Positions 1 to 43,686 of a stretch of 43,686 nt of DNA are shown here, piece by piece (position 1 is the stretch's first letter; every line of letters starts with the position of its first letter). The translations under genes and the position numbers were made by a program. The stretch lies in the IMG/VR virus record IMGVR_UViG_3300045973_001055, positions 1-43,686 of that record; one strand, given 5' to 3'. The notes under the pieces were generated by a model that did no database searches, was not told where the DNA came from, and saw only the letters and a list, made by a program, of their open reading frames with translations. The stretch is from a virus.

Positions 1-3000
1 ACTACTGATGATACTGCTTTAGGATGGAAATATAGCTTAGAAGAAAAGAAAAGAATTATTGCAATTGAAAGAAGTAACGTGTATAATATTATTGAGGAAT
101 TGGCTTCTAAATTTGAATTTTGGCCAGTGTTTCAATATACTTATGACGCGAATGGTACAATAATCGCGCGAACAATCATTATTAATAATGAAGTATTAGA
201 ACCTAATGATGAATTTGAAATTCGCTTTGGAGTTAATATGAGTTCTATAAGTAGAACTATTGAAAGTGGTGATATTGTTACAAAACTATTTGTTCCACCA
301 ATTAATAGTTCTTCTATTGATGGTAAAACTATTTCAATTTCTAACGCCAATGAAAATTTCATGCGTGAAATGTACTTATTAAATTTTGACTATTATTTCA
401 AATCAGGTTCACTGACATTAAATGATAGAGAAAATATAAGTAATTTTGAACGAAACGTACGTAATTTGAATATACAAATAGAAGTAAAACAAAATGAAAT
501 TTACCCAATTTTAGACCAAATTGATTCTTACGAAAGTGAAATAGAAGTTAATAAGGCTTCTATTGCAGCTTACAATAAAGAAATACTTGATTTACAGAAT
601 AAAAAAGATACTATTAATATTGATGATGCCGTAATTGAAAGTTGGAATACTAATCAAGAAGCTGAAGATTTTATTGGTGAATATAAAACTATTGCCAATG
701 ATACTGTTACTTTCAATAAAAATGGAGTGTTAGGTGGAGAAACCGTTAATTTTAATGGTATTGATATATTATATGAACCTAGATATTTCAATCGTGGAAC
801 AACTTGGAATCATGATGATGTAACGGAAGACGATTTCACAATTATTCCAGCAGATAATGTTAATTATAAATCAGAAACTTATCTTATGGATATGGTTGTT
901 GGTTTTTCTACTTTTGGTTTGACAGATATTAATGGTGCTCCATTAGGAAATTCTATTCGTGTAAGATATAAATATATACCTTATTTATGGTATGATTTAT
1001 TACAGGAAGAATTAATTAATAAAAGAACTGTGACTCAGAATCAAAATGTTACTTTAAATATTAAACTTGATACACTTTATACTTTATTAGAATCAAAAGA
1101 ATTGTTATTAGCTGATTTAATCAATGAAAAAAATAGTGTAGTGCAATTATTTGAAAGAGATTATAAATATTTTATTAAAGAAGGTCAATGGGAAGATAAC
1201 GATTATAGCACTTATACTAAAATGATGTATAGTGAAAATTGGGCCATAACTTATAATCCAGAAGTGTATTTAAGTGAATATCCTTTAGAAGATACAACAA
1301 AATTTACTCATTTTTTGCCTATTCCAGTTGAAGCTGATTTATCAACACTTTCTGTAAAAACTGAAAATGATGTTGAATTTACATTGATTAATAATATTAA
1401 TTTATTCTTCGGAAATGGCTATGATGGAGAATGTTTTTTATTCGGTATAGTAGATGAAAGTGTTGATGAAAATACTATTGTTACAATAAAATATAAAAGT
1501 ACTTTTGAACAAATGGTAGAATATACTGATACTTTTAAAACATTAGACAACAATATTCGCGTATTCTCTAAAACTGCTGAAATTATTGATAATGATTTTA
1601 TTTTTGGCAGATTAAATATTTATAATTCAACAACTGGTGATCAATTAGTTCTATATGAAGATTTTGATTATGAAACTAAAACTATAGAAGGGATTGATAA
1701 TACATATTACAATGCTATTATAGTAACTTTCAAATATACGAATAATACTTATCCTGTCAATTGGCGTGATATGCTTTATTATGAATACGAAAAAGATATC
1801 ACAAGTAAATTCTTTTACAATGATGCTTTTTTAACTTCACAAACTGCAGCTATACCTAATGTTACTTATACTGTTGAAATTGTTAATATTGCAGGCATTC
1901 CTGGATATGAGAATTTTAAACCAGAAATAGGTATGATGGTTCCAATTTATGATAATGAAATGTTGTTTAATGGATTTGAAGGTTTTATAACTGAAATTAC
2001 TTATGATTTAGAAAATCCAGAACAAACTACTATTACAATTACTTCTTATAAAAATAAATTCGCTGACTTGTTTCAACGAATTGCAGAAACAACAAATACA
2101 ATAAATTTTAAAGAAGAAGATTTATATAGAGCCGCAAATGCTTTTGGCGCTGATGGAAGTTTGACTGAAGATGCTTGGTATAAAAGTTTTCTTAAAAATA
2201 AAGTAACAATGACAATAGGACCAAATAATGATGTTCTTATAGATCAAAATGGGATTACTCTTACAGATGTTACTCCAGATTTATGGCCACAACCATTAGT
2301 AAGAATGGGAGGGAAAGGAATTTTTCTTTCTACTGAAATGGATAATAATGGCAATAGGATTTGGAGAACTGGTATTACTGCTCAAGGGATAAATGCTAGT
2401 GAAGTTAATACAGGAAATTTAAATGTTAAAAATTTAATGATTTGGAATGAAGATCAATATCGCTTTCTTTGGGATACAGAAGGTATAAAAGCATTTGGAG
2501 AGTATGGAGATGGAACTACAAACTATACAAAATATGTTAAGTTTAATGAACAAGGAATAACATTTAATTATGAAGGTACTGACGGAAATGAAAGTTCTGT
2601 AGTTAGATTAGATTGGACTGGTTTAATTATTACTTCGCAAAGTGGAGCAGTAGAAATAAATAGTAAAGATGGATTCTTGGTAAAAGACAATCTTGGAAAT
2701 ACAAGAGCGCAATTAGGCAAATTGTCTGGGCCTACTGATTTATATGGATTAAGATTGACTTCATCTACTGGTGGTACAGTAATGCAGACAGATACATCTG
2801 GACAGTTATGGTTATCAGAGTTTTTAAATGTTGGAGATACTGAAGATTTAACTGGATTAGTTGGATTATATGGCGGCAATAACGTTGACTATATGGTTCA
2901 AGGAAGTCCTATTAGACTATGGGCTGGTTCCGCGATTAGTAATGAAATACTTCCTCCATTTTTTGTAACTCACAATGGTTATTTGTCAGCTACTAATGCA

Positions 3001-4119
3001 AACATAGAAGGTAGTATAGTCGCAACTAGTGGTAGTATTGGTGGATGGAATATAAGCAACAATTATATTTCTGCCAATAATATTGGATTAATATCCACAC
3101 AAGATGCCGGCGCATTATCAATTTGGTCGGGTTCTACAGTTGCTGAAAATGCTACTGCTCCTTTCAGAGTTTATAATGATGGTCGTGTTTTTATTACAAA
3201 TGGCCAATTTGGCGGAACAGTAGATTGGGAAAATACTAACCATCCAGCGGGTACTGGTGGCGAACCTTTATATGGAGTATCTATTACTGCGGAAAAAGGT
3301 TTTGAAGTTGTAAGAACTGATGGACAAGCATACACGATTATGAATGCCGATGAATTTAAAATGCAATCTTACGATCCATTGACTCAAACTATGAAAGATA
3401 GAATTTATTTCGATATTGCAACTGGCAAATATGTATTTGATGGAACATTATCTGTTACAACACTTCAAGCTATTACCGCCAATATAGAGATATTAGTTAC
3501 CAATAGTTTAGTAACTCAAACATTCATGGCGCAAAAAGGATATATTGCTGAATTGACGGTTGACCAATTAGATACGTCTAATAAACTTTATAATTATCAA
3601 CATGATATAACAGATGATATTCCTTATATACGTATCCGCGATCAAGATTTTGAATTTATTACCGCTGTAAAAACAGCAGATGATCCTGAACAAGCTGTAA
3701 ATAGAGATGGCGCTGAAATATATTGGGTGGATGAGACTGAAACAGTAACTACACTTACGGTTACTGATTACCCAGCAATGACTTATTTATATGATGAACG
3801 CACTAAACTTAAATTAAGTTTTAATGGTGAAGATCCTAATGTACCTGTTATCGAAATGGGTTATGGAGATGGTATTTTACCTAAAAGCGCAAAAGGTTAT
3901 GTTAAGAAAAGTCCTACTGGAATGAGGTTTGAATATTACAAGAGTAATACAGAAGAATTAGTATTTTTAGAATTAGGCGATAATGGTATTACTTCAAGTG
4001 GCGGAAGTTTAGGTGGTGGAGGGTTTATAGTCCTAACTGAACCTCCAGCAGATTTAAGTATATACCCTATTGGAACTATACTACTTATTCCTGGTAATAG
4101 TGGCGGAGGTCCAATGTAA
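1..4119 (+). CDS. Large phage tail-tip / receptor-binding protein (5' partial)
   Basis: The reading frame is open from base 1, so the gene starts left of the window; a GTG at 79 is internal, not a real start. About 1,370 residues are visible. The first part, with text such as NVYNIIEELASKFEFW, resembles the N-terminal baseplate-hub or tail-endopeptidase region of Gram-positive siphophage tail proteins. Two helical stretches likely to form coiled coils lie near 440-605 and 1035-1140. The second half is built like a tail spike: two related units at about 2905-3015 and 3118-3216 (IRLWAGS then PFFVTHNGYL; LSIWSGS then PFRVYNDGRV), rich in Gly, Asn and Thr. It ends in a Gly-rich tail. The inferred role is cell-surface contact and perhaps wall opening at infection; the exact receptor cannot be read. 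The stop overlaps the next start as TAATG. Confidence 0.75.
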   Translation, partial: TTDDTALGWKYSLEEKKRIIAIERSNVYNIIEELASKFEFWPVFQYTYDANGTIIARTIIINNEVLEPNDEFEIRFGVNMSSISRTIESGDIVTKLFVPPINSSSIDGKTISISNANENFMREMYLLNFDYYFKSGSLTLNDRENISNFERNVRNLNIQIEVKQNEIYPILDQIDSYESEIEVNKASIAAYNKEILDLQNKKDTINIDDAVIESWNTNQEAEDFIGEYKTIANDTVTFNKNGVLGGETVNFNGIDILYEPRYFNRGTTWNHDDVTEDDFTIIPADNVNYKSETYLMDMVVGFSTFGLTDINGAPLGNSIRVRYKYIPYLWYDLLQEELINKRTVTQNQNVTLNIKLDTLYTLLESKELLLADLINEKNSVVQLFERDYKYFIKEGQWEDNDYSTYTKMMYSENWAITYNPEVYLSEYPLEDTTKFTHFLPIPVEADLSTLSVKTENDVEFTLINNINLFFGNGYDGECFLFGIVDESVDENTIVTIKYKSTFEQMVEYTDTFKTLDNNIRVFSKTAEIIDNDFIFGRLNIYNSTTGDQLVLYEDFDYETKTIEGIDNTYYNAIIVTFKYTNNTYPVNWRDMLYYEYEKDITSKFFYNDAFLTSQTAAIPNVTYTVEIVNIAGIPGYENFKPEIGMMVPIYDNEMLFNGFEGFITEITYDLENPEQTTITITSYKNKFADLFQRIAETTNTINFKEEDLYRAANAFGADGSLTEDAWYKSFLKNKVTMTIGPNNDVLIDQNGITLTDVTPDLWPQPLVRMGGKGIFLSTEMDNNGNRIWRTGITAQGINASEVNTGNLNVKNLMIWNEDQYRFLWDTEGIKAFGEYGDGTTNYTKYVKFNEQGITFNYEGTDGNESSVVRLDWTGLIITSQSGAVEINSKDGFLVKDNLGNTRAQLGKLSGPTDLYGLRLTSSTGGTVMQTDTSGQLWLSEFLNVGDTEDLTGLVGLYGGNNVDYMVQGSPIRLWAGSAISNEILPPFFVTHNGYLSATNANIEGSIVATSGSIGGWNISNNYISANNIGLISTQDAGALSIWSGSTVAENATAPFRVYNDGRVFITNGQFGGTVDWENTNHPAGTGGEPLYGVSITAEKGFEVVRTDGQAYTIMNADEFKMQSYDPLTQTMKDRIYFDIATGKYVFDGTLSVTTLQAITANIEILVTNSLVTQTFMAQKGYIAELTVDQLDTSNKLYNYQHDITDDIPYIRIRDQDFEFITAVKTADDPEQAVNRDGAEIYWVDETETVTTLTVTDYPAMTYLYDERTKLKLSFNGEDPNVPVIEMGYGDGILPKSAKGYVKKSPTGMRFEYYKSNTEELVFLELGDNGITSSGGSLGGGGFIVLTEPPADLSIYPIGTILLIPGNSGGGPM

Positions 4120-4931
4120 TGTGGAATCTACAAGTACTATTTACTATAGAACAGCCTAATATGAGTATTCACGTCACTGGTTTATCTGCTTATCCTAATG
4201 GAGTTACTTTCAGTGGTGTAGGACATTGGCCAGACCAATTTAATCCTATATTAGAACCAGAAGAAAATTTACCCAGAACCATACACATACACACTACCTA
4301 TAATGCACTTGAAGAAACAGAATATGTTAGCAATACTTCTTTTTTCATGCTTGGATTAGAAACTAATATTATTGATGATACTCATCAAGATGTCATATTA
4401 ACTAGAGATGGAATTGATATTGGCATAATGGCTTCTATGACTATGCGAATAAAAAATAAACCCTATGTTTATATTAGTAAGAATTTTGATACAATTTATG
4501 GTACTATGGAATTTTTTAATTTAAGTACTATATTAGATCAACTCAATGTGACAGGAAATTATGTCGCTTCACTAGACGATTATGGAGTTAAATTGATTTG
4601 CACCGATCCTTATGTTCAAGCTAATCCATCTTCTTTAACTATTGAATATATTGGAAGTGCTATAATTGTAAATAGTAGTGGTTTAACTTGCACATGGTTA
4701 GGATGGTATTATAATTCTGAAGAAATTGCAGCAAATATTATTACAGTACCAGTAGAAGAGTATTTACAACCTTGGGCAAAAATTGCTTATATGGGTCAAA
4801 TTATGAGTGCAATACAAGTCACTGGAATTGATACTTATGATGATAAAATAGTTAAAATTGTAAATGGAACAGAACAAAATAAATATTTAGAAGGATATAC
4901 AATACTTAGGGTAGATAGATATGATTGGTAA
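4119..4931 (+). CDS. Putative tail/structural protein of unknown function
   Basis: A 270-residue protein whose ATG overlaps the stop codon of the large tail gene (TAATG), so the two are almost surely translated together. I recognise no domain. The sequence is rich in Thr, Ile, Tyr and Asn and reads as mostly beta-strand, without a signal peptide, membrane segment or cysteine motif, which suits a virion protein. It is the last plus-strand gene and is followed at once by a strong terminator. Being next to the tail-tip gene suggests a baseplate or tail-fibre accessory role, but that is inference from position only. Confidence 0.6.
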   Translation: MWNLQVLFTIEQPNMSIHVTGLSAYPNGVTFSGVGHWPDQFNPILEPEENLPRTIHIHTTYNALEETEYVSNTSFFMLGLETNIIDDTHQDVILTRDGIDIGIMASMTMRIKNKPYVYISKNFDTIYGTMEFFNLSTILDQLNVTGNYVASLDDYGVKLICTDPYVQANPSSLTIEYIGSAIIVNSSGLTCTWLGWYYNSEEIAANIITVPVEEYLQPWAKIAYMGQIMSAIQVTGIDTYDDKIVKIVNGTEQNKYLEGYTILRVDRYDW

Positions 4932-4940
4932 ATAAAAAAA

Positions 4941-4962
4941 GGGAGAGACTTACGTCTCTCCC
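4941..4962. terminator. Bidirectional intrinsic terminator between convergent operons
   Basis: A perfect 9-bp stem (GGGAGAGAC / GTCTCTCCC) with loop TTAC is preceded by a run of seven A (4934-4940) and followed by ATTATTTTTTT. The T-run lies on the 3' side for both strands, so it can end the plus-strand tail operon (stop at 4931) and the minus-strand operon whose last gene stops at 4976. Confidence 0.92.
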
Positions 4963-4975
4963 ATTATTTTTTTGT

Positions 4976-5365
4976 CTATTCGGTAATAAATGCCATTGCT
5001 TGCAATACTAACTGTGAATCAATTGGTCTAGTAGCCGATTCTAAATCTTCTATATTAATTGGAGTGCAAAGAATATCAATTTCAACATTGAATAATTCTT
5101 TAATATCCTCATAAAATGCTTTTTCTTTGTCATGATTTTCAAATTTAACTTGCTGATTTTCATCAACAATTAATTCACCTTCAGCATCTAACACAGCATG
5201 TTTCATTAGTAAAGTTTGTTTGTTTTCAATAATTTCTTCATATATTGGTGCTAAAGTTTTGATTAACCTACTTATTCCAAAAGTTGCTTTTGGTCTTAAA
5301 CCTGCGGACAACATTTGTCCAATTGCATGGTAACCATTAAAAATATCATTATTTGTTACTCTCAT
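4976..5365 (-). CDS. Small phage protein, DUF1617-like
   Basis: A 129-residue protein with the site AAAGGAGATAAAT before its ATG. The general pattern (short N-terminal lead, a lysine-rich helix with IKTLAPIYEEIIE, then a phrase of the type LDAEGELIVDENQQ and a C-terminal region around LCTPINIEDLE) resembles DUF1617 proteins of Gram-positive phages, which have no known function. The match is from memory of the pattern, not a search. It is the last gene of the long polymerase and nucleotide-metabolism unit, just before the convergent terminator. Confidence 0.5.
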   Translation of the reverse strand: MRVTNNDIFNGYHAIGQMLSAGLRPKATFGISRLIKTLAPIYEEIIENKQTLLMKHAVLDAEGELIVDENQQVKFENHDKEKAFYEDIKELFNVEIDILCTPINIEDLESATRPIDSQLVLQAMAFITE

Positions 5366-5376
5366 ATTTATCTCCT

Positions 5377-6096
5377 TTATAATTGACCAAAGTCAACCAT
5401 CGCATTATTTTTTATGTGCTTTTCCGCAACATATTTTCCTATACAAATAGCATCACTTTCATCTTGTGTGGCTTTAATATTATACCAGTCTATGACTTTC
5501 ATTTGTGCACTTTTCTTTTGATCAGTTCTACTAGTACCACTTATCCCACAATATGATTTCCATGTTTGTGAATGTACTATGTAATAATCGATCTTATGAC
5601 GAATAATACAAATTTCTAAAACTCCTTGAAGTTTTGCTAGTGATTTAAATAATTGTACATTTTGTTGCATTTGAATATCTTCTATCGCTACTACATTAGG
5701 TTTCCAATTATTAATCATACTAATTAACCAGTCTTCGATAGCAATAATTCTATCAACTAATTCTACAGAAGGAGCTTCATATTTTCCATATGTAATTAAT
5801 ACTCCATCATCAAAAATTGCCCAACCACTAATAGTAGTTGAATCATCCAAAGCTAAAACTCGTTTTACGCCCGCTTTACGAATAATGGGTTGAATATTTA
5901 AATGTTGATATTGTTGTTGTGAACATACTGGACAATATTGTTTTTGACGCCATTTTTTTAATGTTTCTTCGATGGCGTGCCCATTAGGACACTCCATCGA
6001 CATTAATGTATTCATATTCTTATACGATTTTGAAAGTAATTTCCATTTAGCATCTGCTAATTCTTGTACTATTGTATCGTAATTATTTTTTGGCAT
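5377..6096 (-). CDS. RuvC-like Holliday junction resolvase with N-terminal zinc finger
   Basis: A 239-residue protein. Residues about 78-225 carry the RuvC / RNase-H-fold pattern: LALDDSTTISGWAIF (first acidic residue D84 or D85), VVAIED (E139) and QDESDA (D212, E213, D215). RuvC enzymes cut four-way DNA junctions during recombination and packaging. Before this lies an extra module, about 1-65, with C36-x3-H40 and C55-x2-C58 (CPNGH...CPVC), of a kind I associate with zinc DNA-binding domains on phage and homing nucleases. The start follows CCAAGGAGTCCATT. It sits next to dUTPase, in the same unit as the polymerase. The catalytic set looks complete, so it is probably active; the finger's target is unknown. 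Confidence 0.85.
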   Translation of the reverse strand: MPKNNYDTIVQELADAKWKLLSKSYKNMNTLMSMECPNGHAIEETLKKWRQKQYCPVCSQQQYQHLNIQPIIRKAGVKRVLALDDSTTISGWAIFDDGVLITYGKYEAPSVELVDRIIAIEDWLISMINNWKPNVVAIEDIQMQQNVQLFKSLAKLQGVLEICIIRHKIDYYIVHSQTWKSYCGISGTSRTDQKKSAQMKVIDWYNIKATQDESDAICIGKYVAEKHIKNNAMVDFGQL

Positions 6097-6111
6097 AATG
6101 GACTCCTTGGA

Positions 6112-6876
6112 CTATAGTCCAGTGCTTCCAAAACCTCCACCTCTATTGGCGCCGATTTCTGCAACATTATCCACTTTAACAAATTTTGCTTTATAAATTG
6201 GTGCCAATACTAATTGCGCGATTCTATCGCCCTTTTGCAATTTATAATTACCATCACTAGTATTAGTAACAATAATTCCAATTTCATCTCTATATCCACT
6301 ATCTATAGTCCCAGGTGAATTAGCAATTCTCAAAGGAGATTTAAGACTAAGTCCGCTACGAGGACGAACTTGTAGTTCCCATCCATCAGGTAAAGCTACT
6401 TTTAAACCAGTAGAAATTACAATTGTGGATCCTCCTATAATGTTTATATCTTCTTGGATAAAAACATCAGCTCCTGCATCGCCTTTATTGGCGTAAGTAG
6501 GCATAGTTCCATCAACTGAAATCTCTATAGGAACTTGAATTCTTGGAGCAAATCCTTCTTCAAGAATTTGTTTGTAACAAGATTCCATAGCTTCATATAA
6601 ATATTCAAGAAATTTTTTCTTGTAAGATGGTTTTCCAGCATTAAACAAGTCCATAGCTGATTTAATTGTTGCTAATTCATCAAGTAAATTTTGTTCAGTT
6701 TTGTTACCTTCGATAATAGATTTTCTCATCTCTTCAAGCATTTCGCCATTAGCTACGGATTTATCCAATTCTTCTTTAATTTGTGGCAACATGATTTCCC
6801 AAACTGTTTCTGGTGCATCATCCAACCATTCCATCATTTGATCCATATCACCAAAACCTTTGTTAACTTTCTCCAT
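6112..6876 (-). CDS. dut: dUTPase (dUTP pyrophosphatase) with long N-terminal extension
   Basis: All five trimeric dUTPase motifs are present: GDAGADV (132-138), PRSGLS (172-177), GTIDSGYRDEI (189-199, with the expected catalytic Asp and Tyr), GDRIAQLVL (216-224) and NRGGGFGSTG (244-253). The enzyme turns dUTP into dUMP and pyrophosphate, keeping uracil out of DNA and feeding dTMP synthesis. The normal domain is about 140 residues; here about 120 extra residues precede it, mostly charged helix without a motif I know. The start follows GAAGGAGGAAGAAA. The gene overlaps the small upstream gene by 14 bases and lies close to the ThyX-like and NrdJ genes, fitting a dNTP-supply cluster. Confidence 0.95.
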   Translation of the reverse strand: MEKVNKGFGDMDQMMEWLDDAPETVWEIMLPQIKEELDKSVANGEMLEEMRKSIIEGNKTEQNLLDELATIKSAMDLFNAGKPSYKKKFLEYLYEAMESCYKQILEEGFAPRIQVPIEISVDGTMPTYANKGDAGADVFIQEDINIIGGSTIVISTGLKVALPDGWELQVRPRSGLSLKSPLRIANSPGTIDSGYRDEIGIIVTNTSDGNYKLQKGDRIAQLVLAPIYKAKFVKVDNVAEIGANRGGGFGSTGL

Positions 6877-7051
6877 TTTCTTCCTCCTTCGTCTCTAAGC
6901 ATTCCTTTTCAAATTCTTCTTTTGCAAGAGAATTGATTTTTTTTAATGCTTCTGCAAAATACCATAACGTTTCTTTTGTGGTTTGAGGTTTAATCTCTTC
7001 AATTTTACGCTCAATTTTTCTAATTTGTTTTTTCTTACCTCTACTTGCCAA
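6863..7051 (-). CDS. Small charged hypothetical protein
   Basis: A 62-residue, lysine- and glutamate-rich, mainly helical protein with no recognised domain. It begins with TTG after GAGGAG (10-base gap), overlaps the gene upstream by 11 bases and dUTPase by 14 bases. The tight overlaps on both sides and the good ribosome site support a real gene. The basic N-terminus (ASRGKKKQIRK) could touch nucleic acid, but that is only a guess. Confidence 0.6.
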   Translation of the reverse strand: MASRGKKKQIRKIERKIEEIKPQTTKETLWYFAEALKKINSLAKEEFEKECLETKEEENGES

Positions 7052-7676
7052 GGAAAATCAACTCCTCTGCATAAGGAAGTTCTTTGATTTTATCAAGGAA
7101 AGTATGCCATTCTGTTAATTTATGATTATCTCTAGCAAACACAATATTGCGCGCAGTAGAATAATTACCAGTCCAAGTCCTTTTTTGGTTCCATCCAGAG
7201 GGCAACATTTGTATTAATGCTCTCCAATATTTTTTGTCTCCAGTTTCTAAATAACTTACTCTTAATGTTTCAAGAGTGTCTATGAAGATAAGTAAATCAT
7301 TAAAATCTCCGCCTTCAAACAAATCTTGAGTTTCTTTATCGAAACTAAACAAATCTAAGGTTATTGGAACTCTTGCAATAGTGTGCATTGTACTACAACT
7401 ATTTGCTACTGTGGCCACTTTGTAGGTATCTGCTTCTTTCCACCAATACAATGGAGCATCTATATCCATACTTACTAAGATTTGTCTCATAAATTTACTA
7501 TGGTCTGAACCAGCGTTGATCAATTTTTGAGCCAAACGAAGATCCTTAGGCCCAAGTACTGGGAAAGGCCCTTCTTTAAAATCACTATCACTATCTTCCC
7601 AACTTTCAAGGGGATTACGCATCCCTCTGAAAGCTCCTTCAAAATTGAAGGCTTCTATTTTATCAATAATTATCAT
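7041..7676 (-). CDS. ThyX-like (flavin-dependent thymidylate synthase fold) protein, divergent
   Basis: A 211-residue protein. Its C-terminal third, with LPSGWNQKRT, NYSTARNI and ARDNHKLTEW (about 158-190), follows the ThyX pattern of LP, Asn-x-Arg and a final R-rich helix. The region YWWKEADTYK...ANSCSTMH (77-98) sits where ThyX has its RHR and NExSxRY signature, but only the Asn and one Ser seem kept and the signature arginines are missing. ThyX makes dTMP from dUMP using FAD and methylene-folate. Its place between NrdJ and dUTPase fits thymidylate supply. Whether it is catalytic is doubtful; it may use a changed site. Start has AGAGGAGATTCAA before ATG. Confidence 0.55.
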   Translation of the reverse strand: MIIIDKIEAFNFEGAFRGMRNPLESWEDSDSDFKEGPFPVLGPKDLRLAQKLINAGSDHSKFMRQILVSMDIDAPLYWWKEADTYKVATVANSCSTMHTIARVPITLDLFSFDKETQDLFEGGDFNDLLIFIDTLETLRVSYLETGDKKYWRALIQMLPSGWNQKRTWTGNYSTARNIVFARDNHKLTEWHTFLDKIKELPYAEELIFLGK

Positions 7677-7687
7677 TTGAATCTCCT

Positions 7688-10024
7688 CTAATCACATTTT
7701 GTATAGCCGCAGTTTGGACAATTGGTACATCCACCAGAAGGCATCATTTCATGACCACATTCTGGGCATGGTTTATGTTTGCTCCATTGGTTTTCTCCCT
7801 CAAAAACAATTTTCACTGGTTTATTGTTCGATCCTATTCCCGTACCTGCACTTCCTATGAAAATATACTCTAATTCCTTATCCATTTCACAATCCATTTC
7901 TTCTTGCATTTCTTTAATTGCTCGCGCAATTGCAGTAGGACATGAAGTTCCTGGACTTGTATCACCTTTCATTTTTGTTCTTGTTACATAACTTGAACAA
8001 TTTTTGCAAGTGTCTAATTGATCCAATACTTCCGCAATTTCTACTCCACCTCTTAAAGCTAATGAAGCTAATCGACTTGTAGATTGCATAAATCTTTCAC
8101 AACCACCTTCGGAACCTTTATTGAAAAATACTTCTCGAAGTTCTCCACTATCAGGATCGAACCATGCTTCAATATGCATTGTCCCGCATCCAGTTTGTAA
8201 CTTTCTTTTTTTACCATAAAGGTCATTAGAAGTATGAATAATAGCTCCTCTTGGTAAATTACTTTTTGACCAAATAGAATCATATTCTTTTTCAAAATTC
8301 ACAATTGCTGGAGATTTTAATTCTTCTATAATTTCAGTTTCAACTTCTTCTTTTACAATATTTAAAATTCCAGTTCTAAAACAGTTATCTCTAAATACTG
8401 TTAATCCTTTAAGTTGATGTTCCCAAGCGTACAAATATAATTCCTCTATTTCACTAATGGAAGTAGATTCTGGCAAATTGATGGTTGAAGATATTGCACT
8501 ATCCACATATTCCTGCAAACTTGATTGCATATCTATTCTTTTCTTCCAATCAATTTGATGAGAAGTAATAAAGTAAGAAGGTAAATCATTTACTGTTTTC
8601 AATTGAAAAACTTCCATATAATCACTTACAATATTTGGCCTTTGGATATATTTTACGTCTTCTGAATGCAAAGATTTAGTAGTTCGTTCATATTCAAGCG
8701 CGAACATTGGTTCACATCCACCAGATATTCCTAGCATAGTACTAATACTTCCAGTTGGAGCTATAGTTAATATACAAGCGTTATATAAACCATTATCTTC
8801 TATCATGTTAATCGTTGTATCATAAAGATTATTAACGAATGGTGAATTTTCTACTATTTCAAAATCAAATGCTGGATATGAGCCATGCATTTTTGCTAGT
8901 TTAGCTGAAGATTGATAAGCAGCATTTGCTATTGTCATCATGAATTCATTAGCTGCATAAATAGCTTCTTTTTCGCCATAGGTAAGTTTCATTTTAATTA
9001 ATGCATCAGCTAATCCCATAATACCAACGCCTATTTGTCTCCAATCTTTTGATTGTTGTTTTTGTATTTCTAAAGGTAATAAATCAATATTGATATCTAA
9101 AACCCTATTAGCGTATTTCATAATATGAGCAGTATCTCTTTCCAATTCATTTTTATCAATATGTCCAAAAGAAACATATTCCGCTAAATTAATTGCGAAT
9201 AAATTACATACACCACCATTAATTAAAGGTTGTTCTCCACAAGGATTAGTTGCTTCTAAAATATAATCTGGATGTCCAACTTGAGAATGCCAATTGTTTA
9301 TTGTATCAATAAATAAAACTCCAGGTTCTCCAGTTCTCCAAGCATGAGTAGCAATTTCTCTCATAATTAACGAAGCTGGAATTTTTCTTGTTATAGTTTC
9401 TCCAGTTTCTGGTCTTGTAAAAGTTGTCTCCCAATCTAAGTTGCCTAAATATGCATGAATGAAATTATCAGTAATTTTAACACTTAAATTTGCATAAGTT
9501 ACAGCTTCTAAATCATCTTTAACTCTAATGAATTCTAAAATGTCTGGATGTGTAACTGATAAGCATAATAATAATGCTCCTCTTCTTCCTTCTTGGCCTA
9601 TTAATTTTGTAACGGTACTATATAATTCAGCAAAGGAAATGGCACCAGTAGTATTTTTAGCTGCATTATTAACCATAGCTCCTTTAGGAGATAAGTAGTC
9701 TAATGTAGTTCCGCATCCTTCACCACTTGCATATGATCTAGCCATTAATTTAGCAGTATCAAAAATAGATTCAATATTGTCTTTTGGTGGTGGAGTAACT
9801 GAACAATTTGAAAAACAAATTTTTCTATTCGATTGTGTTCCTATTCCCGCTAAAATTCTTCCACCAGGAAGAAATTTCTTTTGTGCAATTAATTTTTTAA
9901 TTTCTGGAATTCCCAATGATACTCTTTCTAAAAATTCATCAAAACTTTCATTCTGCCATCTATATTTTTTAGTCCAAATATCAATTCCTAATTTATCATT
10001 TTTTAACCATGTTTGTATATCCAT
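7688..10024 (-). CDS. nrdJ: Adenosylcobalamin-dependent (class II) ribonucleotide reductase
   Basis: A 778-residue protein of the NrdJ type. Seen: NCSVTPPP with Cys74, the active-site block NPCGEQPL (260-267) holding the thiyl-radical Cys262 and Glu264, GVCNLFAINL with Cys273 as the likely redox partner, and APTGSIS (422-428). The C-terminus has a cysteine-rich zinc ribbon with redox-type cysteines (CPECGHE..., CTNCPNCGYTKC, 753-778). Class II enzymes reduce ribonucleotides to deoxyribonucleotides with vitamin B12 and work with or without oxygen, and no separate radical-making subunit is needed. The start follows AAGGAGAATAT. It lies between clpP and the ThyX-like gene. No thioredoxin gene is in the window, so host reductant is probably used. 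Confidence 0.95.
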   Translation of the reverse strand: MDIQTWLKNDKLGIDIWTKKYRWQNESFDEFLERVSLGIPEIKKLIAQKKFLPGGRILAGIGTQSNRKICFSNCSVTPPPKDNIESIFDTAKLMARSYASGEGCGTTLDYLSPKGAMVNNAAKNTTGAISFAELYSTVTKLIGQEGRRGALLLCLSVTHPDILEFIRVKDDLEAVTYANLSVKITDNFIHAYLGNLDWETTFTRPETGETITRKIPASLIMREIATHAWRTGEPGVLFIDTINNWHSQVGHPDYILEATNPCGEQPLINGGVCNLFAINLAEYVSFGHIDKNELERDTAHIMKYANRVLDINIDLLPLEIQKQQSKDWRQIGVGIMGLADALIKMKLTYGEKEAIYAANEFMMTIANAAYQSSAKLAKMHGSYPAFDFEIVENSPFVNNLYDTTINMIEDNGLYNACILTIAPTGSISTMLGISGGCEPMFALEYERTTKSLHSEDVKYIQRPNIVSDYMEVFQLKTVNDLPSYFITSHQIDWKKRIDMQSSLQEYVDSAISSTINLPESTSISEIEELYLYAWEHQLKGLTVFRDNCFRTGILNIVKEEVETEIIEELKSPAIVNFEKEYDSIWSKSNLPRGAIIHTSNDLYGKKRKLQTGCGTMHIEAWFDPDSGELREVFFNKGSEGGCERFMQSTSRLASLALRGGVEIAEVLDQLDTCKNCSSYVTRTKMKGDTSPGTSCPTAIARAIKEMQEEMDCEMDKELEYIFIGSAGTGIGSNNKPVKIVFEGENQWSKHKPCPECGHEMMPSGGCTNCPNCGYTKCD

Positions 10025-10033
10025 ATATTCTCC

Positions 10034-10654
10034 TTAAAAACTAGCAATTATTTCATCAGCGATTCCATAATGAATCATTTCATTAGCATCCATCCACCAA
10101 TCTGCGTGTCTTTTTTTCTCATATTGTTCTGGAGAAATTTTAGTTTTTTCTAATACAAATTCCTCCATCATATCTAATTGATGTTCATAAAATTTTGAAA
10201 AATCTTTAAATTTTCCAGCGTCAGCAGAATAACCACTACTTCCTTCATGTAAAAGAAAACTGCTATGTTTAAAAGTATAACGTTTATGACCAGCAATAAA
10301 TATAATTCCGCCTGCCGAATATGCTGGGCCAACATTATAAGTATGAATTGGTGTTTTTGACATCTCTATTGCATCAATAATAGAAAAACAGGCTTCTAAC
10401 CCACCACCACCAGAATTGATAAACAATCTAATTGGCGTTCTACTTTGAATACTCAATCCTTCATCTTGTTCATTATAATCTAAAATTGCTAAAACAATTG
10501 TTTGAGCCATTCCTTCATGAACTGGACCAACAGTAATTTTTCTATCCCTGTATTCTTCAAGTTCAATAATCTCTTCTAAATTAGAAGGACCTTCCAGTAT
10601 TAAACCTTCTATAACTTCCTCGATTTTTGTTTTTGGCACTTTTTTAAATTTCAT
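10034..10654 (-). CDS. clpP: ClpP-family serine protease
   Basis: A 206-residue ClpP homologue. The triad can be read as Ser113 (GPAYSAGG), His136 (FLLHEGSS) and Asp185 (HADWWMDA, matching the Asp before the helix that ends in YGIADEI). The oxyanion-side loop INSGGGG (79-85) is also typical. Host ClpP forms a barrel of 14 subunits and needs an AAA+ partner to feed it; no Clp ATPase gene is in this window. Position inside the dNTP operon, just before nrdJ, suggests early or middle expression. Substrate is unknown: it could act on host regulators, on phage proteins, or mix with host ClpP. Start follows AGAAGGAGATTACT. Confidence 0.9.
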   Translation of the reverse strand: MKFKKVPKTKIEEVIEGLILEGPSNLEEIIELEEYRDRKITVGPVHEGMAQTIVLAILDYNEQDEGLSIQSRTPIRLFINSGGGGLEACFSIIDAIEMSKTPIHTYNVGPAYSAGGIIFIAGHKRYTFKHSSFLLHEGSSGYSADAGKFKDFSKFYEHQLDMMEEFVLEKTKISPEQYEKKRHADWWMDANEMIHYGIADEIIASF

Positions 10655-10678
10655 AGTAATCTCCTTCTAGTATATATT

Positions 10679-10694
10679 ATATCCTTTTGGATAT
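10679..10694 (-). other. Short perfect inverted repeat
   Basis: ATATCC-TTTT-GGATAT lies between the 53-residue gene and clpP, ending one base before the stop codon of the former. It is too AT-rich and lacks a T-run for a firm terminator call; it could be an RNA-processing or weak attenuation hairpin. Confidence 0.35.
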
Positions 10695-10856
10695 TTATTT
10701 ATTTATAGATTTGTACTCAGCCTTTAAAGACTTTAATTTGTTTCTCAAATCAGCTAGTTCTTTATTTAAAATACCAAAACTTAATTTTTGGGTAACTGAT
10801 TCAACAATTTGTTTTTCAGTTTCTTTAATCTCTTTCTCTAATTCTACCTTGTTCAT
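10695..10856 (-). CDS. Small coiled-coil protein
   Basis: A 53-residue protein starting MNKVELEKEIKETEKQ and ending KAEYKSINK, almost wholly charged helix with heptad-like spacing, so probably a coiled coil. It overlaps the end of the upstream 359-residue gene by 32 bases in another frame. GGAGG (10868-10872 on the plus strand as CCTCC) stands 11 bases before its ATG. I recognise no family. Its support is the ribosome site, clean coding look and close fit in the operon. Confidence 0.6.
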   Translation of the reverse strand: MNKVELEKEIKETEKQIVESVTQKLSFGILNKELADLRNKLKSLKAEYKSINK

Positions 10857-11904
10857 AGTTCCAAGTACCTCCTTGTTTAATTAAACCAAGATTTACGAAA
10901 AAAATATTTTTCCCTTCTTGTGAATATGCGATTTCATCTATTAATAATTTTAAATTAGCATCATTAGTTTTACCAACTTTGTCATAAAAACTAATATTTG
11001 GTTGCATATAGAACCAATCTGCCATTGTACTCATTATTTTATCATAAGGATTATAAAAATCACTCGGTAAAAATAATAAATTAAGTTTAACTCCTTCGCT
11101 TCTTGCTAAAAAAACTTTATTTAACATTGAAAGGATATATTCTTTATAAGGCATTTGTTTATTATAAAACTTATTAATATAAATAAATAACATTTGTCCG
11201 CCATATTTTTGCAACAGTCCTTTATATTGTAATATAAACTCTTTAAAATTGTCTTCAATAATTTCCATATCTACAACAATTTTTGTTGGTCTATCAGAAA
11301 AGAAAGGTTTCTCTTCACATAGATAGATTAAATCTTCTATAGTTCGTGCGATTACTGGATGCATTATTTTTACTTTTCTACCACTTTGTTCGAAAATATC
11401 AGCTACTTCTTTTGCCCAACCATTGTGACTTGTAATATCTTGATCATATAAAGTAACGTGTTGACCTTTTCTTATTGCGGGTTTTAATAATCCATCTTCA
11501 TAAAATAAACGAGCATAAACTCCATCTATAAAATGTTCAATTTCTTTATCTGTAATTTTACCAATACTAAATTTATATCTTAAAAAAGGAAAATATAAAG
11601 TTGTATCTGGTTTCAATCTTTCTATCTCTTTTTCCATTGGCACGAAAATATTATTTGTAAAAAACAAACCACCATATTCTACCTTTGGATGAGATAAAAC
11701 TTTTTTATCTATTTTACCTCTTGTCTTATCCTTCCTAATATATATCTTATCAAATTTTTCTAAAAATTCAGTAGTGGGATAATTAATTAATTCAACTAAA
11801 TCACCACGATTTTTATGATATGAAGCCAATTTCATGGCTTCTAAATTGGGGAATGATTTGCTATTTGGTTGATAAATATCACCATCATAAATGCCTATTC
11901 TCAT
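10825..11904 (-). CDS. Radical-SAM-like protein lacking the iron-sulfur cysteines (tentative)
   Basis: A 359-residue protein. The start, MRIGIYDGDI...FPNLEAMKLASYHKNRGD, resembles the cobalamin-binding-like N-terminus of phage and bacterial radical SAM proteins (typical form: IGLIDVD...FPNLALMKISAYHKxxGD). The region YGGLFF and PDTTLYFPFL also fits that family's order. However, I find no CxxxCxxC cluster motif; only one cysteine (YLCEEK) is evident. So it is either a non-catalytic derivative or a different fold that shares only the first domain. The ATG overlaps the polymerase stop as ATGA, so expression is coupled to DnaE. Function unknown. Confidence 0.45.
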   Translation of the reverse strand: MRIGIYDGDIYQPNSKSFPNLEAMKLASYHKNRGDLVELINYPTTEFLEKFDKIYIRKDKTRGKIDKKVLSHPKVEYGGLFFTNNIFVPMEKEIERLKPDTTLYFPFLRYKFSIGKITDKEIEHFIDGVYARLFYEDGLLKPAIRKGQHVTLYDQDITSHNGWAKEVADIFEQSGRKVKIMHPVIARTIEDLIYLCEEKPFFSDRPTKIVVDMEIIEDNFKEFILQYKGLLQKYGGQMLFIYINKFYNKQMPYKEYILSMLNKVFLARSEGVKLNLLFLPSDFYNPYDKIMSTMADWFYMQPNISFYDKVGKTNDANLKLLIDEIAYSQEGKNIFFVNLGLIKQGGTWNYEQGRIRERD

Positions 11905-14900
11905 TCTACATCATACCTCTCACTAATAAAATTAATGTAACCATCTTCTTCAATTTCTGTTATTAAATTAATTGGACTTTCATAAATTCCATTTTTATAA
12001 ATCTTAGGAACAAAATTTGTATCGCGTCTTATTCCATGGATCATTAATTTATTTCCTCTAGTGAACCAAGATTTTTCCATTACTTTCTTTTTCCCATTAT
12101 CCAACCGCATTGAAATTTGTTTATCATATTTTACAAATTGCGGTTTATAGATTTTTAGTTGTACTACTCCACTAGGAGTAGATAGTACAACAATATTTTT
12201 TAATTTATCTTTATGAATTACAGTACCAATAATTGTGTTTAATTTATAAAGTGGAATTCTTTTTCCTTGAAAATTTATAATTTTATCTACAATTGGTTCT
12301 TCTGGTAAGTCTTCAAAATCTTTAATGTCATAAACATCAATATGCGCGTTAGCTAATTCATGTTCATGGTAGTAAAAACTAATACTTTCCATTTCCCATT
12401 TACTGATGTTGCCATTTGCATATTTATTATATACATCCATGAAAAGTTTATTATTTAATTTATCTAAAACCTCTGGATTTTTTAAATATTCTCTTACTGG
12501 ATCCATACGCTTTTTATAAATTTTATCCCAATCTTTTTGAGTAATCATACAAAGATTTTCACTATGTATTAACAAATCACTATCAAAATATTGAGTATAA
12601 AAGTTACTAGCTTTTTCGTCAAGAAAGTAGAATGTATCATCTTTCCCAAGTTTTATATATTTATTAAATTCATAAATTCTTTTTTCTAAATCAAGTTCTG
12701 GCGGCAATAGATTAGATTCTATCACCATTTTCATATTTTGCAAAGTCAATTTTTTCTTTTGATCTGCAATTGATATGATATAATTTTTTAATATAGATTC
12801 TCTATCTATATTTTCTAAATTATCGAACGCACCTGATTTGATTAAGTTTATTAATGGTAATTTGTTCAATTTAACTCTATTTTTAAAGTCTTCCAATGAT
12901 TCGTAAGGACGATTTTGTAAAATTGTATTAGCTAAATCATTATTAATTTTTGAAATTCCTTTAATACCAAAAAGAATTCTATTATTTTCAACATCTGGTA
13001 CAAAGGTAAATTTAGACTTATTAATATCTGGCGGCGCTACATTGATTCCTCTTTGTAACATCTTGCCTATAGCAGAACTAATTTTACCATAATTAACATT
13101 TTTAACTTTCTTTTTTATTTTAACAACTTTAACTTCTTCTTCTTCATCTTCGTCGTCGTCATCATCTTCTATTAAGTCTTCTTCGAGTACAGTTTTTGGT
13201 TCTAATTCCAACGAATCATCTTCATCATCTATTCCTGCGCTATCAACAATCAAACAAGCGGTGTTCCAGAAAAGTACTGGAAATCTATAAGCTAAATTTA
13301 ATTCTTGTATTGCTATAATTGAATATCCAATTGTATGAATAATTGAGAATGAATATCCCAATTGTCTTCTAATTTGTACATTCCATATATACTTCAATAG
13401 ATCCTCACTCGCGCCATTTTCTTTTCCTTTTTCAAAAAAGAAACTTGTCATTTTATCAATGTCACGTGTTTGTTTCTTTGCAATTGTTTTACGCAATTTA
13501 TTTGCTTCTGCTACTGAAAAGTTACTAATTGTTGGATCCATTACCAAGAGCATAACACTTTCTTGCGAATCTGCAACTCCATTCAATGGTTTTAAATGTT
13601 TTAATATTGCTTCTCTTTCTTCTTTTGTTATCATGAGTCTGTCAATTTCATTTAAAAGAAGTTGTGGGTTTTGTTTATATTTACTAAACTCTTGAACTGG
13701 AGTTTGTTCTGCACCCTCTGGTATAAGTCTTAATAAACTATTCGCTTGAGCTAACTCTAATAATGATTGAGGCTGTATTTGTTTAACAGCATCTAAAGCT
13801 ACTGGAGTATCAAATTGGAATAGATTAATAATTTTATTTTCAGCTGCTAAATTCCACATTTCTTTTGAAGAATAATCTAAGACACTTGGTTTGAGATATT
13901 TATTATAGGTTTCTTTTAAAGAATTCTGCCATTCAATATATCCATGTTCTGAAAGTAATTCTAAACTAATTCTTATTCTATCTAAGGCATCAACTGTTAA
14001 ACAGTCAAATTTAATATTACCTAAATATTCACAATCATACAACTCATACTGCGAAGTTATTGCACCTTTTGGTGCTTTCATCGTAGCATTTAATTCTGTA
14101 AAATCATTATTAGTAATAACAATACCAGCAGCATGGACTCCTCTTCTACTAATTAATCCTTCAATTTTCGAAGCTACTTCCCAAATATCTGGATAGTTAT
14201 ACATTTCTGCAACGAAAGCTGGGACTGGTTTATTTCCTTTGCTTTCATCACCTTCCATACATTCAGTGAGAGTTCTAACAGCTCCTCTATCTACTGGAAT
14301 TAATGAACTTAAATATGTCCCTAATTCTGAATCATATCCTAACCCTCTACAAGAAGTCTGTAATGCAGCTTTTGAAGTTTCTGTACCAAAAGTACAAACT
14401 GAAACTACCGTACCACCAATACTGTTAAAATATTTAGTAATCGCGCCAATATATTGCTGACGTTTACTAGCTTGACTATCCAAATCGAAATCGGCTAATT
14501 CTGGTCTATCTCTATGAATACATCTCCAATATGGTAATTCCACAGGAGAACGCAATGGATCTTCTTGAATGATATCTAAGTAATAAGCGGTAAGCAATGC
14601 TCCTGCAGAACCTCGCCAAGGTCCCATTAATGTATCTCCTTCATTCCAACCTATATCAACTACTTTTGCAATAGTTGTAAAGTAAGCGGAAAGACGTTCT
14701 TCGATTTTCTCTGAAACTTCCCATATTTCTGCGCATTCAGCTTCTATTCTTTCAATATGCGCGGTATCATCTGCTTCACTTTGAACCTGGCTATCATTTA
14801 AAAATCCATTTAATACTCTATTAATAAACCACTTATCATCATCATATTCAGATGTGATAAATTTAGTTATATATGGATATAAATCACCAAAAGGAGTTCT

Positions 14901-15869
14901 ACCAATTTTAATTTCTTCGTAATTAATAGGTACTCTTGGAATGATTTGTTTATGTGCTAAACTATAATTTTCACATTTATCACATATCTCTTTAGTATTT
15001 AACCTAATTTCTTCAAGTTGCTCTGCGTTTAAAAAATTGAAATAAGTTCCTATTTCTTCCCAACTCATCATATAAGTAGTTTTATAAAAGTCATCTACTT
15101 CTCTATCACCTTCTCCAGCATTTAAGAATCCTTTATGTACTTTTCTATCAGATTCCACATAATAATGAGTATCAGTAGTAATTGTAACTTTTATACCTCT
15201 TGATTGCGCGTACACATACGCGAATTGATTATATAAATATTGTTCATTATCATTTGGTTGCATTTCAATATAGAAATCTTCTCCAAATAAATCTAAGCAC
15301 CAATCTACAAAAGCATCTAATCGTGCATTTGATTTTGTTTCTATTGCATCAAAAACTAAATTCGCAAATTTACTTCCTAAACAAGCTGTAGATGCAATGA
15401 TATGCCCTTTATTATTTCCAATTATTTCAGTTAAATCACTATAGTAAGTTGGCACTCTTTCAATAAATTGATAGTATGAACGACTCCAAGCAGTGCTACT
15501 TATTTTTCTAAGTAATTTATGCCCTTCTTTGTCTTTTGCCAATAAAATAAAATGAAAATACTTATCCGCGCCCTTAATATAATTATCTTTATTAAGATTA
15601 TCACGAACTAAATAAATTTCATTACCTAGTACCAATTTAAAATTATTAATCTTTTCTAATTTTGCTTCATCATCTGCAAATTTTTCTTTTAATTTGTCGA
15701 TATGTTTTAAGGCTTTAACATGACCACTCAATGATTCATGGTCAGTTATAGCAAGTCCATATAAGCCCATAGACAATGCTTGTTCTATGAGCTTTGGAAC
15801 TTTATTTATACTATCTAACATTCTAATATTTGAATAATCTGTATGATTGTGCCCTGAAAAATAACTCAC
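11901..15869 (-). CDS. dnaE: DNA polymerase III alpha subunit, DnaE type
   Basis: A 1,322-residue family C polymerase. The N-terminal PHP domain is clear (HNHTDYSNIRMLDS; LAITDHESLSG). The polymerase acidic residues are in ADFDLDS (about 458-462) and IKFDCLTVDAL (about 620), matching PDxDID and KFDFLG of cellular DnaE. After the fingers there is an acidic then basic insert (EEDLIEDDDDDEDEEEE then KVVKIKKKVK, about 890-920), then a helix-hairpin-helix-like part (ILFGIKGISKIN) and a C-terminal OB-like fold (IIGTVIHKDKLKNIVVL). No 3'-5' exonuclease domain is inserted, so it is DnaE rather than PolC. Translation starts at GTG after GGGGGAGTAAT; the overlapping ATG would stop at once. It heads a unit from its own promoter. 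Confidence 0.95.
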   Translation of the reverse strand: MSYFSGHNHTDYSNIRMLDSINKVPKLIEQALSMGLYGLAITDHESLSGHVKALKHIDKLKEKFADDEAKLEKINNFKLVLGNEIYLVRDNLNKDNYIKGADKYFHFILLAKDKEGHKLLRKISSTAWSRSYYQFIERVPTYYSDLTEIIGNNKGHIIASTACLGSKFANLVFDAIETKSNARLDAFVDWCLDLFGEDFYIEMQPNDNEQYLYNQFAYVYAQSRGIKVTITTDTHYYVESDRKVHKGFLNAGEGDREVDDFYKTTYMMSWEEIGTYFNFLNAEQLEEIRLNTKEICDKCENYSLAHKQIIPRVPINYEEIKIGRTPFGDLYPYITKFITSEYDDDKWFINRVLNGFLNDSQVQSEADDTAHIERIEAECAEIWEVSEKIEERLSAYFTTIAKVVDIGWNEGDTLMGPWRGSAGALLTAYYLDIIQEDPLRSPVELPYWRCIHRDRPELADFDLDSQASKRQQYIGAITKYFNSIGGTVVSVCTFGTETSKAALQTSCRGLGYDSELGTYLSSLIPVDRGAVRTLTECMEGDESKGNKPVPAFVAEMYNYPDIWEVASKIEGLISRRGVHAAGIVITNNDFTELNATMKAPKGAITSQYELYDCEYLGNIKFDCLTVDALDRIRISLELLSEHGYIEWQNSLKETYNKYLKPSVLDYSSKEMWNLAAENKIINLFQFDTPVALDAVKQIQPQSLLELAQANSLLRLIPEGAEQTPVQEFSKYKQNPQLLLNEIDRLMITKEEREAILKHLKPLNGVADSQESVMLLVMDPTISNFSVAEANKLRKTIAKKQTRDIDKMTSFFFEKGKENGASEDLLKYIWNVQIRRQLGYSFSIIHTIGYSIIAIQELNLAYRFPVLFWNTACLIVDSAGIDDEDDSLELEPKTVLEEDLIEDDDDDEDEEEEVKVVKIKKKVKNVNYGKISSAIGKMLQRGINVAPPDINKSKFTFVPDVENNRILFGIKGISKINNDLANTILQNRPYESLEDFKNRVKLNKLPLINLIKSGAFDNLENIDRESILKNYIISIADQKKKLTLQNMKMVIESNLLPPELDLEKRIYEFNKYIKLGKDDTFYFLDEKASNFYTQYFDSDLLIHSENLCMITQKDWDKIYKKRMDPVREYLKNPEVLDKLNNKLFMDVYNKYANGNISKWEMESISFYYHEHELANAHIDVYDIKDFEDLPEEPIVDKIINFQGKRIPLYKLNTIIGTVIHKDKLKNIVVLSTPSGVVQLKIYKPQFVKYDKQISMRLDNGKKKVMEKSWFTRGNKLMIHGIRRDTNFVPKIYKNGIYESPINLITEIEEDGYINFISERYDVE

Positions 15870-15898
15870 ATTACTCCCCCTTTATTTCTTTATACTTA

Positions 15899-15927
15899 AT
15901 TATAACATAGGTTTTAGTAAATGTCAA
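15899..15927 (-). promoter_or_regulatory. Sigma-A promoter for the dnaE-to-DUF1617 unit
   Basis: On the minus strand: TTGACA (15927-15922), 17 bases, TATAAT (15904-15899), with extended -10 TGT. The TGA inside the -35 box is the stop codon of the upstream hydrolase gene. Transcription would start near 15892, about 23 bases before the dnaE start. Confidence 0.88.
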
Positions 15928-16595
15928 TTAATTTGTGTTAATTTTTCAATATTTTCTTGCATAATTTCTTTTACTTTATCTTTCCAATCTTCAGATGCAC
16001 AATATTTGTTATTAATTTCTGGTAATGTATCAAGTCCTTGGTCAATATAATTTTCTTTGATTAATTTACCAAAATATTCAATACATTCTCCATCATCTTT
16101 AAATTTAATTGCATTGCGATAAGGATTATTGCCATAAGCACCTAATCCAAAATAGTTATTTTTGTTTATCGCCAATTTACTAGTACCATTTCCAGATTCC
16201 AATCTAGCAACAGCAATAATAAAAAGTCCATTTATCTCATATTCATTTTCTACTTGTTGAATAATTGGCGCGTAGTCATATAGGAAACTATTTTTTAAAA
16301 TTATTTTGTAATCTTCTAAAGATAATTTTGATGCGCCATGTATTTTTAAATTGTATTTCGGCGCAATGTCTGAATCATACCTTTTATCAAGATTTCCTCT
16401 TGAAATTGTTTTTGGCTCTTCTATTGCAATATATTGTTTAGGATTGCTAATTCCCGATTGCAAAAGAGCAATGACTGATTCACTTGGATACATTGTGAAT
16501 CCACAGTTGACAGTAATTAATATTATAATAATAATGATAATTACAATAACTTGTTCTAATGACATCCTCTTTAAAAATTTCATTGTTCTTTTCAT
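15924..16595 (-). CDS. Membrane-anchored glucosaminidase-like (GH73-type) wall hydrolase
   Basis: A 223-residue protein with a basic start (MKRTMKFLKR), then a strong hydrophobic segment (about 14-33, VIVIIIIIIILITVN), so either a signal anchor or an uncleaved signal. The C-terminal half has the glucosaminidase/lysozyme-like pattern: FIIAVARLESGNGTS (probable catalytic Glu), NKNNYFGLGAYGNNPY, and a final DGECIEYFGKLI. Such enzymes cut the glycan strands of peptidoglycan. It is unusual here: last gene of the helicase-primase-RecJ unit, far from the holin and endolysin. It may open the wall locally, modify it, or help lysis. Its stop codon is inside the next promoter. Start follows AAGGAGTTAAGATT. 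Confidence 0.75.
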   Translation of the reverse strand: MKRTMKFLKRMSLEQVIVIIIIIIILITVNCGFTMYPSESVIALLQSGISNPKQYIAIEEPKTISRGNLDKRYDSDIAPKYNLKIHGASKLSLEDYKIILKNSFLYDYAPIIQQVENEYEINGLFIIAVARLESGNGTSKLAINKNNYFGLGAYGNNPYRNAIKFKDDGECIEYFGKLIKENYIDQGLDTLPEINNKYCASEDWKDKVKEIMQENIEKLTQIN

Positions 16596-16609
16596 AATCT
16601 TAACTCCTT

Positions 16610-18331
16610 TTAGAAGTCGAAATTATTACCTTTAATTATGTAATCTACAATGAAAATCTGTGGTGAAACCATTCCATTCCATTGATTTATATTTGCTTTC
16701 CCAACAATTGTCAAGTCTACAAAACCGTATTTTAATAACTCATTTCCGAAATCTTTATCTTTAAATTTTATTAAGGTAACATTTCCAACTGTAATTTTTA
16801 TAGTATCTTCAGTTTTGCCAATAATTTGAATATCTTTTTTAGATATTCTTAAATCTTCAATAGCAATTAATGGTTCTTCAACCCCTTGTCCCCACAGGTT
16901 ATTTAACACGCCTATATCCATAATTGATTGTTGGAAATGGACGTTGTTAGCATTAAGAATAAAATCTACTCCATAAGTATTTTCATGAAAATTAAAATCA
17001 GCTAATTTTTCATTTGCATACCTTAAAAAAGGTTGAACATTTTTATCCTCTATTGCTATTCCATGTGCAAGTGCATGACCTTCTGCCATAAGAAAATAAC
17101 CACTATCTAAGAAAAATTGTCTTAAATCTCCTATAGTACCATTATTCCCTCTGGCACTTCCGCGCCATACATCATTACTATCTTTTCTAGCTATTATAAC
17201 TGGTTTACGATATTTGCTTGTAACTTGCATCGCAATTAATCCTGTTAATGTAGTATCAAAATTATCTTCATCGTCCTCAATAGGAACGAAAATAATTTGA
17301 TTATCAGCTAAATTGAATTTACTAATTTTTATATCTATAAACTCTAATGCTTTTTCGCGCGCTTTGGCTTGGCGTGAATGTGCATTAGTGCATATTCTTA
17401 CTGCTTGTTCGGCAAATACTTCTGTATCATTTGAACCAGCTCCTCTTTTCGTGCTAGGTACTAATTTATCTCCAGTTATCATACTTCCGAATAATATTTC
17501 TTTTTCACTTTGTTTACCCACTCTAATTAAAGCATTAATTAATGGAACAATGTAAAAAGCTATATCTACTGGTTTTAAATGAAGAATATCTCCAATACTA
17601 AAAGCTCTAGCATTAATTGCGGCTTGTAAGAATTTGTTTTTGTTTTTCTTTTTCAATCCAGTCTCAATGATATATCTTGTTTCTAAATCACGAAGATCCA
17701 TCATATCTCCAACTAAAGCTACTGCTGCTAAATCTATATATTCTTCTGCATAATTAAAACCATGAATAGTATCATAAAGTTGGCAAAACTTATAAGTAAC
17801 GCCAGCGCCACATAAACTTTTATTTGGATAATTTTCAGATAATTGATTATTTACAACAATCGCATTTGGACTTTCAATGTCTGCCATATGATGGTCTAAA
17901 ATAATTATATCTACTCCCCTATCCTCAAGTTCAATATGTTGATCATATTGATTACTACCAGCGTCTGGAATAATTACTAATGAAACTTGTTCTGGTATTG
18001 TATCAATAATAATTCCATGTTGTTTTCCTTCGTGAATACGCCATTCTATATCTGCATCTGGCTGAACATTTTTAATATATTGGTACATTATAGCAGAACT
18101 ACAATATCCATCAGCATCTGAATCTACTTGTATGAAAATTTTATTTCCTGCTGTTAAATGTTTTTCTAAACATATTGCAGCTTTACTGATATTATTTAAA
18201 AGTAATGGATTATACTCCATGTCTTTTATTGGATTTAAATATGCTTCTATATTTGTTATTCCTCTAGCTGTTAAAACATTAAATCCAGCATTTCCTTCTA
18301 AACTAATATTAGATTTTAATCTATAAATCAT
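16610..18331 (-). CDS. recJ: RecJ-like single-strand DNA exonuclease
   Basis: A 573-residue DHH-family nuclease. Motifs in order: DSDADG (70-75), IPDAGS (121-126), ILDHH (144-148) and GDMMDL (208-213), which bind the two metal ions; then a DHHA1-like part with SARGNNGTIGDLRQFF and EGHALAHG, and a C-terminal OB-like region. RecJ degrades single-stranded DNA 5' to 3' in recombination and repair. It overlaps the primase gene by one base (TAATG), so it is translated with the replisome proteins. With the Sak4-like ATPase, SSB and RuvC it gives the phage a recombination set. Confidence 0.9.
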   Translation of the reverse strand: MIYRLKSNISLEGNAGFNVLTARGITNIEAYLNPIKDMEYNPLLLNNISKAAICLEKHLTAGNKIFIQVDSDADGYCSSAIMYQYIKNVQPDADIEWRIHEGKQHGIIIDTIPEQVSLVIIPDAGSNQYDQHIELEDRGVDIIILDHHMADIESPNAIVVNNQLSENYPNKSLCGAGVTYKFCQLYDTIHGFNYAEEYIDLAAVALVGDMMDLRDLETRYIIETGLKKKNKNKFLQAAINARAFSIGDILHLKPVDIAFYIVPLINALIRVGKQSEKEILFGSMITGDKLVPSTKRGAGSNDTEVFAEQAVRICTNAHSRQAKAREKALEFIDIKISKFNLADNQIIFVPIEDDEDNFDTTLTGLIAMQVTSKYRKPVIIARKDSNDVWRGSARGNNGTIGDLRQFFLDSGYFLMAEGHALAHGIAIEDKNVQPFLRYANEKLADFNFHENTYGVDFILNANNVHFQQSIMDIGVLNNLWGQGVEEPLIAIEDLRISKKDIQIIGKTEDTIKITVGNVTLIKFKDKDFGNELLKYGFVDLTIVGKANINQWNGMVSPQIFIVDYIIKGNNFDF

Positions 18332-19401
18332 TATTTCACTCTTATCCTTTTTGCATATAATTTTTGAAAATTACTTAAACCCTGGTCAATTGGAGAATCT
18401 TTATAATCTAAAATATCTTCCATATCATATAAAAAACTAAAAGTAGAATAGTTCTTATACTTATTACTTAAATTTATAAGTTTATTAAAATATTTTTCGC
18501 TTTCTTCGCCTAATGTTTTATACTGTTTATCAAAAGCAATAACTATTTCTTTGGCGCCATGTTCTAAAAGCATCATTATTTGTGCCTTATTAATAGAACT
18601 ACCACAAACGGCAACAGCATTATTAAAATCTTTATTTAAACTATCAAATTTTAAAACACTTTTTTCACCTTCAAAAATAATTGCTTGTTGAGTTTTCCTT
18701 ATATTATCTTTTGTTTGGTCGAGTCCATACAAGTTAAAAGATAAAGAATGACTATAAATTATATTCTCAGATCTTATTGGTCTATATTTACCATTTAACT
18801 CTGCGTCTAATGGATCTAAACTTCTTCCTCTAACTCCAATTAATATTCCATCCTTATTATAGTGAGGAATAATAATTTTATTTTCCTTGACTGAATATAG
18901 AATGTTAAATTTTTTCATTGTTTCTACTGTAATTTTTTCGTTAAGCCATTCTTGAGTTGGATAAAAATAAAAAATTTCAAGAATATTACTATTACATGGT
19001 GGAATAATTAATCCATCACCTTTTTTGTAATAATAACTTGCTATACTTTCATATTTATTAACATCATCAGAAATTTCAAATGAGAAACTATTTCCAGTAA
19101 ATTGAAAAATGATATTAAGTGCTTCATAAAAATTAATTGGTATCTTTTCAACTGTTCTATTTTTAATAATTAAATCAATAATATCAAAACTATCATCACA
19201 TTCAGTATAACAACGAAACAATTTTGATTCTCTATAATAATAAAGTTTCATACTTGCATTACTATCCGCGCCATTGTGACAAATAGTTGGGAAAATAATA
19301 TAATTCGTTGTATCTATATGTTTTGTAGCTCCTAAATATTTTAGAATTTGGATTATCTGATCATCGGTAATATTATTTTTTAACTGTTTAATATCTATCA
19401 T
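18331..19401 (-). CDS. dnaG: DnaG-type DNA primase
   Basis: A 356-residue primase, about half the size of bacterial DnaG. The N-terminal zinc site is seen as CHNGADSNASMKLYY (Cys41, His42) with FRCYTEC (Cys64, Cys68), followed by DSFDIIDLI as in CHC2 domains. The TOPRIM part has AIIFEGEKSVLK and EIVIAFDKQY. It lacks the C-terminal helicase-binding domain of cellular DnaG. Primases make the RNA primers for lagging-strand synthesis. The gene overlaps the helicase stop by four bases and recJ by one, a tight primosome cluster. Confidence 0.88.
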   Translation of the reverse strand: MIDIKQLKNNITDDQIIQILKYLGATKHIDTTNYIIFPTICHNGADSNASMKLYYYRESKLFRCYTECDDSFDIIDLIIKNRTVEKIPINFYEALNIIFQFTGNSFSFEISDDVNKYESIASYYYKKGDGLIIPPCNSNILEIFYFYPTQEWLNEKITVETMKKFNILYSVKENKIIIPHYNKDGILIGVRGRSLDPLDAELNGKYRPIRSENIIYSHSLSFNLYGLDQTKDNIRKTQQAIIFEGEKSVLKFDSLNKDFNNAVAVCGSSINKAQIMMLLEHGAKEIVIAFDKQYKTLGEESEKYFNKLINLSNKYKNYSTFSFLYDMEDILDYKDSPIDQGLSNFQKLYAKRIRVK

Positions 19402-21104
19402 AATAAATTACCCCAATCTTTTAACGTTGCTGGTCTCTTAGTTGCTAATGATTTCATATATTCAATAGTTTTATCATTATCTTCTTTCTCTTGATGAAAA
19501 TTAATAGTGTTGACATCATTAATTCTTTTTATTATATCTTCATCTTCATCTTCCTTATCAAAAATAAAATCATTAGTCATAATAACTTTTTTGACTTCTC
19601 CAGTTGTTTCATCAAAAGTAAATTTATTAACCGTTACATATTCAGTAATTGATATATCTATAGGATTATAATTTGCATCAGTCATAAATAAATCTTCAAC
19701 TCTACAAGTACCTAAATCTATCCTACTCCAAATACGTACATTATTATAAAAACTTCTTCTCGCCTTATAAATATCTGTAACATGAGTTGGTGTTGGCATA
19801 TCTAATTTTTGTAAAGCTGGTCCTAGCATAATCATATCATCATCTGTAACTTTTAAACAAATACAACCAACGTCAATTTTATCCGCAATTGCGGTCGATC
19901 CTCTAATCATATTTTGAGTTCGTATGCCTTTTTTATGTTGTTCCCATTCTCTATTCATTTGCGTTGCTGATTTAACAAAAACTCCTAAATCAACAGCAAC
20001 ATCTTTAAGCATTGTACTTAACATACCTAAAATAACATCTTCTCTTATTTTTAAATCTCTATACTCATTAAGTAACCCAGGACTTGAAAATATATAATCA
20101 TAAAAAATATGATCTGTCCCAAATTCTTGATAATTAAACCTAATTAAAGTTTGAATTTCCATGATAGATGGATCTGGCAAATGCTCAATTCTAAAATTAT
20201 CTCCATAATAATCTATTATTTGAAGTGCTTTTATAATTCTTTCTTCTTCATCTCCATCATACATTCCAGTTAATATTTTATTTTCATTAACATCAGCCAA
20301 ATTGGCTAAAATTAAAGTTTGTATTTCATCAAATCCCATTTCTGTAGTGATAAATAAAACTTTTTGATTATTCCCTTCATTAACCCATTTTCTATTTATA
20401 CTACTATATCTTAATGGGTATGCTAAAAAACACGCGTCTCCAACCATAGTACGTGATTTACCACTTCCTGTAGTACCACTAAGTAAATAAAATTTACCTT
20501 TACGCGCGCCTCTAGTAATAGTATTAAAAATTTGTCCTGGCAATGGAAAGCCAATCTCTGGCGATAGTTTTAAACTAGCAACTAACTCTTTCATTCCGTC
20601 TTTAGCAAAAATAGAACGATCATTTCCTTTGACTACAAATTCTTTTTGTATTCCAGTAAATCTCGCCATAACTTGTCTAAAAATATCTTCTAAAGTCAAC
20701 CCATCAAATTTCGTTTCCATGTCTTGAGCTTTTGTTGGATCAACTATATTTTCATCATAAATAAAACTAATATCTAATCCGCCTTCTTTTAAGGCTCTCA
20801 AAGAACTTAATTTTTTAAATCTTTTGTAATAATAATGAAAATTATGTGGCTGAGCTAATTCTTCTGCATCTTGTAAAAACTGAATCCCATTTTCTTTTTT
20901 GTAATTAAGATAAGCAGTATCAAACTTTGACAAATAATTATCTATGTCGATACTGTTAATTTTTATTACTCCATCTTCGTAAAGATTATTAATCGCGCCA
21001 AAAATTAATTTATGAAAGCGAGTTTCAAAATCATCTACGGTAATATGGAAACTTGGATCTCCTAAGAACATTGGATTTTTAATTAAACATCCTATAATTT
21101 GCAT
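19398..21104 (-). CDS. dnaB: DnaB-like replicative helicase
   Basis: A 568-residue protein of the RecA-like helicase family. The N-terminal domain begins QIIGCLIKNPMFL as in DnaB. The ATPase part has Walker A SGTTGSGKS (about 204-212), VLFITTEMGFDEIQTL, DHIFYDYIF as the likely Walker B, KSATQMNREW and MIRGSTAIADKIDVGC, all expected of DnaB. It unwinds DNA at the fork as a hexamer. The ATG at 21104 has no ribosome site. A good site, GGGAAG (21149-21144), precedes in-frame ATC 21137 and ATA 21134, which would give (M)ANLTDNNNIMQIIGC; translation may begin there at a non-AUG codon. Cotranscribed with primase and RecJ. Confidence 0.92.
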   Translation of the reverse strand: MQIIGCLIKNPMFLGDPSFHITVDDFETRFHKLIFGAINNLYEDGVIKINSIDIDNYLSKFDTAYLNYKKENGIQFLQDAEELAQPHNFHYYYKRFKKLSSLRALKEGGLDISFIYDENIVDPTKAQDMETKFDGLTLEDIFRQVMARFTGIQKEFVVKGNDRSIFAKDGMKELVASLKLSPEIGFPLPGQIFNTITRGARKGKFYLLSGTTGSGKSRTMVGDACFLAYPLRYSSINRKWVNEGNNQKVLFITTEMGFDEIQTLILANLADVNENKILTGMYDGDEEERIIKALQIIDYYGDNFRIEHLPDPSIMEIQTLIRFNYQEFGTDHIFYDYIFSSPGLLNEYRDLKIREDVILGMLSTMLKDVAVDLGVFVKSATQMNREWEQHKKGIRTQNMIRGSTAIADKIDVGCICLKVTDDDMIMLGPALQKLDMPTPTHVTDIYKARRSFYNNVRIWSRIDLGTCRVEDLFMTDANYNPIDISITEYVTVNKFTFDETTGEVKKVIMTNDFIFDKEDEDEDIIKRINDVNTINFHQEKEDNDKTIEYMKSLATKRPATLKDWGNLL

Positions 21105-21151
21105 TATATTGTTGTTGTCTGTTAAATTTGCTATGATTAATCACTTCCCGT

Positions 21152-21646
21152 CTATAAACTATTTAAATCAATACAGTTATTTTGTTTTTGTTTCTTTTCG
21201 CCAACTTTTTGCTCATCAATGTAGATAATAACTTTTTGTTGATTCTCACAATTATCTGCTAATTTGTCCGCTAATTTATCAGATTTGTAATCTAATTTAC
21301 CATAATATTCTCTGGCTTCTTCAAGTATATAAGGAATAATTCCAATGCCTTCCATGGCCTTTTCTACTTTTCCTCTTTTAACTTCAAAATGATATTTTAG
21401 AACTTTGAGCATTTCTTCATACGAAATACCTTTATTATAAAATGTTTTCATTTGATTATATACTTTTGGACCCGGTGCCTTAAGTTTAAATAAGACACAA
21501 ACATATCTAGCCAATTCCCTTTTTTCTGATAGTATTTTAAAACAAGTGGGGTGATACCACTTATTAGATATACTATCAAAAATTCCATCAGCTTTTATAA
21601 CTTGCTCCTCGCAATGAGGACATTTTACACTTTCCTTTACTGCCAA
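21152..21646 (-). CDS. Zinc-binding protein of the helicase-primase operon
   Basis: A 164-residue protein starting at TTG after GGGGTG. The N-terminus has a probable zinc site: Cys9-x2-Cys12 (CPHC) and His32-x2-Cys35 (WYHPTC). The rest is helical, with GISYEEMLKVLKYHFE and GIGIIPYILEEAREYYGKL. I do not recognise a named family with confidence. As first gene of the unit before DnaB helicase and primase, it could help load the helicase or bind DNA, but that is inference from place only. Confidence 0.7.
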   Translation of the reverse strand: MAVKESVKCPHCEEQVIKADGIFDSISNKWYHPTCFKILSEKRELARYVCVLFKLKAPGPKVYNQMKTFYNKGISYEEMLKVLKYHFEVKRGKVEKAMEGIGIIPYILEEAREYYGKLDYKSDKLADKLADNCENQQKVIIYIDEQKVGEKKQKQNNCIDLNSL

Positions 21647-21675
21647 TAAAATTCACCCCACTTTCTTATATTCTT

Positions 21676-21704
21676 ATTATACCATAACTTGACCTAAAAG
21701 TCAA
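21676..21704 (-). promoter_or_regulatory. Sigma-A promoter for the helicase-primase unit
   Basis: On the minus strand: TTGACT (21704-21699), 17 bases, TATAAT (21681-21676), extended -10 TGG. The -35 lies three bases after the phoH stop. An inverted repeat CTTGAC-N6-GTCAAG (21688-21705) covers the -35 and part of the spacer and could be an operator; no similar repeat is at the other promoters. Confidence 0.88.
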
Positions 21705-21707
21705 GAT

Positions 21708-22940
21708 TTAACCCTCTATAGAGTCTAAGTAGTCACTGGCATTTGCAGTTTTACTTCTTTCTATTGTTTTGAGTTTGACACATCCAAATATTGAACTAAA
21801 TTCTCCACTATTTCTTAATTTCAATAATAGTTTTAAACCATTATATGTTTTAAAAATTTCTGCGTCAGCCTGTGCAATATCTCCATCAAATATAATTCTA
21901 CTTTTGTCTCCACATCTACCAATTAATAACTTAATTTGTTTGCCAATCAAATTCTGTGCTTCATTAACAATAATAATGCATTTCTCTAAATTTCTACCTC
22001 TAGCTACTGCCATTGGTAAAATTTCAATTTGGTCTTGCATAACAAGTTGTGCAATATTATCTTTTCCAGCAATATCTATAAAAGCCCCTAAATAAGGTAA
22101 TTCTTTTTCTACGATACCACCAGGTAATGCAGCTAATTCTTTGGTTGATTCAACTTGAGAATTATTAGGAATAAAAATAATTTTATCAATATTTCCTTTT
22201 CCGAGTTGTTGTAATGCGTAATGCACTGTTAAAAATGTTTTGCCAGTACCATATCCACCATTAATAGACAGTATAGTAACATCTTTATCTTGTAATAAAT
22301 CTATAAAACATTTTTGTTCTACATTTCTCGGTTTAATCGCGCCACTGCTATAATCACTTTCTATTGCTCTAGTATCTTTGACAAAACCTAACTCTCCATT
22401 CTTATATTTCAAAATGAGATAAGGTTCATATTCTTTTTGACCTTTATATTCTATGACTTTCGCGCCATCTCTAATAATCAAAAATTCATTCTCATGCATT
22501 TTCATTGGTGGACGTTTTGTTTGTAACATAACTTCTACTTCTGAATTATACATATTATGGTCAAAGTTAACTACGTAGTTAATAATTCCAGCATATGTTT
22601 CTTCAACTAAATCGCCAAAATTAACTACTTCAATATTTTTTGCTTTAGCTTTAATTTCCATAACTACATCATTCGTAGCTAATTTCATTTTATTTTTATA
22701 AGCGCACATAATTAAAATATCATCAACTTCTTTTTGCCAATATTTTTTATCATAAAAAGTAATATTACTAATATTCTTTTTAATTAATTTTGATGCGCGG
22801 CGCGCCTTGTAACCAGTTTCTCCATCTTTTGTCTTTAATCTATCTAATTCTCTTAAAGAAGAAATATGTAGGGCAATATTATCTTGTTTAATCGTTAATG
22901 GAGAATCTAATAAAATATTTGTATCTAATAATGTTCTCAT
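21708..22940 (-). CDS. PhoH-family ATPase with N-terminal PIN nuclease domain
   Basis: A 410-residue PIN-PhoH protein. The PIN part (about 1-120) has LLDTNILL, SSLRELDRL and LATNDVVM, giving the acidic residues of an RNase site. The PhoH part has Walker A GGYGTGKT (228-235), IPNNSQVESTKELAALPGG, VARGRNL, a Walker B-like IIIVNEAQN (Asn where most have Asp) and FDGDIAQAD (351-359). PIN-PhoH proteins are linked to RNA unwinding and cleavage; phage copies are common but their role is open. Start is ATG after AGGAGAGCGATAT. It lies after a terminator hairpin, so its level may depend on read-through from the SSB/Sak4 genes. Confidence 0.9.
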   Translation of the reverse strand: MRTLLDTNILLDSPLTIKQDNIALHISSLRELDRLKTKDGETGYKARRASKLIKKNISNITFYDKKYWQKEVDDILIMCAYKNKMKLATNDVVMEIKAKAKNIEVVNFGDLVEETYAGIINYVVNFDHNMYNSEVEVMLQTKRPPMKMHENEFLIIRDGAKVIEYKGQKEYEPYLILKYKNGELGFVKDTRAIESDYSSGAIKPRNVEQKCFIDLLQDKDVTILSINGGYGTGKTFLTVHYALQQLGKGNIDKIIFIPNNSQVESTKELAALPGGIVEKELPYLGAFIDIAGKDNIAQLVMQDQIEILPMAVARGRNLEKCIIIVNEAQNLIGKQIKLLIGRCGDKSRIIFDGDIAQADAEIFKTYNGLKLLLKLRNSGEFSSIFGCVKLKTIERSKTANASDYLDSIEG

Positions 22941-22958
22941 ATATCGCTCTCCTAAATT

Positions 22959-22986
22959 AAAAAGGGAAGGTAACCCTCCCCTTTTT
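22959..22986 (-). terminator. Intrinsic terminator between the Sak4-like gene and phoH
   Basis: An 8-bp stem (AAAAAGGG / CCCTTTTT) continues past one mismatch into AGG/CCT with a short TAAC loop. On the minus strand it ends in a T-run (TTTTTAATTT). It starts right after the Sak4-like stop (22990) and only about 20 bases before phoH, so it likely acts as an attenuator. Confidence 0.8.
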
Positions 22987-22989
22987 ATA

Positions 22990-23967
22990 TTACATTTCTA
23001 GTAATTTTTTTATATCAAGAATTACCATTTCAACTAAATCTTGCTGCTTTTCAGTAGCAGTCGAAAGTTTTATAGGTTGGCCAAAATAAGTTTCTACTAT
23101 GCCCGATAATAGTGGACCCATCTTATCTGGATCGCTGTCGAGTGCTTTCATCCACAAACGTCCTGCTTCTTCCATTGTATCTGAGAAAGACCTAGTCTCC
23201 TCTTCTTCAAAATTCTTTATTTCTTGATTGGTAATTGTCACACCATCTATTCTTTCGCTTTTTTCAATTGCATCATTGAGTGCATTTACTAATTCTTCAT
23301 AACCAAATGGTATTACTGGTGACATATATTTAAAACGACTACCAGCTACTAAAGTTGGTGTTCCTCTTGTGCATAATACACGTTGAGTAGTTCCATCTTC
23401 GTTTTCCTTTACTCCAATGTATCCAATGATGTCTACTAATCCATTTACAATTTCATATGCTCTTTTTGGAATGAGTGGAGATATCATTTCGACATCTGCC
23501 AATCCTTTTGTCTTTATTACTTTTATTTCTTCATGTGCAATAAAAACTAATCCATATCCAAGCATTGTAATTGTTCTAAATGCATTCGCAAATTCAGTTT
23601 TGCATAAAGCATAACCTTTTCCCCATTCAATATCACCTAAAGTGGCAACTCCATTTTGTTGGCAAATATACTCTTCGCATTTTTCCCAAGCAATAGCGAC
23701 TGTATCAATAGAGATAGTTTTATATCTCGCTTGAGCCGCGGGAGTTTTCAACTGAGCAAGTACTGTTTTAAATTCTACCCACTTCATAATAGGTACTGCC
23801 ATAATTCCACCAAGCGCATTGTAGCCCATTTCAAAAGCTACAAGCAAGTTGTCTGGAAATTGACTTGCCATTGTTGTTTTACCCAATTTTGGTTTTGAGT
23901 AGATAAGCGCGTACTTGCCTCTCAAATCTTTACTAATTGTGGTTGGCGTTAATTCTAGTATATTCAT
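22990..23967 (-). CDS. Sak4-like RecA-fold recombination ATPase (AAA_24 type)
   Basis: A 325-residue ATP-binding protein. Walker A is YSKPKLGKTTM (about 23-33); YKTISIDTVAIAW is the probable Walker B and GLVFIAHEEI the following sensor strand. This order (Walker A, short central part, phrase such as IPKRAYEIVNGLVDIIGYI) is that of phage AAA_24 / Sak4 proteins, which act as single-strand annealing or RecA-like recombinases together with phage SSB. The SSB gene lies just upstream, supporting the call. The C-terminal 80 residues are a charged helical tail without a known motif. The start has AAAGGAGGTTTTCT. Confidence 0.8.
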   Translation of the reverse strand: MNILELTPTTISKDLRGKYALIYSKPKLGKTTMASQFPDNLLVAFEMGYNALGGIMAVPIMKWVEFKTVLAQLKTPAAQARYKTISIDTVAIAWEKCEEYICQQNGVATLGDIEWGKGYALCKTEFANAFRTITMLGYGLVFIAHEEIKVIKTKGLADVEMISPLIPKRAYEIVNGLVDIIGYIGVKENEDGTTQRVLCTRGTPTLVAGSRFKYMSPVIPFGYEELVNALNDAIEKSERIDGVTITNQEIKNFEEEETRSFSDTMEEAGRLWMKALDSDPDKMGPLLSGIVETYFGQPIKLSTATEKQQDLVEMVILDIKKLLEM

Positions 23968-24002
23968 AGAAAACCTCCTTTTTGTTTAGTAACTATTAAT
24001 TA

Positions 24003-24890
24003 CTAAAAATCAAATCCGCCAGTTTTCTTAGCTGCTCCCGCAGTTGCAGTACCAGAAGTTTTTGCTTTAGCATCCTGTTTTTCTTTATCAGCTTCAAGTC
24101 TAGCTTTTCTAGCGACAAGACCAGCTGAAACTTCTTCTTCAGAATAAGCTTCATCAGCATCTTTAGCAGGAGTACCAAAACTAATCACTAATTCTCTAAC
24201 AGTCTTAGTTTTAGATTCTTCTAAAACTCCGAAACCACCTTCAGACACTACAGTTTTCTTATCTTCTATAGGCATTTGACGTACAGTTCCAGCAACTAAA
24301 ACAGTGTTACCTTCATTCCAATTAGTTTGAGCAAACGCAACTCCCTGAGGTGATTCAACAACGTAATTTAATACATCAAGTTTATCTCCATACTGTACAA
24401 TACCGCCTTTTACAAGCAATCTTCCAGTTGGAGCATCATCTTTTACTTCATCGGCCATGCTAAGGATAACAATTTCTTGTTTAAAACTAGCTTCTGCTTT
24501 TGCAATGCCTTTAGTAGTAAAGAATGAACCATTGACTCTATAGCCGTTGATTAAATTACCAGTTTGTCCATAATAAGAGTTTTCAGAAATAGAACCAGCG
24601 TTGACTTTAATATCATTTGCTTTATCTTTACCTACAGCGGCAACACTCATTGCATTTTTTTCAAGGTCTTCTAAACCAACATATGCTGGATTTGGTTTGC
24701 CAGCTTTTGTCATTGAAGTTGCGAAAACATTGACCTGTACAAGGTTGAAAATATCTTTTTCTCCCTCTACTGGTACTTCAATAATAATATTACCACCAAT
24801 ATAGTCTTTCTGTTCACCAGTCTTACCATGTCTTAAATCTAATTCGCTTAATTTGCCCGCGATACTTACTTCATTTATTGATTGTTTCAT
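24003..24890 (-). CDS. ssb: Single-stranded DNA-binding protein (SSB-like)
   Basis: A 295-residue protein. It opens like an OB fold of SSB (INEVSIAGKLSELDLR...; NLVQVNVFATSMTK). A second OB-like section follows (VNGSFFTTKG; TGRLLVKGGIVQYGDKLDVLN; VLVAGTVRQM), so two OB folds per chain seem likely, longer than the usual 110-180 residues. The C-terminus is a flexible Ala/Lys/Gly linker ending GGFDF, which recalls the acidic SSB tip that recruits partners. It coats single-stranded DNA in replication and recombination. It sits just before the Sak4-like gene. The start has CGGAGGATTAATAACAA. Confidence 0.8.
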   Translation of the reverse strand: MKQSINEVSIAGKLSELDLRHGKTGEQKDYIGGNIIIEVPVEGEKDIFNLVQVNVFATSMTKAGKPNPAYVGLEDLEKNAMSVAAVGKDKANDIKVNAGSISENSYYGQTGNLINGYRVNGSFFTTKGIAKAEASFKQEIVILSMADEVKDDAPTGRLLVKGGIVQYGDKLDVLNYVVESPQGVAFAQTNWNEGNTVLVAGTVRQMPIEDKKTVVSEGGFGVLEESKTKTVRELVISFGTPAKDADEAYSEEEVSAGLVARKARLEADKEKQDAKAKTSGTATAGAAKKTGGFDF

Positions 24891-24958
24891 TTGTTATTAA
24901 TCCTCCGATTTTTCTTCTTTTAGTTCTTTTTAATTTTCATTAGTTTAAATACATAAGA

Positions 24959-24986
24959 AATAGGCTTGGTTTGTGCCAAGCCTATT
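24959..24986 (-). terminator. Strong hairpin after the winged-helix gene
   Basis: A perfect 11-bp stem (AATAGGCTTGG / CCAAGCCTATT) with a 6-base loop. On the minus strand the tail is TTCTTATG, a poor T-run, so it may end only part of the transcripts and let some reach ssb. No other clear promoter for ssb was found. Confidence 0.7.
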
Positions 24987-24998
24987 ATTAAGACTTAT

Positions 24999-25271
24999 CT
25001 ATTTCTTTGCTTTTTTTTCAACTTCTGCGTCTGGATCGAAGTCAAGACCAGCGTCAGTCAAAGTAATGTATTTAACGATCGCAGGTTTGTTGTCTGCTCC
25101 GACTACAGTTACTTCATTTCTTACAGCGTGTCCTTTTTTTACAAGTCCATTTACACTACCAGTTACAGCACTAATGCTTACTCCTAGAGCGTCCTTAATA
25201 TCATTACCTGTTAGTTTTGCGCCATAGTTGGCTTTAAGATAGTCAAAAATCTTTCTTGAATTGTCTGTCAT
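24999..25271 (-). CDS. Winged helix-turn-helix DNA-binding protein
   Basis: A 90-residue protein. The helix-turn-helix is seen in RKIFDYLKANYGAKLTGNDI and KDALGVSISAVTGSVNGLVKKG, followed by a wing (AVRNEVTVVGADNKPAIVKYITLT) and an acidic/basic tail. The layout is that of small MarR-like or phage replication/transcription regulators. It has its own very strong promoter and is cut off from ssb by a hairpin, so it would be made in large amounts, as for an abundant regulator or a nucleoid-type protein. Target unknown. Confidence 0.75.
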   Translation of the reverse strand: MTDNSRKIFDYLKANYGAKLTGNDIKDALGVSISAVTGSVNGLVKKGHAVRNEVTVVGADNKPAIVKYITLTDAGLDFDPDAEVEKKAKK

Positions 25272-25366
25272 TGTTTGTGTTCCTCCAAATTTTGTGTTTC
25301 AAATTTTTATTTTGTTACAAAAGAAACCAGAATATCGGGCGAAATTCTTAATTTCTTTTATAATTT

Positions 25367-25395
25367 ATTATAACATAATTTTCTCATTGTGTCAA
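25367..25395 (-). promoter_or_regulatory. Consensus sigma-A promoter for the winged-helix/SSB unit
   Basis: On the minus strand: TTGACA (25395-25390), 17 bases, TATAAT (25372-25367), extended -10 TGT. Both boxes are perfect. Start would be near 25360, leaving a leader of about 90 bases before the winged-helix ATG, which has GGAGG 10 bases upstream. Confidence 0.92.
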
Positions 25396-25481
25396 ATAAA
25401 AGAGAGTAATTTTTTAGTAGATTTTCCATAATTAATGTAATTTTCTAAGATTTATCCACTAACTTATTACTCCCCGCGACA

Positions 25482-27851
25482 TTACAGAGATTTAGTTAGT
25501 TTTGATATGCTTGACGCGCCATTAATGGCTTTATTTCCTATGGTAGTTCTACCACTAATTGGTATATCATTTACGCTAATTTTAATGATATTAGTTGAAG
25601 TTGCAACTAATACTTCTTTAGTTTTTTGATTTATAAATGTAGCATCAACTATATATTCAGTAGCATCTTTAAGTTTGTGTATATTAACACCTTTGCCGCC
25701 ACGTCCTATATTAGAAAATTCTTTCATATCAGTTTGTTTAACCATTCCATTAGAAGTAATAGAACATAAATATATATTTTCTTCCAAAGGTATATTTACT
25801 ATTGCGACAAGATGATCATTTGGATTTAAGTTGATTCCTTTAACTCCCATGGTATTTCTACCAGTAGACGTTATTTCAGATTCTTTAAACTTAATCCCAT
25901 TGCCATTGGCGCTAATAAGCATGATTTCTTCTTTTTCTTTTATGAATTGAACAACTGCTAAACTATCGCCATCTTTTAATTTAATGGCTGCCATACCAGT
26001 CCTTTTTTTAGAAATATATTCGGATAATTCAGTCTTTTTTACAATACCATTAATAGTGCCAAAGACAACATATTTACTTGTTGTATTTTTATTGTATGGA
26101 ATCATATTAACTATTTTCTCATCAGCTTCCATTTCTAAAATAGAATTTAAGTGTGTTTCCTTACCAATTTCTAAATCATTTAAATAATATATATATGCTT
26201 TACCTTTATTTGAGAAAAGTAAAACCATATCTCCATTGCTAGTATAAATAGTTTCTTTAATAAAATCATTATTTTTCAATTTTATTTTAGAACCTTTACC
26301 ACCTCTATTTTGTACTAAATAATTAGTAGCTTCGGTAGCAAGTATAGCTCCTTTTTCAGAAATATAAACTACTAGATTTTTCTTTTCTAATGGTTCATTT
26401 TCTTCTTCAGTATTAATTGTTGTATTTAAAGTTCTATGGTCATCTTTAAATTTATTTTTAATGCTTTCTATTTCTCTTATTACTTCTTTATTAAATTTTT
26501 CTTCACTATTCAATAATTCTGTAATTTGAATAGACTCTAACTCTAGCTCCTTTAGTTCTTTTACCAATTTCTCTTTTTCAAGTGCGGCTAATTTTTGTAA
26601 TTTCATATCCAAAATCGCTTTTGCTTGAAGTTCAGTAAATGAATAGTTCTTCATTATTGTTACACAAGCAACTGCAGTATTCGCTGAAGCTTTAATGTCT
26701 CTAATAACATCATCAATAATATCTATCGCTTTAATTAATCCAGTTAAAATATGAATTCTATCAAGTATTTTTCGTAAGTCAAATTCATAACTTCTTCTAA
26801 TTGTATTTTTTAAATGCTTGAGATATGTAACTAATGCTTCGCGCCATCCAAATACTCTTGGGAATCTACCTTCTTCAAGCATTACCATATTTACTGGATA
26901 ATGATACCCTAATGAAGTTTCTTTATAAAGCCTATCAATAATGCGCGCAACATTAGCTGTTTTAGTTAATCTAATTCTAATAGCAACACCATTATAGTCG
27001 GTACCATCAAAATAACTTTCTATTCCACTAATTTTACCTTCTGCAATAGACTTGTTCAATTGTTCGCAAATTGTACTTGTACAAACTTGATATGGCAATT
27101 CTTTTACCACAATTTCATTTTTGTCACTATCATATTCCATTTTTGCAATAATTTTTATACTTTTTCCTTTACCTTCTCTTAAAGAAAGTTTTACTTCTTC
27201 CTCATTAGTAATTATTCCTCCAGTAGCAAAATCAACTGGACAATAAATATCTTCAAAAGTTGATTGTGGATTGTTGACTAATTTAACTAGAGCAGCGCAA
27301 ACATCCCCAATATTAAATTGAGGGATGGAGCATGAGGCGCCAACGCCGATACCAGTACACCCATTGACAATATTAGGGAAATAACCTGGAAGCACAGTAG
27401 GAAAATAATCTGTTTGATCATAATTTTCTCTCCATTTCTCGATGGTTTCTTTTTTAATATTTTTCAACATTTCAGCCGCAACAGCAGAAGAACGTAATTC
27501 TAAATACCTATCTGCGGCATAATCATCCAAATTAATTAAAGAACCAACATTCCCTTGAAAATCTTCCAAAGGATAACGTAAAGCAAATGGCTGTGCCATC
27601 CTCACTAAATTGCCATATATTGGACCTGAACCATGCACACTAAATGACATGGCAGCGGCCACATTTTTTGTTCCTTTTTTAAAAGCCTTGTCATGAGTAA
27701 TACCATTAATCTGCTGAGCATAAAGTATCTTTCTCGCGCCGTCTTTTAAACAATCTCTTGAATCTGGAATTGCTCGATATTTCAATACATAACCAGCATA
27801 GGTTAAATATTCTTTTGCGAGTATATCCTCTATTCTTTTATCTTCAATCAT
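25482..27851 (-). CDS. Type IIA topoisomerase subunit A (GyrA/ParC-like)
   Basis: A 789-residue homologue of GyrA/ParC. The breakage-reunion domain shows YAGYVLKYRAIPDSRDCLKDGARK near the N-terminus and the active site AADRYLELR (catalytic Tyr116). A coiled-coil and TOWER part follows, then from about residue 490 a beta-pinwheel C-terminal domain with repeated motifs (NRGGKGSKIKL, GMAAIKL, GRGGKGVNIHKL). With the GyrB-like protein it would form an A2B2 enzyme that passes DNA through double-strand breaks. The sequence alone does not tell gyrase from topoisomerase IV. It has its own promoter, separate from gyrB. Confidence 0.92.
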   Translation of the reverse strand: MIEDKRIEDILAKEYLTYAGYVLKYRAIPDSRDCLKDGARKILYAQQINGITHDKAFKKGTKNVAAAMSFSVHGSGPIYGNLVRMAQPFALRYPLEDFQGNVGSLINLDDYAADRYLELRSSAVAAEMLKNIKKETIEKWRENYDQTDYFPTVLPGYFPNIVNGCTGIGVGASCSIPQFNIGDVCAALVKLVNNPQSTFEDIYCPVDFATGGIITNEEEVKLSLREGKGKSIKIIAKMEYDSDKNEIVVKELPYQVCTSTICEQLNKSIAEGKISGIESYFDGTDYNGVAIRIRLTKTANVARIIDRLYKETSLGYHYPVNMVMLEEGRFPRVFGWREALVTYLKHLKNTIRRSYEFDLRKILDRIHILTGLIKAIDIIDDVIRDIKASANTAVACVTIMKNYSFTELQAKAILDMKLQKLAALEKEKLVKELKELELESIQITELLNSEEKFNKEVIREIESIKNKFKDDHRTLNTTINTEEENEPLEKKNLVVYISEKGAILATEATNYLVQNRGGKGSKIKLKNNDFIKETIYTSNGDMVLLFSNKGKAYIYYLNDLEIGKETHLNSILEMEADEKIVNMIPYNKNTTSKYVVFGTINGIVKKTELSEYISKKRTGMAAIKLKDGDSLAVVQFIKEKEEIMLISANGNGIKFKESEITSTGRNTMGVKGINLNPNDHLVAIVNIPLEENIYLCSITSNGMVKQTDMKEFSNIGRGGKGVNIHKLKDATEYIVDATFINQKTKEVLVATSTNIIKISVNDIPISGRTTIGNKAINGASSISKLTKSL

Positions 27852-27874
27852 TTGTTCACCTCATTTCTATTAAT

Positions 27875-27903
27875 AGTATACCATATATTTTGCATAATGT
27901 CAA
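27875..27903 (-). promoter_or_regulatory. Sigma-A promoter for the GyrA-like gene
   Basis: On the minus strand: TTGACA (27903-27898), 17 bases, TATACT (27880-27875), extended -10 TGG. The -35 directly follows the TAA stop of the MazG gene. The gene's ribosome site is AGGTGAACAA before ATG. Confidence 0.87.
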
Positions 27904-28230
27904 TTATTTATCCCTATCAATACTTCTTTGTTCAGAAAAACCATTCGGATATCTATCATATAATTTAGCAATATTCATTTGTGCTATAACATCCAATGGT
28001 ATTCCTATTACATCTGATAATTCAGAAAGATACCAAAGCACATCTCCAATTTCTTTTGCTAAGTCATCAGTTTTTAAAGTATGATTATGAAAATAATATT
28101 TTTTAATTAAATCTGCAATTTCACCAGCTTCTCCAGCCGCACCGAGCGCACCATTTAATAACATTTTATCATTGTCGTTTACTATCGAGCGGGTTCTTCT
28201 ACTTTCTTGTTGATATTCTTTAAAGTCCAT
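27904..28230 (-). CDS. MazG-like nucleotide pyrophosphohydrolase
   Basis: A 108-residue, all-helical protein. The metal-binding set ExxE...ExxD is clear: GEAGE (Glu34, Glu37) and KEIGDVLWYL (Glu60, Asp63). MazG-type enzymes cut NTPs or dNTPs to the monophosphate, and in phages may lower alarmone levels or clear unwanted nucleotides. It is the last gene of the gyrB unit; its stop TAA abuts the next promoter. It overlaps the upstream gene by one base. The substrate cannot be judged from sequence. Confidence 0.85.
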   Translation of the reverse strand: MDFKEYQQESRRTRSIVNDNDKMLLNGALGAAGEAGEIADLIKKYYFHNHTLKTDDLAKEIGDVLWYLSELSDVIGIPLDVIAQMNIAKLYDRYPNGFSEQRSIDRDK

Positions 28231-28793
28231 TAATCTTTCACCTCAGTTGATAATTTTAATTTAGTTGAATGTTTTCCTATGGCAAAATAATTATTATAAT
28301 AAGATTTTTTATAATCAGGCCATTTATCAACTTCTTCAAGTATTTTAGCTCTCATACTAATATCTTTATCCATATTATCAATTATATTCCATTCATCTTT
28401 ATTATCAAAAAAACATTGTGTTACACTATAATCTTCACTACAACATCTCATATAACTCAAAGAATTATTAGAATTAAATGGGCATCCTTTTTCGCGCCAA
28501 CATCCAATTGCATCATCATTTAATGTTATAATTGCATTCCCAAAATTCCATTCTTCGTCTGTAAAAAAACCAAATCTATATTGAATTGAAGCTTTTAATT
28601 CATCATGCTCCCATAATAAATCAATGCTTTCTTCTCCCTCTTTAGGCTTTAATGTATTATCAATTTGCTTAGTTTTTTCCATTTCTTTTCTGTAATCAGC
28701 AATTATGTATAATGCATCACCTAGAGTGCCTTGAAAATCATCTGGCAAATTAAAACTTGCATCATATATTTGTAAAATTTTCTTAGATTTCAT
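28230..28793 (-). CDS. Hypothetical protein with a cysteine cluster
   Basis: A 187-residue protein I do not recognise. It has a middle part with spaced cysteines (GCWREKGCPF, MRCCSEDY, TQCFFD) that could bind metal, an acidic N-terminal half and no membrane segment. The start has GGGAGAGTACAA. It overlaps the GIY-YIG gene by 11 bases and MazG by one, so it belongs to the topoisomerase unit. No function can be proposed. Confidence 0.6.
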   Translation of the reverse strand: MKSKKILQIYDASFNLPDDFQGTLGDALYIIADYRKEMEKTKQIDNTLKPKEGEESIDLLWEHDELKASIQYRFGFFTDEEWNFGNAIITLNDDAIGCWREKGCPFNSNNSLSYMRCCSEDYSVTQCFFDNKDEWNIIDNMDKDISMRAKILEEVDKWPDYKKSYYNNYFAIGKHSTKLKLSTEVKD

Positions 28794-29454
28794 TTGTACT
28801 CTCCCATATTAATTTAAACATATCATAGTTTAAAAATTTACTAAATTCTTGGTAGGCGAAAGGCATTCTTTCTCCTCTTATTTTTGCATGAGCTATCTTA
28901 GCTATATAATGATTTGGTATATAATCTATCTCATCATTATTTTTATGAAAATCAATATTATCTTCATTATATACATCCATATGTATTAATGGATAACTTT
29001 CACCAATCCAAATTTCAAAAAAGTCATCTAAACTAATTTGTTGCGCATAGTTATGCAAATATACTTCTCCTATTGTAGCTCCTTCTGCATACAAATTACG
29101 AATTTGTTCTACATCATCAGTAGTCAATCTAGTTTTATTTTTCAATTTCCTAAAATTAACGTTGCGGCCGCCAGGTGTATTATTATATCCATTCTTATAT
29201 GAAATGAATTTGTTAATATAATATATCTCTCTTTCATCCAATTGTGCATATTTACATACTTCTAAAATTTCGAATGTAAAATTTTCTATGCTAAAATTAC
29301 GGATAGCATTATACAATGGTTTTCCGTAATCTCGACCTTTTTTATTAAAGGCGTTATATTCATGTTGTTTAAAACGACGTTCTATATCAATAGATTGCCC
29401 AATATAACACTTTCCATTTTCATTATTTGTTAATTTATAAATTCCAATAGTCAT
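28783..29454 (-). CDS. GIY-YIG homing endonuclease
   Basis: A 223-residue protein with a GIY-YIG nuclease domain in its first 100 residues: GIYKLTN (4-10), CYIGQS (17-22), IERRFKQH with the catalytic Arg, and LDEREIYYI (72-80) with the conserved Glu. After it comes NNTPGGRN and a linker with TTDDVEQIRNLYAEGAT, a helix-turn-helix-like DNA-binding segment common in phage homing nucleases. It is a free-standing gene placed just after the gyrB-like gene (overlap TAATG). Homing nucleases near phage topoisomerase genes are known from T4-like phages. It may cut related phages lacking it; the target is not visible. Confidence 0.88.
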   Translation of the reverse strand: MTIGIYKLTNNENGKCYIGQSIDIERRFKQHEYNAFNKKGRDYGKPLYNAIRNFSIENFTFEILEVCKYAQLDEREIYYINKFISYKNGYNNTPGGRNVNFRKLKNKTRLTTDDVEQIRNLYAEGATIGEVYLHNYAQQISLDDFFEIWIGESYPLIHMDVYNEDNIDFHKNNDEIDYIPNHYIAKIAHAKIRGERMPFAYQEFSKFLNYDMFKLIWESTNEI

Positions 29455-31319
29455 TACTCATCCAACAAGTCAAAATCGACATTAGAGAATATGAATTCTT
29501 TTCTGTCATCGACTTTTTCTCCCATAAGCATTTCGAACATTGCATTTGCTTTTACTCCATCCTCAATGCAGAATCTGATTAATCTACAATTATCTTCAGA
29601 AAGAATTGTTTTCTTAACATCCTCTGGGTTCATTTCACCAATACCTTTGAATCGAGTGGTACTTCCGCTAATCGTTTTTTGCAATTTAGCAAGTTCAATA
29701 TCGTCATAAGCATAACCGGGTGTTTTATTATTAATTTTATAAAGTGGAGCTCTTGCCCAAAATATTTTCCCTTCTTCAAGTAATGCTGGCATGAATTTAT
29801 AGAAAAATGTAAGTATTAAACACATGATACTACTGCCATCGACATCGGCATCTGTGAATATGCAAACTTTTCCATATCTCATTTTCTTAGGATTGCATTT
29901 ATCAAAAATTCCACAACCCAATCCAACAATTAAATCTTGAATTTCTTGATTCATCATTACATCTTCAACACTATGTTTTAAAGCATTGATAACTTTACCT
30001 CTTAAAGGAAGACAAGCTATGTATGTACTATCTCTAGCCTGTATAATACTTCCAGCAGCACTGTTACCTTCTACTAAAAATAATTCAGATTTTTCATCAT
30101 GATGTTCGCAATCAACCAATTTTCCAGCAAGTACTGCTTTCTCTTTTTTACTTTTATCTGTTAATTTATCTGCATCCATTACACTTTGTCTAGCTTTTAA
30201 TGCAGCTTTCTCAGCTTTTTCTTCTTTAAGTAAAAATTCTTTTATTTTTTCAATGTCACTTGGATATCTATCCATGAACAAATTAAATCCTTCGGCAAAA
30301 GCTTTATCTGCCAAAGAACGAAGTTCGGGATTATTTATTTTTGTTTTCGTCTGGTTGGCAAAAGAAGGATTAGCAACTTTACATGAAACTGCATAAATTA
30401 GTCCTGTTCGCGCCATATCTCCAGTGAAATCTTTTTTAAGAAGTTTATTTATATTTCTTGTTATTGAAGTTTTAATTCCAGTAATTGGAGTTCCACCTTC
30501 GACATTATGCATACCATTGGTAAAACAGAAAGATTTTTCTCTTCCTTTTGTCCATTGCATTGCGACTTCAACACTATTGACACCATCGCTAATTTCATAA
30601 TATATAACATTTGGGTGCACAGATTTTTCTGCGTTATCAGCAATAAGGTCTAACAAACCACCTTTAGCGCAATATGATTTTTTAATTGATTTATCACCAC
30701 TTAAATCTTCCAACTCAAAAGTCAAACCTTTGGTAAGATATGACAAATTTTTACAAGTTGCGCAAAGTTCATCAAATTCAATTTTAATTTCTTCTAAATT
30801 AAATACTTCAGCATCTGGAATGAATTGAATTTGTGTTCCAATCTGTTTTTCTTTAGTTGGATTTTCTTTATAATAAATTAATTCACCTTTTTCAAATCTT
30901 ATTTCTGCATAAACTCCATCTCTCCATACCCCACAAGCAAATTTTTCAGAAGAAAGACAAGTAGCTTTACCACCAATACCATTCAATCCAGCTACACTTT
31001 GGTAAACTTTATCATTAAATTTACCACCAGTATGACTTTTAGAGAATATATCTTCTAATACATTCTCTCCATTTTCTCTTATACCAAAAGGAATTCCTCT
31101 TCCATAGTCCCTAATTGTGATACAATTATCTTTCCCAAGTGTAATTTCTATTTTATTACCATGTCCCATATAGTATTCATCAACACTATTGCTTATTATT
31201 TCTTGAATAGAATGGTACACTCCTTGCATATCAGCACTACCAAGATACATGGCTATTCTTTTTCTTACCCCTTCTTTAAAGGTAAGACTTTCTATATGAC
31301 TTATATTGTATGAATTCAT
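29454..31319 (-). CDS. Type IIA topoisomerase subunit B (GyrB/ParE-like)
   Basis: A 621-residue homologue. The GHKL ATPase shows ISNSVDEYYMGHG (Asn and Asp for Mg-ATP), RDYGRGIPFG, and NDKVYQSVAGLNGIGGK. The transducer follows, then TOPRIM with LVEGNSAAGSIIQARD (cellular enzymes have EGDSAGGS) and DADVDGSSIM. At about 620 residues it is close to ParE and gram-positive GyrB size without the extra insert. Powers strand passage with the GyrA-like subunit. The start has AAGGAGGACAATTA. Its gene is in a different unit from gyrA, with a homing nuclease, an unknown and MazG between. Confidence 0.93.
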   Translation of the reverse strand: MNSYNISHIESLTFKEGVRKRIAMYLGSADMQGVYHSIQEIISNSVDEYYMGHGNKIEITLGKDNCITIRDYGRGIPFGIRENGENVLEDIFSKSHTGGKFNDKVYQSVAGLNGIGGKATCLSSEKFACGVWRDGVYAEIRFEKGELIYYKENPTKEKQIGTQIQFIPDAEVFNLEEIKIEFDELCATCKNLSYLTKGLTFELEDLSGDKSIKKSYCAKGGLLDLIADNAEKSVHPNVIYYEISDGVNSVEVAMQWTKGREKSFCFTNGMHNVEGGTPITGIKTSITRNINKLLKKDFTGDMARTGLIYAVSCKVANPSFANQTKTKINNPELRSLADKAFAEGFNLFMDRYPSDIEKIKEFLLKEEKAEKAALKARQSVMDADKLTDKSKKEKAVLAGKLVDCEHHDEKSELFLVEGNSAAGSIIQARDSTYIACLPLRGKVINALKHSVEDVMMNQEIQDLIVGLGCGIFDKCNPKKMRYGKVCIFTDADVDGSSIMCLILTFFYKFMPALLEEGKIFWARAPLYKINNKTPGYAYDDIELAKLQKTISGSTTRFKGIGEMNPEDVKKTILSEDNCRLIRFCIEDGVKANAMFEMLMGEKVDDRKEFIFSNVDFDLLDE

Positions 31320-31741
31320 TAATTGTCCTCCTTAAAACTCTTTAATACATTACAAACTCCTTGAATTACTAAATCATAATAATCTTTAGCAAAAGAATCT
31401 AATTCTGTAAAATATCTATTATCACCAAATATTAATTGAACCTCATCACTATTAATTTTCTGTGGTTTAAGAAGACCATCAAGAAAATTTGTAATAAGTT
31501 CGTCTTTATCATACCCTTCTTCTAATTCAAAAAAATCTATTATTTCATCAAGTATTTTTTCTCTTTCAGTTCTTTTATCTTTATACTTCTCTGGCAATAG
31601 CAATTGACTATAATCACAAAGATACATTGTATAATAATAAATACATTGACCATTTGCATTAATTCCATCACCTGTATTAGGTGGAACATGGCATTTTTTA
31701 TCTCTACAATAATTGCATTTTGTTGCATGGCAACTTCTCAT
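31319..31741 (-). CDS. Cysteine-rich hypothetical protein
   Basis: A 140-residue protein. The first 40 residues hold many cysteines and histidines (MRSCHATKCNYCRDKKCHV, then GQCIYYY, YLCDY), which suggests a zinc-binding or iron-sulfur knuckle. The rest is acidic and helical. I know no family for it. It is first in the gyrB unit, with its own promoter and the site AGAGGAATATAT. Overlaps gyrB by one base. Confidence 0.6.
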   Translation of the reverse strand: MRSCHATKCNYCRDKKCHVPPNTGDGINANGQCIYYYTMYLCDYSQLLLPEKYKDKRTEREKILDEIIDFFELEEGYDKDELITNFLDGLLKPQKINSDEVQLIFGDNRYFTELDSFAKDYYDLVIQGVCNVLKSFKEDN

Positions 31742-31800
31742 ATATATTCCTCTCTATCTTTTGTCCAATAAAATAAGGACAGATTTTTATCTCTCCTTAT

Positions 31801-31829
31801 ATTATACGATATTATTCACTTTTTGTCAA
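31801..31829 (-). promoter_or_regulatory. Sigma-A promoter for the gyrB unit
   Basis: On the minus strand: TTGACA (31829-31824), 17 bases, TATAAT (31806-31801). This one lacks the extended -10 TG (it has TCG). The leader is about 50 bases and holds a small hairpin GTCC-N10-GGAC. Confidence 0.88.
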
Positions 31830-31836
31830 GTTTTTG

Positions 31837-32142
31837 TTAAATTTTGAAAAATACTATGGAACTACTACTTCTATTAAGAAGTATTGGCTCAATATAATAT
31901 TCTATAAAGTCTTCGTCTACTTCTACATCTACATAATCTTTATCTATTCTATAACCTCTTAAATTTTCAGATGCTTTAAATGATTCAAATATATCACCAT
32001 TTTTATAAACTATGCGCATATTTTTCTCTGGAGACAATCTAATGATTTTTTCTATTTTAGTGGTATCCATTTCTAGTAGTAATTTACTTAAAAAATCATT
32101 CGCATTTTCTATCGTTCTTCCAATCACAAATACCCTAGCCAT
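31837..32142 (-). CDS. Small hypothetical protein
   Basis: A 101-residue protein, read from the ATG at 32142 (MARVFVIGRTIENAN). I chose this start over the longer frame (32226) because GGGAG lies right before it and the extra part overlaps the ligase gene by a further 84 bases. It overlaps the ligase stop by eight bases. Mixed alpha/beta, acidic in the second half; no motif recognised. It ends about seven bases before the next promoter. Confidence 0.6.
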   Translation of the reverse strand: MARVFVIGRTIENANDFLSKLLLEMDTTKIEKIIRLSPEKNMRIVYKNGDIFESFKASENLRGYRIDKDYVDVEVDEDFIEYYIEPILLNRSSSSIVFFKI

Positions 32143-33235
32143 AAATTTTCTCCCAAGTACAATCTTTGGCATCAATATCATCTCTAAACCCCATAAATTT
32201 AGGATGGCGCAATCCATCTGTATCATGGATTTCCATGGCCTGTACTCTACAAGGTTTCAATTTATATTTATCCAAATTATCAATAACGTCTTTGCGAAGA
32301 TTTTCTGTTAATCCCGCAACAAAACCTATTGGAAATACCTTACCATCTTTATATACTCCAATTTCTAAACTTCCAGGTATCCCTAAGAAATAATTCTTTG
32401 AAATTGGTAATAACGCCGCTCCAGCAAAATAATCAGTAAACAGATATTTACCTTGAAGTAATTCTCCAGTCTTTTCATTTTCCCAATATTCCCAACCATC
32501 TATATGGTCGCCTTTATATTCTTTAGTCGCTTCTTTATAATTCCCAGTAAGGAACACATCTAAGTCTTCTGCTATTTCTTTTTTAACTTTTATGGTAGAC
32601 CAAGCTGGAGTTCTCTTGAAATAAACTGGACATTCTCTCAAAGTAGCTACAATTCCTTCTTCTCCATATTCTAATCCTTCAGCAAGCAAATCAATAAGAT
32701 TTTGGCCTGAAGCATAATGAGCAAACTCTATATTATTTGCATTGAGGAATTCTCCTACATTTTCTTCAATATGTAATAAAGTTTGTATTCTTTCTTCAAA
32801 AGGAACAGTAAATAACTCTTCCCCATCAAAAGCCCATACATCAAATATATAGAAGTGTAAAGGGTTATCTTTTTGACGTGCTACTGCTTTGGCAGGAAGA
32901 CAACGTAAAATAGTACCTACATCTTTTGAGACAAGGCCTGGGTAATATAGTTCACCAACTAATATCGTACCATCTTTACAAATTAAATCTAATGCTTGAG
33001 AAATATGAGGAACGTGCTCAGATTTATCATTATAGCCGCCATTAACACTTTCTGTTCTTGCTTGTTGCTCAAACTTTCCATTTTGTTTGATAAATGCTGA
33101 CCAATCTCCATCTTTCTTCAATGCTCCCAAATACTTACCTGACTTAAGTAAGGTATTAATCTTTTCTTTTTTGTCTCCTTTAAATGTTGCAGGAAGTGAC
33201 CAATATTTCATTCTTTCTAAATTAAAATAATCCAT
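32135..33235 (-). CDS. ATP-dependent DNA ligase
   Basis: A 366-residue covalent nucleotidyltransferase. Motif I is KKDG with Lys40 as the AMP-accepting lysine; motif III/IIIa is near GTILVGELYYPG; motif IV EEGIVAT (about 192-198); motif V WSTIKVKK (about 211-218). A C-terminal OB-like part follows, ending with the phrase RHPKFMGFRDD. Such enzymes seal nicks in DNA using ATP, needed for Okazaki fragments and recombination. An RNA ligase is less likely given the C-terminal form. The start has AAGTGAGGTAAAA. It has its own promoter. Confidence 0.85.
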   Translation of the reverse strand: MDYFNLERMKYWSLPATFKGDKKEKINTLLKSGKYLGALKKDGDWSAFIKQNGKFEQQARTESVNGGYNDKSEHVPHISQALDLICKDGTILVGELYYPGLVSKDVGTILRCLPAKAVARQKDNPLHFYIFDVWAFDGEELFTVPFEERIQTLLHIEENVGEFLNANNIEFAHYASGQNLIDLLAEGLEYGEEGIVATLRECPVYFKRTPAWSTIKVKKEIAEDLDVFLTGNYKEATKEYKGDHIDGWEYWENEKTGELLQGKYLFTDYFAGAALLPISKNYFLGIPGSLEIGVYKDGKVFPIGFVAGLTENLRKDVIDNLDKYKLKPCRVQAMEIHDTDGLRHPKFMGFRDDIDAKDCTWEKIYG

Positions 33236-33264
33236 TTTTACCTCACTTTTATTCTTTATAATTA

Positions 33265-33293
33265 ATTATAACATAAAAATGGCAATTTGTCAA
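33265..33293 (-). promoter_or_regulatory. Sigma-A promoter for the ligase unit
   Basis: On the minus strand: TTGACA (33293-33288), 17 bases, TATAAT (33270-33265), extended -10 TGT. The -35 follows directly on the TAA stop of the small membrane protein gene. Confidence 0.9.
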
Positions 33294-33563
33294 TTATTCA
33301 TAATCAACATAATCACCATAATCCTCTTGGAAATCATCATATTCATCTATTGTGTCATAAATACTACTATCGTCTCCTTTTGAAGGAGATGTATCAAATT
33401 TTGGTTGCTCATCATTTGTAATAATATCTTGTTCAGATACTTTTTCAAATTTTGGTAATTGATATTCTTCGACAGGTTTGTCTGAAGAGTAATATAAAAT
33501 ATTAATTGCTATTAAACATACAAAAATTATTAGCGCAATTAAAATTCTTTTTAATTCTCTCAT
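33294..33563 (-). CDS. Small membrane protein with acidic tail
   Basis: An 89-residue protein with a basic start (MRELKR), one hydrophobic segment (about 7-25, ILIALIIFVCLIAINILYY) and a very acidic, Asp/Glu/Tyr-rich tail (DEYDDFQEDYGDYVDYE). The positive-inside rule would put the tail outside the cell membrane, if inserted. No family known. Last gene of the structured-RNA/CYTH unit. Confidence 0.6.
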   Translation of the reverse strand: MRELKRILIALIIFVCLIAINILYYSSDKPVEEYQLPKFEKVSEQDIITNDEQPKFDTSPSKGDDSSIYDTIDEYDDFQEDYGDYVDYE

Positions 33564-33568
33564 TACAA

Positions 33569-33826
33569 TTAACTTCTTTCTTTGAAAAATTTTCCTTTTA
33601 TTGCCGCGAGAAAGATAATGATATCTTCTTTCACAGTTTTCTTAGGTACATCTAATCCCATTTGAGCAGCGCATTCATCACATAAAACAATATTAAAATT
33701 TTGCTTATCATCAGGATTTTTCTTTAAAACACAATCTAACTCTACCCAATTAGTAAAATCTATATGAGTAGTAATTTTTTCTTTTTTACAATTCTCACAT
33801 TGTAATGTTAAATTTACTTGTTGCAT
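33569..33826 (-). CDS. Small zinc-ribbon-like protein
   Basis: An 85-residue protein with two cysteine pairs, CENCKKE (Cys10, Cys13) and LCDECAAQMG, spaced by about 36 residues as in a zinc ribbon or treble clef. No known partner. The start has AGGAGATTAAGTA and overlaps the kinase stop by one base. Confidence 0.6.
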   Translation of the reverse strand: MQQVNLTLQCENCKKEKITTHIDFTNWVELDCVLKKNPDDKQNFNIVLCDECAAQMGLDVPKKTVKEDIIIFLAAIKGKFFKERS

Positions 33827-34320
33827 TACTTAATCTCCTCCATAAATACAGCAGCCTTAGTTTCTAATTCTCCAAGAGTTCCACTATTATCTATAACTAC
33901 ATCATAGTCATACAATTCAACATTTGCATCTGAATCATTAGATATTATAGGTTCAACTCTACTATTCTTTACTAATAATGTTATAGCACCAAAATCATTT
34001 GCAAATCTTGAAATTTCTTCAGGTTCTCTACTATGAATAAATAGGATTCCATCTCCATCCCAACTTTCAAAATTATTAATAACGTCTTTGATGTACCTAT
34101 AAGGACCATCATTATACCTAACCCACAATGCTTTTAAATCACTAAGCATTCTTCTATCTTTTTCAGTCTTCCCGCCATTCCAATCAAACACATTGGCAGC
34201 TACTTCTTTAACCTCGTCAACTGTTGACACATTGAACACTTTTCCAAATAATTCACAACACTCTACAAAGGTATCTTTTCCACTACCGCCAACACCATTA
34301 ATTACTACAATTTGTTTCAT
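33826..34320 (-). CDS. P-loop kinase, deoxynucleoside monophosphate kinase-like
   Basis: A 164-residue protein starting MKQIVVINGVGGSGKDTFVE, with the P-loop GVGGSGKD. The GSGKDT form, small size and LFIHSREPEEISRF late strand are those of phage dNMP kinases and related nucleotide kinases. These make dNDPs from dNMPs, for example after host DNA breakdown. It follows the CYTH gene and fits the dNTP theme. The exact base is not readable; a function in another small-molecule phosphorylation is possible. Confidence 0.65.
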   Translation of the reverse strand: MKQIVVINGVGGSGKDTFVECCELFGKVFNVSTVDEVKEVAANVFDWNGGKTEKDRRMLSDLKALWVRYNDGPYRYIKDVINNFESWDGDGILFIHSREPEEISRFANDFGAITLLVKNSRVEPIISNDSDANVELYDYDVVIDNSGTLGELETKAAVFMEEIK

Positions 34321-34806
34321 TCAAACACCTCCATTTAGTGCTATATTTTTATTTTTGTACTTTTCATCATAAGTAACTTCAACACCAAAATACTCTGGCG
34401 GAACAAACCACAATGCTTTTTCTTCCGTATCAAATTCTATTTCAATTACCTTTAATGGAAAATTTATATAATCATCAACTTCATATATAAGTCCAGTATT
34501 ATCATCGACATAAGTATATCTCATCTTCTCTAATTGTATACCTACTGCTCTATCAATATTGTTTTCAAATTCAAGTTTAGTTATTTTCCATTCTTTTTCT
34601 TGTCTTACAAGTCCATAACCACTTTTAAATGTTATTCTATATGAATCCCATCCCTCTCCACGGATACTTCTTCTAAATCTAATTTCTGGTAGTATACTTA
34701 AATAGTATTGTGTTATGCGTGTTGTACGAATTAATGTACAATTAAAGTGTTTCATTGTATCAATATTGAATTCGTTATTAATTAAAAATTTTCGTTCTAT
34801 TTCCAT
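34321..34806 (-). CDS. CYTH-domain triphosphate tunnel enzyme
   Basis: A 161-residue CYTH protein. The defining EIERKFL (ExExK) is at residues 2-8. Further expected charged pieces are PEIRFRRS, YRITFKSG, YEVDDY (ExD), VIEIEFD (ExE) and EVTYDEKYKN. These line the tunnel that holds a triphosphate with metal. Family members hydrolyse inorganic triphosphate, thiamine triphosphate or RNA 5' triphosphate, and some are adenylate cyclases. Which applies is open. It is the first protein gene after the structured RNA, with GAGGTAAATT before ATG and no other promoter seen between, so it may be read from the RNA's promoter. Confidence 0.8.
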   Translation of the reverse strand: MEIERKFLINNEFNIDTMKHFNCTLIRTTRITQYYLSILPEIRFRRSIRGEGWDSYRITFKSGYGLVRQEKEWKITKLEFENNIDRAVGIQLEKMRYTYVDDNTGLIYEVDDYINFPLKVIEIEFDTEEKALWFVPPEYFGVEVTYDEKYKNKNIALNGGV

Positions 34807-34834
34807 AATTTACCTCTATAATATTTATAATATA

Positions 34835-35108
34835 CTCTTTAAAAAAGATTAGAAGAATCCCATATATGGCTATCGCCTTTGCCCTTAAGACAAATATGGA
34901 GTTGCTCGTCAGCCCTACAACTCAGCTTTTACGACCCTGGACACTTGCTCCTTTCTTTTACCATCACATTTTTACCCATAAGCAAGGTAAGATACTAGCT
35001 GTGATACACTAGATGACGCTTTCGGTAGCGAGTGATATCTATGCATTGGCTCACTAAACCCAATAGTTTAATGTCTTATTGCGCGGACAAACCATATTTA
35101 ATTCTTTT
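34835..35108 (-). ncRNA. Candidate structured RNA (or long structured leader) of unknown class
   Basis: A gene-free stretch transcribed from a strong promoter just to its right. By hand count 34861-35100 is about 42% GC, against about 30% around it, and no reading frame fits. Helices read by eye: outer AUAUGG-UUUGUCC (35097-35085) with GGGCAAA (34884-34878) and CCAUAU (34869-34864); hairpin UAAAC/GUUUA (35070-35066, 35059-35055) whose loop AUUGG can pair CCAAU (35049-35045) as an H-type pseudoknot; GAUAUCACU/AGUGUAUC (35039-35031, 35010-35003) with inner CGCU/AGCG; CUUGCU/AGCAAG (34986-34981, 34949-34944); GAGUUG/CAACUC (34923-34918, 34904-34899). It does not match tmRNA, RNase P, SRP, 6S, or the cobalamin or lysine riboswitches as I know them. 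No strong terminator follows (only a weak GATT-N5-AATC then TTTTTT, about 34839-34856), so it may lead into the CYTH gene. Confidence 0.65.
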
Positions 35109-35114
35109 TCTTTT

Positions 35115-35143
35115 ATTATAACATTAAAATCCCAAAAAGTCAA
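35115..35143 (-). promoter_or_regulatory. Sigma-A promoter for the structured RNA / CYTH unit
   Basis: On the minus strand: TTGACT (35143-35138), 17 bases, TATAAT (35120-35115), extended -10 TGT. The -35 box encodes Phe-Asp near the end of the upstream 97-residue gene, and that gene's TAA stop lies in the spacer. Start is expected near 35108. Confidence 0.9.
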
Positions 35144-35417
35144 ACTTTTTAGTTGCATCACTTGCCATCTTTGCTTTCCAATATCTTTTAAATTGTTCAT
35201 CAACATTCCCTAATTTAAAACCAGTACCATCTTTCAATACAATTTTTGATTCTAAATCTGTTTGTTGAGGATAATTAAATTCAATCCTTGTTCCATCTTT
35301 ATATATTTTTGAATTATAAATATAACCTACTAATTTCCAATGCGTTGGTTTTTCCACTGCTGGATCTTCCAAAGAAGCTAGGAACCAATTTGTTATAATT
35401 CCATCTATTTCTAACAT
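35124..35417 (-). CDS. Small hypothetical protein
   Basis: A 97-residue protein with ribosome site AGGAGAATATTT. It seems beta-rich, with a pattern LVGYIYNSKIYKDGTRIEF and VLKDGTGFKLGNVD, seen in short phage proteins of unknown role. No domain name can be given. Its last codons carry the promoter of the next unit. Overlaps the gene upstream by seven bases. Confidence 0.6.
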   Translation of the reverse strand: MLEIDGIITNWFLASLEDPAVEKPTHWKLVGYIYNSKIYKDGTRIEFNYPQQTDLESKIVLKDGTGFKLGNVDEQFKRYWKAKMASDATKKFDFLGF

Positions 35418-35719
35418 AAATATTCTCCTTCGTGCGCTATTAAATCTAATTGTCTATCATAAAAAGCTTGCATTTCATAATAGCAATTTTTATCTATAAT
35501 TAATCCGCATACTAATGTATCCAGAATACCACTTATAAAATATTTACTAAAATTTAGTGCCATCATTTTATTGCTGGTATCTCCTTTAGGTAATGAAGCT
35601 GTGTGTTGTTGAATTTTTACTATTTCTGTACTTAATAAATCTACAGATTTGCTTAAAATATCTTGTTTAATTCCAATTACAATAGCTATTAATTCTTCTT
35701 GATTAATCTTCTCGTCCAT
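35411..35719 (-). CDS. Small hypothetical protein
   Basis: A 102-residue, mainly helical protein. I place the start at ATG 35719 (MDEKINQEE), which has AGAGGTAGAG before it and overlaps RNase H by 17 bases; the longer frame from 35743 has no better site. No motif is recognised. It belongs to the vWA / RNase H unit. Confidence 0.55.
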   Translation of the reverse strand: MDEKINQEELIAIVIGIKQDILSKSVDLLSTEIVKIQQHTASLPKGDTSNKMMALNFSKYFISGILDTLVCGLIIDKNCYYEMQAFYDRQLDLIAHEGEYLC

Positions 35720-36200
35720 CTCTACCTCTGCAAGCCAATACATCAGCTTGTATATTTCCTAAATTATCGCTATGACCAGCTACTTTAACAAAATTAATAA
35801 TATGAGATTTATTTATTATTGTATTGTAATGCAATAAAATTTCTTCCCATTGTTCCTTATTAGCAACTGGTTCTTTTTTACTATTTTTCCAACCATTTTT
35901 TAACCAATTCAAATACCATTTAGCATTCATTCCATTACATAAATACGCACTATCGGTATATATATTAATGATGACATTGCTAGTATGTTCTTTGGATAAC
36001 TCATCGGCAATTCTTAAAGCATTTGCCGCTGCTTCTAGTTCCATTTGTTGATTTGTAGTTTTATTCCAATGTTTAAATAATTTCAATTCCTTACCATCTG
36101 GCAAAACTCCATAGAGACCCCAGCCACCAGGACCAGGGTTACCACTACAAGCACCATCAGTATAAAAATTGAATATTGGGACGTTCCAACCTGTTATCAT
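35703..36200 (-). CDS. rnhA: Ribonuclease HI
   Basis: A 165-residue RNase HI. The catalytic acids are in place: Asp15 (YTDGACSGNPGPGGWG), Glu54 (NQQMELEAAANAL), Asp82 (YTDSAYLCNGM) and Asp153 (AGHSDNLGNIQAD), with the flexible His143. It removes RNA from RNA-DNA hybrids, such as primers and R-loops. It is second in the unit headed by the vWA gene. Possible start is ATG 36200 after AGGTATAAT. Confidence 0.92.
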   Translation of the reverse strand: MITGWNVPIFNFYTDGACSGNPGPGGWGLYGVLPDGKELKLFKHWNKTTNQQMELEAAANALRIADELSKEHTSNVIINIYTDSAYLCNGMNAKWYLNWLKNGWKNSKKEPVANKEQWEEILLHYNTIINKSHIINFVKVAGHSDNLGNIQADVLACRGRDGRED

Positions 36201-36210
36201 ATTATACCTC

Positions 36211-36834
36211 TTATTCTTCTATGTTTGCTACTATATCTCCGATATCACCAGTTGCTCTATAAGATGCTACTGTTTTGCTCATACCATTGTAAATATGATT
36301 TACACCAACTGAATTAGCTTGGAAAGTATAAGCATTACTTGCTCCAATTCCATAACTATCGCCAACCATAATCGCGTCAATATTTGCGCCTAAGAATATA
36401 AATTCCCAATTAAATTCATTTGTTTGAATATCAATCATCTCTTTAATTCTTTCTATTTTATATTCTCTACTTGAATTTTCATAACCATCTGTAGTAATAA
36501 TCATTATTACTTTTTCTGGTCTATCTTCTTCTTTGGTTAAATTTAATCGTTCTCCAACACTGGCGATTGTTTTTCCAATGGCATCATTAAGAGCGGTCAT
36601 TCCCCTTGGAAAATACTCTACTGCTGTTAATGGTGATATTAATTTTAAATCAACGGCATCATATAAAACCTTATATTGGTCGTCAAATAATACACAAGTT
36701 ACTTTAGCTTCTCCTTCTTCTAATTTTTGCTTCTCAATAAATGCATTGTATCCACCAATTGTGTCATTTTCCAATCCACTCATCGAACCACTTCTGTCAA
36801 GTACAAAAATTATTTCTGTTAAATTTTTCTTCAT
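36211..36834 (-). CDS. von Willebrand factor A domain protein
   Basis: A 207-residue protein that is essentially one vWA domain. The metal-ion site is complete: DRSGSMSG (Asp13, Ser15, Ser17), GMTALNDAIG with the Thr, and IITTDGYEN with the Asp. It has no signal peptide, so it acts inside the cell. Small stand-alone vWA proteins of this type (LENDTIGGYNAFIEKQK) occur in phages and plasmids; vWA domains bind partners through the metal site, often in ATPase or chelatase complexes. No MoxR-type ATPase is in the window. Start follows AAAAGGAGAACAAAGGA. Confidence 0.85.
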   Translation of the reverse strand: MKKNLTEIIFVLDRSGSMSGLENDTIGGYNAFIEKQKLEEGEAKVTCVLFDDQYKVLYDAVDLKLISPLTAVEYFPRGMTALNDAIGKTIASVGERLNLTKEEDRPEKVIMIITTDGYENSSREYKIERIKEMIDIQTNEFNWEFIFLGANIDAIMVGDSYGIGASNAYTFQANSVGVNHIYNGMSKTVASYRATGDIGDIVANIEE

Positions 36835-36908
36835 TCCTTTGTTCTCCTTTTAAAAATTTAAATGTGAAATATTATTTGTATCAATAGTCTTATTCCACTT
36901 TATAATTA

Positions 36909-36937
36909 ATTATACCATATATTCCGCCAAAAGTCAA
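36909..36937 (-). promoter_or_regulatory. Sigma-A promoter for the vWA / RNase H unit
   Basis: On the minus strand: TTGACT (36937-36932), 17 bases, TATAAT (36914-36909), extended -10 TGG. It comes right after the terminator of the lysis unit. The leader is about 68 bases. Confidence 0.9.
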
Positions 36938-36955
36938 ATTTAGAGATAAGAAAAA

Positions 36956-36977
36956 TGGGAAGCCTTACGACTTCCCA
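36956..36977 (-). terminator. Intrinsic terminator of the lysis/fibre unit
   Basis: A 7-bp stem TGGGAAG / CTTCCCA with an 8-base loop; on the minus strand it is followed by TTTTTCTTAT and preceded by AAAATTT. It lies five bases after the stop of the last lysis-region gene (36982). Confidence 0.87.
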
Positions 36978-36981
36978 AATT

Positions 36982-37371
36982 TTAAAAAACACCTTGTAAT
37001 ATTAATTGTTTGTCATTTTCATCTTTGACTCTATACATTACCATTAGTATAACTGGATAAAATATTTCTCTAATTTTTTCTTGTGTTAAAAAATACTTCT
37101 CTTGTTTGTTTAAAATACTATTGGTTTGGATAGTAACTGTTATTACTCTTAACATTCGTTCAATAAAATCTTTAGGATCTAAGCGTTTTTCTAAATACAT
37201 ATCAATCATCATATATATAGCATTTAATCCTAGCTCTTTTACGTATTTAAACTGTTTATTAGAAAGATGATTGATTTTTCTATTATGCCAATAAAATGCA
37301 ATTCCAATTAAACAAATTGTCAAAAATATATTAGCAAATAGATATAAATTAGCAATAGTAATTATTTCCAT
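36982..37371 (-). CDS. Small membrane protein of the lysis region
   Basis: A 129-residue protein with one hydrophobic N-terminal segment (about 6-27, IANLYLFANIFLTICLIGIAFYW), then basic HNRKINHLSNK and a helical cytosolic part. I set the start at ATG 37371, which has AGGAG six bases upstream, rather than TTG 37377. It is the last gene of the lysis cassette. It could be a second holin-type or regulatory protein, but no family is recognised. Confidence 0.6.
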   Translation of the reverse strand: MEIITIANLYLFANIFLTICLIGIAFYWHNRKINHLSNKQFKYVKELGLNAIYMMIDMYLEKRLDPKDFIERMLRVITVTIQTNSILNKQEKYFLTQEKIREIFYPVILMVMYRVKDENDKQLILQGVF

Positions 37372-37380
37372 TAACAACTC

Positions 37381-37710
37381 CTAAGATTTTTTTATCTCAT
37401 CATCTTGGCATGATAATGGTAAATCTAATAATTTATCCATAATATCTTCAATCATACCATTACCACCAAGTTTTTTATATTGCTGATACATATCGTCAAC
37501 AATTTTTCTATCATATAAATCAACACAATTTCTTGCTTTATGATATTTATAAACTTGTATAATTCTATCTTGTAATAAAGCTCTTACTCCAGCTTTTGTA
37601 GCTTCTGAATCGCTTCTGTACTGTATTATTGTTTTACTGAAATACCCTAAAATTGCAAGAACAGCACCAAATGCCACTTCTATCCAATATTTAATTATGA
37701 ATTCGATCAT
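37381..37710 (-). CDS. Phage holin-region protein with N-terminal membrane segment
   Basis: A 109-residue protein with one membrane segment (about 5-25, FIIKYWIEVAFGAVLAILGYF) followed by a helical domain with VRALLQDRIIQVYKYHKARNC and YQQYKKLGGNGMIEDIMDKL. This form is common in Gram-positive siphophages close to the lysis genes, where it is often labelled holin-like; direct proof of holin action is lacking. Start has AAAGAGGTGGCTT. Confidence 0.6.
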   Translation of the reverse strand: MIEFIIKYWIEVAFGAVLAILGYFSKTIIQYRSDSEATKAGVRALLQDRIIQVYKYHKARNCVDLYDRKIVDDMYQQYKKLGGNGMIEDIMDKLLDLPLSCQDDEIKKS

Positions 37711-37735
37711 AAGCCACCTCTTTTAAATAAATATT

Positions 37736-37754
37736 GGGTGTCAAAGCGACACCC
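37736..37754 (-). terminator. GC-rich hairpin between holin genes
   Basis: A perfect 7-bp stem GGGTGTC / GACACCC with loop AAAGC. On the minus strand it is followed by AATATTTATTTAA rather than a clean T-run, so it is likely a partial terminator or an RNA-stabilising hairpin between the LLH holin and the next gene. Confidence 0.6.
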
Positions 37755-37761
37755 TATAAAA

Positions 37762-38070
37762 TTAAATTTTTGCTGGTTCTAATGTTCCTTTCACATCATT
37801 GTAAACTGCTTGTATGAAGCCTAATATTTCTTCATCAGTCATTTTTAATTTGAATTTTGCTTGCATCGCATCAATTGCGAATTGAAGTTTTACAGCTCCT
37901 TGGCCACCTTCATTGAATTTAGTTTCTGCAAGATTAATAAATATTTTTGCCCAATATTTATAATATTCAAGTTTGATTGCAGGAATTGATGCTACAATAT
38001 AAGGAGCCACAAAAGTTGCAATTATTACACCTAATAGTCCATATATTGAATAAAGTAATGTTACTGTCAT
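37762..38070 (-). CDS. LLH-family (superfamily 6) phage holin
   Basis: A 102-residue protein with one N-terminal membrane segment (about 5-27, LLYSIYGLLGVIIATFVAPYIV) and a helical tail with YYKYWAKIFINLAETKF, VKLQFAIDAMQAKFKLK and MTDEEILGFIQAVYNDV. This is the layout of phage_holin_LLH proteins. Holins form membrane lesions that time lysis. The start has GGAGGTTCAACGAT. It overlaps the next upstream gene by four bases (ATGA). Confidence 0.8.
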   Translation of the reverse strand: MTVTLLYSIYGLLGVIIATFVAPYIVASIPAIKLEYYKYWAKIFINLAETKFNEGGQGAVKLQFAIDAMQAKFKLKMTDEEILGFIQAVYNDVKGTLEPAKI

Positions 38071-38384
38071 ATCGTTGAACCTCCGCTATTCGCGCTATTT
38101 GTTGTGGCACAAGTACTTGTTTGAGTAACTGTACCATCAGTAGCAGTTGTTGAAATTACACCATATTGTGCATTCACCTTTTTCTCGAAACCAGAATTAG
38201 CCATATAAGCGCCTATTGTCGCTACTCCTATTGTTCCAACTAATGTCATTAATCCTTCTGAAACAAAAGCAAATGCAATTCCAGCCCATAGTAATAGTAG
38301 AAAAGCTATAGAAACAAACCACATACCCCAGATTACAACTTTGTGACTTGTTTGTTTGCGCATTTTTCTAACTCTCTTTTTCAT
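38067..38384 (-). CDS. Small membrane protein with two membrane segments
   Basis: A 105-residue protein with a very basic start (MKKRVRKMRKQTSHK), two hydrophobic stretches (about 16-41 and 44-62) and a Thr/Ser-rich tail (TATDGTVTQTSTCATTNS). It overlaps the endolysin by four bases. Two membrane spans and a basic start fit a small holin or antiholin, but it matches no family I know. An ATG at residue 8 is a possible shorter start. Confidence 0.6.
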   Translation of the reverse strand: MKKRVRKMRKQTSHKVVIWGMWFVSIAFLLLLWAGIAFAFVSEGLMTLVGTIGVATIGAYMANSGFEKKVNAQYGVISTTATDGTVTQTSTCATTNSANSGGSTI

Positions 38385-38998
38385 TTTAATAGACTTAATC
38401 TATCTAGTATAACCATGAATTCTTGTCTAGTAATTTCATCATGTAATCTAAGATTACCATCTGAATCACCTTTGAAAATTCCTTTGGCTATAGCTTTATC
38501 AACTGATATTTTTGCCCAAGTATCTGGAGTATTATCTTGAACTTCTTTAATTATTGTTTCCATAGGTTTATTATCAACTCCTCTTATATAAGGCGCTGGA
38601 TCTACATTTTTACTTCTATCCCAAACTGGGTTAAAAGATGTATTCCAAACTTCAAAATGAAGATGGATTCCAGTGCTTCCTCCAGTAGTTCCCATCGTCC
38701 CTACTCTCTCACCAGCTTTTACTTTTTGACCAACATGAACTTCTAATTTAGGCATATGCCCATATAAGGTGCAAAACCCATCATGTTCTATCACAATATA
38801 AAAACCATATCCACCAGCATTAAATGTGGCTACTCGAACTACTCCTTCGTTAACTGCAAAAAGAGGATCTTTATTAGTAATTCTAGCTATATCCACTCCC
38901 CAATGCATTGATTTAACTTTTTTAATAGGATGAATTCTCCATCCAAATGGACTACGTATCACACATTTTGAATGTGGTTTATTTTTAAATACTATCAT
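38381..38998 (-). CDS. M23-family endolysin with C-terminal SLH domain
   Basis: A 205-residue protein. I set the start at ATG 38998, preceded by the strong AAGGAGGTAAT; the in-frame ATG at 39016 lacks one. The M23 (LytM-type) zinc endopeptidase domain (about 10-135) has His32-x3-Asp36 (HWGVDIA), YGHM (His81) and HLHFEV (His112, His114). The C-terminus (about 158-204, WAKISVDKAIAKGIF, ITRQEFMVILDRL) is a single S-layer-homology module, which binds pyruvylated cell-wall polysaccharide. It would cut peptide bridges of peptidoglycan while anchored to the wall. There is no signal peptide, so release through the holin is expected. Confidence 0.88.
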   Translation of the reverse strand: MIVFKNKPHSKCVIRSPFGWRIHPIKKVKSMHWGVDIARITNKDPLFAVNEGVVRVATFNAGGYGFYIVIEHDGFCTLYGHMPKLEVHVGQKVKAGERVGTMGTTGGSTGIHLHFEVWNTSFNPVWDRSKNVDPAPYIRGVDNKPMETIIKEVQDNTPDTWAKISVDKAIAKGIFKGDSDGNLRLHDEITRQEFMVILDRLSLLK

Positions 38999-39064
38999 AT
39001 TACCTCCTTGAATCATTTCATCAATATTTATGTAATTTATTAATATTTACTCTCTACAATTGTA

Positions 39065-40192
39065 CTAATTCTCAAGTATCATAACTTTTTGTGTAGATTG
39101 TACCCAGTCTACTTTACAATTAAATGCTTCTGCTATTGCGCGAATAGGTACTAAAAGTCTATTGCCTGTATTGTTATATTGTGCATAAGCGTCTAGTTGT
39201 ATTGTTTTATTATTAACTTTCATAGTATTCGCGCCAATTTTAATTAAAATAGTTGTTGTATTTTTTACTAATTTAGCCATTTGAGTAGTACTATCAAAAG
39301 TAACTATAGCTCCCAATTGTTCTGCAATAATTCTTAAAGGAACTAAAGTTCTACTTGTTTTCTTATCTATTATTGGTGGAGTATCAATAATTAATGTAAG
39401 TCCATCTACTTGAATTGTATTTTTATTCAAAGTCAATTCTATGTATTTTCTATTTACATTAGGCATAATTGGAAGACCCCAACCATTATAAACTTCAAAA
39501 CCAACATCACCTAAATCTTTAGAGATAAATTGTAAATATTTATAACATTCACTAAATGTCATATCCAATCCATACCTACTAACTATTAAAGCGCATTCTC
39601 CTGCTGTATAAGGACAAGAAAAAGATGTTCCGCTATAAGAAAAAGTAAAATTCATAAAATCTAATTCATATCCAATAGAACTGTAAGGAGCTCTTAGAGG
39701 TGTAGTACCATTCATTAGCATAATCGCGCCAATTTGCATGGCCGATTGGAAAGAAAAAGGAGTTCCAGTATGGTCGTCTTCTGAACCATCGTTACCAGCT
39801 GAATTTAATATAATTAAATTATACTTTTCTGCTAAATTATTCCAATAATCTATTACACATTGAGCAGGTGCGGCAGCACCAGTCATTGAAAAAGTAATAA
39901 TTTTTATTTTGTTATCAGCAATATATTTTTCAAAATCTATATATACTCCATCATCACAAACTTCATGTCTTGTAATTATATTACTATCACTTTCGAATGC
40001 TTTGGATGCTCTAAATACTTTACTAAGTGGAGCAACCCATTGTGCACTATTGTATGATTCATCAGAATGTTTAGAACCTTCGTCTTCAAGATTAAGTATA
40101 TTTACTCCTTGTCCTCTAAACCCGGCATTATGCCAGGCGAGGACATTAGAGTATGTTAAATGTTTTATTTTGTATTCTTCAATAATATTCAT
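39065..40192 (-). CDS. Subtilisin-like (S8) protease with stalk domain
   Basis: A 375-residue protein without a signal peptide. Residues about 28-245 follow the S8 fold: NSAGNDG (130-136, oxyanion Asn) and SGTSFSCPYTAG (187-198, Ser190). The Asp motif may be LNLEDEG (Asp37), and His42 in KHSDES may replace the usual HGTHVAG; this is not certain. Residues about 272-375 carry two copies of a copper-amine-oxidase-N-like stalk repeat (LVPLRIIAEQLGA, LLVPIRAIAEAFN), often on surface proteins of Bacillota. It sits between the fibre and endolysin genes. It may help process a virion protein or act at the host surface. Start has AGGAGGCAAT. Confidence 0.75.
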   Translation of the reverse strand: MNIIEEYKIKHLTYSNVLAWHNAGFRGQGVNILNLEDEGSKHSDESYNSAQWVAPLSKVFRASKAFESDSNIITRHEVCDDGVYIDFEKYIADNKIKIITFSMTGAAAPAQCVIDYWNNLAEKYNLIILNSAGNDGSEDDHTGTPFSFQSAMQIGAIMLMNGTTPLRAPYSSIGYELDFMNFTFSYSGTSFSCPYTAGECALIVSRYGLDMTFSECYKYLQFISKDLGDVGFEVYNGWGLPIMPNVNRKYIELTLNKNTIQVDGLTLIIDTPPIIDKKTSRTLVPLRIIAEQLGAIVTFDSTTQMAKLVKNTTTILIKIGANTMKVNNKTIQLDAYAQYNNTGNRLLVPIRAIAEAFNCKVDWVQSTQKVMILEN

Positions 40193-40200
40193 ATTGCCTC

Positions 40201-42783
40201 CTAAAAAAATAGGAAAAAGGAACTATTATTAGTTGGAGGAGGACTTCCTATTTCACTTCCTAAACTCAATAGATTATTATTAATAGATTCTCGTTCTGCA
40301 TTTCTCCAAGCTGTACTTCTAATTATATTTTCAAACCTTAGCTCGGAAATCTTGCCCTTGAAATATCGTGTGATTACTCCAGAGCTGTCCTTGGCTCCTA
40401 TGCATCCATTGGCAGGAGTATGCGTGTACCCATCAGCCCCTGCGGTCGACCTTGTGGTACCGTCCGCTATATATGTTGGGTTCTGGCTACTATCATATGC
40501 TAATTGAGTGATATGCCAATTTGGCGTTGACAATACAGTAGAACAATATTGTCTGTTCGTGCCTGCGTGAAGTATCATACCATACCCTGTATAAAGAGAT
40601 AGACACGCTCCATCTGTATCTATAAATAATACCTCGTCAGTAGCGACACTTTCCCAATAAGCTAAATGTACGGATTCAGTATTTGAGCACGGAATGCCGT
40701 TAGCGGGAACGGTTAAATAATCACTCGTTCCATTAAAGGTACGAGCTTTACCATATATCTCATCGGTTATCGTTGCCGCGCCAGAACCTATTGATAAGTC
40801 ATAATTATTAACAGTTGAATCTGAGAGACTTGCTCCTAGATGATAAACGGCATTATAGCCATTACTCCATACTCTTTCTGGTAATTGTGTATCAGTCGCA
40901 GAACTGTTTCCATAGCATATATAAAAATTAGTATCGGATATAGAGGATATATTTGGTATTTTAATATGAAATTTACCCATTTGATTTGCTTGGTCATAAT
41001 ACTCTCTTTCAAATGGTAAACATAATGTTTCTGATTCATTTTTAAAAATAATATCATATCCAGAAGAAAGAGTGTGAGCAAAATTAAAATTACTAGAAGT
41101 TAATATTAAAGTTATTGGAAAATCTTCTTGATTTGCTGTAAATTTAGTGTGGTCTATTGCAATTAATTTTTTATATGTAAATGTTAATGGATTTAATTGA
41201 GGAACAGTATTTATCACTACTGTATAAGTAATACTTTGCAATGCTCCTCCATCGGCTGCTAAAATTGTTCCTTTGGTGTAATTAATTTCTATCTCTTCAT
41301 CATAAACAATATTTGTAGTAGGAATTAATTCAATTATTGTTGTATCAATATTTAAAGATGCAGAACTAAAGCTACTTGCAGAACCATCTCTATGCATTCC
41401 AAATTGAGTGTGTTTACCAGAAGGGTCTGCCATAGTTTTACTAAATTTTAATTTTACTTTACTTCCATCATCTTTAATTTCATAAGAAACTAGAGTAGGT
41501 GGAGATGCTGCATTATTAGTTACTGAAACACCAGAATATGAAGTTAATATTCCATTGATATCAGATAATACTGTTCCTTTAGTATATCCTGTTGTTACAG
41601 TTTGCCCATAGGTTATTGGAGTTGTCAGTGTTAGCTCTATATTGTGATTATTACCACCCTGAAGTGCAGCTGCAGTAACAGTATTTCCAACACCACCTAC
41701 TGTTACAGTGAACTCTGCTTGCTTACCTGCTGGATTAGCCATAGAAAAATCAAAATATAATATAATTTTAGTGCCATCTACGCTTGTTCCTGCGTTAGTT
41801 AGAGTTGGTGGAGGTGCAACATTATTAGTAACAGATAATGCCGTAAATGAATTTGCAACGCCACCGTCAGTTGATTTAATAGGTTTCGTAACATCATAAG
41901 TATACGCAACAGTAACAGTATCTCCATACATTATAGATGAAGCAAGAACAAGTTCTATGATTGCTGTATTAGCGTTAAGGTTTATTGAGTCAACTGTTCT
42001 CGCTGAACCATTTACCATAACTGTATAAACAGATTGATGTCCAGTTGGATCATTCATTGCTTTATTATATGTGAGTAGTATTTTAGAGCCATCACTATTT
42101 GATGCTTTAGTTCCAGCACTTGTAGTTGTTGCTGGTCTAAGTGCAATAGTGAGATAAGCGTGTGCACCAGTTGTTACTGTTGCAGTTGTTGCATTTACCG
42201 CTCCTGCTGTTGTTTTTATACCATACTCAAATCCAATACCACCACCAGTACCAGTAGATACTGTTTGGTCATGACCTTCTGTAATACTAGCAAGGCTGGC
42301 GTTTGTAGCCGCACCCATATTTGCCGTTGATGCCGCATCTGTATCAAGAGCGATTGCATTTATAATCATTGCGCCATCTGTTGCTGAGGTAATAGTTGGA
42401 CAAGATAAAGCAGTTGTACTTGTAGCATCTACTTTACTTGTTGGTGTAACATCGAATGGAGTTGTAGTATCTACACCTCTCCAACAAGTCATTTGAACAC
42501 AAGTACATGTACCACTAGTGACAGCTACAGAAACCGAAGATTCTGATGCAGTTGCTATTTTCCAAAATACAGTAATTCTTACACCAAGAGCTACGTTTGC
42601 TGTACCCGTATAAACAGGGGATGGAGCTAATAAGTTCCATCCCGCTGGAGTAGTAACAGCATTATTTGGCGTATGAACCATGATGATTAATAAATCACCT
42701 GGATGATAATTAGTAGGGACGGCCGCTGAAGCAGATGTAGTCCCTGACGCAAACGCACCTTTAGCTACAAAAGATATTGCCAT
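40201..42783 (-). CDS. Tail fibre / adhesin with SwmB-like repeats, DUF2341 and LamG-like modules
   Basis: An 860-residue protein. Order: an N-terminal beta domain (1-220; WRGVDTTTPFD, AHAYLTIALRP), three repeats of about 100 residues (around 222-330, 331-432, 433-530), each with DGSK/DGTK, a hydrophobic strand, a phrase such as SMANPAG or TMADPSGK, IIEL, and Y-G-D/Q then YT, as in SwmB/flagellar-associated adhesin repeats; then DUF2341-like (FPITLILTSSNF, FYICYGN) and a C-terminal concanavalin/LamG-like part (AVYHLGASLSDST, KARTFNGTSDYLTVP, GKISELRFENIIRS). It is a probable host-binding fibre. The LamG part has markedly higher GC than its neighbours. The start has AGGAGGTATAAT. Confidence 0.78.
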   Translation of the reverse strand: MAISFVAKGAFASGTTSASAAVPTNYHPGDLLIIMVHTPNNAVTTPAGWNLLAPSPVYTGTANVALGVRITVFWKIATASESSVSVAVTSGTCTCVQMTCWRGVDTTTPFDVTPTSKVDATSTTALSCPTITSATDGAMIINAIALDTDAASTANMGAATNASLASITEGHDQTVSTGTGGGIGFEYGIKTTAGAVNATTATVTTGAHAYLTIALRPATTTSAGTKASNSDGSKILLTYNKAMNDPTGHQSVYTVMVNGSARTVDSINLNANTAIIELVLASSIMYGDTVTVAYTYDVTKPIKSTDGGVANSFTALSVTNNVAPPPTLTNAGTSVDGTKIILYFDFSMANPAGKQAEFTVTVGGVGNTVTAAALQGGNNHNIELTLTTPITYGQTVTTGYTKGTVLSDINGILTSYSGVSVTNNAASPPTLVSYEIKDDGSKVKLKFSKTMADPSGKHTQFGMHRDGSASSFSSASLNIDTTIIELIPTTNIVYDEEIEINYTKGTILAADGGALQSITYTVVINTVPQLNPLTFTYKKLIAIDHTKFTANQEDFPITLILTSSNFNFAHTLSSGYDIIFKNESETLCLPFEREYYDQANQMGKFHIKIPNISSISDTNFYICYGNSSATDTQLPERVWSNGYNAVYHLGASLSDSTVNNYDLSIGSGAATITDEIYGKARTFNGTSDYLTVPANGIPCSNTESVHLAYWESVATDEVLFIDTDGACLSLYTGYGMILHAGTNRQYCSTVLSTPNWHITQLAYDSSQNPTYIADGTTRSTAGADGYTHTPANGCIGAKDSSGVITRYFKGKISELRFENIIRSTAWRNAERESINNNLLSLGSEIGSPPPTNNSSFFLFF

Positions 42784-42784
42784 A

Positions 42785-43686
42785 TTATACCTCCTGTGCT
42801 ACTGCGACACAATCCCATTTGTTAGCAATTACATCATAGATAAATCCAACATATAAATGTTTTGATGAAACTGTTGTAGTTGGCAGAATAGCACCAATAG
42901 GCTTATATATTGCATTCCATGTTAAAGTCCTTGGGGCGCTATTATCTACAAATCTTAAAATTAATTTTTGACCTTTGACTGGTGTGCCTGTTGGTGCTGC
43001 TATGGTTAAATTTTGTTGCGCACCATAAACAGAAACTTCATCATCAGTATCTGTATTTGGAGTTATCGTCGCTGAGTTAGTAGCGTATTCATTCACTCTT
43101 GGATTAATTCTTTTATTCGTTAATATTTCATATGATGAATTATAATAAGGTAGATTCAATGTATATGTTAAACCATCATCCAAAATATAATAAGGAGATC
43201 CAGTGGGTTGATTCGCTACTATCTGATGAAATGTATTTCCACTTATATTATAATTGTTTGGTAAATATGCTGTCCCTTTTCTAATTGGACATACATCAAC
43301 AGTTCCATTTATTACATTATTTTTTATTTCAACATTTGTAGCTTCATTATTAGCAAGATAAATACCGCTTGCGTTTGAATGTCCTTGATACAAATTCCAC
43401 ATTCTATTATTGTATATTTTTATATTGTCCATTGGATTACTTGTATAGTAGTTAGACAAAGCAATGCCTTCTTGATGGCAATGGATAAAATCATTGTCAT
43501 GAATTCTAATATCATAGATGTCTCCACCATATTCACAAGCAAGTTGTAAACCTGAATGGCAATCTTTTATTATGTTGCTATAAATTTCAATATCATTTGA
43601 ATGTGATGCAACAGAATCGACATATATCCCCATAAGTGGACCACCAGTAATTGTATTATTAAAAATCTTACCATGGCATGAAGCAT
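42785..43686 (-). CDS. Right-handed beta-helix tail protein (5' partial)
   Basis: The frame stays open to the window edge, upstream of the in-frame ATG at 43633, with text HGKIFNNTITGGPLMGIYVDS, so the true start lies outside. About 300 residues are visible. The first part has the repeating short strands of a pectate-lyase-like parallel beta-helix (DIEIYSNIIKDC, DIRIHDNDFIHC, NIKIYNNRMWNL, NVEIKNNVINGT). Such folds form tailspikes that bind or cut surface sugars. The C-terminal 110 residues (about TITPNTDTDDEVSVYG to CVAVAQEV) look like a beta-sandwich adaptor or fibre tip. Catalytic acids cannot be judged from this piece. The next gene, the fibre, starts two bases beyond its stop. Confidence 0.8.
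   Translation of the reverse strand, partial: ASCHGKIFNNTITGGPLMGIYVDSVASHSNDIEIYSNIIKDCHSGLQLACEYGGDIYDIRIHDNDFIHCHQEGIALSNYYTSNPMDNIKIYNNRMWNLYQGHSNASGIYLANNEATNVEIKNNVINGTVDVCPIRKGTAYLPNNYNISGNTFHQIVANQPTGSPYYILDDGLTYTLNLPYYNSSYEILTNKRINPRVNEYATNSATITPNTDTDDEVSVYGAQQNLTIAAPTGTPVKGQKLILRFVDNSAPRTLTWNAIYKPIGAILPTTTVSSKHLYVGFIYDVIANKWDCVAVAQEV

What the first reader, a model, noticed from the sequence alone, without database searches (positions are those of the whole stretch)
34835..35108. Unknown structured RNA with its own strong promoter
This 270-base stretch has no gene, is GC-rich (about 42% by hand count) in an AT-rich genome, and folds into several helices, one with a possible pseudoknot. 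The 5' end AAAUAUGG (35099-35092) can pair either with CCAUAUUU (34899-34892) or, as AUAUGG-UUUGUCC, with the more distal GGGCAAA/CCAUAU; the two choices exclude each other, which is what a switch would look like. It does not match the common RNA classes I know. It may be a free RNA or the leader of the CYTH-kinase-zinc-membrane protein operon.
Basis: partly seen in the sequence, partly recalled or inferred. Interest (0 to 1): 0.85.

Follow-up and report, generated by a model that had tools for sequence, protein, structure and literature searches.

The report
Orphan structured RNA in a phage
A phage genome fragment has one long gene-free stretch with its own strong promoter, and the two ends of its RNA can pair with each other, so it is probably a structured regulatory RNA of no known class; however, no relative of it could be found, so neither the structure nor the function is proven.

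Summary
The raw observation holds. The stretch 34807-35123 is the only long gap with raised G+C in a window that is about 95% coding (34853-35098 is 41.9% G+C, other gaps 19-35%). A TTGACt-17-TATAAT promoter (extended -10) on the minus strand starts an RNA near 35108. No Rfam family, tRNA or protein matches it.
The structure claim is only partly supported. Total folding energy is no better than in shuffled sequence (z -0.3). But the first 40 nt pair with the last ~45 nt (P0, P1, P3) far better than chance: 0 of 1000 shuffles, and 7 of 3000 random starts allowed their best partner. Two candidate H-type pseudoknots are above chance (p about 0.01-0.04).
No homologue was found in phage and plasmid collections, about 50 records of related phages or about 790 bacterial genomes, so covariation cannot be tested. 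No terminator was detected behind it and no good promoter before the CYTH gene, so I favour a structured 5' leader of the CYTH-dNMP kinase operon; a free RNA is the main rival.

The parts
35115..35143 (-). sigma-A type promoter TTGACT-17-TATAAT with extended -10 (TG); expected start of RNA near 35108
   Evidence: sequence
34843..35108 (-). the candidate RNA element (about 255-265 nt)
35100..35106 (-). P0, 5' strand AAGAAUU
   Evidence: pairs with 34853-34859, probability 0.78-0.99
34853..34859 (-). P0, 3' strand GAUUCUU
35091..35097 (-). P1, 5' strand AUAUGGU
   Evidence: pairs with 34864-34870, probability 0.88-0.99
34864..34870 (-). P1, 3' strand GCCAUAU
35085..35091 (-). The model prefers 35086-35090 with 34873-34877
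   Evidence: P2 probability 0.0; alternative in the minimum-energy fold
35072..35078 (-). P3, 5' strand UAAGACA
   Evidence: I11; probability 0.36-0.57
34886..34892 (-). P3, 3' strand UGUCUUA; competes with local hairpin UUGUC:GGCAA
35026..35065 (-). candidate H-type pseudoknot A: UAUUGG/CCAAUG with loop UAGUGAG/CUCGCUA
   Evidence: best score; 4% of shuffles reach it
34899..34927 (-). candidate H-type pseudoknot B: AGC/GCU with GAGUUGU/GCAACUC
34892..34899 (-). CCAUAUUU, the proposed switch segment; can also pair with AUAUGG at 34861-34866 and, 8 of 9, with the CYTH start-codon region 34802-34810
   Evidence: (I1, I3, I6)
34842..34847 (-). run of U after the element; no terminator-like hairpin passes the scan here
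   Evidence: sequence
34321..34806 (-). CYTH-domain protein, first gene downstream
   Evidence: PF01928, E 1.5e-4, just under cut-off; phrog_6660, 7.5e-27
33826..34320 (-). deoxynucleoside monophosphate kinase-like protein, second gene downstream
   Evidence: phrog_139, 2.6e-15
35124..35417 (-). 97-aa orphan protein upstream; the -35 box of the RNA promoter lies in its 3' end
   Evidence: no hits

Best explanation
The stretch encodes a structured RNA of about 255-265 nt, on the minus strand, whose 5' end (at the promoter's expected start, about 35108) folds back on its 3' end (about 34853) through a long imperfect helix and encloses a core that may hold two pseudoknots. Shown by computation on one sequence: promoter, lack of coding, G+C rise, end-to-end helix better than chance. 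Inferred: that it is made, that it folds so, and what it does. Most likely it acts in cis, as a structured 5' leader of the CYTH - dNMP kinase - zinc protein - membrane protein operon: no terminator-like hairpin follows it, no good promoter lies between it and CYTH, and the 3' strand of the closing helix lies about 47 nt before the CYTH start codon, where opening or closing of the helix could change read-through, stability or access to the start codon. The signal it would respond to is unknown; processing into a separate stable RNA is compatible with this.
For: Only long, G+C-raised gap in the window. Promoter 35143-35115. 5' arm against 3' arm: -26.9 kcal/mol against -11.8 +- 2.8 in shuffles, 0/1000; 0/1174 places of the same geometry in the window; with the best partner allowed, 7 of 3000 random starts reach it, and none of four other strong promoters does (-9.6 to -13.9). 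Pseudoknot score sum -34.5 against -18.7 +- 6.0, 1.3% of shuffles. No terminator-like site at 34840-34870 although convincing ones are found elsewhere (36977-36956, 37754-37736), and none of the listed promoters lies on the minus strand between 34843 and 34806 (29 weaker ones were not shown).
Against: Overall folding energy equals shuffled sequence, and the interior (61-200) folds slightly worse than shuffles. No homologue anywhere, hence no covariation. The arms were picked after looking at the sequence. G+C-rich foreign DNA without function would also look unlike its surroundings. Upstream genes may read through into CYTH, so the operon need not depend on this promoter.
Confidence: 0.42

Rival explanations
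1. A free-standing trans-acting phage non-coding RNA (as GOLLD, ROOL or raiA RNAs are), made from its own promoter, closed end to end, and ending near 34840 at the U-run by weak termination or by processing; CYTH is then read from upstream or by read-through.
For: RNA ends that pair with each other beginning 2 nt after the expected start are typical of stand-alone RNAs; strong promoter; U-run at 34847-34842; candidate pseudoknots.
Against: No terminator-like hairpin before the U-run in the scan; the only hairpin there, GGAUU-CUUCU-AAUCU, is weak. No separate promoter for CYTH listed. Not conserved in related phages.
Confidence: 0.3
2. Not a functional RNA: a short insert or relic of foreign DNA with higher G+C between two genes, in which the arms pair by chance or are imperfect inverted repeats of a small dead mobile element; the promoter simply serves the CYTH operon.
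For: Whole-element fold not better than shuffles; no homologue; strong promoters are common in this window.
Against: Arm pairing beats 2993 of 3000 random starts even with a free choice of partner and starts at the expected RNA start; no second copy in the record; no protein remnant; no clear target-site duplication (the 7-nt AATCCCA pair does not flank the arms).
Confidence: 0.23
3. A very divergent member of a known RNA class (group I intron, RNase P, tmRNA, 6S, raiA, a large riboswitch).
For: Closing helix plus pseudoknots is also the plan of several of these; group I introns are common in related phages.
Against: cmscan of 34700-35250 with permissive filters lists only two chance matches at E up to 10 (rli28 E 3.6, K10_TLS E 0.47); no tmRNA or tRNA; raiA model alone finds nothing; it lies between genes and does not split one, unlike an intron.
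Confidence: 0.05

Closest known systems
GOLLD and ROOL RNAs (phage-borne ornate RNAs; PMC12286853)
   Same: Phage or prophage non-coding RNA, complex predicted structure with pseudoknots, function unknown
   Different: They are about 600-800+ nt, often near tRNA islands, and no Rfam model finds anything here; no tRNA in the window
raiA motif RNA / ModT (RF03072; PMC11706538)
   Same: About 200 nt, sigma-A promoter, pseudoknots, once thought to be a cis leader
   Different: Model RF03072 has no match in this record even at E 10
Large riboswitch-type leaders found by the GC-rich intergenic approach (DIMPL, PMC8723152)
   Same: Long, G+C-rich gap upstream of an operon, with a closing helix
   Different: No homologues, no ligand, no clear expression platform; class not in Rfam
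SPbeta-like phages (Spbetavirus SPBc2; Geobacillus virus E3)
   Same: Same replication module: Pol III alpha 41%, RecJ-like protein 39-41% identical
   Different: No credible sequence or model match to the RNA in the related records searched whole, Geobacillus virus E3 and 47 IMG/VR phages among them

Membership tests
Any Rfam 15 family (4227 models) | match at or above gathering score, either strand | tested here: not met
   whole window: 0; 34700-35250, E up to 10: only chance matches
tRNA / tmRNA | ARAGORN match | tested here: not met
raiA motif RNA (RF03072) | covariance-model match | tested here: not met
GOLLD / ROOL | covariance-model match; neighbouring tRNA island | tested here: not met
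Group I intron | RF00028 match and a gene split by the element | tested here: not met
   the element lies between two complete reading frames
Riboswitch (as a mechanism) | conserved aptamer domain in homologues | tested here: inconclusive
   no homologue found
Riboswitch (as a mechanism) | two mutually exclusive folds of similar energy linked to an expression platform | tested here: inconclusive
   proposed AAAUAUGG:CCAUAUUU state about 5 kcal/mol above the minimum; P3 against a local hairpin is balanced; no terminator; start-codon pairing state 1.6 kcal/mol above the minimum of the 339-nt leader
Riboswitch (as a mechanism) | ligand binding and regulation of the downstream gene | not testable with these tools
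   needs in-line probing and reporter assays
Structured RNA in general | folding energy below that of shuffled sequence | tested here: not met
   z -0.30
Structured RNA in general | compensatory base changes in homologues | not testable with these tools
   no homologue found, so no alignment to test
Structured RNA in general | closing helix joining 5' and 3' ends, better than chance | tested here: met

The most novel reading that the evidence does not exclude
A new class of pseudoknotted, end-closed RNA of about 255 nt carried by a lineage of large SPbeta-like phages, strongly expressed in infection, acting in trans or as a nucleotide-sensing leader of a CYTH triphosphatase - dNMP kinase operon.
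Probability: 0.25. Interest if true: 0.65.

Novelty: new member of a known kind. Interest (0 to 1): 0.38.

Why it matters
Structured RNAs of phages are rarely found and mostly of unknown function (GOLLD, ROOL). A compact one with its own promoter next to nucleotide-metabolism genes would be easy to test. As it stands it is one sequence without relatives, so it is a good candidate and not a discovery.

Tried and rejected
Homologue searches that gave nothing: blastn in phages (one 30-nt chance hit in the A+T-rich part) and plasmids; scans for CYTH, ParE and RNR relatives in IMG/VR; 80 IMG/VR and 8 genome loci with related RecJ and whole records behind them by blastn and by a one-sequence covariance model; 7 bacterial genomes holding related prophage genes; 391 + 395 genomes of two Bacillota classes, where the weak matches lie in what looks like coding DNA or cover only a short piece; exact-pattern scans of IMG/VR with three 17-18 nt pieces (the two hits are near-identical coding DNA of another phage). 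The best blastn hit in a related phage (G045, 20 nt, E 0.003) is a ribosome-binding site before a gene. Hits to L010 and L011 were bacterial chromosome pieces labelled as phages. The neighbourhood of the VWA gene in other phages is not shared. Considered and dropped: protein remnant; internal start GTG with SD AAAGGAG (spacing of 3 too short, product 9 aa); tmRNA-like reading because of helix plus pseudoknots (no tRNA-like part); retron or DRT RNA (no reverse transcriptase recognised among the genes near it); type III antitoxin RNA (no tandem repeats).

Full report
WHAT THE WINDOW IS. The window is one whole IMG/VR virus record of 43,686 bases. Its replication genes are most like those of SPbeta-type phages: DNA polymerase III alpha 41% identical to SPbeta YorL and the RecJ-like protein 40-41% identical to YorK, with a phage-type topoisomerase pair, ATP-dependent DNA ligase, RNase H, PhoH and dUTPase around them. 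The best relatives in IMG/VR share RecJ at only 44% identity, so the phage has no near relative in what I could search.

THE OBSERVATION. On both strands 34807-35123 holds no credible gene. It is the only long gap with raised G+C in a window that is 95% coding. G+C is 41.9% in 34853-35098 against 30.7% +- 4.4 for all 246-nt windows; only 1.3% of windows reach it and all other gaps of 50 nt or more have 19-35%. Searching long G+C-rich gaps has revealed several new structured RNA classes in bacteria (PMC8723152). On the minus strand TTGACT-17-TATAAT with a TG before the -10 box lies at 35143-35115, so RNA should start near 35108. This promoter is one of several as good or better in the window (33293, 31829, 36937), so it is not special in itself.

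STRUCTURE. The minimum free energy of 34835-35108 (-64.3 kcal/mol) is not better than that of shuffled sequences (-62.8 +- 5.0, z -0.30), nor is any sub-window clearly better. The claim 'folds into several helices' thus carries no weight alone. But the two ends pair unusually well. Nucleotides 1-40 and 213-262 of the RNA hybridise with -26.9 kcal/mol; shuffles give -11.8 +- 2.8 and 0 of 1000 reach it; no other sampled place in the window with the same geometry does (0 of 1174). As the arms were chosen after looking, I repeated the test with the 5' arm fixed by position and the best 3' partner 150-260 nt downstream allowed: 7 of 3000 random starts reach -26.9, and four other strong promoters give -9.6 to -13.9. 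The helix begins 2 nt after the expected RNA start. It consists of P0 (35106-35100 / 34859-34853), P1 (35097-35091 / 34870-34864), a short middle part and P3 (35078-35072 / 34892-34886); P0 and P1 have pairing probabilities of 0.78-0.99. A simple search for H-type pseudoknots finds UAUUGG/CCAAUG with UAGUGAG/CUCGCUA (35065-35026) and AGC/GCU with GAGUUGU/GCAACUC (34927-34899); the summed score is reached by 1.3% of shuffles, the best single one by 4%. This is modest support, from a scoring scheme of my own.

THE PROPOSED SWITCH. In a nested energy model the AAAUAUGG:CCAUAUUU state is 4.9 kcal/mol above the minimum and has probability 0.0; the real competition is between P3 (about 0.5) and a local hairpin UUGUC:GGCAA (about 0.4). 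CCAUAUUU could also pair with the start-codon region of CYTH, 8 of 9 bases (I3), and that state is only 1.6 kcal/mol above the minimum of the 339-nt leader. Such short A+T-rich matches are common; I treat this as a lead.

KNOWN CLASSES. Rfam 15 gives no match in the window and only chance matches at E up to 10 for 34700-35250. ARAGORN finds no tRNA or tmRNA. The raiA model finds nothing. GOLLD and ROOL, the best known phage-borne ornate RNAs (PMC12286853), are much longer, lie near tRNAs and do not match.

HOMOLOGUES. None was found: not by blastn in 50,697 phage and 72,556 plasmid records; not in 47 related IMG/VR records and three related phage records by blastn, nor in the same IMG/VR records and two of those phages by a covariance model built from the single sequence, nor in further loci, seven bacterial or archaeal genome bins with related phage genes, or 786 genomes of two Bacillota classes; the weak hits read residue by residue are chance. 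Three exact 17-18 nt pieces scanned over all of IMG/VR give only coding DNA of an unrelated phage. The single-sequence model would miss distant relatives. Close relatives in unsearched metagenomes are not excluded.

LEADER OR FREE RNA. The terminator scan finds good intrinsic terminators elsewhere (36977-36956, 37754-37736) but none at 34840-34870, and none of the promoters it lists lies on the minus strand between 34843 and the CYTH start at 34806. Transcription from 35108 should therefore run into CYTH (34806-34321), the dNMP kinase-like gene (34320-33826) and two small genes, up to the next perfect promoter at 33293. The leader would be about 300 nt; the three other strong minus-strand promoters before genes have leaders of roughly 25-70 nt (from coordinates). 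I therefore put a structured cis leader first (0.42), a free RNA second (0.30), and no function third (0.23). The three can be told apart by one 5'/3' end map.

VERDICT. A good candidate for a new structured RNA, resting on composition, a promoter and one helix that beats chance; a single sequence without relatives.

Noticed in passing
window 33293-33265, 31829-31801, 36937-36909 (- strand): Three further near-perfect or perfect sigma-A promoters in gaps of the minus-strand gene block; the phage seems to use host-type promoters for many short transcription units.
   Followed up: partly
window 36977-36956 and 37754-37736 (- strand): Two convincing intrinsic terminators; the first is directly followed by the promoter at 36937.
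   Followed up: no
window 25272-25481: A second gap of 210 nt, A+T-rich (25% G+C), between the small 24999-25271 gene and the reading frame 25482-27851, a topoisomerase subunit by its homologues.
   Followed up: no
L121 (G045:36000-55400) and L132 (G010:1-20000): Related phages with 25 and 29 tRNA genes in 20 kb, among them a tRNA with anticodon CTA in L132 and one with TCA in L121; reading frames are short under table 11, so these phages may read a stop codon as an amino acid.
   Followed up: partly
L045:14019-14357, L076:14023-14351, L109:3800-4134, L110:1456-1778: Group I introns in SPbeta-like phages. L035 about 5031-5266 and L106 about 4144-4394 look by eye like further ones that stay under the Rfam score.
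   Followed up: partly
L141:12570-12961 (G032:72570-72961): A G+C-rich non-coding stretch beside a long reading frame in a related phage, no Rfam match; looks like an unrecognised insert or intron.
   Followed up: no
L010 (MT835476.1) and L011 (OR844989.1): Records in the phage collection that look like bacterial chromosome (adjacent gyrase-type subunits, seryl-tRNA synthetase next to an amino-acid exporter), so they are probably mislabelled.
   Followed up: partly
window 34952-34970 and 35107-35125: The -10/start region of the promoter (minus strand AATGTTATAATAAAAGAAA) recurs inside the RNA as AATGTGATGGTAAAAGAAA, 84% over 19 nt.
   Followed up: no
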